Positions 1 through 64,000 of a stretch of DNA of 64,000 nt are shown in pieces; the stretch's first letter is position 1, and every line of letters begins with the position of its first letter. Under the pieces are notes generated by a model that was not told the DNA's origin, did no database searches, and saw nothing but the letters and a program-made list of their open reading frames with translations. The DNA comes from Gemmobacter lanyuensis (GTDB lineage: Bacteria > Pseudomonadota > Alphaproteobacteria > Rhodobacterales > Rhodobacteraceae): NCBI RefSeq assembly GCF_014652355.1, contig NZ_BMYQ01000008.1, positions 1-64,000 on the forward strand. Direction: 5' to 3'. Made by a program: the position numbers and the translations under genes.

Positions 1-70
1 CGCAGACCCACCTTGGCACATCGATGCCGTCGGGGGGCGGTCACATCATCAACGCCTGGGCACCAGCAAC

Positions 71-1925
71 ATGGAGGGCATGGTAGGCGATCTGTCGAAA
101 CAACTCTCCCAATCCGTGGGCAATGCCCTGACACGGGCCAGCGTGTCGCTTAGCGAAGCCACTGACCGTATTGGCCTCATGGTGGATCGGATGGACGGCA
201 GTCAGGCTCAGGCCGGGAACGGCCTGCGGGACGCCGTTGACCAGTTGTCCAAGGCCATGGCCGATATGCGCTCTGAAGTTGCGGCCAGCGGGAGAACTGC
301 CACCGAAGCCATGACCTCCGGCGCGGATCGCCTGCTTTCGGTGATGAACGACACACTGAACGGCATCCGCGAAAACACAGGACAAGGGGCCACTGCGATG
401 CGTAGCGCTGCCGAAGAGATGCGCCGCGCAGCAGAGGGCTTCCGCGAGGCCCTGACCGCTGCCAGCGCAGAAAGCGCTGAGGCCGTGCGGCTCAAAATGG
501 CGGCAAGCTCGGAGGAAGCGGGCAAAGCCATCACCGGAGCGGGGACCGCCTTGTTGGAAAGCTTCAGCAAGACAAGTTCGGACATCTCGGGCCTTGGCGC
601 CCAGGTTGGGGATGGACTGCGGGAGGCCTTGGGACAGATGTCGCAAACCCTAGCAGATCTGAGCGCAAAGGTCACGGCCAGCGGGCAAACTGCGACCGAC
701 ACGATAAACGCGGGCGCAGACCGGTTGCTTTCGGTGATGAACGAGACCCTTTCGGGCATCCGTGACAACACTGGACAGGGCGCAGAAGCAATGCGCGCAG
801 CCGCTGATGAAATGCGCCGTGCGGCGGAAGGCTTCCGCGACACCTTGGCCAACGCCAGCGAGGCCAGCGCAGAAGCCGCGCGCCAAAGGATCGCGGCCAG
901 CACCGAAGAAGCAGGTCAGGCCATCACCGGTGCGGGCCAGTCCCTGCTGGAGAGCTTCAACCAAACCAGTGCCGATATCGCCAAGCTTGGCACAGAAATG
1001 GGCGGGGTCATCGGCGACGAACTCCTGTCGCGTCTGGAAGAGGTAAGCGGGCGCCTTTCGGAATTCGCTGATGCTGTAAAAGAAGGCGCATCGGGCGCGC
1101 AAAAGGCGGCCTTGGGCATGAACACGGGGGCCGATGCCATCAATGGCGCCTCGACCGGGTTCCGTGGAGCAAGTCAGACGCTGACCGCCGCATTCGACCC
1201 AATCCGTGCATCGCAGGAGCGGATCGAGATTACACTGCGCCGAGTTGGAGATCTTGTTGAAACGGTTTCGGAGACCCTGATGCAGAACTCTGCCTCGGTG
1301 GCAGAAAACGCAGCCCACGTGTTGGACACGGCACAAACTGCCTTGGGCACGGAACGCGAAGGGATCCGTCGCAACCTCGAGGCAACCCGCGCCGCGATCG
1401 CACAATTGTCCCAGGAGGCTGCCAAGCTGGATCAGATCGACGCCAGCCGAGGCCAGCCTGGCCTTGGAAACCGCGATCCGCGCCTCGCTGCGGGATGCCC
1501 TTTTCCTCTGCGAACGCGATCCGGCCTTGCGCGCGATCGAAAGCACGGCGCGTCACCTCGGGATCGACCTCGTCGGAGAGGACGAGGATCTGCCGATCCT
1601 CGCCGACAAGATGCTTCGGCTCATGATCGAGCTCAGCGAAGAACGCGAGCGGCGTACGCGTGGCCATTTCTCCGACAACCAGCCCTACCTCGCCCTCGAA
1701 CTTTCGGGCGAAAACACGTCCACCAGCTTTACGAAAACATCCTCAACGGCCCCGCACGCCCCAGCAGGATTGGAACGGAACGCTCCCGCTGAACCGACCC
1801 AAGCCGCGGACCAAACCGCCGCGTCAGACCCCGGCAGATCCGCCGAGCGTCCCTCCAACGAACCGGACGAGGCCGCCCCGGCATTGGTTCAAGCAACCGA
1901 GCCGAGCGATGGTTTCGACGCCTGA
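71..1925 (+). pseudogene. Broken long helical repeat protein (ZorA-tail-like?), frameshifted and 3'-truncated by an IS
   Basis: The reading frame is open from the window edge, so the true start is probably outside; ATG 71 is only the first in-frame Met. Residues 1 to about 455 are Ala/Ser/Glu-rich, low-complexity and helical, with no membrane segment or catalytic motif. Two tandem copies of a 131-residue unit are visible (bases 221-613 and 614-1006), sharing ADRLLSVMN, TGQGA, EMRRAAEGFR and AITGAG. Around base 1448 coding character leaves this frame and continues in the +1 frame (SLALETAIRASLRDALFLCE onward); removing one C near 1448 joins the two as DASEASLALE. The downstream part ends at TGA 1923-1925, which coincides with the end of the IS remnant. 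Long helical tails of this kind occur in ZorA of Zorya defence systems, in tape-measure-like proteins and in other coiled-coil proteins; none can be chosen here because the N-terminus is absent. Confidence 0.6.
221..1006 (+). repeat. Two tandem 393-bp coding repeats
   Basis: Copy 1 (221-613) begins GLRDAVDQ and copy 2 (614-1006) begins GLREALGQ. Unit length is exactly 131 codons in both copies, so the reading frame is kept. Similarity is strongest in the middle (ADRLLSVMN, then an Asn-Thr-Gly-Gln-Gly segment, then EMRRAAEGFR) and near the end (AITGAG, LLESF). This is an internal duplication within one protein. Confidence 0.8.
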
Positions 1926-2351
1926 GCTGCTGCCGGTTTCGTGGACGGCGAGTTCAGCTAGCATAGCGCGGGCCTCGAACTCCATGGGGCTGAGGTAGCC
2001 CAGTTTCGAATGCCGTCTGCGCGGGTTGTAGAAGCGCTCGATGTAATCGAAGACGGCGGCGCGTGCCTCGTCTCGGGTGCGGTAAACCTTCCGTGCCGCC
2101 CGTTTGGTCTTCAGCGATGAGAAGAAGCTCTCCATTTCCGACCTCGCCATGGTCTCTCGGACCAGTGGCGTTCCCATGGCTCGATCCCAGACGTTTCCGG
2201 CCCGGCTCATCAAGCAGGTGATCTCGTTTTCGGCCAGAAGCCGTTGAAACTGCTCGCCTGTGTATTGCGAGCCCTGATCTGAATGATTAAGCAGCGCGTC
2301 AGACTTGCCGCGTCGCCACACGGCCATCATCAGCGCGTCCATCAGCTGCAG
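1923..2351 (-). pseudogene. IS3-type transposase OrfB, C-terminal fragment
   Basis: The minus-strand translation contains DALMMAVWRRGKSDALL, then HSDQGSQYT with the second catalytic Asp, then MESFFSSLKTKRAARKVYRT with the catalytic Glu, and ERFYNPRRRHSKLGYLSP, the hallmark end of the rve integrase core. The first catalytic Asp and the N-terminal helix-turn-helix part are absent. Between NVWD and MESFF there is an extra stretch (RAMGTPLVRETMARSE) where related transposases normally have only two or three residues, so the DDE spacing is altered. The frame runs past the IS end into neighbouring DNA, so no native stop is visible. Confidence 0.75.
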
Positions 2352-2376
2352 CTCGCCCCAGAAACTGGCGGCCATC
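1923..2376 (-). mobile_element. IS3-family insertion sequence remnant (one end only)
   Basis: The left boundary is placed at 1923, where TGAGCTGCTGCCGGTTTCG resembles the terminal inverted repeat of IS3-family elements and where the upstream gene loses its own sequence. Inside lies the C-terminal half of an OrfB transposase on the minus strand. The other IS end, orfA and the N-terminal half of orfB are missing; transposase similarity fades between about 2345 and 2376, just before the tRNA-His terminator. The right boundary is therefore approximate, and the element cannot move by itself. Confidence 0.7.
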
Positions 2377-2384
2377 GCTGGCAC

Positions 2385-2412
2385 AAAAAGCAAAAGGCCC
2401 CTGAAGGGGCCT
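2385..2412 (-). terminator. Rho-independent terminator of tRNA-His
   Basis: Arms 2395-2401 and 2406-2412 (AGGCCCC/GGGGCCT) form a 7-bp GC-rich stem with a 4-base loop. Read on the minus strand it is followed by TTTTGCTTTTTG. It lies about 25 bases after the tRNA 3' end. Confidence 0.85.
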
Positions 2413-2436
2413 ATGCTTTTCCTTATTAAGGAAGGA

Positions 2437-2513
2437 TGGTACCGACTCCCCGGCTCGAACGGGGGACCCCCAGATCCACAATCTGGTGCTCTAACCAACT
2501 GAGCTAAGTCGGC
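2437..2513 (-). tRNA. tRNA-His (anticodon GUG)
   Basis: On the minus strand the sequence folds into a standard 77-nt cloverleaf including an encoded CCA: acceptor GCCGACT/AGTCGGT (with a G1-U72 wobble), D arm GCTC...GAGC, anticodon arm CCAGA-TTGTGGA-TCTGG with anticodon GTG, and T arm CCCCG-TTCGAGC-CGGGG. The base before G1 is T, so no G-1 is encoded, and the discriminator is A73. Most bacteria use G-1:C73 for histidine identity; loss of both is known for alphaproteobacteria and goes with their divergent HisRS. A promoter upstream and a hairpin terminator downstream make it a single-gene unit. Confidence 0.96.
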
Positions 2514-2522
2514 ACTGGCGGC

Positions 2523-2551
2523 GGTTTAGCCCCCCGCTTCGGGGATTGCAA
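2523..2551 (-). promoter_or_regulatory. Promoter of tRNA-His
   Basis: On the minus strand a -35 TTGCAA (2546-2551), a 17-base spacer and a -10 TAAACC (2523-2528) end 9 bases before the mature tRNA 5' end. The spacer contains a small CCCCG/CGGGG hairpin. Confidence 0.6.
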
Positions 2552-2631
2552 GACCCCTCACGCGCTTGCCATCAGGTTTTTTCGGCGCTAGGCCAAAGAT
2601 CAAGAAAAGCATCGGAAATCTGGAGGATGCG

Positions 2632-2844
2632 ATGGGCATCGACAAGCAAAGCGAGATCGCGGCGAACCTGCAAATCGGGCCGACCGATCAGGGCATGGTA
2701 CGAATCTACGTCGAGGCAGAGGGCGGGATCGAGCTGCCGCTCGACTTCGATCCTGATGAGGCCGAAGAGATCGCGGAAGAGCTGCGCGCAGCGGCAGAGG
2801 CCGCCCGCGCCATGGCCGACAGCCGCCCTAAGGGGAAGCGCTGA
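2632..2844 (+). CDS. Small conserved acidic protein (DUF6324-like)
   Basis: This 70-residue protein starts MGIDKQSEIAANLQIGPT and continues with a short beta-rich part (MVRIYVEAEGGIELPLDF) and an acidic, then Ala-rich helix (DPDEAEEIAEELRAAAEAAR). Start 2632 is preferred over upstream codons because GGAGG lies 5 bases before it. It resembles a small family of unknown function found in Rhodobacterales, which I match from memory to DUF6324. No catalytic residues or targeting signal are visible. Its 3' end overlaps the convergent mmcB gene by 17 bases. Confidence 0.7.
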   Translation: MGIDKQSEIAANLQIGPTDQGMVRIYVEAEGGIELPLDFDPDEAEEIAEELRAAAEAARAMADSRPKGKR

Positions 2845-3289
2845 TCCGCGGATCCCGCAGCGCCTGCAGACGCAGCGCCGCATGGCGCGCGAATTTCTGC
2901 ACCATGACCTTGCGACGGGCCGGTGCCAATAGCGTGGCCGGCCCCATCCGCAAAATTTCGGCCCCGTAATCATCGGCCAGGATCAGGCCGGTGTCCTCAG
3001 GCAGGATCTCGGTCGGGAAATTCAGGTCCACCGCCCAGAAGAAGCGGTCACACCATTCCAGATAATTCTGCCATTTACGGTCGGCGGCGAAATCCGCCCG
3101 CCCAGATTTGCATTCGATCACCCAGATCTCGCCCTTAGGGCCAAGCGCCATCACATCGACGCGCAGGCCGGGGCTGGGCACAAGCTCTTCCACGCTGACA
3201 AATCCATGGCCCAGCAGATGCCGACAGACCCCGCGCGCAAGGCGCTGGCCGGGCATCAAAAGGGTTTGGGTCTGATCATCTTCCGCCAT
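2828..3289 (-). CDS. mmcB: MmcB family DNA repair protein
   Basis: A 153-residue protein matching MmcB, a putative PD-(D/E)XK-type nuclease that in Caulobacter is part of the DNA damage response to mitomycin C. The fold signature is visible: RVDVMALGPKGEIWVIECK gives the D...(E)xK catalytic core, followed by SGRADFAADRKWQNYLEWCD and the FPTEILPEDTGLILADDYGA segment typical of the family. The ATG at 3289 gives the family's usual length; longer upstream extensions are low-complexity and unlikely. It is transcribed away from the 6S RNA candidate and converges on the small gene at 2632. Confidence 0.88.
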   Translation of the reverse strand: MAEDDQTQTLLMPGQRLARGVCRHLLGHGFVSVEELVPSPGLRVDVMALGPKGEIWVIECKSGRADFAADRKWQNYLEWCDRFFWAVDLNFPTEILPEDTGLILADDYGAEILRMGPATLLAPARRKVMVQKFARHAALRLQALRDPRISASP

Positions 3290-3340
3290 GACGAAAAAAG
3301 AACACATGGCGAACAAGGTTGCAAGTCCCGCCAAGAACCC

Positions 3341-3369
3341 TTGCAAGGGGCGCAGGCGCGGCCTACCTA
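3341..3369 (+). promoter_or_regulatory. Promoter of the 6S RNA candidate
   Basis: TTGCAA (3341-3346), exactly 17 bases, then TACCTA (3364-3369). Transcription would begin around 3375-3377, where the closing stem of the RNA begins. The -35 hexamer is the same as that of the tRNA-His gene. Confidence 0.55.
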
Positions 3370-3373
3370 GGGG

Positions 3374-3537
3374 GTGGCGGGTGCTGCTCCTCGCGTGTGG
3401 GACACTTTTCCAGTGGCCGATAAGCAAACGAACGGGGGCTGGCTCTGGCAGGATCCTGGTCTTGCTACCTGGCACCCACCTGAGACCTCTGGCTCTCGGG
3501 AAAATCCGTCGCCCACGGTTGCTGCGGGCCCGCCACC
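3374..3537 (+). ncRNA. ssrS: Probable 6S RNA
   Basis: No plausible ORF occupies this interval, yet it has a promoter before it and a terminator after it. The ends pair as a long interrupted rod: GTGGCGGG (3374-3381) with CCCGCCAC (3529-3536), then GTGGG with CCCAC, GAC with GTC, and TTTTCC (3407-3412) with GGAAAA near 3500. Inside comes a large unpaired region and an apical hairpin around CAGGATCCTG. A closing rod, central bubble and apical stem is the architecture of 6S RNA, which binds sigma70 RNA polymerase by mimicking an open promoter. The CTGGCTCTCGGGAAAA segment resembles alphaproteobacterial 6S RNAs as I remember them. The conserved SRP RNA loop is absent. Confidence 0.75.
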
Positions 3538-3545
3538 TACATCTG

Positions 3546-3573
3546 AAAAAGCCCGGCGCTGCCGGGCTTTTGT
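3546..3573 (+). terminator. Bidirectional terminator
   Basis: AAAAGCCCGGC (3547-3557) pairs with GCCGGGCTTTT (3561-3571) around a GCT loop, with U-tracts on both strands. It ends the 6S RNA unit and the convergent membrane-protein gene at 3590-3904. Confidence 0.85.
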
Positions 3574-3589
3574 CATTCGGGGGCCTAGG

Positions 3590-3904
3590 TCAGTGCCGGA
3601 CGCGGCGCGTGGTCTGGGCCTTAGCCTCAACCCGCACCGGGATCAGCGCCGGGGCCCGGGTGCCGCCGTGCGGGCCGTCATCGGTTTGGGCCTGACGCAT
3701 CACCGCAATGGCGAATTGCGCGCCGGCAAACACGACACCATTGCTCACAAACATCATCAGCGCGGCCAGCCAGCCCATTTCGGTTTCCAGAACCAGATGG
3801 CCGAGGTTGGCAATGTCAAACCCGACCAGCAGCGCGACAAAGGCCGCAGACAACCCATACCCAATCGCAACATTGGTGATGTAAAGGCGGACGAGTTTCG
3901 GCAT
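3590..3904 (-). CDS. Small membrane protein of unknown function
   Basis: A 104-residue protein with two clear hydrophobic segments: about residues 8-30 (NVAIGYGLSAAFVALLVGF) and 45-68 (GWLAALMMFVSNGVVFAGAQ), then a hydrophilic C-terminal tail rich in Arg, Thr and Ala. Start 3904 has an ideal AGGAGG 7 bases upstream; the longer reading frame would remove that site. No known enzymatic motif is seen. It sits convergent to the 6S RNA candidate. An inner-membrane protein with an exposed basic tail is all that can be inferred. Confidence 0.75.
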   Translation of the reverse strand: MPKLVRLYITNVAIGYGLSAAFVALLVGFDIANLGHLVLETEMGWLAALMMFVSNGVVFAGAQFAIAVMRQAQTDDGPHGGTRAPALIPVRVEAKAQTTRRVRH

Positions 3905-3961
3905 GGCGATTCCTCCTGTCAATGAGGAAAACCTAGCACTCTGACCGCCGAGGACCAGTGC

Positions 3962-3982
3962 CAAAGCGCCGCACCGCGGCGC
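3962..3982 (-). terminator. Terminator of the rib-nusB-META run
   Basis: GCGCCGC (3966-3972) pairs with GCGGCGC (3976-3982); on the minus strand the stem is followed by TTTGG. It lies just after the stop of the META-domain lipoprotein gene and is the first good terminator after nusB. Confidence 0.55.
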
Positions 3983-3995
3983 ATTCTTGCGCAGG

Positions 3996-4361
3996 TCAGG
4001 GGGTTTTCGGCAAGAATTGGAGCATTTCGCCCCCTGGCCCTTCCAGAACCAGCATCCCTTCTTGCACCTGCGCGCGGGTCACGCGGGACAGGGTTGCAAG
4101 AAAGGCCGTCTCGGCGGCCAGATCCGGGCAGGCCATGCGCGTCGCGCCGATGCCCGACAGCCGGAACGCGGGCAAGGTGCCCTCGACCGTGGCGAACCAG
4201 CGGTTGCAGGGCGCCTGCCCCGCAGCCCGCCCCGGCTCGCGCAGGTCCAGCGTGACGGGCCGCGCGCCCTTGGCCTGCAGAACCCATTCCTGCGCCAAGG
4301 TCGGCCCGTCGGACTGACAGGCGGCCAGCAGGATCAGGCAGGCAAGCAGAGGACGCTTCAT
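3996..4361 (-). CDS. META domain-containing lipoprotein (HslJ-like)
   Basis: A 121-residue protein beginning MKRPLLACLILLAACQSDG: charged start, hydrophobic core and lipobox LAAC, so it is predicted to be processed by signal peptidase II and anchored by Cys15. The mature part has META/HslJ features: a pattern like PCNRWFATVEG, then the IGATRMACP segment near the middle and repeated beta strands. HslJ family proteins are envelope lipoproteins linked to stress or antibiotic tolerance; the substrate is unknown. The gene starts 11 bases after nusB ends, so it is probably the last gene of that transcript. Confidence 0.8.
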   Translation of the reverse strand: MKRPLLACLILLAACQSDGPTLAQEWVLQAKGARPVTLDLREPGRAAGQAPCNRWFATVEGTLPAFRLSGIGATRMACPDLAAETAFLATLSRVTRAQVQEGMLVLEGPGGEMLQFLPKTP

Positions 4362-4372
4362 CGCGATGCCCT

Positions 4373-4843
4373 TCAGGCCGTAAAGGCTTGGGGCTTTTCT
4401 TCGCGGGCCATATGATCGAGCACCGCATTCACGAATTTCGGCTCTTTGCCATCATCGAAGAAGGCCTTGGCCACATCGACGAATTCGTTGATCACCACCT
4501 TGGGCGGGGTGTCCAGCGCCACAAGCTCGGCCCCGGCGGCCCGGAACAGCGCGCGGATCACCGGGTCGATCCGGTCGATCGGCCATTTCGCCACCAATGC
4601 ACGGTCAGTCAGCTGGTCGATCTTGGCCTGCCAGTTCACCGCCTCGGACACGAGGCTGCGGAAATGCTTCAGATCGCCCTCGGCCATTTCGGTGCCATCC
4701 TCGAAAACCTCGCCGAAGCGGTGGCTTTCGAATTCGCGGACGACGCGCTCCACCGTCTGCCCCGAGGTTTCCATCTGGAACAGCGCCTGCGTGGCGAAAT
4801 AGCGCGCGGCGGACCGCATCTGTTTCTTGTCAGCCTTGCTCAT
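4373..4843 (-). CDS. nusB: Transcription antitermination factor NusB
   Basis: A 156-residue all-helical protein with the NusB layout: N-terminal RSAARYFATQALFQMETSG, a central segment ending LTDRALVAKWPIDRIDPVIRA, and the conserved end TPPKVVINEFVDVAKAFFD followed by KFVNAVLDHMAR. NusB with NusE (S10) binds boxA in rRNA leader RNA to prevent premature termination. The ATG at 4843 overlaps the ribH stop as ATGA, which indicates translational coupling and excludes the longer upstream start. The ribH-nusB pair is a widely conserved arrangement. Confidence 0.97.
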   Translation of the reverse strand: MSKADKKQMRSAARYFATQALFQMETSGQTVERVVREFESHRFGEVFEDGTEMAEGDLKHFRSLVSEAVNWQAKIDQLTDRALVAKWPIDRIDPVIRALFRAAGAELVALDTPPKVVINEFVDVAKAFFDDGKEPKFVNAVLDHMAREEKPQAFTA

Positions 4844-5358
4844 GCGGACATTCCCCCTTCGGGACGAAAGCCCATGCCGCCGCGGCTGCCGGACCATTTA
4901 TGCGAAAGCGCGATCAGATGCAGCGCCGCCGCCGCTGCCCCGCCGCCCTTGTTCTGGCCCGCAACCTCGGCGCGGACCTCGGCCTGATGGCGGTTTTCCA
5001 CCGTCAGGATGCCATTGCCGATGCAGGCGCCCTGCAATCCCAGCAGCGTGATCGCGCGGCTGGAGTCATTGCAGACCGTATCGTAATGGGTGGTTTCACC
5101 GCGGATCACGCAGCCAAGCGCGACATAGCCGTCATATTCGGCCATGCGTTCGGCCATGGCGATGGCGGTCGGAATCTCCAGCGCGCCCGGCACCTCGATC
5201 ACCTCGGCCTCGGCGCCGCAATCGGCAGCCACGGCCTTGGCCCCGGCGACCAGTGCATCCGCGATATCCTTGTAATAGGGCGATACCACGATCAGCAGCT
5301 TTACAGGCCGGTCAAAGCGCGGCAGCGGCAAAGTGTAATGTGTTTCGTTCGCAGCCAT
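4840..5358 (-). CDS. ribH: 6,7-dimethyl-8-ribityllumazine synthase
   Basis: A 172-residue lumazine synthase, the penultimate enzyme of riboflavin synthesis, condensing 5-amino-6-ribitylaminouracil with 3,4-dihydroxybutanone 4-phosphate. Signatures: VVSPYYKDIADALVAGA (substrate pocket), VPGALEIPTAIA, ALGCVIRGETTHYDTVCND with the catalytic-region His, and GILTVENRHQAEVRA. The C-terminal 25 residues (SGSRGGMGFRPEGGMSA) are a Gly-rich extension. It starts two bases after the ribB stop and overlaps nusB by four bases, forming a tight ribB-ribH-nusB unit. Confidence 0.97.
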   Translation of the reverse strand: MAANETHYTLPLPRFDRPVKLLIVVSPYYKDIADALVAGAKAVAADCGAEAEVIEVPGALEIPTAIAMAERMAEYDGYVALGCVIRGETTHYDTVCNDSSRAITLLGLQGACIGNGILTVENRHQAEVRAEVAGQNKGGGAAAAALHLIALSHKWSGSRGGMGFRPEGGMSA

Positions 5359-5360
5359 GG

Positions 5361-6464
5361 TCAGTCCTTGATCGGGCGGGTTCCGGCGATCGAAAGACCA
5401 TAGGCCTCAAGACCCACAACCTTCGGTGCCTGGTGATTGGTGACAAGCGTGATCTGCCGCAGACCGAGCGCGGCAAGAATCTGTGCCCCCAGCCCATACT
5501 GGCGCAGCGTCTGCGGCGCAACCTCTGCCCCGTCGATCAGTTTCATCGAGGTGTCGCGCAGCAGCACGACCACGCCGCGCCCTTCGGCCGCGATCAGGCG
5601 CATCGCCCCCGACAGCTCGCCCGCGCTGGTGGAATCGCCGATCCCCAGCACATCGGCCAGCGGGTCCATCGCATGCATCCGCACCAGAACCGGCTCGCCC
5701 GAGGCGATGTCGCCCTTGGTCAGCACAACATGTTCGCCGCCCTGCGCCACGTCCGAAAAGATCCGCATGACCCAATCGCCGCCGTGGATCGAGGTCACGC
5801 GCTTCACCGCGCGTTCGCGCACCAGATTGTCATGGCGGCGGCGATAGGCGATCAGATCGGAAATCGTGCCGATCTTCATGTTATGGCGCTGCGCGAACTG
5901 GATCAGGTCGGGCAGACGGGCCATGGTGCCGTCATCATTCATGATTTCGCAGATCACGCCCGCGGGCTTCAACCCGGCCAGACGCGAAATGTCGGTCGCG
6001 GCCTCGGTATGGCCTGCGCGCACCAGCACCCCCCCGTCACGCGCCCGCAGCGGGAAGATATGGCCGGGCGTCGCAATGTCCTGCGGGCCAGTCTTGTCAT
6101 CAATGGCCACGGCCACGGTGCGCGCGCGGTCGGCGGCGGAAATCCCGGTTTCCACCCCTTCCCGCGCCTCGATGGAAACGGTGAAGGCGGTCTCATGCCG
6201 CGAGGAGTTCTTCGAGGCCATGAGCGGCAGGCCCAGCTGGTCGATCCGCTCGCTCGACAGCGTCAGGCAAATCAGACCGCGGCCATGCGTGGCCATGAAG
6301 TTGATCGCCGCCGCGTCGCACATTTCCGCCGGGATCACGAGATCCCCTTCATTCTCGCGGTCCTCATGATCCACGAGAATGAACATCTTGCCCTTCCGGG
6401 CGTCCTCGATGATCTCCTCTACCGAGGAGATGGCGTCGGAAAAATCGCTCTTCGACTGGCTCAT
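5361..6464 (-). CDS. ribB: 3,4-dihydroxy-2-butanone-4-phosphate synthase with a degenerate RibA-like C-terminal domain
   Basis: A 367-residue two-domain protein. Residues about 10-210 are the RibB domain with DHEDRENEGDLV, THGRGLIC, SSRHETAFTVS and RAGHTEAA, all at metal and substrate positions, so conversion of ribulose 5-phosphate to the riboflavin precursor is well supported. Residues about 215-365 align with GTP cyclohydrolase II, but the zinc-binding three-Cys motif is missing: the equivalent segment reads VRMHAMDPLADVLGIGDS. The RibA half is thus very probably inactive, and a separate RibA must exist elsewhere. It is followed by ribH two bases later. A nested inverted repeat sits just upstream. 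Confidence 0.93.
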   Translation of the reverse strand: MSQSKSDFSDAISSVEEIIEDARKGKMFILVDHEDRENEGDLVIPAEMCDAAAINFMATHGRGLICLTLSSERIDQLGLPLMASKNSSRHETAFTVSIEAREGVETGISAADRARTVAVAIDDKTGPQDIATPGHIFPLRARDGGVLVRAGHTEAATDISRLAGLKPAGVICEIMNDDGTMARLPDLIQFAQRHNMKIGTISDLIAYRRRHDNLVRERAVKRVTSIHGGDWVMRIFSDVAQGGEHVVLTKGDIASGEPVLVRMHAMDPLADVLGIGDSTSAGELSGAMRLIAAEGRGVVVLLRDTSMKLIDGAEVAPQTLRQYGLGAQILAALGLRQITLVTNHQAPKVVGLEAYGLSIAGTRPIKD

Positions 6465-6479
6465 CGCATGTCATCCTGG

Positions 6480-6517
6480 CTATGGCGGGCCCCTCATGGG
6501 CCTTTTTTGTGCCATAG
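6480..6517 (+). terminator. Nested inverted repeat with a plus-strand U-tract, upstream of ribB
   Basis: An inner stem GGCCC/GGGCC (6488-6492 with 6498-6502) is followed on the plus strand by six T. An outer pair CTATGGC/GCCATAG (6480-6486 with 6511-6517) encloses it. The T-run points against ribB transcription, and no plus-strand gene ends here, so it is either a terminator of antisense transcription or a structured ribB leader. No FMN riboswitch (RFN element) is recognisable. Confidence 0.45.
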
Positions 6518-6589
6518 CGCGGCCCGCCCGTGAAGGCCAGTCTGCAAACCGCGGCAAATACGCCATACGGCCCTGCGGGGGCGCACAGA

Positions 6590-8026
6590 TCAGGTGCCGC
6601 AGAAGGTGCGGAACGATCCGGCAAAGGCGGCGGGGGCCGGCAGGGCATAGGCCTCAAGCCCCGGGCGTTCGGTGAAGGGATCGGCCAGCACCTGTAAAAG
6701 CTGCTGCACCGGGGCAAGGTCGCCCCCCTCGGCCGCGGCCAAGGCCTCTTCGACCTTGAAATTCCGCGGGATGTAGATGGGGTTTGCCGCGCGCAGCCGG
6801 GCCGGCGCATCGGGCGCAAGACGCGCACGCCAGCGCGGCAGCCAGCCCTCCAACGCGGCCGGATCGGCCAGCAGCGGGCGCAGATGGCCCGGATCGGACA
6901 CCGCTTCCGCCAGACGGCGGAAGCCCAGCGTCCAGTCCGCCCCTTGCAACAGCGACAGGAAATCGGCGATCAGCGCGGCGTCACCGGGGTCTTCGCCCGC
7001 CAGCGCCAGCTTTCCGCGCATGACCTGCAACCAGGCCGCCTGATACTGCCCCGCGATCCCATCCAGCCTTCCATTCGCTAGATCGATGGCCCGTTCTTCA
7101 TCGGGGTCAAACAGCGCAACCAGCGTTTCGGCCAACCGCGCAAGGTTCCAACCCAGGATCAGCGGCTGATTGGCATAGGCATAGCGCCCCTGCCGGTCGA
7201 TCGAGGAAAAGACCGTGCCAGGGGCATAGCTTTCCATGAAGGCGCAGGGGCCGTAATCGATCGTTTCGCCCGAGATGGTCATATTGTCGGTGTTCATCAC
7301 GCCATGAATAAAGCCCAGCCCCATCCATTGCGCGATCAGCCGGGCCTGCACCGCGATCACGGCATCAAAGAAGGCCAGATAGGGGTTTTCCGCCCCCGCC
7401 GCCTGCGGATGATGGCGGGCGATGGCGTAATCGGCCAGACGGCGCACCTGATCGGCCTGCCCCCGGGCATGGAAGAATTCGAAGGTGCCGATCCGGATAT
7501 GACTGGCCGCGACGCGGGTCAGCACGGCGCCAGGCAAAACGCGGTCGCGCTGCACATGGGCGCCCGTCCTCACTGTTGCCAGCGCGCGCGAGGTGGGCAC
7601 GCCCAGCGCCTGCATCGCCTCACCCATGATATATTCGCGCAGCACCGGGCCAATGGCCGCCAGCCCATCCCCTCCGCGCGAAAACGGCGTGCGCCCCGAC
7701 CCTTTCAGCGCGATGTCGCGGCGTTGGCCGTGAATATCCACCACCTCGCCCAGCAAGAGCGCGCGACCATCGCCCAGCTGCGGGGAAAAGCCGCCGAACT
7801 GATGGCCCGCATAGGCCTGCGCCACGGGATCAGCCCCTTCGGGCAGGCGGTTGCCGGAAAAGACATCGGCGGCGATGGGCTGCAAGGCCACGGGGTCGAG
7901 GCGCAACTCGGCGGCAAGCGCGGTGTTCAGCAGCAGAAGCTGCGGCGCAGGGGCCGCCGCGGGGCGCTGGCGCAGCCAGGTTCCGGGAAGATCCCGCACA
8001 TAGCTGTTGTCGAATTGCCAATCCAT
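6590..8026 (-). CDS. selO: Protein adenylyltransferase SelO (YdiU/UPF0061)
   Basis: A 478-residue pseudokinase-fold enzyme that AMPylates proteins on Ser/Thr/Tyr and protects against oxidative stress in characterised members. Family motifs: YAGHQFGGFSPQLGDGRALLLGE near residue 70 (read in two parts, GHQFGGF and LGDGRA), KGSGRTPFSRGGDG with the ATP-binding Lys region, and the catalytic-loop segment GVMNTDNMTISGETIDYGPC with metal-binding Asn and Asp. A Cys is third from the end (FCGT-type tail), matching the redox Cys or selenocysteine position of SelO proteins. Start 8026 gives the conserved MDWQFDNSY opening. It lies in the same direction as ribE and ribB. Confidence 0.94.
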   Translation of the reverse strand: MDWQFDNSYVRDLPGTWLRQRPAAAPAPQLLLLNTALAAELRLDPVALQPIAADVFSGNRLPEGADPVAQAYAGHQFGGFSPQLGDGRALLLGEVVDIHGQRRDIALKGSGRTPFSRGGDGLAAIGPVLREYIMGEAMQALGVPTSRALATVRTGAHVQRDRVLPGAVLTRVAASHIRIGTFEFFHARGQADQVRRLADYAIARHHPQAAGAENPYLAFFDAVIAVQARLIAQWMGLGFIHGVMNTDNMTISGETIDYGPCAFMESYAPGTVFSSIDRQGRYAYANQPLILGWNLARLAETLVALFDPDEERAIDLANGRLDGIAGQYQAAWLQVMRGKLALAGEDPGDAALIADFLSLLQGADWTLGFRRLAEAVSDPGHLRPLLADPAALEGWLPRWRARLAPDAPARLRAANPIYIPRNFKVEEALAAAEGGDLAPVQQLLQVLADPFTERPGLEAYALPAPAAFAGSFRTFCGT

Positions 8027-8085
8027 CCGCCGCCCTTTCCTGTTCGCCCCTCGGATATGGCCCCCGGATCCGGGCAGGGCAAGCG

Positions 8086-8637
8086 TCAGGCGGGAAAGAA
8101 GCGGTCGGCGGGCAGGTAATAGCCCAGACGCCCCGCGACGCACCATTCCGCCTCGAACGGGGCCTCGCCCACCAGCACCACGCCTTCGGGCCGGTGCGGC
8201 CCACGCGCGGCCAGCAGCGCCGCCCGCGCCTCGGCAAAGCTGCCATAGGGGCGCGGCGCGGGGTGGACGGCGTCAAAGCGCGCGGCCTCGGGCAGGGTTT
8301 GCGGCGTCAGCGGCGTCACCGTCAGCGCGATCTGCCCGCACCCCGTGATCCGGGCCAGTCGCGCCGCACGGTCGGTGGGCAAACTCGCATCCCGCGGCCC
8401 CACCCGCAGCGCATTCGACGAAAAGAGAAAGGCCACCACATCATGCCCCGAGGCGGCACGGACACTGGCATAGGTCTTGTAATCCAGACCCAGCTCCTGC
8501 GCGCGGCGCACCCGGCCGCGCAGCACTTCGATCGGCAGATGGGGCAGCAGGGCAGACCGGGCGGCCTGCCAGCAATGCCGCCGCCATGACAGGCCGGCAG
8601 TTTCCGGCCCGCCGTTATGCCCGATGCCCGGTGTCAC
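8086..8637 (-). CDS. Conserved hypothetical protein coupled to ribE
   Basis: A 183-residue protein that I do not recognise. It opens with MTPGIGHNGGP, a short N-terminal motif seen on many small alphaproteobacterial proteins, continues with a helical segment (EVLRGRVRRAQELGLDYKTY) and ends with two segments rich in beta-strand and Pro/Ala. There is no signal peptide or membrane segment. Its GTG start overlaps the ribE stop in GTGA, so it is translationally coupled to riboflavin synthase, yet it has no flavin-enzyme signature. A role connected with riboflavin is only a context guess. Confidence 0.75.
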   Translation of the reverse strand: MTPGIGHNGGPETAGLSWRRHCWQAARSALLPHLPIEVLRGRVRRAQELGLDYKTYASVRAASGHDVVAFLFSSNALRVGPRDASLPTDRAARLARITGCGQIALTVTPLTPQTLPEAARFDAVHPAPRPYGSFAEARAALLAARGPHRPEGVVLVGEAPFEAEWCVAGRLGYYLPADRFFPA

Positions 8638-9230
8638 CCAAAGTCCCGCAGGCGGGCGACATAGCGGGCCATGGTATCCACCTCCAGGTTGATCTTCTGG
8701 CCCACCGCCACCTCGTTCCAGGTGGTCACGCTTTGGGTGTGGGGGATGAAGTTAATGCCGAAATCGCAGCCGTCGACCTCATTCACCGTCAGCGAAGTGC
8801 CATTCAGCGCGACCGAACCCTTGGGCGCGATGAAGCGGGCCAGCGCCTCGGGCGCGCGGAAGGTCACGCGCAGGCTGTCGCCCTCGGGGCGAATCGCCAC
8901 GACCTCGGCCACGCCATCGACATGGCCCGACACGATATGGCCGCCCAGTTCATCGCCCACCTTCAGCGCGCGCTCGAGGTTCAGCCGCTTGCCCACCGTC
9001 CAAGCACCGATATTCGTCTTGCTCACACTCTCGGCGCTGATCTGCACATCGAACCAGTTCCGCGGGCTGCGCCCCAGCGCAATCACGGTCAGGCAGCAGC
9101 CCTCGCAGGCAATCGAGGCGCCAAGATCGATGCCATCAACATCATAGGCGGTGCCGATCCGCACGCGCAGATCCCCCTGCTGTTCCAGTTCCAGCACTTC
9201 GCCAACATCGGTCACGATCCCGGTGAACAT
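8634..9230 (-). CDS. ribE: Riboflavin synthase (alpha chain)
   Basis: A 198-residue protein with the internal duplication typical of riboflavin synthase, which dismutates two 6,7-dimethyl-8-ribityllumazine molecules. The first barrel begins MFTGIVTDVGEVLEL with GASIACEGCCLTV; the second has GGHIVSGHVDGVAEV and GSVALNGTSLTVNEVDG. Both halves carry the conserved Gly/Ser/Thr substrate loops. It is the first gene of a leftward series (unknown gene, selO, ribB, ribH, nusB) and is divergent from kpsS with a 176-base promoter region between them. Confidence 0.97.
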   Translation of the reverse strand: MFTGIVTDVGEVLELEQQGDLRVRIGTAYDVDGIDLGASIACEGCCLTVIALGRSPRNWFDVQISAESVSKTNIGAWTVGKRLNLERALKVGDELGGHIVSGHVDGVAEVVAIRPEGDSLRVTFRAPEALARFIAPKGSVALNGTSLTVNEVDGCDFGINFIPHTQSVTTWNEVAVGQKINLEVDTMARYVARLRDFG

Positions 9231-9406
9231 CGTCTCTCTCCCGCAACGGTTTGCCCAGACCTAAGCGCCGCGCCACGGGAATGGCAAGACCGGGCCACAG
9301 ATCTGCCGCCATCCATCCCCATCATTCCGCACGGCATGGGGCGACCGCCCCATTTTTCCGCTTCCCGGCGCCCCTTGGCATGGTATCGGAGAGACAGGAC
9401 CATGTG

Positions 9407-10723
9407 ATGACTGAAACGGGTATGAGTGTGCAGCACGGAACGACCGGAGAGGCGAAACGGTTCCTCTTCCTGCAAGGGCCGCATGGTCCCTGGTTTCACC
9501 GTCTGGCGCAGATGCTGCGGGCGGCCGGGGCAGAGGTCTGGCGCGTAGGCTTCAACAGTGGCGACCGGGCCTTCTGGCCCCACCGCGACACTTACATCCC
9601 CTTTCAGGACAGGCCCGAGGACTGGCCGCAGGTCTTTACCGATCTGATCGACCGGCTGGGCATCACCGAGATCGTGCTTTACGGCGATACCCGCCCGATC
9701 CATGCCCGCGCGATTGAAATTGCCCGCGCGCGCGGTCTTGTGATCCATGTCTTTGAAGAGGGCTATCTGCGGCCCCACTGGATCACCTATGAACGTGGCG
9801 GATCGAACGGGAATTCGCGGCTGATGCAGCTTTCGTTGCCGGAAATGAAGGCGGCACTGGCGCAGCTGGACATGGATCTGCCCGATGCCCCCGCCCGCTG
9901 GGGCGACATGCGCCAGCACATGTTCTACGGCGCGCTGTATCATGGTTTTGTCTTGGCCGGGTTCCGCGCCTATCCCCGCTTTCGCCCGCACCGCGCGCTG
10001 ACCGTGCGGCAAGAATTCTGGCTCTACGCCCGCCGCTTTGCCGCCCTGCCCTTTCACGCACTGGAACGCAGGCTGGCCACCTTCCGCATCCGTCATGGCG
10101 GGTTTCCCTATCACCTCGTGCTTCTGCAGCTGGAACATGACTCCAGCTTTCAGATGCATTCGCCCTTTTCCACGATGACCGAGTTTCTGGAGCTGGTGAT
10201 CACCGAATTCGCCAAAGGCGCCGCTCCCCATCACCATCTGGTCTTCAAGGCCCATCCGCTGGAGGACGGGCGTGTGCCGGTGGCCCGCACGATCCGCCGC
10301 CTTGCACGGGAACACGGGGTTTTTGACCGGGTGCATTTCGTGCGCGGGGGCAAACTTGCGCGGCTTCTGAACGATGCCCGCAGCGCCGTCACCGTCAATT
10401 CCACCGCCGGGCAACAGGTGCTCTGGCGCGGACTGCCGCTGAAAACCTTCGGGGCGGCGGTCTATGCCAAGCCCGAATTCGTCTCGACCCAGCCCCTGCA
10501 TGCGTTCTTTCGTCAGCCTACCCGCCCCGACAGCCGCGCCTATCGCGACTATCGCCACTACCTGCTGGAAACCAGCCAGGTGCCCGGGGGATTCTATTCC
10601 TCGCGGGGGCGGCGGGCGCTCCTACGACAGGTGGTAGACATGATGCTGGCCCCCGAAGATCCCTATGATGCATTGACATCCGGAAACGCGGCACCACGGC
10701 AACAGTTGCGACTCGTTCAATGA
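9407..10723 (+). CDS. kpsS: Capsule polysaccharide beta-Kdo transferase KpsS
   Basis: A 438-residue single-module KpsS homologue. KpsS adds the first beta-Kdo residue to lyso-phosphatidylglycerol, starting the Kdo linker of ABC-transporter-dependent capsules. Visible features are RFLFLQGPHGPWFHRLA at the N-terminus, VLYGDTRPIHARAIEIA and VFEEGYLRPHWIT, then a C-terminal half with VFKAHPLEDGR, where the conserved His-Pro pair lies, and TVNSTAGQQVLWRGLPL. ATG 9407 is preceded by AGGA at a spacing of 7; longer frames are unlikely. The KpsD-like lipoprotein and kpsC follow downstream. Confidence 0.92.
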   Translation: MTETGMSVQHGTTGEAKRFLFLQGPHGPWFHRLAQMLRAAGAEVWRVGFNSGDRAFWPHRDTYIPFQDRPEDWPQVFTDLIDRLGITEIVLYGDTRPIHARAIEIARARGLVIHVFEEGYLRPHWITYERGGSNGNSRLMQLSLPEMKAALAQLDMDLPDAPARWGDMRQHMFYGALYHGFVLAGFRAYPRFRPHRALTVRQEFWLYARRFAALPFHALERRLATFRIRHGGFPYHLVLLQLEHDSSFQMHSPFSTMTEFLELVITEFAKGAAPHHHLVFKAHPLEDGRVPVARTIRRLAREHGVFDRVHFVRGGKLARLLNDARSAVTVNSTAGQQVLWRGLPLKTFGAAVYAKPEFVSTQPLHAFFRQPTRPDSRAYRDYRHYLLETSQVPGGFYSSRGRRALLRQVVDMMLAPEDPYDALTSGNAAPRQQLRLVQ

Positions 10724-10832
10724 TCCGCGTATGTCTGACTCGCAATTTCGCCCGTCTTTCTGTAGGTTTGTCCGCAAAACTTGAAGCGGACCGCCGCCAA
10801 GGCGGGACCCGACGCAACAAGGAGCCCGAGCA

Positions 10833-11987
10833 GTGAATTTCACCACCTCCCGCGCAGCCAAGGCGGCGGTCATGGCCGTTCTGGTGTCCTCGGTGGCCGC
10901 CTGCGGGCTGCCCCGCTCTGGCCCGAACAAGAGCGAAATCTACGCGGGCTCGGTCCTCAAGGGCGGCGATGCCTTTGTCGTCAGCGTGAACAGCCGCGTG
11001 ACGCGGGCGACCTCGGTCATGCCCGCCTTCGGCTTCAGCTCGCGTTTCTCGGGGGCTGGCGTGGTCGGCTCCGACACCATCTCGCCCGGCGATGTGCTGG
11101 GCCTGACCATCTTCGAAAACGTCAAGGATGATCCGCTGCTGGGCAATACCGGGCAGCGCGTCTCGGCGCTGGATGAGGTGCAGGTGGATGGCCAAGGCTA
11201 CATCTTCGTACCCTATGCCGGCAAGATCAAGGCGGCCGGGCAGACCCCGGACAGCCTGCGCCAGATCATCACCCAAAAGCTCGACAGCCAGACCCCGGAC
11301 CCTCAGGTCACGGTCGCGCGGCTGGCAGGCGATGGTCAGACCGTGACCGTCTCGGGTGCGGTCAGCGGTCAGGGCGTTTTCCCGATCGAACGGCCCACCC
11401 GTACCCTCTCGTCGATGATCGCAAAAGCGGGCGGCGTGGCGATCGAACCGGCGGTGGCGGTGGTGCGCGTCACCCGCGGCGGTGAAACCGGCAAGGTCTG
11501 GCTGCAGGATCTCTATGAAAACCCCGGGCTCGACATAGCCCTGCGTGGCGGTGACAAGATCGTGGTCGAACGTGACCAGCGTGCCTTCGTGGCGCTTGGC
11601 GCGACCGGGGCGCAAAGCCTTGTGCCGTTCGAGACGCAGACCCTTTCGGCCATTGAGGCGATTGCCCAGGTCGGGGGCCTGAACACTTCGCTCGCCGATC
11701 CCACGGGGGTCTTCGTGTTCCGCAATGAAACCGCCGCCGTGGCGAACACCGTGCTGGGCCGCAAGGACCTGAAGGGGGAACAGCGCATGGTCTATGTGCT
11801 GGACCTGACCCAACCGACCGGCATGTTCGAGGCGCGCGATTTCCTGATCCGCGATGGTGATACGCTCTATGTGACCGAGGCGCCGTTCACGCAATGGTCG
11901 AAGACCATCGCCGCAATCACCGGCACTGCCGGGGCGGCCGATACGCTGGCCAGCGTCGGCAGCTCGACCGCCAGCTCCGGGAACTGA
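10833..11987 (+). CDS. Capsule polysaccharide export outer-membrane lipoprotein (KpsD/Wza family)
   Basis: A 384-residue OPX protein. Residues 1-24 form a lipoprotein signal with lipobox VAAC. After an exposed linker comes the Poly_export domain (SPGDVLGLTIFENVKDDPLL through YIFVPYAGKIKAAGQTPDSLRQIITQKL), then SLBB-like beta-grasp domains (TVTVSGAVSGQGVFPIERPTRTLSSM, and a second copy starting near FVALGATGAQ). OPX proteins make the outer-membrane channel for capsule export. The GTG start has AAGGAG 8 bases upstream. It lies between kpsS and kpsC, which fits capsule export; the partner KpsM/KpsT/KpsE proteins are not in this window. Confidence 0.9.
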   Translation: MNFTTSRAAKAAVMAVLVSSVAACGLPRSGPNKSEIYAGSVLKGGDAFVVSVNSRVTRATSVMPAFGFSSRFSGAGVVGSDTISPGDVLGLTIFENVKDDPLLGNTGQRVSALDEVQVDGQGYIFVPYAGKIKAAGQTPDSLRQIITQKLDSQTPDPQVTVARLAGDGQTVTVSGAVSGQGVFPIERPTRTLSSMIAKAGGVAIEPAVAVVRVTRGGETGKVWLQDLYENPGLDIALRGGDKIVVERDQRAFVALGATGAQSLVPFETQTLSAIEAIAQVGGLNTSLADPTGVFVFRNETAAVANTVLGRKDLKGEQRMVYVLDLTQPTGMFEARDFLIRDGDTLYVTEAPFTQWSKTIAAITGTAGAADTLASVGSSTASSGN

Positions 11988-11988
11988 T

Positions 11989-14031
11989 TTGCCGCAAGGC
12001 GAGGCATCCGACACAGCCGCCGAAGCGCCCCTTCGGCGGCTGTGCTATTTCAACGCGGGCTTCCTGTGGCAGGGCCGGGTGCGGCGTGTCTTGCGGCTGG
12101 CGGGATATGAGCTGCGCGCGGCACGGGCCGGGGATGCCGATGCCGTGGTGGTCTGGGGACGGTCCCCCCATGCCCGGCGGGGCGAGGCTGTGGCCGCCGC
12201 GCGGCGCCTGCCCCTTCTGCGGGTTGAGGATGCCTTCCTGCGGTCTGTCCGCCCCGGCCGTTCGGGCGATGCGCCGCTGGGCCTGCTGATCGACACGCAG
12301 GGGGTGCATTTCGACAGCAGCGCGCCCTCTGATCTCGAACGCTGTCTCGCCGCGCATGACTTGGACGATTCGAACCTTTTGCGCCGCGCACGAGAGGGGA
12401 TTGATCGTATTCGCGCCCTTCATCTGTCGAAATACAACATTCACGACCCCAACCTACCCCCGCCCCCCGCAGGCTATGTGCTGGTGGTCGATCAGACGCG
12501 CGGCGATGCGTCGATCCGGCACAGTGGCGCGTCTGAAACCACCTTCGCCGAGATGCTTGCTGCCGCCCGGCAGGATCACCCGCAGGCGCGGATCGTGATC
12601 CGTAGCCATCCGGAAACCATGCTGGGCCATCGGGGGGGGCATTTCGGTCCCGCCGATGGCGATGCCCGCACGGTGATCTGCGCCGATCCTGTCTCGCCCC
12701 AGGCGCTGTTGGAGGGGGCGATTGCGGTCTATACCGTCTCCTCGCAGCTGGGCTTCGAGGCGATCCTTGCGGGCCATCGTCCGCAGGTCTTTGGCCAGCC
12801 ATGGTATGCGGGCTGGGGGCTGACGGCGGACCACCAGCCGATTGCGCGGCGCAAGCGGCGGCTGACAGCCGCGCAGCTTTTTGCTGCGGCGATGATCCTT
12901 CAACCCGTCTGGTATGACCCCTGCCGCGACCGGCTTTGCAGTTTCGAAGAGGCGCTGGACCAGCTTGAGGCCGAGGTGCGCGCGCATCGCGAGGATCGTC
13001 GCGGCTATGTTGCGACGGGCATGCGGCTGTGGAAACGACGCCATCTGCAGGCCTTCTTTGGTGGCGAACGCCCGCTGCTGTTCCGCGATCCGACCCCGCG
13101 GGCAAGCCAGGTGGCGCAGCAGCGCGGACGCCCGCTGCTGGTCTGGGGCGCGGCCCCTACCCCGGATGATGCACGGCGGGTTGAGGATGGGTTCCTTCGT
13201 TCGCGCGGGCTGGGCGCGGCGCTGGTGCCCCCTCTCAGCCTCGTTTCCGATGATCTCGGGCTTTACTATGACCCAAGCCGCGAGAGCCGGTTGGAGCGGC
13301 TGATCCTCTCACCCCTGCCCCCCGGTGGTGCGGATCGGGCGGAGCGGCTGCGCGCACAGCTGATCGCGGCGGGGGTCAGCAAGTATAACCTCGGTGGCGC
13401 GCTGCCTGATCTGCCCGCAGGGCATCGCATCCTTGTGCCGGGGCAGGTTGAGGATGATGCCTCGATCCGCCTTGGCGCCGGAGAGATTTGCACGAACCTC
13501 GCGCTTTTGCAGGCGGCGCGGGCGGCAAACCCTGATGCCGTCCTCATCTACAAACCCCACCCGGATGTTGAGGCCGGCCTGCGCCCCGGCGCCGTGCAGG
13601 CCGAAGGGCTGGCCGATGTGATCGCCCGGAACGCCGATCCGATCCGTCTGATCGAGGCCTGTGACGAGGTCTGGACCATGACCTCGCTTCTGGGGTTCGA
13701 GGCGCTGCTGCGGGACAAGCCGGTGACCTGCACCGGCGCCCCCTTTTACGCGGGTTGGGGGCTGACCCGCGATCTGGGCGCCCCGCCCGAGCGTCGCCGC
13801 CGCGCGCCCGATGGCCATGCCCTGCCCCGCCCCGGCCTTTTGCATTTGATCCATGCCGCGCTCATCGCCTATCCGCGCTATTACGACCCCGTCAGCCGCC
13901 GCCCCTGCCCGGTGGAGGTTGCGGTTGACCGTCTGGCCCAAGGGCAGATCCCAAACACCGGCCCGGCCTTGCGGATCTTGTCCAAGCTGCAGGGGATGCT
14001 TGCCAGTCAGGCGCATCTCTGGCGTCAGTAG
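11989..14031 (+). CDS. kpsC: Capsule polysaccharide Kdo transferase KpsC (two modules)
   Basis: A 680-residue protein with two related glycosyltransferase modules. Paired signatures show the duplication: RVEDAFLRS and RVEDGFLRS; LSKYNIHDPN and VSKYNLGGAL; RSHPETM and YKPHPDVEAGLRPG; TVSSQLGFEAILAG and TMTSLLGFEALLRD; PWYAGWGLTADH and PFYAGWGLTRD. KpsC alternates beta-2,4 and beta-2,7 Kdo linkages to extend the primer made by KpsS. The reading frame begins at TTG 11989, one base after the preceding stop, so translation is probably coupled. Its 3' end overlaps the convergent MarR gene by 7 bases. Confidence 0.93.
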   Translation: MPQGEASDTAAEAPLRRLCYFNAGFLWQGRVRRVLRLAGYELRAARAGDADAVVVWGRSPHARRGEAVAAARRLPLLRVEDAFLRSVRPGRSGDAPLGLLIDTQGVHFDSSAPSDLERCLAAHDLDDSNLLRRAREGIDRIRALHLSKYNIHDPNLPPPPAGYVLVVDQTRGDASIRHSGASETTFAEMLAAARQDHPQARIVIRSHPETMLGHRGGHFGPADGDARTVICADPVSPQALLEGAIAVYTVSSQLGFEAILAGHRPQVFGQPWYAGWGLTADHQPIARRKRRLTAAQLFAAAMILQPVWYDPCRDRLCSFEEALDQLEAEVRAHREDRRGYVATGMRLWKRRHLQAFFGGERPLLFRDPTPRASQVAQQRGRPLLVWGAAPTPDDARRVEDGFLRSRGLGAALVPPLSLVSDDLGLYYDPSRESRLERLILSPLPPGGADRAERLRAQLIAAGVSKYNLGGALPDLPAGHRILVPGQVEDDASIRLGAGEICTNLALLQAARAANPDAVLIYKPHPDVEAGLRPGAVQAEGLADVIARNADPIRLIEACDEVWTMTSLLGFEALLRDKPVTCTGAPFYAGWGLTRDLGAPPERRRRAPDGHALPRPGLLHLIHAALIAYPRYYDPVSRRPCPVEVAVDRLAQGQIPNTGPALRILSKLQGMLASQAHLWRQ

Positions 14032-14522
14032 ATATAGCGGATCTGTTCGGTCCAGTAGCGTTCCATCCGCTTCAGCGCCTGATTGACATCCTCCATCCCG
14101 GCAGAGGTGATAAGACCGCGCTTTTCCAGCCCGCCCGCGTGGCGCGAGAACAGCTCATGCAGCTGGCCCCGAACCCGGCGCCCCTTTTCCGTCAGCCGCA
14201 CCCGCACCGACCTGCGGTCAATCTCGGACCGCTGATGGTGCATATAGCCCAGTTCGACCAGCTTCTTCAGATTGTAGCTGACATTGCTGCCCTGATAGTA
14301 ACCGCGGGACTTCAGTTCCCCCGCCGTTACTTCATTCTCGCCGATGTTGAACAGCAAAAGCGCCTGAACGGGGTTGATCTCCAGCAGACCCAGCCGTTCG
14401 AATTCGTCTTTGACCACATCCAGCAGCAGACGGTGCAGCCGCTCGATCAGCGCAAGGTTTTCCAGATAGCCGAACATGAACGCCCTATGCGCGCCGTCAA
14501 GCACCTGTTGATGAACCGTCAT
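14025..14522 (-). CDS. MarR-family winged-helix regulator (LdtR/PetP type)
   Basis: A 165-residue regulator. Residues about 20-60 form the dimer helices (FGYLENLALIERLHRLLLDV), 65-115 the winged helix (NPVQALLLFNIGENEVTAGE, then SRGYYQGSNVSYNLKKLVE as the recognition helix, then RRSVRVRLTEKG as the wing), and the rest a C-terminal helix. This subgroup, with the GYYxGSNVSYNLKKL segment, matches LdtR of Rhizobiales, which governs L,D-transpeptidase and envelope stress genes, and PetP of Rhodobacter. ATG 14522 is preceded by GGTGGAG. An inverted repeat 82-100 bases upstream is a candidate autoregulatory operator. Confidence 0.88.
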   Translation of the reverse strand: MTVHQQVLDGAHRAFMFGYLENLALIERLHRLLLDVVKDEFERLGLLEINPVQALLLFNIGENEVTAGELKSRGYYQGSNVSYNLKKLVELGYMHHQRSEIDRRSVRVRLTEKGRRVRGQLHELFSRHAGGLEKRGLITSAGMEDVNQALKRMERYWTEQIRYIY

Positions 14523-14603
14523 ACCGCAATCTCCACCGTTCAGTTCTAGGGGCAGATTCGGCACAAAAAGGAAACATCCCGTAAATTGCTGCGGCAAAAC
14601 CGT

Positions 14604-14621
14604 GCAATTTTAGGTAATTGC
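14604..14621. promoter_or_regulatory. Inverted repeat upstream of the MarR gene
   Basis: GCAATT (14604-14609) and AATTGC (14616-14621) are perfect inverted arms separated by six bases, in an AT-rich patch of otherwise GC-rich DNA between sdhE and the regulator. The size and symmetry suit a MarR dimer site. Confidence 0.4.
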
Positions 14622-14647
14622 CGCGCCCGACCGGCGCGGCCACCTGA

Positions 14648-16212
<1,565 letters not shown>

Positions 16213-16221
16213 GGGGTGTCC

Positions 16222-16644
16222 ATGTCGGGCGATCTGCCAGACTATTACTTCCGCATCCGCGAAAACGGGGCTGTCGTGTTCAAGGTCGATACCGAGAACC
16301 GGCAGCGCCGCATCGACATGGATGAAATCGCCACGGTCAATGTGAAGAACGGCAATATCAAGCCGCATGGCGATTACAGCCTGACCCCGGAAGACCTGCA
16401 GACGATCCGCGACTGGATGGCCCGGCGCATCGCGCTGCTGGCGCGACGCGACATCGACGATATTCACCGCGCGGTGGATTACCTGAACACCACCACCCAT
16501 TGGGTGCAATCCAAGGCCACCCCCGACCAGCTGGAAGAGGTGACGGATGCCCTGCTGCTGGCCATGCATGACTTGCGGTCGGTGCTGGTGCGCAAGAAGG
16601 CCGAACGCCTGCTGAGCGCAAGCGACGACGACGGGGACGCCTGA
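16222..16644 (+). CDS. Conserved hypothetical protein downstream of aspC
   Basis: A 140-residue soluble protein with no family that I can name. It starts MSGDLPDYYFRIRENGAVVF with a short beta part (VDTENRQRRIDMDEIATVNV), then becomes helical and charged with MARRIALLARRDIDDIHRAV and DLRSVLVRKKAERLLS, ending in an Asp-rich tail. Start 16222 has AAGGGG 5 bases upstream; a GTG at 16216 overlaps that site. Nine bases after aspC, it is probably cotranscribed with it. It converges on the MATE gene. Confidence 0.75.
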   Translation: MSGDLPDYYFRIRENGAVVFKVDTENRQRRIDMDEIATVNVKNGNIKPHGDYSLTPEDLQTIRDWMARRIALLARRDIDDIHRAVDYLNTTTHWVQSKATPDQLEEVTDALLLAMHDLRSVLVRKKAERLLSASDDDGDA

Positions 16645-16664
16645 TCCCCTTCACACGCCCGCCT

Positions 16665-18041
16665 TCACGCCGGAACGGCCGTGGCGGGCGCGGCCGCGGG
16701 CACGCGGCTCCAGAACCGGAACATCAGGGCCGAGGCCGCGAAGAAGAGGCCGATCACCAACCCCGACCACAGCCCCACCCCGCCCCAATCGGCGCGGAAG
16801 GCCAACCACCAGCCCGCAGGCACCCCGATCAGCCAATAGCTGACCGCGGCAATCCACATCGGCACGCGGGTGTCCTGCACGCCGCGCAACAGCCCCAGCG
16901 CCAGCACCTGCCCCGCATCCATCATCTGGAAGGCCGCCGCATAGGCGAGAAGCACGCTGCCAAAGGCAAGGATCTGCGGCGCCTCGGCGCTGCTGCGGTC
17001 GATGAAAAGGCCGACGATCGGTTCGGCATAGATCAGGTAGATGCCGATCTGCACCACCCCCACCACCGCCGAAATGGTGATGGCCATCACCCCGCCGCGC
17101 CGCAGGTTGCCCCAGTCTTCGGCCCCGGCAAAGCGGCCGGTGCGGACGGTGGTCGCATTGGACAGGCCCATATGCATCATGAAACCGATCGAGGTCACCT
17201 GCATGGCGATGCCATGGGCGGCCAGCTCGACCGTGCCGATCCAGCCCATCATCAGGGCGGTGGCCTGAAACAGCCCCGCCTCGGCCAGCCCCGTCAGGCC
17301 GATGGGCAGGCCCAGACGGAAGACCAGCCCCATCGCGTGCCAATCCGGCCGCCAGAAGCGCTGGAACAGATGGAACCGCCGCGCGAAGGGCAGCCAAGCC
17401 GCATAGGCAACCAGCAACACCAGCGTCATGACCTGCACCGCAAGCGAGGCGATAGCCGCGCCCTCAACCCCAATCTCGGGCGCCCCCCAGCGGCCAAAGA
17501 CCAGCGGATAGCAGATCAAGCCATTCACAAAGACCGCCGCCACCGTGACCCAGAGGACGACCTGGGTCCGCTCCAAAGCCGCGAGATAGCTTTTCAGCGC
17601 CATCACCAGCAGCGCCGGAACCATCCCCAGCCCCGCGATCCGCAGGAAATCGGCGGCATGGGCGGCAACCTCGGGTTTCTGGCCCAGCATCAGCAGGATG
17701 TGTTCCGACCACCAGAACAGCGGATAGCACATGAAGCCGAACAGCATCGACAGCCACATGCCCATGCGGGCGGCGCGGCGCACCTCGGTTTCATCGCCGC
17801 GGCCAAGCGCCTGCGCGACCATGGGCATCACCGCCTGGGCAAAGCCCGCCCCCAGAATGAAGATCACGAAAAAGCACGATCCCCCCAGCACGACCGAGGC
17901 AAGCTCGGTCACGCCATACCACCCGAGGATGATGGTATCGACGACATGCAGCGCCATTTGCGCGATATGGCTGCCGACAAGGGGCAGTCCAAGCGCCAGC
18001 AGGGCGCGGGCGTGGGCGAGGCGGGACAGAAGCTGGGTCAT
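16665..18041 (-). CDS. MATE family efflux transporter
   Basis: A 458-residue inner-membrane protein with about 12 hydrophobic segments in two similar halves, as in NorM-type Na+ or H+ coupled drug exporters. Recognisable parts are GLPLVGSHIAQMALHVVDTIILG at the start of half 1 (shown in part: MALHVVDTIILGWYG), QALGRGDETEVRRAA in the first cytoplasmic loop, and in half 2 GLPIGLTGLAEAGLFQ and NATTVRTGRFAG. The substrate cannot be told. It lies downstream of ppk2 on the same strand with a 96-base gap and converges on the gene at 16222. Confidence 0.92.
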   Translation of the reverse strand: MTQLLSRLAHARALLALGLPLVGSHIAQMALHVVDTIILGWYGVTELASVVLGGSCFFVIFILGAGFAQAVMPMVAQALGRGDETEVRRAARMGMWLSMLFGFMCYPLFWWSEHILLMLGQKPEVAAHAADFLRIAGLGMVPALLVMALKSYLAALERTQVVLWVTVAAVFVNGLICYPLVFGRWGAPEIGVEGAAIASLAVQVMTLVLLVAYAAWLPFARRFHLFQRFWRPDWHAMGLVFRLGLPIGLTGLAEAGLFQATALMMGWIGTVELAAHGIAMQVTSIGFMMHMGLSNATTVRTGRFAGAEDWGNLRRGGVMAITISAVVGVVQIGIYLIYAEPIVGLFIDRSSAEAPQILAFGSVLLAYAAAFQMMDAGQVLALGLLRGVQDTRVPMWIAAVSYWLIGVPAGWWLAFRADWGGVGLWSGLVIGLFFAASALMFRFWSRVPAAAPATAVPA

Positions 18042-18137
18042 CCGCTCCGTTTACCGGATGGTCAAGGATGCGGCAAGGCAGCGGGCGACATTCCATGTCG
18101 TCCGCGCCCCATTTCAACCCAAAGATGCAGCGCCGGA

Positions 18138-19103
18138 TCAGCCGCGCGCGCGGCTGTAATCATGCGGCAGCGCGGTCGAAAGGATATGCCCCTCGCCGCC
18201 GATCACCTGATGCGCGCGCCCCACGATCAGCGGATCGGGGGTTCCCACGACCTCGGGGTCTTTGCCCGGATAGTCGATGGTCGACAGGAAATGGCGCATG
18301 CAATTCAGGCGGGCGCGCTTCTTGTCATTCGACTTGACGATGACCCAGGGCGCATCGGCGGTGTCGGTATAGAAGAACATCGCCTCTTTCGCCTCGGTAT
18401 AGTCATCCCATTTGTCGAGGCTCGCCTTGTCGATGGGGCTGAGCTTCCACATCTTCAGCGGATCGGTTTCCCGCGCGATGAAGCGGCGGCGCTGTTCGTC
18501 GCGCGTGACCGAGAACCAGTATTTGTAAAGCCGGATGCCAGAGCGCACGAGCATCCGCTCCAGTTCCGGCGCCTGGCGCATGAACTCAAGGTATTCCGAG
18601 GGCGAACAGAAGCCCATCACGCGTTCGACACCGGCGCGATTGTACCAACTGCGGTCATAGAACACGATCTCGCCCGCAGTGGGCAGATGCTGGATATAGC
18701 GCTGGAAGAACCATTCGCCCTTTTCCTTGTCGCTGGGCTTGGTCAGCGCCACGACGCGGGCATAGCGCGGGTTCAGATGTTCCATGTAGCGCTTGATGGT
18801 GCCGCCCTTGCCCGCGGCATCGCGCCCCTCCATCAGGATGACGAATTTCTGCCCGGTTTCCTGCGCCCAGATCTGCACCTTGAGCAGCTCGGCCTGCAGC
18901 CGCGCCTTTTCCGCCTCATAGGCGATGCGGCCCATCGGGCGGGCATAGGGGTAGCGACCGGATTCGAAGGCCTGCCGGATCTGGTCGGCGTCGGCCTTGG
19001 GGAAGGCCCGGGGGCCCACCTGTTCGAATCCCTCGCCTTCGGGGGCGACAACGGGGGGTTCGGGCGCAAGCGCGGCGGGGGCGATCACGGCGGTATCTTC
19101 CAT
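18138..19103 (-). CDS. ppk2: Polyphosphate kinase 2
   Basis: A 321-residue PPK2 family P-loop kinase that transfers phosphate between polyphosphate and nucleotides, usually favouring GDP or ADP phosphorylation. Walker A is GRDAAGKGGTIKRYMEHLNP, Walker B is FYDRSWYNRAGVE, and the lid segment SVTRDEQRRRFIARETDPLK follows. The N-terminal 40 residues are Pro/Ala-rich and non-conserved. ATG 19103 has AAGGAG 5-6 bases upstream. A symmetrical FNR-type box lies 57 bases before the start, in the region shared with the divergent GST gene. Confidence 0.94.
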   Translation of the reverse strand: MEDTAVIAPAALAPEPPVVAPEGEGFEQVGPRAFPKADADQIRQAFESGRYPYARPMGRIAYEAEKARLQAELLKVQIWAQETGQKFVILMEGRDAAGKGGTIKRYMEHLNPRYARVVALTKPSDKEKGEWFFQRYIQHLPTAGEIVFYDRSWYNRAGVERVMGFCSPSEYLEFMRQAPELERMLVRSGIRLYKYWFSVTRDEQRRRFIARETDPLKMWKLSPIDKASLDKWDDYTEAKEAMFFYTDTADAPWVIVKSNDKKRARLNCMRHFLSTIDYPGKDPEVVGTPDPLIVGRAHQVIGGEGHILSTALPHDYSRARG

Positions 19104-19159
19104 CAACGTCTCCTTTTTACAGCACGGGGCAAGCCTTCACCATTTCGTGACGCGGCGCC

Positions 19160-19173
19160 TTGATCCGGGTCAA
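19160..19173. promoter_or_regulatory. FNR/FnrL-type box between ppk2 and GST
   Basis: TTGATCCGGGTCAA has the TTGA-N6-TCAA form of FNR/CRP-family oxygen sensors. It is the exact reverse complement of the box upstream of the ydcH-like gene at 47552. It could serve ppk2 (57 bases from its start) or the GST gene (101 bases); no good -10 element sits at class II spacing on either side. Confidence 0.5.
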
Positions 19174-19273
19174 AACCGGCCGGGAATCTTGGTGCGGAAC
19201 GTCAGAAAGGCTTGCGCTTGCGGGGCGCGCGGCCTCTCATGCCGCAAACCCTGCGCCAGAGGAGATGCCGCAG

Positions 19274-19903
19274 ATGATAACCCTCTATGGTTGCCGCCGT
19301 TCCCGCGCCTCGCGCCCGATCTGGCTGCTGGAGGAGCTGGGCCAGCCCTTCACGCTGATCCCGGTCATTCAGGCCTACCGCCTGCCAGATCCCGACGCCG
19401 CGGATGCGCCACTGAACACTCGCTCGGCCAGCTATCTGGCGGTGAACCCCATCGGGCAGATCCCCGCGCTGGTCGATGGTGATCTGGTGCTGACCGAAAG
19501 CCTTGCGATGTGCCTGCATCTGGCGCGCAGCGCGGGCGGGCCTCTGGCCGCCGCCACAGCCACCGAGACCGCGCATGTGGAAAACTGGACGCTCTTTGCC
19601 GCAACCTCGGTCGAGGCAGATGCCCTTACGGTGATGATGGGCGCCTCTGACGCTGAGAAGGCCGCCGCCGCCGAACGCCTGAACCGCCCCTTTGCCCGGC
19701 TGGAGGCGCATCTTGCGGGGCGCGACTGGCTGCTCGACCGCTTTACCGTGGCCGATATCATCGTTGCGGAATGCGTGCGCTATGCCCAGGGGGATGCGGG
19801 CCTGATGGCCGCCTATCCCGCGATCACCGCCTGGCTTGCGCGCTGCCACGCCCGCCCCGCGTTCCAGCGCATGTGGCAGGCCCGGCTTGCAGAACCCGCA
19901 TAA
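19274..19903 (+). CDS. Glutathione S-transferase family protein
   Basis: A 209-residue two-domain protein. Residues 1-85 form the thioredoxin-like domain, opening MITLYGCRRSRASRPIWLLE, with NPIGQIPALVDGDLVLTES (cis-Pro and the Glu-Ser glutathione contact). Residues 95-209 are the helical domain, including the conserved FTVADIIVAECV segment and Asp N-cap. The Ser/Cys at the active-site N-terminus suggests a bacterial beta- or theta-like class; the substrate is unknown. Start 19274 is used because GAGGAG lies 9-10 bases upstream; ATG 19265 touches it. Confidence 0.88.
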   Translation: MITLYGCRRSRASRPIWLLEELGQPFTLIPVIQAYRLPDPDAADAPLNTRSASYLAVNPIGQIPALVDGDLVLTESLAMCLHLARSAGGPLAAATATETAHVENWTLFAATSVEADALTVMMGASDAEKAAAAERLNRPFARLEAHLAGRDWLLDRFTVADIIVAECVRYAQGDAGLMAAYPAITAWLARCHARPAFQRMWQARLAEPA

Positions 19904-19915
19904 CGGCAACCGGTT

Positions 19916-19938
19916 GGGGCGCTTTCCACCAGCGCCCC
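19916..19938 (+). terminator. GC-rich hairpin after the GST gene
   Basis: GGGGCGCT (19916-19923) pairs with AGCGCCCC (19931-19938). No U-tract follows, so this is a weak terminator candidate. It separates GST from the parE promoter. Confidence 0.4.
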
Positions 19939-19959
19939 CTAGCACTTGATTCCGGTGGC

Positions 19960-19988
19960 TTGCGCCAACCTGCGGCGGATGGTCTAAT
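19960..19988 (+). promoter_or_regulatory. Promoter of parE
   Basis: TTGCGC (19960-19965), a 17-base spacer and TCTAAT (19983-19988) form a good sigma70-type promoter. The start point would be near 19995, leaving a leader of about 30 bases before ATG 20027. Confidence 0.55.
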
Positions 19989-20026
19989 CACCGCCCATAT
20001 CCGCATGACAAGGAATCGAGCGCCCC

Positions 20027-21982
20027 ATGGTCTCAGACATGTTCGCCGCCCAACCCGAGGAATATAACGCCTCGTCGATCGAGGTGCTCGAGGGGCTGGA
20101 ACCTGTCCGCAAGCGGCCGGGGATGTATATCGGCGGCACCGATGAACGCGCGCTCCACCATCTGGTGGCCGAGGTTCTGGACAACTCGATGGACGAGGCA
20201 GTGGCCGGCCATGCCAACCGCATCGAGGTTGAGCTTCACGCCGATCACAGCGTCACCATCCGCGACAACGGCCGCGGCATCCCCGTCGATCCGCACCCGA
20301 AGTTCCCCGACAAATCCGCGCTGGAGGTGATCCTCTGCACCCTGCACGCGGGCGGCAAGTTCAACGGCAAGGCCTATCAGACCTCGGGCGGTCTGCATGG
20401 CGTCGGCGCTTCGGTGGTGAACGCGCTGTCCGACCGTATGGTGGTTGAGGTCGCGCGCAACCGCGAGCTGTTCCGCCAGAGCTTTTCCCGCGGCATCCCG
20501 CAGGGACCGGTGGAAAAGGTCGGCCCCGCGCCGAACCGCCGCGGCACCAGCGTGACCTTCCACCCCGATGCCGAGATTTTCGGCTCGCTCCAGATGAAGC
20601 CCGCGCGTCTGCTCAAGATGGTGCGGTCCAAGGCCTATCTCTTTTCGGGCGTGGAAATCCGCTGGAAAACCGCGATCAACGACGGGGAAACCCCGCTTGA
20701 GGCGACCTTCCACTTCCCCGGCGGTCTGGCCGACTATCTGGCCGACACGATGCAAAAGACCACGACCTATGCCGACCGTCCCTTTGCCGGGAAGGTGAAT
20801 TTCACCGAAAAATACGGCGTGCCGGGCAGCGTGGAATGGGCGATCAACTGGACCCCGTCGCGCGACGGCTTCATTCAGTCCTATTGCAACACCGTGCCCA
20901 CCCCCGAAGGCGGCACGCATGAGGCGGGCTTCTGGGCCGCCATCCTCAAGGGCATCCGCGCCTATGGCGATCTGGTCAAGAACCGCAAGGCTGATCAGAT
21001 CACCCGCGAAGACCTGCTCACGGGCGGCTGCGCGCTGGTGTCCTGCTTCATCCGCGAACCGCAATTCGTGGGCCAGACCAAGGACCGCCTGTCCACCGAA
21101 GAGGCGGCGAAATGGGTCGAAGGGGCCGTGCGCGACCATTTCGACAACTGGCTGGCCAATGATACGAAATCGGCGGGGGCGATCCTTGATTTCCTCGTGC
21201 TGCGCGCCGAAGAACGTCTGCGCCGCAAGCAGGAAAAGGAAACGCAACGCAAATCCGCGACCAAACGCCTGCGCCTGCCCGGCAAGCTGACGGATTGCAG
21301 CGCCAAGAACCGCGACGGGACCGAGCTCTTCATCGTCGAAGGCGACTCGGCCGGTGGATCGGCCAAGGGCGCGCGCGAACGCGAGACGCAGGCGATCATG
21401 CCGCTCAAGGGCAAGATCCTGAACGTGCTGGGCGCGGCTTCGAACAAGCTGGGCGACAATGCCGAAATCCGCGACATCTGCGAGGCGCTTGGCGTGCAGA
21501 TGGGGACCAAGTTCAAGCTGGATGATCTGCGCTATGAAAAGATCATCATCATGACCGACGCCGACGTGGACGGCGCGCATATCGCCAGCCTGCTGATGAC
21601 CTTCTTCTACACCCAGATGCGGCCGCTGATCGATCAGGGGCATCTCTATCTGGCCTGCCCGCCGCTTTACCGGCTGACGCAGGGCGCCAAGCGCGTCTAT
21701 GTCGCCAATGACGCCGAGAAGGAATATTGGCTGGAGAAAGGGCTGGGCGGCAAGGGCAAGATCGATGTGCAGCGTTTCAAGGGTCTGGGCGAGATGGACG
21801 CCAAGGACCTGAAGGAAACCACGATGGACCCCAAGTCCCGCACGCTGATCCGCGTCTCGATCGATGAGGATGAACCGGGTGAAACCAGCGATCTGGTGGA
21901 ACGGCTGATGGGCAAGAAGCCCGAGCTGCGCTTCCAGTATATTCAGGAAAACGCGCGTTTCGTGGAAGAGCTGGACGTGTAA
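20027..21982 (+). CDS. parE: DNA topoisomerase IV subunit B
   Basis: A 651-residue type IIA topoisomerase ATPase subunit that with ParC decatenates chromosomes. The GHKL ATPase domain shows VRKRPGMYIGGTDERALHHL, EVLDNSMDEA (catalytic Glu), DNGRGIPVD and GGLHGVGASVVNALS. The Toprim domain shows LFIVEGDSAGGSAKGARER and IIIMTDADVDGAHIASLL, and the C-terminal QRFKGLGEMDAKDLKETTMD region follows. A length near 650 residues and no GyrB-type insert in the Toprim region favour ParE over GyrB. The gene stands alone, with its own promoter and a hairpin behind it. Confidence 0.96.
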   Translation: MVSDMFAAQPEEYNASSIEVLEGLEPVRKRPGMYIGGTDERALHHLVAEVLDNSMDEAVAGHANRIEVELHADHSVTIRDNGRGIPVDPHPKFPDKSALEVILCTLHAGGKFNGKAYQTSGGLHGVGASVVNALSDRMVVEVARNRELFRQSFSRGIPQGPVEKVGPAPNRRGTSVTFHPDAEIFGSLQMKPARLLKMVRSKAYLFSGVEIRWKTAINDGETPLEATFHFPGGLADYLADTMQKTTTYADRPFAGKVNFTEKYGVPGSVEWAINWTPSRDGFIQSYCNTVPTPEGGTHEAGFWAAILKGIRAYGDLVKNRKADQITREDLLTGGCALVSCFIREPQFVGQTKDRLSTEEAAKWVEGAVRDHFDNWLANDTKSAGAILDFLVLRAEERLRRKQEKETQRKSATKRLRLPGKLTDCSAKNRDGTELFIVEGDSAGGSAKGARERETQAIMPLKGKILNVLGAASNKLGDNAEIRDICEALGVQMGTKFKLDDLRYEKIIIMTDADVDGAHIASLLMTFFYTQMRPLIDQGHLYLACPPLYRLTQGAKRVYVANDAEKEYWLEKGLGGKGKIDVQRFKGLGEMDAKDLKETTMDPKSRTLIRVSIDEDEPGETSDLVERLMGKKPELRFQYIQENARFVEELDV

Positions 21983-22008
21983 GACAAGGGGGCTGCGGCC
22001 CCCTTGTC
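21983..22008 (+). terminator. Hairpin between parE and the DUF1345 gene
   Basis: GACAAGGGGG (21983-21992) and CCCCCTTGTC (21999-22008) form a perfect 10-bp stem starting directly at the parE stop. The U-tract is poor. It serves the convergent gene pair. Confidence 0.6.
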
Positions 22009-22015
22009 CTTGCGC

Positions 22016-22639
22016 TCAGCCCACCGCGGCATTGACCGCCAGCGCCAGAATGACGGTGTTGTAGAAGAAGGACACCACGCCATGCGCCAGCACCAGCCGG
22101 CGCAGGCCGGGGCGCTCCACCACCACATCCGACACCTGCGCCGTCATGCCGATGGTAAAGCTGAAGTAGAGAAAATCGCCCGCCCCCGGCTCGCCCCCGC
22201 CGGGGAAGGCCAGCCCGCGCGCAGGCGGGCCGCCGGGGCGCACGCGGTCGGGCTGATACCACAGCGCAGCGTAATGCGCCGCCGCCAACACATGCAGCAT
22301 GGACCAGCCCAAAGGTACCGAGGCAATCGCCAGCACCGCCTCGATCCGCGATCCCTGGGACAGGGCATGGGCAATGGCCCAGAGGCTGAGCGCAACCGCC
22401 GAAAGCGCCAAGCCCGCAATCAGCGGCACCCCCTCATCCGACAGATTGCCATGGCGCCGAAAGACCGCAGGCCCCGCCCCCTGCAGCAGATGCACCATTA
22501 GCGCCAGGTAGATCACGAAAAACGCATTGGCGGCGATCAGCACCGCCGCCCCGCGCCCCAGATCCAGCGTCATGGCCCCCGCCCCGACCCCCAGCCCCGC
22601 GGCAAAGGCAATCAGAAAGCGGCGGTGGCGGGCGAACAC
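22016..22639 (-). CDS. DUF1345 membrane protein
   Basis: A 207-residue inner-membrane protein with about five hydrophobic segments. The diagnostic part is FLYFSFTIGMTAQVSDV followed by a last helix near LVLAHGVVSFFYNTVILAL; DUF1345 proteins are distantly similar to the pore region of two-TM ion channels, but transport has not been shown as far as I know. It starts three bases after the cytochrome c gene ends, so the two are probably cotranscribed. Confidence 0.85.
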   Translation of the reverse strand: MFARHRRFLIAFAAGLGVGAGAMTLDLGRGAAVLIAANAFFVIYLALMVHLLQGAGPAVFRRHGNLSDEGVPLIAGLALSAVALSLWAIAHALSQGSRIEAVLAIASVPLGWSMLHVLAAAHYAALWYQPDRVRPGGPPARGLAFPGGGEPGAGDFLYFSFTIGMTAQVSDVVVERPGLRRLVLAHGVVSFFYNTVILALAVNAAVG

Positions 22640-22642
22640 GGC

Positions 22643-23047
22643 TTATTTCCCTTGGAGGGTCTGGATATGCTCGGCCAGCTGCACAAGGCGCAGCGGCGTG
22701 GGCGTGCTGATCCCGTCGCCGCTGTCGAACAGCACCATCTGATCGCCCTCCAGCAGCGGGGCGAATTGCGGCATCACCGTGCCATCCGGGGCCTTGGCAT
22801 AGCCCCAGATCTTGCTCATCACCCGCGCCATGGGCAGCGTGCCACCGTTGCGATGCGCCAGCGTCGTCAGATCGGCGGGACGCTTGTCCAGCGTGTCGCG
22901 CATCGGCCCATCGCCCTTGCCGCCATCGCCATGGCAGGCCGCGCAATAGGTGGCAAAATCCTCGGCCCCGGTGGGTTCGGGTTCCTTCTTCACGCAAGCG
23001 GCAAGCGGGATCAGGGCCAGCAAGATCAAGGGCTTGAGAAACTGCAT
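22643..23047 (-). CDS. Monohaem cytochrome c lipoprotein
   Basis: A 134-residue protein with a lipoprotein signal (MQFLKPLILLALIPLAAC, lipobox LAAC) and a single haem-c motif CAACH in FATYCAACHGDGGKGDGPM, with a likely Met ligand in VMPQFAPLL. It resembles class I cytochrome c domains that act as periplasmic electron carriers, tethered here to a membrane by its lipid. Start 23047 places the signal at the N-terminus; an upstream in-frame extension is charged. No oxidase genes lie nearby, so its partner is unknown. Confidence 0.88.
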   Translation of the reverse strand: MQFLKPLILLALIPLAACVKKEPEPTGAEDFATYCAACHGDGGKGDGPMRDTLDKRPADLTTLAHRNGGTLPMARVMSKIWGYAKAPDGTVMPQFAPLLEGDQMVLFDSGDGISTPTPLRLVQLAEHIQTLQGK

Positions 23048-23101
23048 CGGGGCCTCCTTCTTTGCGCCTAGAGAACCACGGCCCCGCCCTGCCCGCAAGG
23101 G

Positions 23102-23776
23102 TCAGACAACGCGCCCCTGATCCAGCCGGACGATGCGGTCCATGCGCGCGGCAAGGTCCATGTTATGCGTGGCGATCAGCGCCGAAAGCCCGGTTTCCCG
23201 CACCAGCGCCATCAGCGCGCCAAAGACCTGATCCGAGGTGCCGGGATCAAGGTTCCCCGTCGGTTCATCCGCCAGTAACAGCTCGGGCGCATTGGCCAGA
23301 CCCCGGCAAAAGGCCACGCGCTGCTGCTGCCCGCCCGACAGCTGCGCCGGACGATGCAAGGCCCGGTCCGCCACCCCTACGGCCTGCAAGAGCCGCTCGG
23401 CCCGCCGCTCGGCCGCCTTGCGCGCCACGCCATTGGCGAGCTGCGGCAGCACCACGTTTTCCAGCGCAGTGAACTCGGGCAGCAGATGGTGGAACTGATA
23501 GACGAAACCCACGGCATCGCGCCGCGCCTCGGTCCGGGCGCGGTCCGGCAGGCCGGTCATGTCCTGCCCGCCGATGATCACCCGTCCCTGATCGGGCGTA
23601 TCCAGCAGGCCCGCGATATGCAGCAGCGTGGATTTCCCCGCCCCCGACGGCGCGACCAGCGCCACGACCTCGCCCCGCCCCAGCGCCAGATCGACGCCGT
23701 TCAGCACCCGCACCTCACCCGGCTTGCCCCGGTTATAGGCCTTGGTGATCCCCTCCAGCCGCAGAACCTCACTCAT
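23102..23776 (-). CDS. lolD: Lipoprotein-releasing ABC transporter ATP-binding protein LolD
   Basis: A 224-residue ABC ATPase. It has Walker [12 protein letters not shown]-loop [17 protein letters not shown], signature [15 protein letters not shown], Walker [13 protein letters not shown], and the H-loop in IATHNMDLA. Together with the overlapping upstream permease it extracts outer-membrane lipoproteins from the inner membrane and hands them to LolA. The start overlaps the permease stop by eight bases, so translation is coupled. Confidence 0.93.
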
Positions 23777-25055
23777 AGCGCAGCGCCTCCGCCGGGTTCA
23801 TGCGGGCCGCCCGGCGGGCGGGAAAGATCGTGACGATGAACGAAAGTCCCAGGCTCAGCGAGACCGCCGAGAGAACATCCCCGATCTGCAGTTTCGCGGG
23901 CAGCTCATAGATCCCGCGCACCGACGGGTCCCAGACCCCGCCCCCCGCAACATAGTTCACGAAGGAAAAGATCGGATCAATGTAGATGGCAAAAAGGCAG
24001 CCAAGGATCACCCCACAAAGCGTACCCAAAATCCCGGTCGAGGCGCCGCAGATGAAGAACACCCGCAGCACCGACCCTTCAGTCAGCCCCATGGTCCGCA
24101 GAATGCCGATATCCCGCCCCTTGTTCTTCACCAGCATGATCAACCCCGACACGATGTTCATCGAGGCGATCAGCACCAGGATCGACAGGATCACGAACAT
24201 GATATTGTCCTCGATCGTCAGCGCCCGAAGGAAGGATCCCGCACTGTCCTGCCAGGTCCAGAGCATGGCATCCGGCCCTCCCGCCTGCAGGATCGGCAGC
24301 TCGTAGCGGTCAATCGCCTCAGGCTCGGCCACCATGACCTCGATCTCGTCGGCCCGGCCCTCGCGGTTGAAATAGGCCTGCGCCTCGCTCAGCGGCAGAT
24401 AGACCCGCGTGCGGTCAATGTCATAGCGCCCGGCGGTAAAGACATACACCACCTCATAGGCATTGACGCGCGGGCTGGTCCCGAAGGCGGTCTTCACCCC
24501 GTCGGGCGAAATCAACCGGATGCGGTCGCCCACGCCGATCCCCATCTCGCGCGCGATCCCCGATCCGATGGCAATGCCCGCGTCGAACCGCGCGAGATCG
24601 CCCTCATGCGTCGCGCCGTCGCCCACACGGGGAATGGTGCGGATATCCGCGGCACGGATGCCAAAGACCTCCACCCCCATGTTCACCCCGCCCGCGGTCG
24701 CCATGACCTGCCCCTTCACCAGAGGGGCCGCCCGCGTCACGCCAGGCACCGCACGCAGCTTTTCGGCCAGCGCATCATAATCGGCAAAGCCGCGCTGCAG
24801 ACGCCCCTCGGCATCCACCTGCCCCGCCGAATAGACGGTCACATGGGCATTGGCCCCCAGAATGGTATCGACAAACTCGGCTCGGAACCCGGCCCGTACC
24901 GCCAGCGTCGCAATCAGCGCAAAAACGGCCAGCGTGATCCCGATCAGACTGATCCAGGTCATGACGCTGACCCCGCCCTCGGATCGCCGCGCCCGCAGAT
25001 AGCGCCAGGCGATCATCCATTCATACGGCGCGAAAGGGGGGGTGCGTGTGCTCAT
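23769..25055 (-). CDS. lolC: Lipoprotein-releasing ABC transporter permease LolC/LolE family
   Basis: A 428-residue permease with the family plan: one N-terminal membrane helix after [20 protein letters not shown], a large periplasmic MacB-like domain (about residues 55-270) and three C-terminal helices with a FtsX-type core ([20 protein letters not shown] and [16 protein letters not shown]). Start 25055 ([13 protein letters not shown]) is family-like; upstream sequence belongs to an intergenic repeat. Only one permease gene is present beside lolD, so a homodimer is likely, as in species with a single LolF-type subunit. Confidence 0.92.
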
Positions 25056-25147
25056 GGTCCAGCCTGATATTTTGGCTGCACCCTGCCGGGGGCGGCGCCC
25101 AAGGTCAAGGGCCCCCCCTGTCACATCCCGCGGCTCTATGGTCGGAA

Positions 25148-25240
25148 AGGCGGAACCCCGCCCCCCTTCCCGTTGTCCAAATATCCTCGGGGGGAAGCCT
25201 TCCCGCAAGGGAAGGCACGGGGGGGCAGACAGCCCCCCGC
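25148..25240 (-). repeat. Hairpin plus GGATATTT intergenic repeat, copy D (reverse)
   Basis: Read on the minus strand, a G6C/GC7 hairpin (about 25216-25240) is followed by a second small hairpin (CTTCCC...GGGAAG) and then CCCCCCGAGGATATTTGGACAA (as two parts: the C-run and AGGATATTTGGACAA). It shares its core with copies at 35442, 37688 and 62109. It fills the space between lolC and proS. A partial GATATTTT at 25065 may be another degenerate copy. Confidence 0.55.
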
Positions 25241-25252
25241 CCCAACCATCCC

Positions 25253-26593
25253 TCAGGGGTGATCGGCGTAGATCTGCGCGATGCGCGCGACGGCGGCCTC
25301 GGCCGACATCTCCTCGCTCTCGCCGCTGCGGCGGCTGGTCAGCTCGACCACGCCATTGGCCAGACCGCGCGGACCCACGGTGATGCGCCAGGGCAGACCG
25401 ATCAGGTCCATGGTGGCGAATTTCGCCCCCGCCCGCTCGTCCCGGTCATCATAAAGCGGATCAAGACCCTGGGCCTTCAGCGCCTTGTAAAGCCCCTCGC
25501 AGGCCGCATCCGTCGCCGCATCCCCTTGCTTGAGGTTGACGATCCCGCAATGGAACGGGGTCACGCCTTCCGGCCAGATGATGCCCTTGTCGTCGTGGTT
25601 CGCCTCGATCAGCGCGCCCAGCAGGCGGCTCACGCCGATGCCGTGCGACCCCATTTCGACCGGCACGCGGCTTCCGTCGGCGGTCACCACGGTGGCGCCC
25701 ATGCTCTCGGAATACTTAGTGCCGAAATAGAAGATCTGGCCGACCTCGATGCCGCGGCCCACCTTACGATGCGCCTCGGGCACCTGCTCAAAAACGGCCG
25801 CGTCATGCGTCTCGTCGGTGCGGGCGTAGAGCGAGGTGAACTCGTCACAGATCCCCAGCACTTCGGCGCGGTTGTCGTAGTCCACGTCGCGGGTGCCCAG
25901 TTTTAGCTCGGTGACGCGGTCGTCATAGAAGACCTCGCTCTCGCCGGTCGAGGCCAGCACGAGGAATTCATGGGTATTGTCGCCGCCGATCGGCCCCGAG
26001 GCCGCGCGCATCGGAATGGCCGTCAGGCCCATGCGCTCATAGGTGCGAAGGTAGCTGACCATGTGACGGTTATAGGCATGCAGCGCATCCTCTTTCGTCA
26101 GGTCAAAGTTGTAGCCGTCCTTCATCAGGAATTCGCGCCCGCGCATCACGCCGAAACGCGGCCGCACCTCGTCGCGGAACTTCCACTGGATATGATACAG
26201 CGTCAGCGGAAGGTCCTTGTAGCTGTTCACATGGCTGCGGAAGATGTCGGTGATCATCTCCTCGTTCGTCGGCCCGTACAGCATGTCACGCTCATGCCGG
26301 TCCTTGATCCGCAGCATTTCCTGGCCGTAATCGTCATAGCGGCCGCTTTCGCGCCACAGGTCTGCCGGTTGCAGCGTCGGCATCAGCAGCGGAATATGGC
26401 CCGCGCGGATCTGTTCCTCATGCACGATCTGCTCGATGCGTTTCAGCACCTTGTAGCCCAGCGGCAGCCAGGAATAGATGCCCGCCGCCTGCTGCTTGAT
26501 CATGCCGGCGCGCAGCATGTAGCGGTGCGAGACGATCTGCGCCTCGGCGGGATTTTCTTTCAGCACGGGAAGGAAGTAGCGCGACAGACGCAT
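25253..26593 (-). CDS. proS: Proline--tRNA ligase
   Basis: A 446-residue class II aminoacyl-tRNA synthetase without the editing (INS) domain, which is the short bacterial form found in alphaproteobacteria. Motif 1 region is [20 protein letters not shown], motif 2 is [20 protein letters not shown], and motif 3 is [17 protein letters not shown]. An anticodon-binding domain follows at about residues 350-446. ATG 26593 gives the conserved MRLSRYFLP opening. Without INS, correction of Ala-tRNA-Pro would depend on a separate deacylase. Confidence 0.96.
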
Positions 26594-26762
26594 GGGAGGC
26601 CTCATCAAAGCGTTTCGCCGTTCCTAGCGGGTTGCGGCAGGCGGGGCAAGTTTGGCGTGGCCCGGGGGGCGCCCTGTGCGCGGACCCGCCGCTTTTGGCC
26701 CATCTTCCTGCCACAATGCCCGCGCAACCTGCGGGTGATCCTTTCCCTGCAAACAGTTTGAC

Positions 26763-27563
26763 ATGACCCTTGCCCTAATCCTGATGTTCGGCCTTGCGGC
26801 CTTCGGCCTGCTGTTCCCGATGGCTGCCACGCTGTGGCAAAGGCTCCGCCGCCCGGTCCCGACCGCCCGCCAACGCGCCCTTTTGCGCGCCGAGGCCCAA
26901 CGGCTCGCCCGGCGCGGGCGCATCGCCGCCATCACCAGCGACACCCGCCTGCCCGGCGCCGGGCTGAAACCGCTGGGCGAGGTCTGGCTGACCCGCCCCG
27001 CCAAGGATCAGGATGTCACCGATGCGCTGGCGCAGAAGGCCGTCCGCCTTTTCCCCGAGGCGCGGGCGCTGACCGGGCTGACCGTGCGCCCCCACAAGGG
27101 CGGGCGCGAATGGCGGGCCACCGCCTGCGCCCCGCGCCAGCCCCGCCCCCGGCCAGCCCGCGCGCCGGTGCTGATCGACGGGTCGAATGTGGTGAACTGG
27201 GAGGTGAACGCAGGCCTGACGCAGCGCCCCTCGCTGCGGCCCCTGATCGGCGTCATCGATCAGCTTTTGAACGAAGGTCAGACACCGACCGTCATCTTCG
27301 ATGCAAGCATCGGCCACCGGCTTGGGCGCGGCTATCAATCTGCGACAGATCTGAAACGGCGGCTGAACCGCCCGGCGATCGAGGTCTTGGTGGTGGACAA
27401 GGGCACCAATGCAGATACGGTGCTTCTGGCCACTGCATCCCGCCTTGGCGCCGACATCGTGACCAACGATCTCTACCGCGATCATGCCCGCCCGCCCGAG
27501 GTGCAGCTGCGTCCGGGCTTTTCCATCGGGGGGGAGGTCGAACTCTGCCCGACGGCCCCTTGA
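26763..27563 (+). CDS. Membrane-anchored NYN/Zc3h12a-type ribonuclease domain protein
   Basis: A 266-residue protein. Residues 1-26 form one hydrophobic helix (LALILMFGLAAFGLLFPMAA), followed by a basic Arg-rich linker to about residue 130. Residues about 135-255 have the PIN-like NYN fold: VLIDGSNVVNWE with the first catalytic Asp, VIFDASIGHRLG, KGTNADTVLLATASRLGADI and VTNDLYRDH with the remaining acidic residues. This matches the Zc3h12a-like RNase group, which cleaves structured RNA in characterised eukaryotic members. A cytoplasmic nuclease tethered to the membrane is the inference. It is followed 55 bases later by the permease gene. Confidence 0.8.
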   Translation: MTLALILMFGLAAFGLLFPMAATLWQRLRRPVPTARQRALLRAEAQRLARRGRIAAITSDTRLPGAGLKPLGEVWLTRPAKDQDVTDALAQKAVRLFPEARALTGLTVRPHKGGREWRATACAPRQPRPRPARAPVLIDGSNVVNWEVNAGLTQRPSLRPLIGVIDQLLNEGQTPTVIFDASIGHRLGRGYQSATDLKRRLNRPAIEVLVVDKGTNADTVLLATASRLGADIVTNDLYRDHARPPEVQLRPGFSIGGEVELCPTAP

Positions 27564-27617
27564 AACCCGGGGCGTGATCGGCAATTTCTGGTCACCGGAG
27601 ATTGGAAAGGACGCAGC

Positions 27618-28709
27618 ATGGCACTGCCCGCACGGGAGCAGGTGAAATACTGGGGGCTGGCGGCGGCACTGTTGCTGGTGGTGCTGTGGCTTTTGGGCAA
27701 TGTCATCCTGCCCTTCATCGTGGGCGGCGCCATTGCCTATTTCATGGACCCGGTCGCCGACAGGCTGGAACGGGCGGGCCTGTCGCGCCCGGCGGCCACG
27801 GGGCTGATTTCGGTGCTGGCGCTGCTGGCGGGGGTGCTGCTTGCGCTGGCGGTTCTGCCCATGCTGTTCAAGCAGCTGACCGACCTGATCAATCAAGCGC
27901 CCGAGATCTTTCGGCGCCTGCAGGCCTTCATGGTGGAACGCTTCCCGCAGTTGCAGGACGAAACCTCGACCATGCGGCAGACGCTGGAAAATATCGGCAC
28001 GGTCATCCAATCCCGCGGGGGCGAGCTGGCCAATACACTCATAGGCTCGGCGATGGGGGTGCTGAATGCGCTGCTGTTCATCGTGGTCGTGCCGGTCGTG
28101 GCCTTTTACCTGCTGCTTGACTGGGACCCGATGGTGGCCCGGGTGGACGAAATCCTGCCCCGCGACCATGCCCCGATGATCCGCCGCCTTGCACGGGAAA
28201 TCGACATCGTGCTGGCGGCCTTTGTGCGGGGGCAGATGTCCGTCTGCATGGTGCTGGGCACATTCTACGCCGTGGCGCTGATGATCGCGGGGCTGGACTA
28301 CGGGCTGATCGTGGGCGCGATTGCCGGTGCGATCACCTTCATCCCCTATGTGGGCGCGCTGATCGGCGGGGCACTGGCCATCGGGCTGGCGCTGTTCCAG
28401 TTCTGGGGTGACTGGCTGTCCATTGGGATCGTGGCGGGCATCTTTGCCGTGGGTCAGTTCCTTGAGGGCAATGTGATCACGCCCAAGCTGGTGGGCAATT
28501 CGGTGGGCCTGCACCCGGTCTGGCTGCTGTTCGCGCTTTCAGCCTTCGGGACGCTTTTTGGCTTTGTGGGGATGCTGGTGGCCGTGCCGGTCGCGGCCGC
28601 AATGGGGGTCCTGGCCCGCTTTGCCATCGAGCAATACAAGACCAGCCGCCTTTATACCGGCCTGCAAGGCACAGGCAGCGATCAGGACCCGGGGGAACCC
28701 TCGGCGTGA
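27618..28709 (+). CDS. AI-2E family transporter (PerM-like permease)
   Basis: A 363-residue inner-membrane protein with about seven or eight hydrophobic segments. It has the family's N-terminal pair (LAAALLLVVLWLLGNVILPF and GGAIAYFMDPVADRLER), a central amphipathic stretch, then ARVDEILPRDHAPMIRRLAR and the conserved core YGLIVGAIAGAITFIPYVGA with GNVITPKLVGNSVGLHPVW. Members have been linked to AI-2 export or Na+/H+ exchange, so the substrate is open. The last bases overlap the Hda start, suggesting cotranscription; perM next to hda is a known bacterial arrangement. Confidence 0.9.
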   Translation: MALPAREQVKYWGLAAALLLVVLWLLGNVILPFIVGGAIAYFMDPVADRLERAGLSRPAATGLISVLALLAGVLLALAVLPMLFKQLTDLINQAPEIFRRLQAFMVERFPQLQDETSTMRQTLENIGTVIQSRGGELANTLIGSAMGVLNALLFIVVVPVVAFYLLLDWDPMVARVDEILPRDHAPMIRRLAREIDIVLAAFVRGQMSVCMVLGTFYAVALMIAGLDYGLIVGAIAGAITFIPYVGALIGGALAIGLALFQFWGDWLSIGIVAGIFAVGQFLEGNVITPKLVGNSVGLHPVWLLFALSAFGTLFGFVGMLVAVPVAAAMGVLARFAIEQYKTSRLYTGLQGTGSDQDPGEPSA

Positions 28710-29371
28710 CGGCACAGCTGGCCTTCGACCTGCCCGCCCCCGCATCACTGCGGCGGGAGGATTTCTTCGTTTCCCCCGCGAATGCGCTGGCGCTGGCAAC
28801 GCTGGATGCAGGCGGCTGGCCGCAGGGCAAGATGCTGCTGATCGGCCCGGAAGGCGCCGGGAAAACCCATCTCGCCCATGTCTGGGCCGGCAGCGCAGGT
28901 GCCACCATCATGGCGGGCGGGTCGCTGGGTCAGGCCGATATCGAAAGCCGCGCGCGCACCCCCGTTGTGGTCGAGGATGCGGCCGATGTGGCGGGCGATC
29001 CGCGGGCGGAAACGGCGCTGTTCCACCTGCACAACCGTCTGGCCGAACGCCGCCTGCCGCTGCTGTTGACAGCCGCCACGCCGCCGCGCGACTGGGGTCT
29101 GGCGCTGCCCGATCTGCTCAGCCGGATGCAGGGCACCTCGGTCACGCGGATCGAGGCACCGGATGATGCACTGCTCTCGGCCGTCTTGGTCAAGCTGTTT
29201 GCCGACCGCCAGATCACCGTGCCGCCGACGCTGATCCCCTGGCTGATGCTGCGGATGGACCGCAGCCTTGCCGCCGCGCGCAGCCTTGTGGCGCGGCTCG
29301 ACGCCGAGGCGCTGGCCCGCGGCGGGCCAGTTTCGCGTCAATTGGCCGCCGAGGTGCTGGACAGCCTTTGA
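28706..29371 (+). CDS. hdaA: DnaA regulatory inactivator Hda-like ATPase
   Basis: A 221-residue DnaA-related AAA+ protein without the DNA-binding domain. The N-terminal QLAFDLP is the sliding-clamp binding motif of Hda, which with the loaded clamp stimulates DnaA-ATP hydrolysis after initiation. Walker A is [16 protein letters not shown]; Walker B is weak (VVVEDAADV); sensor and lid regions follow ([20 protein letters not shown]). The GTG start overlaps the permease stop by four bases. The next gene, ppk1, begins about 55 bases downstream. Confidence 0.9.
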
Positions 29372-29426
29372 CGCTGCGGCCCATACTGTCATGCAATCGT
29401 TACAAGAACTGTACAAAAGCAAGGCC

Positions 29427-31613
29427 ATGACACAGGCTGATTTTCTCCGCGCTCCCTTCCCTGCCCCCGTCGAAATGCCCGAGGCCGAAATCACCGGGCC
29501 GCGCCGCTATTTCAACCGTGAACTCAGCTGGCTGGCCTTCAACTGGCGGGTGCTGGACGAGGCGGCGAACCCCGCCGTCCCCCTGCTGGAGCGGCTCCGC
29601 TTTCTGTCGATCTCGGCCACCAACCTGGATGAATTCTATACCGTCCGCGTGGCGGGCCTGCGCGCCCTGGTGCGGACCGGATCGGCCACCCCGTCCGAGG
29701 ACGGCCGCTCGCCCGCCGAACAGCTGACGATGATCCATGATGATGCGCGGCGTCTGATGAAGATGCAGCAGATCACCTACAAAAAGCTCAAGCGCGAGAT
29801 GGAGGCGCAGGGGATCGAGATCCTGACCCGCTCCAAGCTGACGGCGCGGGATCTGAAGCTGCTTGAGGATCACTTTCTCAACAAGGTGTTCCCGGTGCTG
29901 TCGCCGCTGGCCATTGACCCGGCCCACCCCTTCCCCTTCATCCCCAACACGGGTTTCTGCCTTGCGCTGGAGCTGGAGCGCGAGGATGACCACCGCAGCC
30001 TGAAGGCCCTTCTGCCCATCCCTCAGCAGATTTCGCGCTTTGTCTCGTTGCCCGGAAAGGCGGGGGAAAACCGCTTCCTGCCGCTGGAAGAGCTGCTGCT
30101 TCTGCATCTCGACATGCTGTTTCCGGGCTATGTGGACCGCGGCCATTGTGCCTTCCGCGTGCTGCGCGACAGCGACCTTGAGGTCGAGGATGAGGCCGAA
30201 GACCTTGTCCGCAGCTTTGAAACCGCGCTGAAACGCCGTCGCCGCGGCGAGGTGATCCGCATGAAGATCAGTGCGGGCGCCCCGCCCGAACTGCGCGCGC
30301 TGATCATGGATGAACTGCATGTCAGCCCCGATGAGGTGGTCGAGGTGCGCGGCCTGCTGGGCGTGGCCGATCTGAAGGAGCTGGTGCTGTCTTCGCGCCC
30401 CGATCTGCTCTGGCCACCCTTCACGCCGCGGGTGCCGGAACGGGTGCAGGACAATGACGGCGACATGTTCGCCGCCATCAAGCAGAAGGACATCCTGCTG
30501 CACCACCCCTATGAAACCTTCGATCTGGTGATCCGTTTTCTGGAACAGGCGGCGCGCGATCCCAATGTGCTGGCGATCAAGCAGACGCTTTACCGCACCA
30601 GCTGGGACAGCCCCATTGTTTCGGCGCTGTGCGAGGCGGCCGAGGCCGGGAAATCGGTCACCGCGCTGGTCGAGCTCAAGGCCCGTTTCGACGAGGCCGC
30701 GAACATCCGCCAGTCGCGCCGGCTGGAACGCGCGGGGGCGCATGTCGTCTACGGCTTCATGCACCTGAAAACGCATGCGAAAATCAGCACCGTCGTGCGG
30801 CGCGAAGGCGACCAGCTGGTCACTTATACCCATTACGGCACCGGGAACTACCACCCGATCACCGCGCGCATCTATACCGACCTGTCCTTCTTTACCTGCG
30901 ATGCCGCGCTGGGGCGGGATGCGACCAAGGTCTTCAACTACCTCTCGGGCTATGTGCAGCCGCAGGGGCTTGAAAACCTCGCCATCGCGCCGATCAGCCT
31001 GAAGCCCCGCCTGCTGGAACTGATCCGCGCCGAGGTCGATCATGCCCGCGCGGGGCGTCCGGCGGAAATCTGGATCAAGCTCAACAGCCTGATCGAGCCC
31101 GAGGTGATCGACGCGCTTTATGCCGCGTCGCAGGCGGGGGTGCGGATCAGCCTTGTAATCCGCGGGATCTGCGGCCTGCGTCCCGGCATCAAGGGGCTGT
31201 CGGAAAACATCCGCGTCAAATCGGTGGTGGGGCGGTTCCTCGAACACAGCCGCATCGTCTGTTTCGGCAACGGCGGGGGGCTGCCGTCGAAACAGGCGCG
31301 GGTCTTCATGTCCTCGGCCGACTGGATGGGGCGCAACCTCAGCCGCCGGGTGGAAACGCTGGTCGAGGCGCTGAACCCCACGGTCAAGAACCAGATCATG
31401 GGGCAGATCATGGCCGCCAACCTTGCGGATGAGGCGCAAAGCTGGGTTCTGCGCGCCGATGGCCATTACGACCGTCAGCTTTCCCCGGCCGATGGGCGGC
31501 TGTTCAATTGCCACCGCTTCTTCATGGAGAACCCCTCGCTTTCAGGGCGGGGGACGGCGGGGGCCAAGGACGTGCCGCGCCTGGCCCGCCCGCGCGACGA
31601 AACGCCCGCCTGA
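29427..31613 (+). CDS. ppk1: Polyphosphate kinase 1
   Basis: A 728-residue PPK1 that makes long-chain polyphosphate from ATP at the membrane. The N-terminal domain opens with [20 protein letters not shown] and [18 protein letters not shown]. The two C-terminal PLD-like domains show [15 protein letters not shown] with the phosphorylated His, [26 protein letters not shown] with the second conserved His, and [18 protein letters not shown]. Start 29427 ([12 protein letters not shown]) is chosen on family length; the ATG at 29391 is an alternative, and neither has a strong Shine-Dalgarno. ppx follows directly, making a synthesis and turnover pair. Confidence 0.95.
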
Positions 31614-31698
31614 ACGCGGCCCCGCCGGGCGGGGAATCCTTGACCAGACCGTGCCAAGCGCCCAAAGGTCGGGTCACCAGACTGGGGAAGGACTGTCC

Positions 31699-33249
31699 AT
31701 GGCCGAAAACGCCACCACGCAAGAACAGCACGAAGACGGTGGGCTGTTCAGCCGCCCGCTGTTCGAAGACCCCTCGGCCCGCGCGCTCAGCCGTGTGGGG
31801 GTGGTGGATGTGGGGTCGAACTCGGTCCGGATGGTGGTGTTTGACGGCGCGGCACGCAGCCCGGCCTATTTCTACAACGAAAAGCTGATGGCAGGTCTGG
31901 GCAAGGGGCTGGCGGAAACCGGCAAGCTGAACCCCGAAGGCGCGAAACGCGCGCTGGCGGCGCTGAAGCGGTTTTCGTTGCTGGCCAAGGGGATGGACAT
32001 CTCGCCCTTCACCGTGGTCGCCACCGCCGCCGTGCGCGAGGCTGCCGATGGGCCTGCCTTTCAGGAACAGGTGTTGCGCGAAACGGGCCTGCAGATCCAT
32101 GTGATCGACGGCGACGAAGAGGCGCGTCTGTCAGCGCAGGGCGTGCTGCTGGGTTGGCCGGACGCGCAGGGCATCGTCTGCGACATCGGCGGCAACTCGA
32201 TGGAGTTGGCGCGGATCGGGGGCGGCAAGGTGGGCAAGCGCGCGACCTCGCCGCTGGGGCCGTTCCGGCTTCAGCAGGTCGAGGGCGGGCCGAAGAAGCG
32301 GCGCGACCATATCCGCCGCATCCTGCGCGATCTGCAGGCCGAGCTGAAATCCAAGGGCGAACGCATCTACCTGGTCGGCGGCAGCTGGCGGGTGATTGCG
32401 CGACTGGACATGGAGCGGCGGAACTATCCGCTGACCGTGCTGCATGAATACCGCATGACGCCGAAATCGGTGCTGGATACGCTGGATTGGATCGCCGCCT
32501 CGGATCTTGCGATGCTGCGCGCCCGCACCGGCACCGGCGCCGAACGGATGGAGCTGGTGCCGTTGGCCTGCGAGGTCCTGCGCGAGCTGGTCGATATCTT
32601 CGCGCCCTCGGAAATCGATGTCTCGTCCTATGGCATCCGCGAGGGGATGCTTTACGAACAGATGCCCGACAAGCTGCGTGCCCGCGATCCGCTGATCGAG
32701 GCCTGCCGCGCGGCCGAGGCGACCCAGGCCCGCATCCCCGGTTTTGGCAAGAAGCTCTTCACCTTCCTGCAGCCGCTGTTCAAATCCGCCCCGCCCGAAC
32801 GGCTGCGCCTCATCAAGGCGGCCTGCCTTTTGCATGACACGACCTGGCGCACCCACCCCGACTATCGCGCCGAGGCCTGTTTCGACAATGCGACCCGCGC
32901 CAATCTGGGTGGGCTGGACCACCCAGGCCGCGTCTTCCTGGGGCTGTCGCTACTGCACCGCTATCGCAACAGCCGCGCGGGCAGCCGGATGGAACCGCTG
33001 TTCCGCCTGCTGACAGAGGAAGAGCTGACAGAGGCCGAGGTGCTGGGCAAGGCCATGCGCTTTGGCGCCATGTTCTCGATCGACCATCCCGAAGAGGCGG
33101 GCAGCCTGCACTGGCAACCCAAGAAGCGGGTGCTGGAACTGCGGCTGACGGAACGTGGCGTGGGGCTGATGGGCGAAGTGGCACAGGCGCGGTTCAATGC
33201 GCTGGTGCTGGCGCTGCGGGCGACCCCCAAGATCACGCTGGCCGAATGA
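31699..33249 (+). CDS. ppx: Exopolyphosphatase (Ppx/GppA family)
   Basis: A 516-residue phosphatase of the actin-like ATPase superfamily that removes terminal phosphates from polyphosphate or pppGpp. The phosphate-1 loop is RVGVVDVGSNSVRMVVFDG, followed by VVATAAVREAADG, VIDGDEEARLSAQGV and the phosphate-2 loop VCDIGGNSMELARIGGGKVG. Residues after about 310 form a helical HD-like C-terminal domain with LLHDTTWRTHPDYRAE. The ATG 31699 lies 85 bases after the ppk1 stop on the same strand. Ppx and GppA activities cannot be separated from sequence alone. Confidence 0.93.
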   Translation: MAENATTQEQHEDGGLFSRPLFEDPSARALSRVGVVDVGSNSVRMVVFDGAARSPAYFYNEKLMAGLGKGLAETGKLNPEGAKRALAALKRFSLLAKGMDISPFTVVATAAVREAADGPAFQEQVLRETGLQIHVIDGDEEARLSAQGVLLGWPDAQGIVCDIGGNSMELARIGGGKVGKRATSPLGPFRLQQVEGGPKKRRDHIRRILRDLQAELKSKGERIYLVGGSWRVIARLDMERRNYPLTVLHEYRMTPKSVLDTLDWIAASDLAMLRARTGTGAERMELVPLACEVLRELVDIFAPSEIDVSSYGIREGMLYEQMPDKLRARDPLIEACRAAEATQARIPGFGKKLFTFLQPLFKSAPPERLRLIKAACLLHDTTWRTHPDYRAEACFDNATRANLGGLDHPGRVFLGLSLLHRYRNSRAGSRMEPLFRLLTEEELTEAEVLGKAMRFGAMFSIDHPEEAGSLHWQPKKRVLELRLTERGVGLMGEVAQARFNALVLALRATPKITLAE

Positions 33250-33314
33250 CCGGGTGGGGCGCTTGCAAAAAATCTTGACCTGACAGCTTGGGTTTTCACC
33301 GATACACTGCCACC

Positions 33315-34010
33315 ATGTCGATCTGGACCCGCATTCTTGAAGCAATCTCGGCACTGGCGCAGGGCGAGGGCCTGACGGCGGTCTTTGATCGCCTGCGCAC
33401 CCCGCCCGAGGCTTGCCCGGAACGGACGGTGGCCTTCACCATTGCCGTGATCGCGCTTGGCGCCAAGATGGCCAAGGCCGATGGCGAGGTGACGCGGAAT
33501 GAGGTCTCTGCCTTCCGCGAGGTCTTTCACGTTCCGCCCGAGGAAGAACCCCATGCCGCGCGGGTCTTCAATCTGGCCCGGCAGGATGTGGCGGGGTTTG
33601 ATGCCTATGCCCGCAAGATCCGCGCCATGTTTCAGGGTGACAGCCGCGTGCTGACCGATGTGCTGGAGGGGCTGTTCCACGTCTCGGTGGCGGATGGGCA
33701 TTACCACCCGCGCGAAGATGCCTTTCTGGCCGAGGTCGCACGCATATTCGGCGTGGGCGAGCGCTGCTTCCGTGCGATCCGCGCCCGCTATGTGCCCGAG
33801 GCGCCGCGCGACCCCTATGATGTTCTGGGCCTGCCCGCCAATGCCAGCATCGAACAGGCACGAGCAGCCTGGAAGGCCGCAGTGCGCGACAGCCACCCCG
33901 ACCGGCTGATTGCCCGCGGTGTCCCGCCCGAGGCGGTCGAGCTTGCCGAACGGCGGCTGATCGCCGTCAATGCCGCCTGGGAAGAAATTTCGGCCCGCGA
34001 GGCGGCATGA
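33315..34010 (+). CDS. TerB-like and J-domain protein (DjlA type)
   Basis: A 231-residue protein with two modules. Residues about 30-150 are a TerB-like helical domain (IAVIALGAKMAKADGEVTRN, then FHVSVADGHYHPREDAFLAE, the repeated acidic metal-binding signature). Residues about 165-231 are a C-terminal J domain with DPYDVLGLPANASIEQARAA and the HPD tripeptide in RDSHPDRLI, required to stimulate DnaK. Unlike classical DjlA, no N-terminal membrane anchor is evident. ATG 33315 lacks a clear Shine-Dalgarno. Its stop overlaps the next start in ATGA. Confidence 0.88.
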   Translation: MSIWTRILEAISALAQGEGLTAVFDRLRTPPEACPERTVAFTIAVIALGAKMAKADGEVTRNEVSAFREVFHVPPEEEPHAARVFNLARQDVAGFDAYARKIRAMFQGDSRVLTDVLEGLFHVSVADGHYHPREDAFLAEVARIFGVGERCFRAIRARYVPEAPRDPYDVLGLPANASIEQARAAWKAAVRDSHPDRLIARGVPPEAVELAERRLIAVNAAWEEISAREAA

Positions 34011-35044
34011 GCCGCCCCCACCCCAAGCCCGACCCGACGCGCGGCCCGCATTTGCGTCTGGCCACCTATAATGTCGAATGGTTCAATGCGCTGTTCGACG
34101 ATCAGGGCCGGTTGCTGGAAGACAACGCCCCCGGCCAGCGCCACGGCATCAACCGGGGGGATCAGCTGGCAGCGCTGGGGATTGTCTTTACCGCGCTTGA
34201 CGCCGACGGCGTGATGGTGATCGAGGCCCCCGATACCAACGGGCGGCGCAGCTCGGTCAAGGCGCTGGAAACCTTTGCCGCCGCCTATGGCCTGCGGTGC
34301 CGCCGCGCCGTCACCGGGTTCAAATCCGAAACCGAACAGGAAATCTCATTCCTCTATGACCCGGACAAGCTGACCGCGCGGCATGATCCGCAGGGCGATC
34401 CGCGCTTTGACGGCACCTTTTACTATGACCTGAACGATGACGGCGCGCCCGAGCCGATCCGACCGTCGAAACCGCCGCTGGAATTGGCAGTGACTGCGGG
34501 CGGGCAGTCGTTCCGCCTGATCGGCGTACATGTGAAATCGAAAGCGCCGCATGGCGCGCGCCATCCGGCCGAGGCCACGCGGATTTCCATCGAAAACCGC
34601 CGCAAGCAGCTGGCGGAATGCCTTTGGCTGCGCGAACGCATCGACGGGCATCTGGCGGCACGGGATGATCTGATCGTGCTGGGCGATTTCAACGATGGTC
34701 CGGGCCTTGATGAATTCGAGCGGCTGTTTGGCCATTCCGGGGTCGAGGTGGTGATGGGTGTCGGCTGCACCCCCGATTGCCAGTTGGTCGACCCCCATGC
34801 CGAAATGGCGCTGAAAAGCAGGTTGCAACCCACCACGGCGCGGTTCTGGAATGTGGAACACGCGCGCTATTTCGAGGCGCTGCTGGATTTCATCATGGTC
34901 AGCCCCGGCCTTGCGCGGCGAAGCCCGCATTGGCGGATCTGGCATCCGCTGAATGACCCCAAATGCTGGGCCGTGCCCGAACTGCGCGAGGCGCTGCTGC
35001 AGGCCTCGGATCATTTTCCGGTGACGCTGGACCTTCCGCTTTGA
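34007..35044 (+). CDS. Endonuclease/exonuclease/phosphatase family protein
   Basis: A 345-residue metal-dependent hydrolase of the EEP fold. Motifs in order: RLATYNVEWFNALFD (N-terminal Asn), a glutamate in VMVIEAPDTNG, LIGVHVKSKAP with the conserved His region, VLGDFNDGPG with the catalytic Asp and Asn, and ASDHFPVTLDLP with the terminal Asp-His pair. The family includes nucleases, phosphodiesterases and sphingomyelinases; the substrate here is unknown. No signal peptide is present, so it should be cytoplasmic. It is translationally coupled to the TerB/J-domain gene. Confidence 0.87.
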   Translation: MSRPHPKPDPTRGPHLRLATYNVEWFNALFDDQGRLLEDNAPGQRHGINRGDQLAALGIVFTALDADGVMVIEAPDTNGRRSSVKALETFAAAYGLRCRRAVTGFKSETEQEISFLYDPDKLTARHDPQGDPRFDGTFYYDLNDDGAPEPIRPSKPPLELAVTAGGQSFRLIGVHVKSKAPHGARHPAEATRISIENRRKQLAECLWLRERIDGHLAARDDLIVLGDFNDGPGLDEFERLFGHSGVEVVMGVGCTPDCQLVDPHAEMALKSRLQPTTARFWNVEHARYFEALLDFIMVSPGLARRSPHWRIWHPLNDPKCWAVPELREALLQASDHFPVTLDLPL

Positions 35045-35074
35045 CCCGGGGGGAAGGCTGCCTATATTGGGGGC

Positions 35075-35431
35075 ATGACACGCATTGCCCTTGCCCTGAC
35101 CCTGATCCTGGCGACCGCGCCTTTCGCACGGGCCGAGGCGCCCGCCCCAACCGTGCCCGAAGACGAGGCGCCCGGTCTCATGCAGCGCGGAGCCGAAATG
35201 TTCCTGCGCGGGCTGATGTCCGAGATGGAGCCATCGCTGCGCGAGATGGAAGAGGCGCTGCGTGAGCTGCAGCCGGAAATGCGCAAGCTTCTCGACCTGA
35301 TCGGTGATTTCCAGAATTACGAGGCGCCGGAGAAACTGCCGAATGGCGATATCCTGATCCGAAGGAAGCCGACATCACCCGAGACGGCGCCGGGCGCGGA
35401 CCCCGATGAGGGCGGACAGATCGACCTCTAG
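35075..35431 (+). CDS. Small exported protein of unknown function
   Basis: A 118-residue protein with a clear Sec signal (MTRIALALTLILATAPFARA, cleavage after ARA). The mature protein is acidic and helical: GLMQRGAEMFLRGLMSEMEP and LREMEEALRELQPEMRKLLD, then a short strand segment (NGDILIRRKP) and a Pro/Asp-rich tail. It resembles small periplasmic proteins of Rhodobacteraceae sometimes mislabelled as AAA+ ATPases; there is no P-loop. It lies 30 bases after the EEP gene. Confidence 0.78.
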   Translation: MTRIALALTLILATAPFARAEAPAPTVPEDEAPGLMQRGAEMFLRGLMSEMEPSLREMEEALRELQPEMRKLLDLIGDFQNYEAPEKLPNGDILIRRKPTSPETAPGADPDEGGQIDL

Positions 35432-35441
35432 GGTTTGAGAG

Positions 35442-35493
35442 CGCCGGGGGCTTTGCCCCCGGACCCCCAGGATATTTAAGGACAGAAAATGAG
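35442..35493 (+). repeat. Hairpin plus GGATATTT intergenic repeat, copy A
   Basis: A perfect hairpin CCGGGGGC-TTT-GCCCCCGG (35444-35462) is followed by ACCCCCAGGATATTTAAG and GACAGAAAATGAGG. The same order is found at 37688, on the same strand, so copies A and B flank the methylmalonyl-CoA mutase gene as direct repeats. Confidence 0.75.
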
Positions 35494-35530
35494 GAAGGGC
35501 GGGCCGGTCTGGCGGCCCTGCCCTGCGTGA

Positions 35531-37660
<2,130 letters not shown>

Positions 37661-37687
37661 GATGGGCCTGTTCCTGCGGGCAGAGAG

Positions 37688-37743
37688 GCCGGGGGTTTCA
37701 CACCCCCGGGCCCCCGTGGGATATTTTCAGACAGAAAATGAGG
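37688..37743 (+). repeat. Hairpin plus GGATATTT intergenic repeat, copy B
   Basis: CCGGGGGT-TTCAC-ACCCCCGG forms the hairpin, then GCCCCCGTGGGATATTTTC and AGACAGAAAATGAGG. It lies between pccA and the mutase gene. The last 15 bases are nearly identical to copy A. Confidence 0.75.
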
Positions 37744-37753
37744 GCGCGGGGCC

Positions 37754-39757
<2,004 letters not shown>

Positions 39758-39802
39758 TCGGCTTCCTCTTCCCTCAACGGCACGCGGGCCGGCGTGCGCG
39801 GC

Positions 39803-39810
39803 TTTGCAAT
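39803..39810 (-). promoter_or_regulatory. Possible PccR half-site upstream of pccA
   Basis: TTTGCAAT is identical to the first box in the pccR promoter. It lies 46-53 bases before pccA, just beyond the terminator of the preceding lipoprotein gene. Only one box is visible, so the support is modest. Confidence 0.35.
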
Positions 39811-39812
39811 GA

Positions 39813-39844
39813 CAAAAGACCACCCGGGCGGAATGCCCGGATGG
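39813..39844 (-). terminator. Terminator of the glycine-rich lipoprotein gene
   Basis: CCACCCGGGC (39820-39829) pairs with GCCCGGATGG (39835-39844, one wobble); on the minus strand the stem is followed by TCTTTTG. It separates the lipoprotein gene from pccA, so pccA needs its own promoter. Confidence 0.75.
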
Positions 39845-39888
39845 CCTTTCGTGTGACGACAGGACGCGCCGCGGCTGCGGCGGTCAGA

Positions 39889-40128
39889 TCAATAGCAGGG
39901 CGGCAGCCCGGCAAGACCGCAGGACGCGCCACCGGCCAGCGCACCAAGCGCGGCCCCCGCGACCATGTTTTCATCCGTGGCATCCGCGACGGCGGCGCCA
40001 AGGACGGCCCCGGTAAGGGCGCGGCCACCCTGCGTTTGCAGGGCATTGGGCTGGCCATAGCCCGATTGGGTGCAGCCAGCGACCGCCGCTGCCAGACCCA
40101 TGGCAAGGAAAAGGGAAGAAAGACGCAT
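39889..40128 (-). CDS. Small glycine-rich lipoprotein
   Basis: A 79-residue protein with a lipoprotein signal (MRLSSLFLAMGLAAAVAGC, lipobox VAGC). The mature part is short and has glycine-zipper-like repeats, GAVLGAAVADATDENMVAGA followed by ALGALAGGASCG, and two further Cys near the end. Similar peptides are common in Rhodobacteraceae and have no known function. ATG 40128 has GGAGG upstream, and a strong terminator follows, making this a one-gene unit inside the pcc region. Confidence 0.78.
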   Translation of the reverse strand: MRLSSLFLAMGLAAAVAGCTQSGYGQPNALQTQGGRALTGAVLGAAVADATDENMVAGAALGALAGGASCGLAGLPPCY

Positions 40129-40462
40129 GCTCGACCTCCGGTAGGTTCTGTTCTGAACCCCGATTGTAGCGCATGGTTCCGCCGGGAAAAGCGCGAAAGG
40201 CAACCGGCGGCAAAGCCTTGCCGATGTGCGCGCAAGCGGGGGGAAGAAAGGCGTCCGATCCGGTCAGGACCGGACGCAAGGTAAGGGGAAGGGACACATG
40301 CGGGGGCGCGCTTGCCCCCGAAGTGGGCGGCGCGACCGTGCTGCGGCCGCGCCTCTGTCCCATGATGCGGCAACCCGCCAAAGCAGGCAAAATGATTTTG
40401 CAACACAATCAGGGATTGCGCGAAAATCTGCCCGGATTGGAAAAGGCTGCGCGGGATCATGC
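40129..40462. other. 334-base intergenic region with palindromes
   Basis: No credible gene is visible. It contains the palindrome CCGGTC-AG-GACCGG (40260-40273) nested within GCGTCCG/CGGACGC (40251-40277), and a hairpin CGGGGGC/GCCCCCG (40301-40320). The latter could end transcription of the gene at 40463-40864, though no U-tract follows. The stretch 40385-40430 is AT-richer and may hold the upstream part of a promoter. Confidence 0.5.
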
Positions 40463-40864
40463 TCAGTCCTCCTCCTCGTCCCAGTCGTCCTCGTCAAAGT
40501 CCATGGGTGCCGCATCGGCGGCAAAGACTTCGGGAAAGGCGGCCTGCGCGCGCTTCACATCGATGCGGAGCAGCGCCTCATAGGAACAGGGATCAAAGGG
40601 GTCTTCGGCGGGCACGACCTCGCGGCCGAACAGCCAGGACAGGCGCCCCGCGTCCAGATTGCCACGTTCAAACACCTCTTCGCCAAAGTAATGCCAGAGC
40701 GCGGACATGAAGGCGGTATCGGCCGCGCGGTCAAGGTTCTTGCGGTCCTTGAAGCGTTCGCGGCGGATGATCTTGGTCGGGCCTTCCTTTTTGTTGGCGC
40801 GACGGATCACGAACTGAAAGTCGGTGCCGGTCATGCGACCGGGGAAACCACGATGTTTCAGCAT
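40463..40864 (-). CDS. Conserved hypothetical protein of the pcc region
   Basis: A 133-residue soluble protein that I cannot assign to a family. It is basic at the N-terminus (RRANKKEGPTKIIRRERFKD), has a central helical part (DTAFMSALWHYFGEEVFERG) and an extremely acidic end (DFDEDDWDEEED). No signal peptide or catalytic pattern is visible. The charge asymmetry resembles proteins that bind nucleic acid or a basic partner, but this is only a suggestion. It is downstream of a 46-residue lipoprotein gene on the same strand. Confidence 0.72.
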   Translation of the reverse strand: MLKHRGFPGRMTGTDFQFVIRRANKKEGPTKIIRRERFKDRKNLDRAADTAFMSALWHYFGEEVFERGNLDAGRLSWLFGREVVPAEDPFDPCSYEALLRIDVKRAQAAFPEVFAADAAPMDFDEDDWDEEED

Positions 40865-40933
40865 GCCACACCCCCGATCATCAGAGGGCGGGGTGCGACG
40901 GGCCGGGCCTGTCCGGCCCGCCGCGGAATGTGA

Positions 40934-41074
40934 TTACTTGTACTTGCCGGTGTAGACCGGTTCGGTCGTGACGGCCGGCTCGTCGACGTAGACGACTTCG
41001 TCTTTCTTGCCGCCGCAGGCAGCCAGGAAAGCAAAAGTGCACAGCGCGAGCGCGATACGAGTGCTGTTCGACAT
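40934..41074 (-). CDS. 46-residue lipoprotein
   Basis: A tiny protein, MSNSTRIALALCTFAFLAAC followed by GGKKDEVVYVDEPAVTTEPV and YTGKYK. Lipobox LAAC marks Cys20 as the lipidation site, leaving a 27-residue mature peptide with Tyr and Thr. GGAG lies 6 bases before ATG 41074, which favours this short start over the longer frame. It resembles the short YgdI/YgdR-like lipoproteins of alphaproteobacteria. Function unknown. Confidence 0.75.
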   Translation of the reverse strand: MSNSTRIALALCTFAFLAACGGKKDEVVYVDEPAVTTEPVYTGKYK

Positions 41075-41285
41075 CCTCTTCTCCAGTTTTCTTGGGGGTG
41101 GAGATTGCAGGGCAATCCCGCCTCCCCGCCCCGTTGCGAGGGTTGAAGCGCAATGCGCCCCGCAGGAAGGATAGCCCCATTCCCGTCGAAAAGACACGGC
41201 ACAAGGTCCAAAAGCTGCGCCTGTGACGCGGCTACATCAGATCGGCCGGTGGATGAAGAAGGTATCGCAAGATATTGTGTTTGCA

Positions 41286-41690
41286 TCAGAACATCTCCCA
41301 GATGCAGGTGCCGTTCTCGATCGAGTATGCCTCGAAATACTGTGTGGCGTCCGGCGAAGTTTCGCCGAAGGGCACCACCCTGTCGGCTAGGGAGATGATG
41401 ATCTGCTGCGGCTGTGGGCCGAGTTCGGCCAGCCGCGGCAGCGCAAAGCTCTGACACAGCGCCAGCATGTCGGCGCTTGCCGTTTCAAAATCCACATCCC
41501 CGGCCTCCCGCGCGATTTGCGGCGCAAGAAAGCGGAAACGCAGAGTCAGGCCATTGGGGCCCGCGGCGTTCCAGATCACGTCCTGAAGCGTCACGGCCTG
41601 CCCCGAGGGCACGGCGATGGCCGCCGCGTCCCCCGTCAGGACCACCTCGCCATCGACAGGCTGTTTCACAGTCTGGGGGGTGCCGGTCAT
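41286..41690 (-). CDS. Conserved hypothetical protein (DUF6497-like)
   Basis: A 134-residue soluble protein of mostly beta-strand character: VDGEVVLTGDAAAIAVPSGQ, then GLTLRFRFLAPQIAREAGDV, DMLALCQSFALPRLAELGP and a C-terminal IENGTCIWEMF. It resembles a Rhodobacterales family that I recall as DUF6497; the function is unknown. Its start overlaps the stop of the upstream methyltransferase-like gene by four bases, so the two are translationally coupled and probably act together. Confidence 0.72.
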   Translation of the reverse strand: MTGTPQTVKQPVDGEVVLTGDAAAIAVPSGQAVTLQDVIWNAAGPNGLTLRFRFLAPQIAREAGDVDFETASADMLALCQSFALPRLAELGPQPQQIIISLADRVVPFGETSPDATQYFEAYSIENGTCIWEMF

Positions 41691-42448
41691 TGCGCCCTCC
41701 CCTTGCGAAGCAGCACCCGGCGCGCCTTGGGCGGTGCGGGAAGATCGGTCAGGCTGCCCAACCTTTCGAGCTTGGCCGCCTGTTCGGACGCGGTCGCGGC
41801 GCGCAGATCAAGGATCGCCGCGCCATCGGGGGCCACGGCCTGTTCCAGAAACGGCAGATACAGATCAACCGGGTAATGGAAGCCGCAGGACAGGAAGCTG
41901 ACCGCCAGATCGACAGGCCCGGCCGTTTCGGGGGCAGTGTCGCGCGGGTTCAGCGTGGCGATGCGCGCGGGGTCGATCGCGTTACGCTCGAGCAGGCTGC
42001 GCGCGGTGGCAAGGTTCGAATAGGCCGCGCCCTCCTCGGCAAAGCCGAAGTGGCGGTGGTTGTTGCTTTCCAGATCGATCAGCAGAAGATCGCAGCCCAG
42101 ATCCCGCGCCACGAAGAGGTCAAACAGCGCGTAGCCGCAGCCGATATCGGCGATGCGCCGCGGCGCGAGGTCCCGCAGCAGCGGTTCCAGCGCGCGGTAT
42201 TCGGCCCGGATCACCCCGGCCGCGCGGCGCGCGATGGTATCGCCCATATCCTCGATAACCGCCTGGATCGGGGCCTCATCGCCGTCGTTCCAGGCCTTGA
42301 TGATGCGACCCGACTTCGGACGGTCGAACATGACCTCCGACCTTTGCAGGATCAGGTTCAGATAGTCGCCCCGCGACAGCGCCGAGACGTCCAGCGCCCT
42401 TATGGCGCTGTCGTCGGCCTCTGCCGCGATGTCGATGTCAAGCCGCAT
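41687..42448 (-). CDS. Putative SAM-dependent methyltransferase-like protein
   Basis: A 253-residue protein with a Rossmann-like class I methyltransferase core. The glycine motif is IADIGCGYALFDLFVARDLG, followed by an acidic strand end LLLIDLESNN, and the later segment DLAVSFLSCGFHYPVDLYLP corresponds to motif IV. About 100 residues before the core are helical. The substrate is unknown. It follows pccB by 28 bases and overlaps the next gene; I know of no methylation step in propionyl-CoA metabolism, so the association is unexplained. Confidence 0.72.
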   Translation of the reverse strand: MRLDIDIAAEADDSAIRALDVSALSRGDYLNLILQRSEVMFDRPKSGRIIKAWNDGDEAPIQAVIEDMGDTIARRAAGVIRAEYRALEPLLRDLAPRRIADIGCGYALFDLFVARDLGCDLLLIDLESNNHRHFGFAEEGAAYSNLATARSLLERNAIDPARIATLNPRDTAPETAGPVDLAVSFLSCGFHYPVDLYLPFLEQAVAPDGAAILDLRAATASEQAAKLERLGSLTDLPAPPKARRVLLRKGRAQ

Positions 42449-42475
42449 GAGTTTTCCCCTTGTTCGCGGATATCG

Positions 42476-44008
42476 TTACAGGGGGATGTTATCGTGTTTC
42501 TTCCAGGGGTTTGCCAGCTTCTTGCCACGCAGGCTGGCAAAGGCGCGGGCAACGCGGCGGCGGGTCGACCGCGGCTGGATCACCTCATCGATGAAGCCAC
42601 GTTCGGCGGCGACGAAGGGGTTGGCGAAGCGATCCTCATAATCCTTGGTGCGCGCGGCGATCTTTTCCTTGTCGCCAAGTTCGCTGCGATAAAGGATCTC
42701 GGTCGCGCCCTTGGCCCCCATCACCGCGATTTCGGCGGTGGGCCAGGCATAGTTGAAATCACCGCGCAGATGCTTGGACGACATCACGTCATAGGCCCCG
42801 CCATAGGCTTTGCGGGTGATCACGGTCACCTTGGGCACCGTCGCCTCGCCATAGGCGAACAGCAGTTTCGCGCCGTGCTTGATGACCCCGCCATATTCCT
42901 GCGACGTGCCGGGCAGGAAGCCGGGCACATCGACCAGGGTCAGGATCGGAATTTCAAAGGCATCGCAGAAACGCACGAAGCGCGCGGCCTTGCGCGAGCT
43001 GTCGATGTCAAGGCAGCCCGCCAGCACCATCGGCTGGTTCGCCACCACGCCGACCGTCTGACCTTCGATCCGGATGAAGCCGGTGATGATGTTCGCGGCG
43101 TAATCCTTCTGGATTTCGTAGAAATCGCCTTCGTCGGCAACCTTCTGGATCAGCTCTTTCATGTCATAGGGCTGGTTCGGGTTGTCGGGGATCAGGGTAT
43201 CGAGGCTGTCCTCGACGCGGGCCGGATCATCAAAGAAGGGGCGCACGGGCGCCTTTTCGCGGTTGTTCAGCGGCAGGAAGTCCACCAGACGGCGAACTTC
43301 GGCCAATGCCTCCACGTCGTTTTCAAAGGCACCGTCGGCCACGCTCGACTTGCGGGTATGGGTCGAGGCGCCGCCCAGTTCCTCGGCTGTGACGACTTCG
43401 TTGGTGACGGTCTTCACCACATCGGGGCCAGTCACGAACATGTAAGAGCTGTCCTTCACCATGAAGATGAAGTCGGTCATGGCGGGGCTATAGACCGCGC
43501 CGCCTGCACAGGGGCCCATGATCACGCTGATCTGCGGCACCACGCCCGAGGCCATCACATTGCGCTGGAACACCTCTGCATAGCCCGCAAGGCTGGCCAC
43601 GCCTTCCTGGATGCGCGCACCGCCGGAATCGTTCAGCCCGATCACCGGGGCGCCGTTCTGCATGGCCATATCCATGATCTTGCAGATCTTTTGCGCATGG
43701 GTTTCCGACAGCGACCCGCCGAAGACGGTGAAATCCTGGCTGAAGACATAGACCTGACGGCCATTCACCGTGCCCCAGCCCGTCACCACGCCATCCCCGG
43801 CGGGGCGATCCTGCTCCATGCCGAAATCGGTGCAGCGATGGCGGACGAACATGTCGAACTCTTCGAACGAGCCTTCGTCCAGCAGCAGCTCGATGCGTTC
43901 GCGGGCGGTCAGCTTGCCCTTGGCGTGCTGGGCCTCGACGCGGCGCGGGCCGCCACCGGCACGGGCAACGGCGCGGCGGGTCTCAAGCTCTTGCAGGATG
44001 TCTTTCAT
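42476..44008 (-). CDS. pccB: Propionyl-CoA carboxylase beta subunit (carboxyltransferase)
   Basis: A 510-residue biotin-dependent carboxyltransferase with two crotonase-like halves. Features include [20 protein letters not shown] at the start, [18 protein letters not shown], the acyl-CoA oxyanion segment [39 protein letters not shown], and in the second half [19 protein letters not shown] and [14 protein letters not shown]. It transfers carboxyl from PccA-biotin to propionyl-CoA. ATG 44008 has GGGAGG upstream. TTTGCAAA-type boxes 70-110 bases upstream and a TAATAT element point to PccR-activated transcription. Confidence 0.96.
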
Positions 44009-44037
44009 GGCGGTCCTCCCGGGGAATCGGGGGCACA

Positions 44038-44043
44038 ATATTA
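44038..44043 (-). promoter_or_regulatory. Putative -10 element of pccB
   Basis: TAATAT on the minus strand, 30 bases before the start codon. No good -35 hexamer lies 16-18 bases upstream, which fits an activator-dependent promoter with the TTTGCAAA boxes further up. Confidence 0.4.
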
Positions 44044-44078
44044 TTGCGCTGCGGCAAACCGAAACGAAATTGCGTAAA

Positions 44079-44118
44079 TTTGCAAATTATTGGCAAGGAC
44101 TTATCTGCAAATTGCAAA
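44079..44118 (-). promoter_or_regulatory. PccR operator region upstream of pccB
   Basis: A cluster of TTTGCAAA-like boxes: TTTGCAAA (44079-44086), a degenerate TTGGCAAG (44090-44097), TCTGCAAA (44104-44111) and ATTGCAAA (44111-44118). R. sphaeroides PccR is reported to recognise paired TTTGCAAA boxes, as I recall with a 4-base spacer. If the TAATAT above is the -10, the boxes centre near -57 and -80, positions suited to activation. Confidence 0.65.
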
Positions 44119-44180
44119 TTGGCGAAGCATTGCATCGCCCGGCGATCCGCGCGACAGGTGGATACCCCCAGGAGATGACC

Positions 44181-44531
44181 ATGCCCACCCTTCCCGTTCC
44201 CTTTGTCACCATCGGCCTTTTGCTGGTCTCGAACATCTTCATGACCTTCGCCTGGTATGGGCATCTGAAATACAAGGGCGCGCCGCTTCTGGTGGTCATC
44301 CTGACCTCGTGGGGGATCGCGCTCTTCGAATATATGCTCATGGTGCCGGCGAACCGGATCGGGCATGGTTACTTTTCGGCGGCGGAACTGAAGACCATCC
44401 AGGAGGTCATCACCCTTTTCGTCTTTGCCATCTTTTCGGTGTTCTTCCTGAAAGAGCCGCTGACCTGGAACCATATCGTCGGCTTCGGCTTCATCGCGCT
44501 TGGCGCCTTCTTCATCTTCCACAGGTGGTAG
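44181..44531 (+). CDS. DUF486 (DMT-like) small membrane protein
   Basis: A 116-residue inner-membrane protein with four hydrophobic segments, beginning MPTLPVPFVTIGLLLVSNIF. The family signatures FAWYGHLKY and MVPANRIGHGYFSAAELKTI are present, and the end GFGFIALGAFFIFHRW is typical. DUF486 proteins resemble half of a drug/metabolite transporter; no substrate is known. ATG 44181 is chosen because AGGAG lies 6 bases upstream and abuts the alternative ATG at 44175. It is divergent from pccB and ends one base before the next gene begins. Confidence 0.85.
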   Translation: MPTLPVPFVTIGLLLVSNIFMTFAWYGHLKYKGAPLLVVILTSWGIALFEYMLMVPANRIGHGYFSAAELKTIQEVITLFVFAIFSVFFLKEPLTWNHIVGFGFIALGAFFIFHRW

Positions 44532-44532
44532 C

Positions 44533-45753
44533 ATGACCAACCCTGCCCCGCGCCGTTTTCTGGACCCGAAGACCCCGCCCAGCGTGCTGACGCTGACGCT
44601 GCTGGCCGGGATTTCTGCCCTGACGATGAACATCTTCCTGCCCTCGCTGCCGTCGATGGCGGCATGGTTCGATGCGCCTTATGCGCTGATGCAGATGTCG
44701 GTCGCGCTGTATCTGGGGCTTTCGGCGCTGCTGCAGATCGTCATCGGCCCGATTTCCGACCGGTTCGGGCGGCGCAAGGTGGTGCTGGGGGCGCTGATCC
44801 TGTTCCTGCTGGCCACCATCGGCACGCTGGTCGCCCCCACGGCCGAAGCGTTCCTGATCTGCCGCATGGCGCAGGCGGTCGTTGCCGCTGGCATGGTGCT
44901 CAGCCGCGCCATCGTCCGCGACATGGTGAGCGAGGCCGAAGCCGCCTCGATGATCGGCTATGTCACCATGGGGATGAGCCTGGTTCCCATGATCGGCCCC
45001 GTCATCGGCGGTTTCCTGGATGAGGCCTTCGGCTGGCAGGCAAGCTTCGGCCTGCTCCTGGTCGCGGGCTTCGGGGTCACGCTGCTTTGCTGGCGCGATC
45101 TGGGGGAAACGGCGGTGCTGCGGCCGGTGCGCCTTGCCGATCAGCTGCGCCAATACCCGCGGCTGCTCGCCTCGCAGCGGTTCTGGGGGTATAGCCTGTC
45201 GGCGGCGCTCGCCTCGGGGTGTTTCTTCGCCTATCTGGGCGGCGCGCCCTATGTGGGGACCGAGATCTTCCATCTGGGGTCAGCGCAGATCGGGGCGCTG
45301 TTTGCGCTGACCGCGGTGGGCTATGCGGGCGGCAATTTCGTCGCCGGGCGCTATTCGGTGCGGATCGGGATGAACCGCATGGTCCTGCTCGGCACGGCGG
45401 TTACAACCATCGCCACGGCGCTGCTGCTGATGATTTCGCTGGCCGGGGCGACGACAGCCGTCAGCTTCTTTGGCCTGACGCTGGTCATGGGGCTGGGCAA
45501 TGGCATCTGCCTGCCCAATGCCAATGCGGGCATCCTGTCGGTGCGGCCTGATCTGGCGGGCACCGCATCTGGCCTCGGCGGGGCGCTGATCATCGGGGGC
45601 GGTGCGGGGCTTGCGGCGCTGGCGGGGGTGTTGCTGACACCGGGGGCCACGGAACGCCCGCTGGCGGTGCTGATGTTCGTCACCTCGCTGGGGTCGGTGC
45701 TGGCGATCCTCTGGGTCATCCGGCGGGCGCGGCAGATCGGCCTTCCCGGCTGA
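44533..45753 (+). CDS. Bcr/CflA family drug resistance MFS transporter
   Basis: A 406-residue 12-helix major facilitator. Residues 25-60 form helix 1 with TMNIFLPSLPSMAAWF; the MFS loop 2-3 signature is GPISDRFGRRKVVLGALI; helix 5 has the antiporter-like motif GMSLVPMIGPVIGGFLDEAF. This layout matches Bcr/CflA exporters, proton-driven pumps for bicyclomycin, chloramphenicol or other compounds. The substrate is unknown. It begins one base after the DUF486 stop, so the two form an operon that ends before the pccR promoter. Confidence 0.9.
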   Translation: MTNPAPRRFLDPKTPPSVLTLTLLAGISALTMNIFLPSLPSMAAWFDAPYALMQMSVALYLGLSALLQIVIGPISDRFGRRKVVLGALILFLLATIGTLVAPTAEAFLICRMAQAVVAAGMVLSRAIVRDMVSEAEAASMIGYVTMGMSLVPMIGPVIGGFLDEAFGWQASFGLLLVAGFGVTLLCWRDLGETAVLRPVRLADQLRQYPRLLASQRFWGYSLSAALASGCFFAYLGGAPYVGTEIFHLGSAQIGALFALTAVGYAGGNFVAGRYSVRIGMNRMVLLGTAVTTIATALLLMISLAGATTAVSFFGLTLVMGLGNGICLPNANAGILSVRPDLAGTASGLGGALIIGGGAGLAALAGVLLTPGATERPLAVLMFVTSLGSVLAILWVIRRARQIGLPG

Positions 45754-45759
45754 GATGGC

Positions 45760-45800
45760 TTGACAGCCCCGCTTTGCAATAGCGAAATACACTTTGCAAA
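45760..45800 (+). promoter_or_regulatory. pccR promoter with two TTTGCAA boxes
   Basis: TTGACA (45760-45765) is a consensus -35; a weak -10 (CGAAAT, 45783-45788) follows at 17 bases. TTTGCAAT (45773-45780) lies between them and TTTGCAAA (45793-45800) lies near the start point, 20 bases apart, two helical turns. Binding there would block RNA polymerase, so autorepression is likely. Confidence 0.65.
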
Positions 45801-45813
45801 GAGGGAGGCCGGG

Positions 45814-47211
45814 ATGTCCACGCAGAAGCTCTATGCCGGGGTCAAGCTGCGCGAATTGCGCGGGCGGCTGGGGGTGACGCAAAAGGCCTTTGCCGACAAG
45901 CTGGGCGTGTCGCTGCCCTATCTGAACCAGATGGAGAACAACCATCGCCCGGTTTCGGCGGCGGTGGTTCTGTCCTTGGTGCAGGAATTCGGCTTTGACG
46001 TGACCGAGCTGACCACAGGCGATGCCGAGCGGATCGTATCGGACATGCGCGAGGCGCTGGCCGACCCGGTGTTCCAAAGCGCGGCGCCACCGCTGGCCGA
46101 CCTGCGGCTTGCGGCCTCGAACGCCCCGGCGCTGGCGCGGGCCTTCCTGGACCTGCACCGCGCCTATCGGCAGACGCATGAACGCCTTGCCTCACTGGAT
46201 GAGGCGCTGGGGCGGGAAGATGCCGCGCTCAAACCGTCACCGTGGGAGGAAGTGCGTGATTTCTTTCACTATTGCGACAATTACATCGATGCCATCGACC
46301 GCGCGGCGGAACATTACGCCATGCCCGGCGGGCAGCGGCGCGACCCTCTGGTCATTGCCACCGAAACCCTGACCCGCGCCGGGGTGGACCTGCAATTTTC
46401 CGACAGCGCCACCCTGCGCGCCTTCACGCCCGAGGGGCGGCGGCTGGTGATCTCGGGCCGGGCGGCGGGGCCGACGCAGCGGTTTCAGCTGCTGTATCAG
46501 GTCGCGCTGACCACGCAGAACGACCTGCTGGAAGCGACGCTCGACCTCGCCCGCTTTGCCACGCCCGAGGCGCGCGACATCGCCAAGATCGGGCTGGCCA
46601 ACTATTTCGCCGGGGCGGCGCTTTTGCCCTACCGTGCCTTTCAGGCAGCGGCGCTTGAAGAGCGGCATGATCTGGAACGGCTGGCCGATCTGTTCGGCGC
46701 CAGCATCGAACAGGTCGCCCATCGCCTGTCCACGCTGCAAAGGCCCGGTGCCAAGGGGATTCCCTTTTTCTTCGTGCGGGTCGATCAGGCGGGCACCATC
46801 ACCAAACGCCATTCCGCCACGCGGCTGCAATTCGCGCGCTTTGGCGGGGCCTGCCCGCTGTGGAACATGCACCAGGCCTTTGAGACACCGGGGCGGTTTC
46901 TGCGGCAGCTGGCCGAAACGCCTGATGGGGTGCGCTATCTCTGCCTTGCCCGCGATGTCAGCAAACCGGGCGGCAGCTTCAACGCCCCGGTGCGCCGCTA
47001 TGCCATCGGCCTTGGCTGCGAAGTGCAGCATGCCGATGCGCTGGTCTATGCCGACGGGCTGGACCTGCGCGGGCGGTTCGAACCCATCGGGATTTCCTGC
47101 CGCATCTGCGAAAGGCGCGATTGCCACCAGCGGTCGGTGCCGCCACTGGAACGCCGCCTGAAGGTCGATCCCGACCGCCGCGGCATCCTGCCCTATCAGA
47201 TTGCGGAATGA
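45814..47211 (+). CDS. pccR: Short-chain fatty acyl-CoA regulator PccR (XRE family, ScfR group)
   Basis: A 465-residue regulator. Residues about 10-65 are an XRE-type helix-turn-helix: VKLRELRGRLGVTQKAFADK, then SLPYLNQMENNHRPVSAAVV. A long acyl-CoA-responsive region follows, and the C-terminal DUF2083 part has the Cys-rich GISCRICERRDCHQRSVPPL. This matches the ScfR family (PccR, RamB, MccR), which senses CoA intermediates; in R. sphaeroides PccR is needed for propionyl-CoA carboxylase expression. ATG 45814 has GAGGGAGG upstream. Matching boxes lie in its own promoter, upstream of pccB and possibly upstream of pccA. Confidence 0.94.
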   Translation: MSTQKLYAGVKLRELRGRLGVTQKAFADKLGVSLPYLNQMENNHRPVSAAVVLSLVQEFGFDVTELTTGDAERIVSDMREALADPVFQSAAPPLADLRLAASNAPALARAFLDLHRAYRQTHERLASLDEALGREDAALKPSPWEEVRDFFHYCDNYIDAIDRAAEHYAMPGGQRRDPLVIATETLTRAGVDLQFSDSATLRAFTPEGRRLVISGRAAGPTQRFQLLYQVALTTQNDLLEATLDLARFATPEARDIAKIGLANYFAGAALLPYRAFQAAALEERHDLERLADLFGASIEQVAHRLSTLQRPGAKGIPFFFVRVDQAGTITKRHSATRLQFARFGGACPLWNMHQAFETPGRFLRQLAETPDGVRYLCLARDVSKPGGSFNAPVRRYAIGLGCEVQHADALVYADGLDLRGRFEPIGISCRICERRDCHQRSVPPLERRLKVDPDRRGILPYQIAE

Positions 47212-47212
47212 A

Positions 47213-47239
47213 AAAGGCCCGGCGCAGAGCCGGGCCTTT
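47213..47239 (+). terminator. Bidirectional terminator of pccR and the ydcH-like gene
   Basis: AAAGGCCCGGC (47213-47223) pairs with GCCGGGCCTTT (47229-47239) directly after the pccR stop. A-run and T-run on the two sides let it serve both convergent genes. Confidence 0.85.
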
Positions 47240-47255
47240 CATCCTGCGGGGCAGA

Positions 47256-47492
47256 TCAGGCGCTCAGGCGCTGCCAGATCTGATCCTTGAGCGCGCTGCG
47301 CTTCTTGCGCATTTCCGTTTCATGTTCGGACGAAACCGGCTCGACCAACGTTTCGGCGCGATGCACCGCGCGGTTGATCTCGTGATACTCCTCGACGAGG
47401 CGCGCGAAATGGGTGTCCGTTTCCTTCAGCGCCGAAATCTTGCCTGCCTCGGCCGGGAATTCCTCTGCCAGTTCGTGGGGGGTGTTCGCCAT
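47256..47492 (-). CDS. YdcH family small protein (DUF465)
   Basis: A 78-residue helical hairpin protein: MANTPHELAEEFPAEAGKIS, then TDTHFARLVEEYHEINRAVH, and the basic end EMRKKRSALKDQIWQRLSA. The FxxLVEEYHxIN pattern followed by a basic second helix is diagnostic of DUF465/YdcH. The function is unknown, but small size and widespread conservation suggest a regulatory or chaperone-like role. AAGGAGG precedes the ATG. An FNR-type box and a -10 element at class II spacing lie upstream, so it is expected to be induced when oxygen is low. Confidence 0.9.
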   Translation of the reverse strand: MANTPHELAEEFPAEAGKISALKETDTHFARLVEEYHEINRAVHRAETLVEPVSSEHETEMRKKRSALKDQIWQRLSA

Positions 47493-47523
47493 GCGTCGTA
47501 TCCTCCTTGGTCGTTACAAACAG

Positions 47524-47565
47524 ACCATAGGCCACGACTCGGCCGCCGACCTTGACCCGGATCAA
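47524..47565 (-). promoter_or_regulatory. Class II FNR/FnrL-dependent promoter of the ydcH-like gene
   Basis: On the minus strand TTGATCCGGGTCAA (47552-47565) is followed by 22 bases and then TATGGT (47524-47529). A box centred at -41.5 requires exactly 22 bases between its end and the -10 hexamer, so geometry supports activation by an FNR-type dimer. The predicted start point is near 47517. Confidence 0.65.
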
Positions 47566-47617
47566 ATCCCGCATCGCACAGTCAGAAAATCAAACGGCTT
47601 CACACAACCCTTTGCAA

Positions 47618-47649
47618 CCAAAAGAAAACCGGGGCGCTTGGCCCCGGTT
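47618..47649 (-). terminator. Terminator of betB-betA
   Basis: AACCGGGGC (47627-47635) pairs with GCCCCGGTT (47641-47649); the minus strand then reads TTTTCTTTTGG. It lies 16 bases after the betA stop. Confidence 0.85.
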
Positions 47650-47664
47650 CAGGTGGTTGCAGGA

Positions 47665-49317
47665 TCAGCGTTGGCTGGTGCGCCAGTTCGGGTTGATCCA
47701 GGGTTCCAGATTCGACGGCGGCAGCATCTGCCGGCCCAGAATGTGATCGGCGGCCTTTTCCCCCGTCATGATCGAGGGGCCGTTGAGGTTGCCATTCGTC
47801 ACCCGCGGGAAGATCGAGCTGTCGGCGAGGCGCAGCCCTTCCACCCCAATCACGCGGGCCTCGGGGTCCACCACGGCCATCGGATCATCGGCCCGGCCCA
47901 TGCGGCAGGTGCCGCAGGGGTGATAGGCGCTTTCCACATGTTCGCGGATGAAGCCGTTGAGTTCATCATCCGATTGAACATTCACGCCCGGCTGGATTTC
48001 CGACTTGTAATAGGGCTTGAACGCGTCCTGACCGATGATTTCCCGCGTCAGGCGGATGCAGCGGCGGAAATCGTCCCAGTCCGACTCGTGGCTCATGTAG
48101 TTGAACAGGATCTTCGGCGTCACGCGCGGATCGGCCGAACGGAGCGAGACGCTGCCGCGCGACACCGACCGCATCGGGCCGACATGGGTCTGGAAGCCAT
48201 GCCCCTCGGCCGCGGCCTTGCCGTCATAGCGCACGGCGATGGGCAGGAAGTGATACTGGATATCGGGGTAATCGACACCCGGCTTCGACCGGATGAAGGC
48301 GCAGCTTTCAAACTGGTTCGAGGCGCCGATCCCCTTGCGCGTGAACAGCCACTGGGCGCCGACCATCGCCTTGCCCCAGAGGTTCCAGTATTTGTAAAGG
48401 GTGACAGGCTGGCTGGCGGCGAATTGCAGGTAAAGCTCCAGATGGTCCTGCAGGTTCTGCCCCACGCCGGGACGATCCGCCCAGACCTTGATGCCGTGTT
48501 CCGCAAGATGCGCCGCAGGCCCGATGCCCGACAGCAGCAGCAGCTTGGGCGAATTGATCGAGGATGCGGCGATGATCACCTCGCGCGTGGCGGGGATGGT
48601 GACGATCTGGCCCTTCTGTTCCAGCTCGACCCCGGTTGCGCGGCCGTTTTCGATGACGATGCGGCGAGCAAAGCCCTTCTCGACCTTGACCCGACCGGTC
48701 TTGATCGCGGGTTTCAGATAGGCATTGGCGGCGGACCAGCGCTGCCCCTGCCAGATCGTCGCCTCCATCGCGCCAAAGCCTTCCTGCTGCTGCCCGTTGT
48801 AATCGGGCGTCACCGGATAGCCGGCCTGACGGCCTGCATCGATGAAGGCATTGAACAGCGGGTTCTGCCGCGGGCCGCGGGTGATGTGCAGCGGGCCGTT
48901 GGCACCACGGAACGACGCATCGCCCGCATCGCCATGCCAGCTTTCCATACGCTGGAAATAGGGCAGCACATCGGCATAGGACCAACCATTGGCGCCCTGT
49001 TCGGCCCAATGGTCAAAGTCACGCGCATGGCCGCGCACATAGACCATGCCGTTGATCGAGGACGACCCGCCAATCACCTTGCCGCGCGGGGTGGCCAGAA
49101 CGCGGCCCCCCAGATGCGGCTCGGGTTCGGTCTGAAAGCCCCAGTCGTAGATCCCCATGTTCATGGGATAGGACAGCGCGCCCGGCATCTGGATGAACGG
49201 CCCCGCATCGGTACCGCCGAATTCGATGACGGTGACGCTGCGCCCGGCTTCGGCCAGACGATAGGCCATGGCGCACCCGGCCGAGCCTGCGCCGACAATG
49301 ACGTATTCGCTTGCCAT
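47665..49317 (-). CDS. betA: Choline dehydrogenase
   Basis: A 550-residue GMC-family flavoprotein that oxidises choline to betaine aldehyde, feeding the quinone pool at the inner membrane. The N-terminal FAD-binding motif is [20 protein letters not shown]; further signatures are [40 protein letters not shown] (GMC signature 2) and the C-terminal active-site region HPCGTCRMG with [18 protein letters not shown]. Its ATG overlaps the betB stop by one base (TGATG). It is the last gene of the betI-betB-betA run, with a terminator behind it. Confidence 0.96.
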
Positions 49318-50771
49318 CAGTAGGGTGCCTCCACCGGGCCCATGCCCACATAGACGGATTTCACCTGGGTGTAATGTTCGACCGCGGCCTTGGAGTTCTC
49401 ACGCCCTACGCCAGACGCTTTGACCCCGCCAAACGGCCCTTCGACCGGCGTCAGGTTATAGGCGTTGATCCAGCAGGTTCCGGCCTGAAGCTGACCCACC
49501 ACGCGATGCCCGCGCGCCAGATCGGCGGTGAAGACCCCGGCGGCCAGACCGAATTCCGTGGCATTGGCGCGGGCGACGACCTCTTCCTCGGTGTCGAAAT
49601 CAAGGACGGCCATGACCGGACCAAAGACCTCTTCGCAGGCCAGCGTCATGTCATCGGTGATATCGGCAAAGACGGTGGGTTGGACGTAATAGCCGGTGTT
49701 CAGATCGGCGCGACCGCCGCCTGCCACCAGACGCCCGCCCTCGGCCTTGGCCTTGTCGATATAGGCCAGCACCTTGTCGAGCTGCGGGGCGCTGACCAGC
49801 GGGCCAAGCTGGGTGTCGGGGTCCATCGGATCGCCCAGCTTGATCGCGGCGGTGCGTTCCGCCAGGCGGGCCAGGAATTTCTCCTTGATCGCCTTTTGCA
49901 CGAAGACACGGGTGCCGTTCGAGCAGATCTGCCCGGTGGAATAGAAATTCCCCAGCATGGCCGCGCCGATCGCGCTTTCGATATCGGCGTCCTCAAAGAC
50001 GATCAGGGGCGACTTGCCGCCCAGCTCCATCGTGACATGGCGGATGCCTTCGGCGGCGGCGGCATAGACCTTGCGGCCCGTCGGCACCGACCCGGTCAGC
50101 GAAACTTTGGCCACGCGCGCATCGGTCACCAGCGCGGCGCCCACGGCCCCCCGCCCCTGCAGCACATTGAACAACCCCGGCGGAAGCCCCGCCTCGACAA
50201 AGATTTCGGCCAGTTTCAACGCGCCAAGGGGCGTCACCTCGGAGGGTTTGAAGATCATCGCATTGCCAAGCGCCAGCGCCGGCGCGGATTTCCAGCAGGC
50301 GATCTGGCTGGGATAGTTCCAAGCGCCGATGCCCACGCAAACCCCCAGCGGCTCGCGGATGGTATAGACGAAATCGCCCCCCAGCGGCATCGTCTCACCA
50401 GTCACGGTGGGGGCCAGGCCCGCGAAATATTCCAACGCATCGGCGCCCGAGGGCCAGTCCGCCACGGTGGTTTCCTGAATCGGCTTGCCGGTATCAAGCG
50501 TTTCCAGCTCCGACAGCTCGGCATTGCGGGCGCGGATCAGGTCAACCGCGCGGCGCAGGATGCGCGCCCGTTCCACCGGGCGCGTCGCGGCCCAGGCCTT
50601 TTGCGCGGCCTCGGCACCGGCCAACGCGGCCTCGATCACCGCGGGCGTGGCTTCATGCACACGCGCGATCACCTCGCCCGTGGCGGGATAGATCACCTCG
50701 ATCACCGCACCGGCGGTATCTTCGACATAGGCGCCATTCACGAAATGGCTGGCCTTGGGTTGTGCCCGCAT
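49317..50771 (-). CDS. betB: Betaine aldehyde dehydrogenase
   Basis: A 484-residue aldehyde dehydrogenase converting betaine aldehyde to glycine betaine with NAD(P)+. Motifs: [36 protein letters not shown] (coenzyme Lys), [29 protein letters not shown] (catalytic Glu) and [13 protein letters not shown] (catalytic Cys). ATG 50771 has AGGGG 6 bases upstream; GTG 50786 is a weaker alternative. It lies between betI and betA, 12 bases after the betI stop, in the classical osmoprotection order. Confidence 0.96.
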
Positions 50772-50782
50772 GGTCACCCCTT

Positions 50783-51373
50783 TCACTTGGTTTGGGTTTT
50801 TCCGAGTTCCGCAGCCACAAAATCGACCACGGCCGCGACCGCGGCGGCCGAATCGGGCTGCCCTTCCTTCAAGGCTTCGCGCAGGTAGACGCCATCGATC
50901 AGCGCCCCCAGACTGGCCGCCACAGTCTCGGCCCGCCCGGCAACCAAAGGTCGCAAACAGGCCAGAAGATTCGACCGCAGACGTCGCTGATAGACTGCCA
51001 ACAGTCGCCGCGCCTCAGGCACGGTCTGGGCCAGCACATAGAAATTCAGCCAGGCACCGACGGCTTCGCGCCGGAAATTGCCGGGACTGAAGCTTGCCCG
51101 CACGATCGCGTGCAACCGCGCCTCAGGCCCTTCGCCAGCTGCAGCAAGTGCCCCGCGCACTTCGGCCCCGTACAAGGACAGAATATGGCGCATCGCGGCA
51201 AGGAACATGTCCTCTTTCGCGCCGAAATAGTGATGCGCTAGCGCCGAGGACATCCCCGCCCGCTTTGCGATCTGGCTTACGGTCACATCAAGCGACCCGG
51301 CGCGCCCGATCTCAACGATGGTCGCTTTGACCAGCGCTGCCTTTCGGATAGGTTCCATTCCAAGCTTCGGCAC
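50783..51373 (-). CDS. betI: Choline-responsive TetR-family repressor BetI
   Basis: A 196-residue TetR-type regulator. The start [19 protein letters not shown] is shared with known BetI proteins, which supports the GTG start at 51373 over ATG 51358. The helix-turn-helix is [20 protein letters not shown] followed by [13 protein letters not shown]; the rest is the helical choline-binding domain with FWxx-like aromatic positions ([20 protein letters not shown]). BetI represses bet and transport genes until choline is present. It is divergent from choX, with an inverted repeat between them. Confidence 0.94.
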
Positions 51374-51397
51374 CGCAGGACCTGTTCAAAAAAACAC

Positions 51398-51438
51398 TTG
51401 CCAAACCGAGCTAGCGCGAAGTTTATTGACTCGTCAAT
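51398..51438 (+). promoter_or_regulatory. choX promoter and BetI operator candidate
   Basis: ATTGAC-TC-GTCAAT (51425-51438) is a perfect inverted repeat in the betI-choX region, resembling BetI sites. TTGCCA (51398-51403), 18 bases and TTTATT (51422-51427) could be the choX promoter, whose -10 overlaps the repeat; a minus-strand TTGACG inside the repeat could be the -35 of betI. Binding would then repress both directions. Confidence 0.55.
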
Positions 51439-51480
51439 CAACAAAAAGCGCACGACCGCTAACACTCAGGGAGTACCCCA

Positions 51481-52404
51481 ATGATCAAACTGAAATCCGC
51501 CATGCTGGCCACCGTGGCGACGCTTGCCCTTTCGGGGACCGCCTTCGCCGCCGGCTGCGACAAGGTGACCTTCTCGGATGTGGGCTGGACCGATATCACC
51601 ACCACCACGACTGCCGCCCGTCTGGTTCTGGAAGGCCTTGGCTATGAGGTCGAAGTGAAGATGCTTGCCGTGCCGGTGACCTACGAGGCGCTGAGCAAAG
51701 GCGACATCGATGTCTTCCTCGGCAGCTGGATCCCGGCGCAGACCGCTGCGGTGCAGCCCTACCTCGACAACAAGACCGTCGAAGTGCTGACCACCAACCT
51801 GCAGGGCACCAAATATACCCTCGCCGTGCCGACCTATCTTTATGACAAGGGCCTGAAAACCTTTGCCGATGTGCCGAAGTTCAAGGATGAGCTGGAAGGC
51901 AAGATTTACGGGATCGAGCCGGGCAACGAAGGCAACGGTTACCTGATCAAGCAGACCGCCGCGGGCGGGTCGCTGGAAGGCATGGAAGTGATCGAAAGTT
52001 CGGAACAGGGGATGCTGGCGCAGGTTGCGCGCCTTTACCCCGAAGAGAAGGCCGTGGTCTTCCTGGGCTGGGAACCCCATCCGATGAACGCGAACTTCTC
52101 GCTGAAATACCTGACCGGCGGTGAAGAGTTCTTCGGTGAGGAAGGCGTCGTGAACACCGTGACCCGCACCGGCTATGCCGCCGAATGCCCGAACACCGGC
52201 ACGCTGCTGAAGAACATGACGTTCACCCTGCCCATGGAAAACGAAATCATGGGTGCGATTCTGGATGATGGTGAAGAGGCCGGCGATGCCGTGACCGCCT
52301 GGATCAAGGCGAACCCGGCGGTGCTGGATGGCTGGCTTCAGGGCGTGACCACCAAGGACGGTGGCGATGGTCTGGCCGCCGTCAAGGCAGCCTTCGGTCT
52401 GTGA
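51481..52404 (+). CDS. choX: Choline ABC transporter substrate-binding protein
   Basis: A 307-residue periplasmic protein with a Sec signal (MIKLKSAMLATVATLALSGTAFA). The mature protein belongs to the OpuAC family: VTFSDVGWTDITTTTTAARL, then MLAVPVTYEALSKGDIDVFL with GSWIPAQ, and VFLGWEPHPMNANFSLKYL, which contribute the aromatic residues that cage the trimethylammonium group in ChoX. The two-lobed length and gene order (choX-choW-choV beside betIBA) match the rhizobial and rhodobacterial choline system. AGGGAG lies 8 bases before the ATG. Confidence 0.95.
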   Translation: MIKLKSAMLATVATLALSGTAFAAGCDKVTFSDVGWTDITTTTTAARLVLEGLGYEVEVKMLAVPVTYEALSKGDIDVFLGSWIPAQTAAVQPYLDNKTVEVLTTNLQGTKYTLAVPTYLYDKGLKTFADVPKFKDELEGKIYGIEPGNEGNGYLIKQTAAGGSLEGMEVIESSEQGMLAQVARLYPEEKAVVFLGWEPHPMNANFSLKYLTGGEEFFGEEGVVNTVTRTGYAAECPNTGTLLKNMTFTLPMENEIMGAILDDGEEAGDAVTAWIKANPAVLDGWLQGVTTKDGGDGLAAVKAAFGL

Positions 52405-52499
52405 TCTGACCGGACCGGATGACGGGGGCAGCCCGCGCGGCCCCCGTCTCATTTGCGCGCGTTTTCGCCCCACCTCCTCCAATCGAAGAAAGGCCGCGG

Positions 52500-53351
52500 A
52501 TGGACTGGCTTTACAGCATCGACTGGCTGACCGACTACAAACTGCCCATCGGCAAATGGGCCAAGCAGATCTTCACCTGGCTGAATGACAACGGCGGCCC
52601 GGTGTTTGAATTTCTGCGCTTCATCATGCAATCGGTAATCGACGGCTGCCTGTTCGTCCTGACCGAAACCCCGCCGCTGCTGATCATCGCCGCTTTCCTC
52701 GGGCTGACCTGGTATCTGCAACGCAGCTGGAAAACCGTGGCGCTGGTGGCGCTGAGCTTTCTGTTCATCCTCAACCAGGGCTACTGGGACGAAACGATGC
52801 AGAGCATGACGCTGATCCTGCTGTCCTGCGTGACGTGCATGGGCTTTGGCGTGCCGCTGGGGATCATGGCCGCGCATCGGCCGCGATTCTATCGCGCCGT
52901 CAGCCCGGTGCTGGACATGATGCAGACGCTGCCGACCTTCGTCTATCTGATCCCGGCCATCGTGTTCTTCGGCATCGGCATGGTGCCGGGCCTGATCGCC
53001 ACGGTGATCTTCGTGCTGCCCGCGCCGATCCGTCTGACGCATCTGGGCGTCTCGTCCACCCCGACCGCCCTGCTCGAAGCCGCAACCGCCTTCGGCGCCA
53101 CGCCGAGCCAGCGCCTCTGGAAGGTCGAACTGCCCTGGGCGCTGCCGCAGATCATGGTGGGGCTGACGCAATCCATCATGCTGTCGCTGTCGATGGTGGT
53201 GATCGCGACAATGGTCGGCGCCAATGGCCTTGGCACCCCGGTCGTGCGCGCGCTTGGCACGGTGGACACCCGGCTGGGCTTTGAATCGGGCTTCATCATC
53301 GTGGTGGTGGCCATCATGCTTGACCGTATGCTGAAGGTGACCCGCGCATGA
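52500..53351 (+). CDS. choW: Choline ABC transporter permease
   Basis: A 283-residue inner-membrane permease with about six hydrophobic segments, related to OpuAB/ProW. The start MDWLYSIDWLTDYKLPIGKW is characteristic. The coupling region that contacts the ATPase is EAATAFGATPSQRLWKVELP with the following PQIMVGLTQSIMLSLSMVVI. It forms a transporter with ChoX and ChoV that imports choline for betaine synthesis. ATG 52500 has AAAGG 7 bases upstream. The stop overlaps choV by four bases. Confidence 0.94.
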   Translation: MDWLYSIDWLTDYKLPIGKWAKQIFTWLNDNGGPVFEFLRFIMQSVIDGCLFVLTETPPLLIIAAFLGLTWYLQRSWKTVALVALSFLFILNQGYWDETMQSMTLILLSCVTCMGFGVPLGIMAAHRPRFYRAVSPVLDMMQTLPTFVYLIPAIVFFGIGMVPGLIATVIFVLPAPIRLTHLGVSSTPTALLEAATAFGATPSQRLWKVELPWALPQIMVGLTQSIMLSLSMVVIATMVGANGLGTPVVRALGTVDTRLGFESGFIIVVVAIMLDRMLKVTRA

Positions 53352-54370
53352 CCGCCGTCGAATTTGATCGCGTCTCCATCGTTTTCGGGGACAACCCGCA
53401 GGCCGCGCTGCCGCTGATGGATCAGGGAAAAAGCCGGGCCGAGGTGCAGGCCGCCACCGGGCAGGTGCTGGGCGTGCATGATTGTTCGCTGACCGTGAAT
53501 GAGGGCGAGATCCTCGTCCTCATGGGTCTGTCGGGTTCGGGCAAGTCCACGCTGCTGCGGGGGGTCAATGCGCTCAATCCCGTGGTGCGGGGCGAGGTGC
53601 GCGTCTCGGACGGTGACCGTATGGTCAGCGTGACCAAGGCCGACCCCGAAACCCTGCGCCGTCTGCGCCTGTCGCGCATCGCGATGGTGTTTCAGCAATT
53701 CGGCCTGCTGCCCTGGCGTACCGTGCGGGAAAATGTGGGCCTCGGGCTAGAGCTTGCCGGCATCCCGGTCGAGGGCCGCCGCAAGGCGGTGGACGAACAG
53801 CTGGAGCTGGTGAACCTGACGCAATGGGCCGACCGCAAGGTGGGCGATCTCTCGGGCGGCATGCAGCAGCGCGTGGGCCTTGCCCGGGCCTTCGTGACCC
53901 AGGCGCCGATCCTGCTGATGGATGAACCCTTCTCGGCGCTTGACCCGCTGATCCGGGCCAAGCTGCAGGACGAACTGCTTGACCTGCAGCAGCGTCTGAA
54001 GCGCACGATCATCTTCGTGAGCCATGACCTCGACGAGGCCTTCAAGATCGGCAACCGCATCGCCCTGATGGAGGGCGGGCGCATCGTCCAATGCGGCACG
54101 GCGCGCGAAATCATCGCCAATCCGGTCGATGACTATGTGCAGGACTTCGTGGCGCATATGAACCCGCTCTCGGTACTGACCGCGCGGGATGTGATGATCG
54201 CGGGGCCATCCTCGGCCAGTCTCTCGGTCGATGCCGAACTGCCGGTGAAGGCGGTCATGTCCATGCTGCACGACGGTGCGACCGAGATTGCCGTGACCGA
54301 AGATGGGCGTTGCATCGGCCATATCCAGCCCGCCCATGTCATGGGGCGGCTGGTCGATCCGCGCGGCTGA
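53348..54370 (+). CDS. choV: Choline ABC transporter ATP-binding protein
   Basis: A 340-residue ABC ATPase of the OpuAA/ProV type. Walker A is MGLSGSGKSTLLRGVNALNP, Q-loop VFQQFGLLPWRTVRENVGLG, signature DLSGGMQQRVGLARAF, Walker B ILLMDEPFSALDPL, and the H-loop VSHDLDEAFKIG. The C-terminal 70 residues hold one CBS-like half (ARDVMIAG through EIAVTEDGRCIGHI), which in related proteins senses ionic strength. It energises choline import; a hairpin follows the stop. Confidence 0.94.
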   Translation: MTAVEFDRVSIVFGDNPQAALPLMDQGKSRAEVQAATGQVLGVHDCSLTVNEGEILVLMGLSGSGKSTLLRGVNALNPVVRGEVRVSDGDRMVSVTKADPETLRRLRLSRIAMVFQQFGLLPWRTVRENVGLGLELAGIPVEGRRKAVDEQLELVNLTQWADRKVGDLSGGMQQRVGLARAFVTQAPILLMDEPFSALDPLIRAKLQDELLDLQQRLKRTIIFVSHDLDEAFKIGNRIALMEGGRIVQCGTAREIIANPVDDYVQDFVAHMNPLSVLTARDVMIAGPSSASLSVDAELPVKAVMSMLHDGATEIAVTEDGRCIGHIQPAHVMGRLVDPRG

Positions 54371-54379
54371 CCAAAAACT

Positions 54380-54402
54380 GACCGCGCGGCCCCCGCGCGG
54401 TC
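54380..54402 (+). terminator. Hairpin terminator of choXWV
   Basis: GACCGCGCGG (54380-54389) pairs with CCGCGCGGTC (54393-54402) around a CCC loop, followed by CTTC. The stem is strong but the U-tract is short. Confidence 0.55.
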
Positions 54403-54407
54403 CTTCA

Positions 54408-55019
54408 TCACCGCTGGATGCGCGTGAACCCCACCTGCCCCTGAACCCCAGAAACATCCCGCAGCGTCAGGGTAGTGTCGTCGATATATTCCAGCTGCCA
54501 GCAGGCATCTTCGGCCGGGTCATCGCCATATCGGTAAAGGCTGATCGTCATCCCGCCGGGTTCAACGCCGCTGGCGCAAGCGGTGCCAAGCGTCATCTGG
54601 AAGCGGGCCGTTTCCTGATCCATCTCCATCTCCGCCCAGTCGAGCCCGTAGATTTCGATATGGAAGGGGCTTTCCTCCTCCACCGGCTGCCAGGCGCCCT
54701 GCAGCGCGCGCAGATTGCCCTCATTCAGATCGTCAGACAGGGCCTCGACCTCGCTCAGCGCCAGATCAGCATTGGCATCCCCGATATTCGACAGATCCCC
54801 GCTGACCCGCACCGCAGAAAGCGGCGCGATCCCGGCCAGCGCGCGGGCGGCGGCGCCCCCGTCGGCAGGCACAAACAGCGTATAGCCTCGCGCGCCGACA
54901 AAGCAGCCCTCTTCCCCACAGGCCAGAAGATAGCCCTCACCGGAAAAGGGCTCGCCCTCTTGGGCGGGGGCGGCGGTGGCCCATAGGGCGCAAGTCAGGA
55001 TCAGGCAAAACTGGCGCAT
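54408..55019 (-). CDS. Secreted protein of unknown function
   Basis: A 203-residue protein with a Sec signal (MRQFCLILTCALWATAAPAQ). The mature part has paired Cys (GYLLACGEEGCFVGARG) and later ones (GTACASG and AEDACWQLEYID), consistent with disulfides in the periplasm. The middle is acidic and helical, the end beta-rich (TTLTLRDVSGVQGQVGFTRI). I do not recognise a family. Start 55019 places the signal correctly. It lies between the convergent choV and topA ends. Confidence 0.72.
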   Translation of the reverse strand: MRQFCLILTCALWATAAPAQEGEPFSGEGYLLACGEEGCFVGARGYTLFVPADGGAAARALAGIAPLSAVRVSGDLSNIGDANADLALSEVEALSDDLNEGNLRALQGAWQPVEEESPFHIEIYGLDWAEMEMDQETARFQMTLGTACASGVEPGGMTISLYRYGDDPAEDACWQLEYIDDTTLTLRDVSGVQGQVGFTRIQR

Positions 55020-55065
55020 GGCACGGCTTTCACAAAGCAATCTGCCGCAACCCTACCAGCGCCCG

Positions 55066-55099
55066 ATCACAAAGCAATGCCCCCGCCGAAGCGGGGGCA
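55066..55099 (-). terminator. Terminator of topA
   Basis: TGCCCCCGC (55078-55086) pairs with GCGGGGGCA (55091-55099) around a CGAA (minus: TTCG) tetraloop, the most stable loop type. The minus strand then reads TTGCTTTGTG. It begins six bases after the topA stop. Confidence 0.8.
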
Positions 55100-55104
55100 C
55101 TGGA

Positions 55105-57765
55105 TCATTCCAGAATGTCTTCTTGGGGCGGGGCCTTAACCTTGGTCTTGGCAGGTGCCTTGGCTTTGGCAGGGGCCTTTGCCGCGGCCTTTTCGGCCTT
55201 GGGTTTGGCGGCGGCCTTGGCTTTCGGCTCTGCCTTTGCCTTGGGTTCGGCCTTTGGCTTGGCCGCGGCCTTCTTGGTGGGCTTCTTCGACTTGCCCGCC
55301 TTTTCCGCGATCAGGGCCAGCGCCTCGTCCAGCGTCACCGCCTCGGGCTCAACCCCTTTGGGCAGGGTCGCATTGACCTTTTCCCATTTCACATAAGGAC
55401 CATAGCGCCCCGGCATGACAGAGATGATGCCGCCATCCGGATGGGCGCCAAGCTCGCGCAGAGGTTGCGCCGCCGCAGCCCCGCCCCGCGCCCCGCCGCG
55501 GGCGGCCTTTTGCGCCAGCACCTCGACCGCGCGGTTCATGCCGATGGTGAAAACCTCTTCCACCTCGGGCAGGTTCGCATAGGTCGTATTGTGCTTCACA
55601 TAGGGGCCGAAGCGGCCGATCCCGGCCTCGACCACCGCGCCATCCTCGGGGTGCGGCCCGATCGCGCGCGGCAGGTTCAGCAGCAGGAGCGCCCGTTCCA
55701 GATCAAGGCTTTCCGGCGACCAGCCCTTCGGCAGGCTGGCCCGCGGGGGCTTGGGCTGTTCGGTCGTGGCCTCACCCTTCTGGACATAGGGGCCAAAGCG
55801 CCCGGCGCGCACGGTGACGGGCAGACCGTCTTCATCCTGCCCCAAGAGCTTGCCATCCGGGGTGATCGCGCCCGAATCGTCCCCCGCCGAAATAGGGCGC
55901 GTGTAGCGACATTCGGGGTAGTTGCCGCAACCGATGAAGGCCCCGCCCGACCGTGCGGTCTTCAGATGGAGACGCCCCGACCCGCAGGTCGGGCAGGCGC
56001 GCGGATCGCCCCCGTCCGCCCGGGGCGGATAGAGATGCGGGCCAAGGAATTCGTCGATCTTGTCCAGAACCTCGCTGATGCGGAGATCGGCGGTTTCGGC
56101 CACGGCGGCCGAGAAATCGCGCCAGAACCGGGCCAGAACCTCTTTATAATCCCGCTCACCGGCGGACACGTCATCCAGCTGACCTTCCAGATCGGCGGTG
56201 AAGTCATATTCCACATATTGCCGGAAGAAGTTGGTCAGGAAGGCCGTGACAAGACGGCCCTTGTCCTCGGGGATCAGGCGGTTCTTGTCGCGGCGCACAT
56301 ATTCGCGGTCCTGGATGGTCGTCAGGATCGAGGCGTAGGTCGAGGGGCGGCCGATGCCCAGCTCTTCCATGCGCTTGACCAGCGTGGCCTCGGTATAGCG
56401 AGGCGGCGGCTGGGTGAAATGCTGCTCGGGCGCGACCTTGCGCTTTTCGGCGGCTTCGCCCTGCATGATCTGCGGCAGGCGGCCTTCATCCTCACCATCA
56501 TCGTCGCGGCCTTCGTCATAGACCTTGAGGAAGCCGTCGAACATCACGACCTGCCCGGTCGCGCGCAGCCCCACCTGCCCATCAGCCGAGGCGATATCGA
56601 CGGTCGTCCGCTCCAGCCGCGCGGCGGCCATCTGGCTGGCGATGGTGCGCTTCCAGATCAGGTCATAAAGCTTGCGCTGATCGGCCTCGACCAGACGGAG
56701 CGTTTCGGGTGCGGCGGACATATCCGTCGGTCGGATACATTCGTGTGCCTCTTGCGCGTTCTTGGCCTTGTTCTTGTACATGCGCGGGCTGTCGGGAACA
56801 TAGGCCGCGCCAAAACGGTCCTTGATCGCCGCGCGGGCCGCCATGACCGCCTCGGGCGCCATATCGATCCCGTCGGTCCGCATATAGGTGATATGGCCAG
56901 CCTCATAGAGCCGCTGCGCCGCCGCCATGGTCGCCTTGGCGCCCATGCCGAACTTGCGGCTCGCCTCTTGCTGGAGGGTCGAGGTCATGAAGGGCGGATA
57001 GGGGTTGCGCGCGGCGGGCTTCGATTCGACCGTGGCGATTTTCAGATCGCGCGACTGGACGGCCTGCACCGCAATCTCCGCCGCCTCGGCGGTGGGGATG
57101 TCGAACTTGTCAAGCTTCTTGCCCCCGAGGATCGTCAGACGTGCCTCGAACTCCTGCCCGCGCGGGGTGGCCAGCACCGCCGTCACCGACCAGTATTCGC
57201 GGGCGCGGAAGGCCTCGATCTCCATCTCGCGTTCAACGATCAGGCGCAGGCAGACCGATTGCACCCGACCGGCCGATTTCGCCCCGGGAAGTTTGCGCCA
57301 CAGCACCGGCGACAGGGTGAAGCCCACCAGATAGTCCAGCGCGCGGCGGGCCAGATAGGCCTCGACCAGCGCCTCATCGACATCGCGGGGGTTCTTCATA
57401 GCCTCGGTCACGGCGGATTTGGTGATGGCGTTGAAGGTGACGCGGCTGACCTTCTTGCCCTTCTTCAGGCTTGAGGCCAGCGCCTCTTTCAAGTGCCACG
57501 AAATCGCCTCCCCCTCACGGTCAGGGTCGGTCGCGAGGATGAGTTCATCATCCGTCTTCAGCGCCTCGGCAATCGCACGGACATGCTTTTTGCTTTCGGC
57601 AGCGACTTCCCATTTCATGTCGAAATCATGTTCGGGATCGACCGACCCATCCTTGGGCGGCAGGTCGCGGACATGGCCATATGAGGCGAGCACCGTATAG
57701 TCGGAGCCGAGATATTTGTTGATTGTCTTGGCCTTGGCCGGAGACTCGACGACGACGACTGCCAT
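55105..57765 (-). CDS. topA: DNA topoisomerase I
   Basis: An 886-residue type IA topoisomerase that relaxes negative supercoils. The Toprim domain opens AVVVVESPAKAKTINKYLGS and contains LATDPDREGEAISWHL; the nicking Tyr is in YEAGHITYMRTDG; a REYVRRDKNRLIPEDKGRLV segment follows. After the core come one Cys4 zinc ribbon (CPTCGSGRLHLKTARSGGAF with IGCGNYPEC) and repeats of the TopoI C-terminal beta type (GRFGPYVQKGEATT, GRFGPYVKHNTTY, GRYGPYVKWEKV). The last 60 residues are a Lys/Ala/Pro tail, probably DNA binding. ATG 57765 has GAGG 6 bases upstream. Confidence 0.96.
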   Translation of the reverse strand: MAVVVVESPAKAKTINKYLGSDYTVLASYGHVRDLPPKDGSVDPEHDFDMKWEVAAESKKHVRAIAEALKTDDELILATDPDREGEAISWHLKEALASSLKKGKKVSRVTFNAITKSAVTEAMKNPRDVDEALVEAYLARRALDYLVGFTLSPVLWRKLPGAKSAGRVQSVCLRLIVEREMEIEAFRAREYWSVTAVLATPRGQEFEARLTILGGKKLDKFDIPTAEAAEIAVQAVQSRDLKIATVESKPAARNPYPPFMTSTLQQEASRKFGMGAKATMAAAQRLYEAGHITYMRTDGIDMAPEAVMAARAAIKDRFGAAYVPDSPRMYKNKAKNAQEAHECIRPTDMSAAPETLRLVEADQRKLYDLIWKRTIASQMAAARLERTTVDIASADGQVGLRATGQVVMFDGFLKVYDEGRDDDGEDEGRLPQIMQGEAAEKRKVAPEQHFTQPPPRYTEATLVKRMEELGIGRPSTYASILTTIQDREYVRRDKNRLIPEDKGRLVTAFLTNFFRQYVEYDFTADLEGQLDDVSAGERDYKEVLARFWRDFSAAVAETADLRISEVLDKIDEFLGPHLYPPRADGGDPRACPTCGSGRLHLKTARSGGAFIGCGNYPECRYTRPISAGDDSGAITPDGKLLGQDEDGLPVTVRAGRFGPYVQKGEATTEQPKPPRASLPKGWSPESLDLERALLLLNLPRAIGPHPEDGAVVEAGIGRFGPYVKHNTTYANLPEVEEVFTIGMNRAVEVLAQKAARGGARGGAAAAQPLRELGAHPDGGIISVMPGRYGPYVKWEKVNATLPKGVEPEAVTLDEALALIAEKAGKSKKPTKKAAAKPKAEPKAKAEPKAKAAAKPKAEKAAAKAPAKAKAPAKTKVKAPPQEDILE

Positions 57766-57937
57766 GAATACCTCTTGCGCCCTGCCCTGCGGCGGCGCGG
57801 AAAGATGTGTGCGACGCTGCCCCCATGTCAAGGCAAACCCGCCGCGTCAAGGGGAGGCGCATCATCACGGCGTTTGACGCAGGGCCGACAACACCCCCAT
57901 CATTGATCGCGATTCCGCCTTCATCACAGGATTTTCG

Positions 57938-58363
57938 ATGCGTTTTCTGCCGCTGGCTTTCGTCCTTTTCGCCCTGCCCGCCCAAGCCTGGACCGAACCG
58001 CCGCGCGGCTCGGCAGAACGGCGCGCCATGATGGATGCGATGCGCCCTTTGGCAGAATGGGATCTTGGCGCTCCCATCGAATTCATCGTGCAATCCTTGC
58101 GGGTCGAGGGGAAGGTCGCCTTCGCCGCGGTCGAACCCCAACGCCCCGGTGGCATCCCGATCGACCTTGCCAGGACGCCACTGGTCGAACGCGACGGGAT
58201 GGACCCGGACTACCTGGATGGCCCCGCCATGCAGGCGCTTTTGCAAAAACAGGGTAACACATGGGTCGTGGTGCATCACGGCATCGGGGCCACCGATGTC
58301 TGGTACGCCGACCCTGTCTACTGCGAAAACTGGGGGCCCGTACTGCCCGAGATCTGCCGCTGA
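57938..58363 (+). CDS. Small secreted protein of unknown function
   Basis: A 141-residue protein with a Sec signal (MRFLPLAFVLFALPAQAW, cleavage after AQA). The mature protein is compact with WDLGAPIEFIVQSLRVEGKV and WVVVHHGIGATDVWYADPVY, and two Cys near the end (CENWGPVLPEIC). It resembles small periplasmic proteins of Rhodobacteraceae without an assigned role. It is divergent from topA and converges on dprA, whose stop lies 9 bases beyond its own. Confidence 0.75.
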   Translation: MRFLPLAFVLFALPAQAWTEPPRGSAERRAMMDAMRPLAEWDLGAPIEFIVQSLRVEGKVAFAAVEPQRPGGIPIDLARTPLVERDGMDPDYLDGPAMQALLQKQGNTWVVVHHGIGATDVWYADPVYCENWGPVLPEICR

Positions 58364-58371
58364 TGCCCGCA

Positions 58372-59520
58372 TCATGGCCGGCAGATCAGCCCGCCGGGCT
58401 GGCGGATGACCTGCCCCTCCAGCTCCAGCGTCAGCAGCTCGGGCGTAACTTCGGCGGCAGAGACGGCCAGATCGCGGATCAGCTGATCCTCGGCCACGGG
58501 GCTGGGGGAGAGGCGGTCGAGAATCAGGCGGTGCAGCGCCGCTATGTCGCGCAGCGGGCGGCGCTGCGACACCGGCCCCGGCAGAGGTGGCAGATCGGGC
58601 ACCGCAAGCGGCGGTTCGGGCGGGGCCACCACGCCCAGCGCCTCGATCACATCGGCCGCGGACCTGACCAGCGTGGCCCCTTCGCGGATCAGATGATTGC
58701 AGCCGGCCGCGCGGGCATCGAAGGGATGGCCCGGCACGGCAAAGACCTCTCGCCCCTGGTCGGCGGCCTCTTTCGCGGTGATGAGCGATCCGGACCGCGC
58801 CGCCGCCTCGACCACCACCAGCGCCCGCGACAGCCCCGAGACGATGCGGTTGCGCTGCGGAAAGTGTCGCGCCTGCGGTTCAAGGCCGAAGGGCTGTTCG
58901 CTGAGTAGGCAGCCCTTCTCGGCAATTTCGGCGGCGAGGCCCGCGTGTTCGGGCGGATAGACCACGTCCAGCCCCCCGGCCACCACGGCCACAGTGCCGG
59001 TGGGCAGGCTGGCGCGATGGGCCTCGGCATCAATGCCCCGCGCAAGGCCCGAGGCGATGACAAATCCCGCCTCCCCCAACGATTCGGCCAACCGCCGCGC
59101 CATCCGCCCCCCAAGGCTTGAGGCATTGCGCGCGCCCACCAGCCCCACCACGGGGCGCGCAAGCAGCGCCGGGTCCCCCTTGACCCAGAGCACCGGTGGC
59201 GCGTCGGCGATTTCGGCCAGAAGCGCAGGATACCCCGGGCCACCCAGGCACAGTAACCGTGCGCCCTGCGCGCGGGCCGCCCGGATTTCCTGCAAAACCA
59301 CTGCCTCGGGGCAAGGTTCATAACGCTCTACCCCCGCCGCGCGGGCAATTTCGGGCAGCGCCGCCAAGGCCGCCGCAGCGCTGCCGTGTTCGGCCACAAG
59401 CCGGTGAAAGGTCGCCGGTCCAACCCGGCGCGACCGGATCAGGCGCAGACAGGCGATTTGCTCAGCCTCGGCCAAGGGGCGCGGCGGCAGGGGGCAATCG
59501 GGGTATGGGCCGGAATTCAT
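58372..59520 (-). CDS. dprA: DNA processing protein DprA
   Basis: A 382-residue RecA-loading protein of natural transformation. The N-terminal helical domain runs to about residue 85; the extended Rossmann domain has VVGLVGARNASSLGGRMARR, ESLGEAGFVIASGLARGIDA, GTVAVVAGGLDVVYPPEHAG and FPQRNRIVSGLSRALVVVEA. A C-terminal winged-helix domain (about residues 325-382) ends the protein. DprA protects incoming single strands and recruits RecA. No other competence gene is seen here, so this gene alone does not prove competence. Confidence 0.94.
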   Translation of the reverse strand: MNSGPYPDCPLPPRPLAEAEQIACLRLIRSRRVGPATFHRLVAEHGSAAAALAALPEIARAAGVERYEPCPEAVVLQEIRAARAQGARLLCLGGPGYPALLAEIADAPPVLWVKGDPALLARPVVGLVGARNASSLGGRMARRLAESLGEAGFVIASGLARGIDAEAHRASLPTGTVAVVAGGLDVVYPPEHAGLAAEIAEKGCLLSEQPFGLEPQARHFPQRNRIVSGLSRALVVVEAAARSGSLITAKEAADQGREVFAVPGHPFDARAAGCNHLIREGATLVRSAADVIEALGVVAPPEPPLAVPDLPPLPGPVSQRRPLRDIAALHRLILDRLSPSPVAEDQLIRDLAVSAAEVTPELLTLELEGQVIRQPGGLICRP

Positions 59521-59648
59521 CTGTCCGCTCCTTCTTTCTGCGGATCAGATTGCGTCAGGGTGGTTAATGGCCCGTAAAGATTCGCGACGAGATTGCAGGC
59601 GAATGTGTAATGCTTGCGATGGGGACGCAGTCACGCTAGGCCAAAGCC

Positions 59649-60671
59649 ATGAAGAGTTCCGATCCAGAAGACGCCCGCAAATTTGTGGCCCGTGGGGTGG
59701 CGCATGTCGCCTTGCCGAAAGTGACCGAGCCAGTCTCTGTCACCTTTGTTCTGGCGCCGAAATTTACCATGCTGGCGTTCACCTCGGCGATCGAGCCGCT
59801 GCGCGTGGCGAACCAGCTGACTGGCCAGATGCTGTTCCGCTGGGGAACCTTCAGCGAGGATGGCAAGCCGGTGGCCTGTTCGAACGGCGTGCCGGTGGTC
59901 CCCGAGGGCACCCTGCCCGAAGCACCGCCGCCGGGTTATGTGCTGGTCTGCGGCGGGGTCGAGCCGGAAAACCAGATCACCCCCACGCTGGGCGATTGGG
60001 TCCGGGCGCAATGGCGGCGCGGGCGCACGGTGGGCGGGCTTTGCACCGGGGCCTATGCCTTGGCGCGGGCGGGTATCCTCAAGGGACGGCGCTTCACGCT
60101 GCATTGGGAGAACCTGTCGGGATTTTGCGAAACCTTCCCCGATCTGGAACCCGCGCGGCAGGTTTTCTGCATCGAGGACCGCATCGTCACCTGCGCGGGC
60201 GGGATGGCGGCGGCGGACCTGATGCTCAAACTCATCCATGACCGCTACGGCGCACAGCTGAGCCAGGAGGTCATGAACATGTGCCTTCTGACCCAGCGCC
60301 GCACCGAAGAGGATGAGCAGATCACCTCGTTGGCCGCGCGCCTGGGCACGCGGAACGAAAAGCTGATCAAGGCGGTGGCCTTCCTGGAAGCGCGGATCGA
60401 GGAAGAGTTCGACCTGGACGCCTGCGCCGATCACCTGGGCGTGTCGCGCCGTCAGATCGAGCGGCTTTTCAACCGCTATCTGGGTGTGACACCCGTGCGC
60501 TACATGAACGACCTGCGCCTTCAGCACGGTCGGGCGCTGCTGGCGGAAACGGATATGAGCGTGACCGAAGTGGCGGTGGCATGCGGCTATGCCTCATCAA
60601 GTCATTTCTCGAAAAGCTTCCGCAAGAAATACGGCGTCTCGCCCTATCGCTTTTCGCATTTCGGCAGCTAG
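59649..60671 (+). CDS. GlxA family transcriptional regulator (DJ-1/PfpI domain plus AraC helix-turn-helix)
   Basis: A 340-residue regulator. Residues about 25-200 form a class I glutamine amidotransferase-like (DJ-1/PfpI) domain with KFTMLAFTSAIEPLRVANQL and the nucleophile-elbow region VGGLCTGAYALARAGILKG, which retains a Cys. Residues about 235-330 are two AraC helix-turn-helix units: CADHLGVSRRQIERLFNRYL and SVTEVAVACGYASSSHFSKS. Relatives (ArgR of Pseudomonas, GbdR, CdhR) control arginine, glycine betaine or carnitine catabolism. The neighbour is gabT, so control of an amino-acid degradation gene is the best guess. Confidence 0.9.
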   Translation: MKSSDPEDARKFVARGVAHVALPKVTEPVSVTFVLAPKFTMLAFTSAIEPLRVANQLTGQMLFRWGTFSEDGKPVACSNGVPVVPEGTLPEAPPPGYVLVCGGVEPENQITPTLGDWVRAQWRRGRTVGGLCTGAYALARAGILKGRRFTLHWENLSGFCETFPDLEPARQVFCIEDRIVTCAGGMAAADLMLKLIHDRYGAQLSQEVMNMCLLTQRRTEEDEQITSLAARLGTRNEKLIKAVAFLEARIEEEFDLDACADHLGVSRRQIERLFNRYLGVTPVRYMNDLRLQHGRALLAETDMSVTEVAVACGYASSSHFSKSFRKKYGVSPYRFSHFGS

Positions 60672-60688
60672 GCGCGCCGGTGCATCAG

Positions 60689-60712
60689 GGCCGCCCCAAT
60701 GGGCGGCCTTTT
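60689..60712 (+). terminator. Terminator of the GlxA-type regulator gene
   Basis: GGCCGCCC (60689-60696) pairs with GGGCGGCC (60701-60708), followed by TTTT. It isolates the regulator from gabT, which therefore needs a promoter of its own. Confidence 0.85.
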
Positions 60713-60757
60713 CCGTCCTGCCCGGTGTCGCAATTCTGGTTGCGAGGGCTGCCATCT

Positions 60758-60789
60758 TTTGATCAAACTTCGATCGAAGATTGTGATCA
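60758..60789 (+). promoter_or_regulatory. Adjacent palindromes upstream of gabT
   Basis: TTTGATCAAA (60758-60767) and CTTCGATCGAAG (60768-60779) are two perfect palindromes that touch, followed by a third small GATC-centred one, TGATCA (60784-60789). They lie 32-63 bases before ATG 60821, in the promoter window, and stand out as AT-rich within GC-rich DNA. Their dyads suit dimeric regulators. Confidence 0.5.
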
Positions 60790-60820
60790 TCCCGCTTCCG
60801 CGGCGTGAAAGGACCAAGAG

Positions 60821-62098
60821 ATGCTCAATACCGAAGTCGCCCAGCGGCGCGTCGAGGCGGTGGCCCGGGGCGTGGGTATGCAGACCCAGATCTATGCCGA
60901 CCGCGCCCGCAATGCCGAAATCTGGGATATCGAGGGCAACCGCTATATCGACTTTGCCGCAGGCATCGCGGTGGTGAACACCGGCCATTGCCACCCCAAG
61001 GTCATGGCCGCCGTGACCGAACAGATGGGCCGCTTTACCCATACCTGCCATCAGGTTCTGCCCTATGAGAACTATATCCGCCTCGCCGAACGTCTGAACG
61101 CCGCCGCGCCGGGGGATTTCCCCAAGAAGACGATCTTCGTCACCACCGGGGCCGAGGCGGTGGAGAATGCCATCAAGATCGCCCGCATCGCCACGGGGCG
61201 CAATGCCGTCATCGCCTTTGGCGGGGCCTTCCATGGCCGCACCTTCATGGGCATGACGCTGACCGGCAAGGTCGAACCCTACAAGAAGGGTTTCGGGGCG
61301 ATGATGCCCGATGTCTTCCACGTGCCTTTCCCGCAGGATGTGCACGGGATTTCGACCGAAGATGCGATGGCGGGGATCACCAAGCTCTTCAAGGCCGATC
61401 TCGACCCCGCGCGCGTGGCCGCGATCATTCTGGAACCCGTGCAGGGCGAAGGGGGCTTCTACCCCGCCCCGGCCGATCTGATGCGCGCGATCCGCAAGCT
61501 CTGTGATGAGCATGGCATCGTGATGGTCGCGGATGAGGTGCAGACCGGCTTTGCCCGCACCGGGACCATGTTCGCCATGCATGGCTATGACGTGGTGGCC
61601 GATATCACCACCATGGCCAAGGGTCTGGGCGGCGGGCTGCCGATTGCGGCGGTGACGGGCCGGGCCGAGATCATGGATGCGGCCAACCCCGGTGGTCTGG
61701 GCGGCACCTATGGCGGCAACCCGCTGGGCATCGCCGCTGCCCATGCCGTGCTGGATGTGATCGAGGAGGAAAAGCTGTGCGACCGCGCCAATGAACTTGG
61801 GTCGCGGCTGAAGCAGAAGCTCGAATCGATCCGCGCGGTCACGCCCGAGATCAGCGATATCCGCGGCCCCGGCTTCATGGTGGCGGTGGAATTCGCCAAC
61901 CCCGAAAGCAAAGTGCCGGATGCCGATTTCACCAATCGCGTGAAGTCCGAGGCGCAGAAGCGCGGGCTGATCCTGCTGACCTGCGGCGTTTACGGGAATG
62001 TGGTGCGCTTCCTGGCGCCGATCACCATCGAGGACCACATCTTTGCCGAGGCGATGGAGATCCTGGAAGCTTCGGTCGCGGCCGCGCGGCAGGGCTGA
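60821..62098 (+). CDS. gabT: 4-aminobutyrate--2-oxoglutarate transaminase
   Basis: A 425-residue class III PLP aminotransferase that moves the amino group of 4-aminobutyrate to 2-oxoglutarate, producing succinate semialdehyde. Signatures: DIEGNRYIDFAAGIAVVNTG, VTTGAEAVENAIKIARIATG, IILEPVQGEGGFYPAPADLM, VADEVQTGFARTG (PLP Asp) and ITTMAKGLGGGLPIAAVTGR with the Schiff-base Lys. Closely related enzymes use 5-aminovalerate or putrescine, so specificity is inferred. No gabD is visible beside it in this window. Confidence 0.92.
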   Translation: MLNTEVAQRRVEAVARGVGMQTQIYADRARNAEIWDIEGNRYIDFAAGIAVVNTGHCHPKVMAAVTEQMGRFTHTCHQVLPYENYIRLAERLNAAAPGDFPKKTIFVTTGAEAVENAIKIARIATGRNAVIAFGGAFHGRTFMGMTLTGKVEPYKKGFGAMMPDVFHVPFPQDVHGISTEDAMAGITKLFKADLDPARVAAIILEPVQGEGGFYPAPADLMRAIRKLCDEHGIVMVADEVQTGFARTGTMFAMHGYDVVADITTMAKGLGGGLPIAAVTGRAEIMDAANPGGLGGTYGGNPLGIAAAHAVLDVIEEEKLCDRANELGSRLKQKLESIRAVTPEISDIRGPGFMVAVEFANPESKVPDADFTNRVKSEAQKRGLILLTCGVYGNVVRFLAPITIEDHIFAEAMEILEASVAAARQG

Positions 62099-62108
62099 GA
62101 AGGTGGAA

Positions 62109-62160
62109 GCGGGGGCCAGCCCCCGCACCCCCGGGATATTTGTGCCAAGATGAAAGAGGA
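62109..62160 (+). repeat. Hairpin plus GGATATTT intergenic repeat, copy C
   Basis: GCGGGGGC-CA-GCCCCCGC forms the hairpin, then ACCCCCGGGATATTTGTG and CCAAGATGAAAGAGG. It lies between gabT and bioM on the same strand and may act as a gabT terminator. Confidence 0.7.
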
Positions 62161-62234
62161 TCGGGGGGGCGCGGCGGGCAAGGCTGCGGCCCCTTTTTCT
62201 TGTGCGGCTGCGGCAAGGGCGTTAAGCCAGCGCC

Positions 62235-62957
62235 ATGGATGCAGGGATCACATTTTCCGGGGTCGATTACAGCGTGCAGGGCAAGTCTGTCCTGCAGGGG
62301 GTGACGCTGTCGATGACGGCGGCGCGGATCGGCATTCTGGGGCGGAACGGATCGGGGAAGACGACGCTTCTGCGGCTGGCGGCAGGGCTTTTGCCGCCCA
62401 CGGCGGGCAGCGTGCAGGTGGCGGGGGTGGACCCGGCCAAGGATCGGCGCGCGATGTTGCGGGCGGTGGGGATCCTGTTTCAGAACCCTGATCATCAGAT
62501 CATCTTTCCGACGGTCGAGGAGGAGCTGGCCTTTGGCCTGCGGCAGATGGGCCTTCCGGCGGCCGTGGCGCGCGGGCGCGTGCTTGCGATGCTCGAGGCC
62601 GAGGGGCGCAGCCATTGGGCGGGGGCGACGGTTGCCGCGCTGAGCCAGGGGCAGAAGCAATGGCTGTGCCTGATGGCGATCCTGCTTATGAAGCCTGCGA
62701 CGCTGCTGCTGGATGAACCCTTTGCCGCGCTGGATCTGCCAACGCAGGCGCGGTTGAGCCGGCGCCTCGCCGCCCTGCCCCAGCGTCTGATCACAATCAG
62801 CCATAGCCCGGAGTCCGTTGCGTCCTGCGACCAGATCGTCTGGATCGAGGGCGGGCGGGTGCAGATGTGCGGGGCCCCCGAAACTGTCCTGCCCGCCTTC
62901 CGTGCCGAGATGGCCCGTCTTGGAGAGGTCGATGCTGACACTGACCTCGCCGGTTGA
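62235..62957 (+). CDS. bioM: Biotin ECF transporter ATPase BioM
   Basis: A 240-residue CbiO-type ABC ATPase. Walker A is LGRNGSGKTTLLRLAAGLL, the Q-loop ILFQNPDHQIIFPTVEEELA is typical of energy-coupling factor ATPases, the signature is LSQGQKQWLCLMAILL, and Walker B is ATLLLDEPFAALDLP. With BioN and BioY it imports biotin at high affinity. It overlaps bioN by 26 bases. Biotin is the cofactor carried by PccA in this same window, a functional though not a transcriptional link. Confidence 0.93.
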   Translation: MDAGITFSGVDYSVQGKSVLQGVTLSMTAARIGILGRNGSGKTTLLRLAAGLLPPTAGSVQVAGVDPAKDRRAMLRAVGILFQNPDHQIIFPTVEEELAFGLRQMGLPAAVARGRVLAMLEAEGRSHWAGATVAALSQGQKQWLCLMAILLMKPATLLLDEPFAALDLPTQARLSRRLAALPQRLITISHSPESVASCDQIVWIEGGRVQMCGAPETVLPAFRAEMARLGEVDADTDLAG

Positions 62958-63528
62958 GACGGCATTCCACCGGCTTCCGGCAGGGGTGAAGCTGGGGGCC
63001 GTGGCGCTGGGGTCGGTGCTGGCCTTGCAGGTGACCAGTCTGGCGGGGGTCGGGCTGCTGCTGGCGGGGCTGGCTGCGGCCTATCTTTCGCAGGGGGTGG
63101 TCTTTGCCCGGGCGGCCGGGCGCCAGATTTCGGGGCTTTGGCCGGTGGTGGCGGTGATCCTCGTCTGGCACGGCTGGACGGGCGCCTGGGCAGCCGGGGC
63201 GGTGGTCTCGGGGCGGATGATCTTTGCCATCGGCCTTGCGACATTGGCGACGATGACCACCCGGCTTGAGGCGATGCTGATGCTGGCCGAGCGGGCGCTT
63301 CAGCCGCTGGCGCGTCTGGGGATCAACCCCAAGGCGATCGCGCTGGCCATGGCGCTGGTCATCCGCTTCACGCCGGTTCTGCTGGACAAGGCCGCACAAC
63401 TTGTGCAGGCATGGCGCGCGCGAAGCCCCCGGCGGGCCGGTGCGCGGATCGTGCTTCCGGTGGCCCTTGCGGCCCTGGACGATGCAGAACAGGTGGCCGA
63501 GGCCCTGCGCGCGCGGGGCGGCCTGTAA
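62932..63528 (+). CDS. bioN: Biotin ECF transporter T component BioN
   Basis: A 198-residue inner-membrane protein with about five hydrophobic segments (for example AVALGSVLALQVTSLAGVGL and ISGLWPVVAVILVWHGW). The ECF-T coupling helices carry short Ala-Arg motifs, seen here as AWRARSPRRAG and EALRARGGL, which grip the two ATPases. ATG 62932 has GGAGAGG upstream and lies within the bioM 3' end. Gene order bioM-bioN-bioY supports the assignment. Confidence 0.9.
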   Translation: MLTLTSPVETAFHRLPAGVKLGAVALGSVLALQVTSLAGVGLLLAGLAAAYLSQGVVFARAAGRQISGLWPVVAVILVWHGWTGAWAAGAVVSGRMIFAIGLATLATMTTRLEAMLMLAERALQPLARLGINPKAIALAMALVIRFTPVLLDKAAQLVQAWRARSPRRAGARIVLPVALAALDDAEQVAEALRARGGL

Positions 63529-63538
63529 GGAGACCATC

Positions 63539-64000
63539 ATGGAACGCAATCTGACCCATATCGCGCTGTTTGCGGCGCTGATCGCCGTGCTGGGGCTGGT
63601 GCCGAAGATCGACCTTGTGTCGGGCGTACCGATCACGGCGCAATCGATGGGCATCATGCTCTGTGGGACTGTGCTGGGGGCCCGTCGGGGCGCGCTGGCG
63701 GTTCTGTTGTTCCTCGCGCTGGTGGCGCTGGGGTTGCCGCTGCTCTCGGGCGGCCGTGGGGGTATCGGTGTGTTCATGGGCCCGTCGATGGGCTATCTGG
63801 TGGGCTTCCCCATCGCAGCCTTCGTGACCGGGCTGATTGTCGAGAAATGGCAGGGCCCGATTGCGGTTGCGGCCTTTGCCGGGGCGGTGATCGGCGGGAT
63901 CGTCGTGCTGTCGGGCTGCGGGATCGTGGGCTTCCGCGTCTATTCGGTGCTGATCGCCGAGGGTGTGGCCGATGCCAAGACCTTCACTTGGGCGCAGGCG
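63539..64000 (+). CDS. bioY: Biotin ECF transporter S component BioY (cut by the window end)
   Basis: The first 154 residues of BioY are present with no stop before the window ends; the full protein is usually about 180-200 residues. It opens MERNLTHIALFAALIAVLGL and shows VPITAQSMGIMLCGTVLGAR, LPLLSGGRGGIGVFMGPSMG and YLVGFPIAAFVTGLIVEKW, all diagnostic of the biotin-binding S component with its GGxGGxxxxxGPxxGY pattern. AAGGAG lies six bases before ATG 63539. BioY can transport biotin alone in some species but works better with BioMN. Confidence 0.93.
   Translation, partial: MERNLTHIALFAALIAVLGLVPKIDLVSGVPITAQSMGIMLCGTVLGARRGALAVLLFLALVALGLPLLSGGRGGIGVFMGPSMGYLVGFPIAAFVTGLIVEKWQGPIAVAAFAGAVIGGIVVLSGCGIVGFRVYSVLIAEGVADAKTFTWAQA

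What the first reader, a model, noticed from the sequence alone, without database searches (positions are those of the whole stretch)
71..1925. Frameshifted long helical protein with a 131-residue tandem duplication at an accessory boundary
The coding signal switches frame once near 1448; removing a single C restores one continuous protein. Two exact-length 393-bp repeats have kept frame, so the unit was under protein-level selection before decay. Composition and repeats resemble the long cytoplasmic tail of ZorA in Zorya anti-phage systems, but the MotA-like N-terminus would be outside the window and no ZorB follows. It may be the decayed edge of a defence island.
Basis: partly seen in the sequence, partly recalled or inferred. 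Interest (0 to 1): 0.6.

Follow-up and report, generated by a model that had tools for sequence, protein, structure and literature searches.

The report
Broken Zorya motor-tail gene with duplication
This is the leftover middle of a gene for the long tail of a bacterial anti-phage motor protein (ZorA), cut on both sides by mobile DNA; it is dead here, but it records an old doubling of part of the tail that none of the intact relatives examined has.

Summary
The repeat is real and the ZorA guess is right, but the 'single-base frameshift' is not. Bases 57-1441 encode 461 residues of the tail of a type I Zorya ZorA (PADLOC PDLC00600, 466 bits), 76-81% identical over the aligned columns to intact 686-residue ZorA proteins of Ruegeria, Shimia and Yoonia, with a profile-confirmed zorBCD behind in Ruegeria. 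The motor half is cut off by the end of an IS110-family element (bases 1-56). The true C-terminus is missing: ZorA homology stops at 1441, and the frame that takes over (1442-1922) is a piece of a tyrosine-recombinase integrase, itself cut by an IS3-type element. It is a scar of fused fragments beside tRNA-His; neither ZorB nor the ZorA N-terminus was found in the assembly. The 393-bp units (215-607, 608-1000) are 64% identical in protein, with changes concentrated at third codon positions, so both were long under protein-level selection. None of 14 distinct intact ZorA examined has the doubling, so the parent protein (about 817 residues, inferred) is a lengthened variant of a known kind. Modest interest: a natural tail-length experiment, seen only as a fossil.

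The parts
1..56 (-). end of an IS110-family insertion element (its transposase would read leftwards, outside the contig)
   Evidence: 56 bases identical to a transposase-bearing copy on contig C11 and to the ends of contigs C32 and C9; the C11 transposase hits PF02371 and PF01548
57..1441 (+). zorA (Zorya type I) fragment: cytoplasmic tail only, N-terminal motor half and C-terminus missing
   Evidence: PDLC00600 ZorA1 5e-140 / 466 bits; 81, 80 and 76% identity to ZorA of L012, L013, L014
215..607 (+). repeat unit 1 (131 codons)
   Evidence: 64.1% aa identity to unit 2, dN 0.23, dS about 1.4
608..1000 (+). repeat unit 2 (131 codons)
1442..1922 (+). internal fragment of a tyrosine-recombinase integrase gene (DUF6538-type N-terminus in relatives), joined directly to zorA in another frame
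   Evidence: 60% identity to residues 122-207 of L031 (window 1446-1703) and 50% to residues 103-219 of L032 (1446-1811); both carry PF00589, and PF20172 clearly in L032, under the cut-off in L031; hits at E 0.001 in 30 of 393 other family genomes, many weak
1923..2374 (-). IS3-type element fragment (C-terminal part of the rve transposase); its first bases TGA supply the stop of the integrase frame
   Evidence: PF13333 1.7e-14, PF00665, PF13683; bases 1921-2002 match contig C4 at 87%; right edge set by eye, somewhere in 2374-2430
2437..2513 (-). tRNA-His (GTG), where DNA conserved in the genus begins
   Evidence: ARAGORN; window 2374-2900 matches in 9 of the 10 other genomes of the genus, the matches starting at 2430 or to its right

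Best explanation
A type I Zorya system was once carried on accessory DNA in this lineage. Its ZorA had a tail lengthened by an in-frame tandem duplication of 131 residues; both copies then evolved under protein-level selection while the system worked. Later an IS110-family element landed in zorA, the rest of the operon was lost, a deletion or rearrangement fused the tail piece to a piece of an integrase gene, and an IS3-type element cut that piece and was itself truncated beside tRNA-His. Shown: each fragment's identity, the joints at 56/57, about 1441 and 1922/1923, the repeat, the codon-position bias, and that searches of the assembly find neither ZorB nor the ZorA motor half. Inferred: that the parent system was functional, its length of about 817 residues, the order of events, and that the extra unit lengthened the five-helix cytoplasmic rod. 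The working parent would have acted as proposed for other Zorya I systems: a ZorA5B2 inner-membrane ion-driven motor that senses envelope damage and, through the ZorA rod, recruits ZorC and ZorD against phage DNA. The relic itself most likely does nothing.
For: PADLOC ZorA1 466 bits. zorA-zorB-zorC-zorD in L012 with ZorA1 860, ZorB1 384, ZorC1 541 and ZorD1 1276 bits; the same layout by ORF length in L013, and in L014 except that its zorB frame is only 230 codons. ZorA homology ends at 1441, integrase homology starts at 1446. IS110 end at 1-56. No ZorA N-terminal half in the own genome (profile positions 1-289 unmatched); ZorB query finds only three weak matches in its OmpA region; ZorD query finds only matches in its helicase region, 32-53% identical. 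Codon-position bias: 71 of 131 third positions against 50 of 262 others, p = 2.7e-12. Repeat absent from 14 of 14 distinct intact ZorA examined. The ZorA tail is needed for defence in tested systems (PMC11890865, passages).
Against: dS between the units is near saturation, so the age of the doubling and the strength of selection are rough. A tree of the units does not resolve whether the two copies are each other's nearest kin (AU p 0.288), and the units differ more from each other (64%) than unit 2 does from L012 (76%), which a simple recent doubling would not give. Assembly gaps at IS copies could hide missing parts of the operon; ZorC was not searched in the own genome. The NCBIfam ZorA_1 model gives only 31 bits, below its cut-off of 190. 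No reads were available to check the joints.
Confidence: 0.9

Rival explanations
1. A single protein broken by one base near 1448 (sequencing error or recent frameshift).
For: Both sides are open in their own frames and the switch is sharp.
Against: The right-hand side matches integrases, not ZorA; the ZorA C-terminus is not found in window 1-6000; ZorA continues differently in the relatives aligned.
Confidence: 0.02
2. The two-unit tail is ancestral and the single-unit relatives lost one unit by recombination between copies; their unit would then be a hybrid of unit 1 (start) and unit 2 (end).
For: The first 35 residues of L012's unit are nearer unit 1 (69% against 51%) and the last 96 nearer unit 2 (85% against 68%); the window units differ from each other more than unit 2 does from L012; a sister pair of units is not demanded by the tree.
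Against: All 12 distinct standard-length ZorA examined, including the divergent ones at 34-61% identity to L012, have one unit, so several losses or a gain and a later loss would be needed; faster change in the inner halves of a doubled tail explains the pattern too.
Confidence: 0.15
3. The joints are assembly artefacts: fragments from different places were merged at the end of a repeat-bounded contig.
For: The window starts at the end of contig C8 and at an IS copy shared by several contigs.
Against: The joint at 1441 is not in a repeat of this genome: the zorA piece and the integrase piece each give one match in it.
Confidence: 0.06
4. The 573-codon frame from ATG 71 is still expressed and does something, for instance as a free coiled coil.
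For: The frame is open from 71 to 1792.
Against: It lacks the membrane motor, its last part is integrase DNA read in a frame other than the integrase's own, and it begins inside zorA behind an IS end.
Confidence: 0.03

Closest known systems
Zorya type I ZorA of Rhodobacterales (L012 Ruegeria sp. XHP0148, L013 Shimia thalassica, L014 Yoonia maritima; PADLOC PDLC00600)
   Same: 76-81% identity over the aligned tail columns, same order of tail segments
   Different: these relatives have one 131-residue unit, a motor half, a C-terminus and further zor genes behind; the window has two units and none of the rest
Short-tailed Zorya type I ZorA (PADLOC PDLC00595; G575 and G617, 481 residues)
   Same: type I ZorA in a zorABCD order, and a natural difference of tail length
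   Different: shorter by about 200 residues instead of longer by 131
Tyrosine-recombinase integrases beside tRNA-Asn (L031, L032)
   Same: bases 1446-1811 encode part of the same protein
   Different: only an internal fragment, beside tRNA-His instead of tRNA-Asn

Membership tests
Zorya type I (ZorA) | ZorA sequence profile | tested here: met
   PDLC00600 5e-140, 466 bits, best stretch to profile 341-621 of 677; second stretch 290-472 in the six-frame search. NCBIfam ZorA_1 only 31 bits, below its cut-off 190
Zorya type I (ZorA) | MotA/ExbB/TolQ-like membrane motor half | tested here: not met
   profile positions 1-289 unmatched in the own genome
Zorya type I (system) | zorB | tested here: not met
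   three weak matches in the OmpA region only, best E 8.6e-6
Zorya type I (system) | zorD | tested here: not met
   four matches in the helicase region only, best 37% over residues 635-955
Zorya type I (system) | zorC | not tested
   none beside the relic by position (bases 1442-2513 are accounted for), but not searched genome-wide
Zorya type I (ZorA) | tail of the standard length of its subfamily (size conserved within a family, PMC11890865) | tested here: not met
   131 extra residues; 0 of 14 distinct intact relatives have them
tyrosine-recombinase integrase | catalytic domain PF00589 | tested here: not met
   the fragment 1442-1922 matches only residues 103-219 of L032 and 122-207 of L031, before the domain at about 490-660

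The most novel reading that the evidence does not exclude
The tail length of Zorya type I motors changes in nature by whole in-frame blocks, and a working ZorA with a tail about 30% longer (two 131-residue units; tail taken as the last 440 or so residues) existed and was kept by selection, so the rod's reach or twist is tunable rather than fixed.
Probability: 0.5. Interest if true: 0.45.

Novelty: new variant of a known kind. Interest (0 to 1): 0.3.

Why it matters
The ZorA tail is needed for defence, and the published structural work describes component size as well conserved within each Zorya family (PMC11890865, passages). A natural tail lengthened by a selected in-frame doubling, together with natural 481-residue ZorA proteins in operons with zorB, zorC and zorD, gives a ready-made length series for asking how the rod transmits the signal. 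As found here it is a dead fragment, so the value is as a pointer, not a system.

Tried and rejected
Pfam hits on the ZorA piece (apolipoprotein and other helical families, 14, all under their cut-offs) are composition matches. PHROGs gave only weak hits for the ZorA piece and none for the second piece; PADLOC and NCBIfam gave none for the second piece; plasmids and phages gave nothing for the second piece. Plasmids gave two Zymomonas ZorA-like proteins at about 31% for the first, not studied further. Viral contigs gave no relative. A model of the 457 residues from 4 sequences was nearly all helix but of very low confidence (mean pLDDT 47), and I draw nothing from it. A search of solved structures with L012 ZorA gave only two chemoreceptor sequences. 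Whether 131 residues keeps the hydrophobic stripe in phase was looked at: lag 131 is a weak local peak in the averaged autocorrelation (0.057), too weak to use. I first took the 35-bp second match to the tRNA-His end in G005 for an island att site and dropped that: it is a CRISPR spacer. The integrase's other half is not in the 2279 bases around tRNA-Asn at the end of contig C21 in the own genome. An integrase in G104 (L033) looked as if it broke at the same place; reading by eye it is a frameshifted copy, so no shared joint. The register of the unit comparison with the relatives was wrong; one search replaces it. Literature: searches listed 11 and 9 papers; passages of two were seen, on tail length, listed 10 of 1,373 papers, none on ZorA by title. 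The Zorya structure paper with DOI 10.1038/s41586-024-08493-8 (known by recall) is not held, so I cannot say that a doubled tail is not in print.

Full report
What is there. The window is the first 64 kb of contig C8 of a 4.03-Mb genome in 51 contigs. Its first 56 bases are identical to the end of an IS110-family element that is present with its transposase on contig C11 and that also ends contigs C32 and C9 (transposase PF02371 and PF01548). From base 57 the DNA encodes ZorA: the frame starts with GTSNMEG, as in intact ZorA, and the frame 71-1441 scores 466 bits against the ZorA1 model PDLC00600. The own-genome search places this copy at profile positions 290-625 of 677, so the motor half is missing. 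That search also rang in 2 of 14 control genomes at its loose threshold; at 1e-10 it rang in none, and the window's score is far beyond either threshold. NCBIfam's ZorA_1 model gives only 31 bits, under its cut-off, and Pfam gives no MotA-type hit even for the intact ZorA of L012, so the family call rests on PADLOC and on the alignment with relatives.

Relatives. Three named genomes hold close relatives. All three have a 686-residue ZorA. In L012 the three genes behind it were confirmed as zorB, zorC and zorD with PADLOC; in L013 the ORFs have the same sizes; in L014 they do too except that the zorB frame is only 230 codons, so that copy may be broken. Over the aligned columns the window is 81, 80 and 76% identical to them. 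In the genus, 1 of 11 genomes searched has the ZorA tail, namely this one. In the family, 11 of 394 had a match at E 0.001 including this one, several of them weak. In the order, 14 of 390 had a match to PDLC00600 at 1e-10 including this one.

The 'frameshift'. ZorA homology ends at LDQID (1441). Intact ZorA goes on for some 58 residues; the last 46 of L012's give no match in window 1-6000 (tblastn, best E 7). The frame that takes over has matches at E 0.001 in 30 of 393 other family genomes, most of them weak. The two best relatives tested, L031 and L032, have open frames of 757 and 733 codons with a tyrosine-recombinase domain (PF00589) and an N-terminal DUF6538 match, clear in L032 and under the cut-off in L031. 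The window piece covers residues 122-207 of L031 or 103-219 of L032. It is cut at 1922 by an IS3-type element whose first bases, TGA, act as the stop. That element is itself cut, somewhere in 2374-2430, beside tRNA-His. The apparent frameshift is therefore a joint between two gene fragments.

The repeat. Two tandem units of 131 codons lie at 215-607 and 608-1000. They share 64.1% of residues; dN is 0.23 and dS about 1.4. Differences fall at codon positions 1, 2 and 3 in 35, 15 and 71 of 131 codons (third against the other two, p = 2.7e-12). This pattern needs long selection on the protein. I compared 22 locus rows: 12 distinct intact ZorA of standard length, 2 distinct intact short-tailed ones, 2 partial ones, and repeat listings of the same places. 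None of the 14 intact proteins has the doubling (self-match at most 87, against 447 in the window). L020-L024 (weaker hits) and the Zymomonas plasmid proteins were not examined for it. In a tree of the units both window copies fall among the close relatives, away from the divergent L018, L050, L051 and L058, but 9 of 11 inner branches are unresolved, and a sister pair is neither shown nor rejected (p-AU 0.288). Unit 1 has the longer end branch (0.31 against 0.20). The doubling is most simply a gain in this lineage; loss in the relatives is the main rival, and the hybrid look of L012's unit speaks for it.

Length in context. The parent ZorA would have had about 817 residues (686 + 131, inferred). 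The nine ZorA1 models that matched are 487-727 positions long; type III models there reach 1063. Two genomes, G575 and G617, have a ZorA of 481 residues with ORFs of zorB, zorC and zorD size behind it; the four proteins of G575 were confirmed with PADLOC, those of G617 were read from ORF sizes. So ZorA length does vary in nature within type I, and the window adds a variant on the long side. In PMC11890865 (abstract and passages seen) ZorA and ZorB form a 5:2 motor with a rod-like cytoplasmic tail made of the five ZorA C-termini; removing or mutating the tail abolishes defence, and component size is described as well conserved within each family.

Where it came from. Integrases of this kind lie in one 3-kb locus with tRNA-Asn (GTT) in 12 of the 13 integrase loci scanned (7 further integrase loci were not scanned). 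In G398 an integrase of this wider family and a Zorya locus with a 686-residue ZorA sit on one contig about 38 kb apart, and in G341 about 26 kb apart. Both integrases are only distant relatives of the window's piece (29 and 34%), and G398's did not match the window by tblastn. So the two fragments may come from one kind of island; that they shared one here is a guess. In this genome the only tRNA-Asn hit is near the end of contig C21, with no integrase piece beside it. A 775-codon gene that flanks tRNA-His in at least 3 of the 8 loci pulled from the genus (tex by recall) lies on contig C1 here, so the chromosome is rearranged at this very point. The rest of the operon is not found: no ZorA motor half, no ZorB beyond weak OmpA-region matches, no ZorD beyond helicase-region matches. 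ZorC was not searched genome-wide, and IS-bounded assembly gaps remain.

Verdict. The one point worth keeping is the selected in-frame doubling of the tail.

Noticed in passing
L084:1501-1535 (G005, same genus): A CRISPR array with repeats like GTTTCGATCCACGCCCCCGGGTGGGGGCGAC holds a spacer matching the 3' end of tRNA-His over 35 bases with one mismatch (97%), as if acquired from an element that uses this tRNA end as attachment site.
   Followed up: partly
L104:679-7668 and L105:703-7692 (G575, G617): Zorya type I operons with a ZorA of only 481 residues (PDLC00595 in G575), about 200 residues shorter than the Rhodobacterales standard.
   Followed up: partly
L106:1009-3282 and L107:8591-16215 (G398:C32): An integrase beside tRNA-Asn and, about 38 kb away on the same contig, a Zorya locus with a 686-residue ZorA and ORFs of zorB and zorD size; the zorC frame was hidden by my ORF filter.
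   Followed up: partly
L012:16738-17607, also L013:16747-17610, L014:16622-17506, L107:16240-17109: A 287-294-residue protein with a conserved start (RGLII..PWIGHIL.G.K.WEMRSQATS) follows zorD in these four loci; Pfam gives no match over its cut-off for L012's copy. It may be a regular fifth gene of this Zorya branch.
   Followed up: no
L014:11152-11844: The zorB frame of Yoonia maritima is only 230 codons, against 371 in L012 and L013, so it may be broken.
   Followed up: no
window:2566-2844: A 92-codon gene next to tRNA-His matches PF19849 (DUF6324) at 1.4e-34.
   Followed up: no
L033:1471-2049 (G104): A copy of the same integrase family that looks frameshifted.
   Followed up: partly
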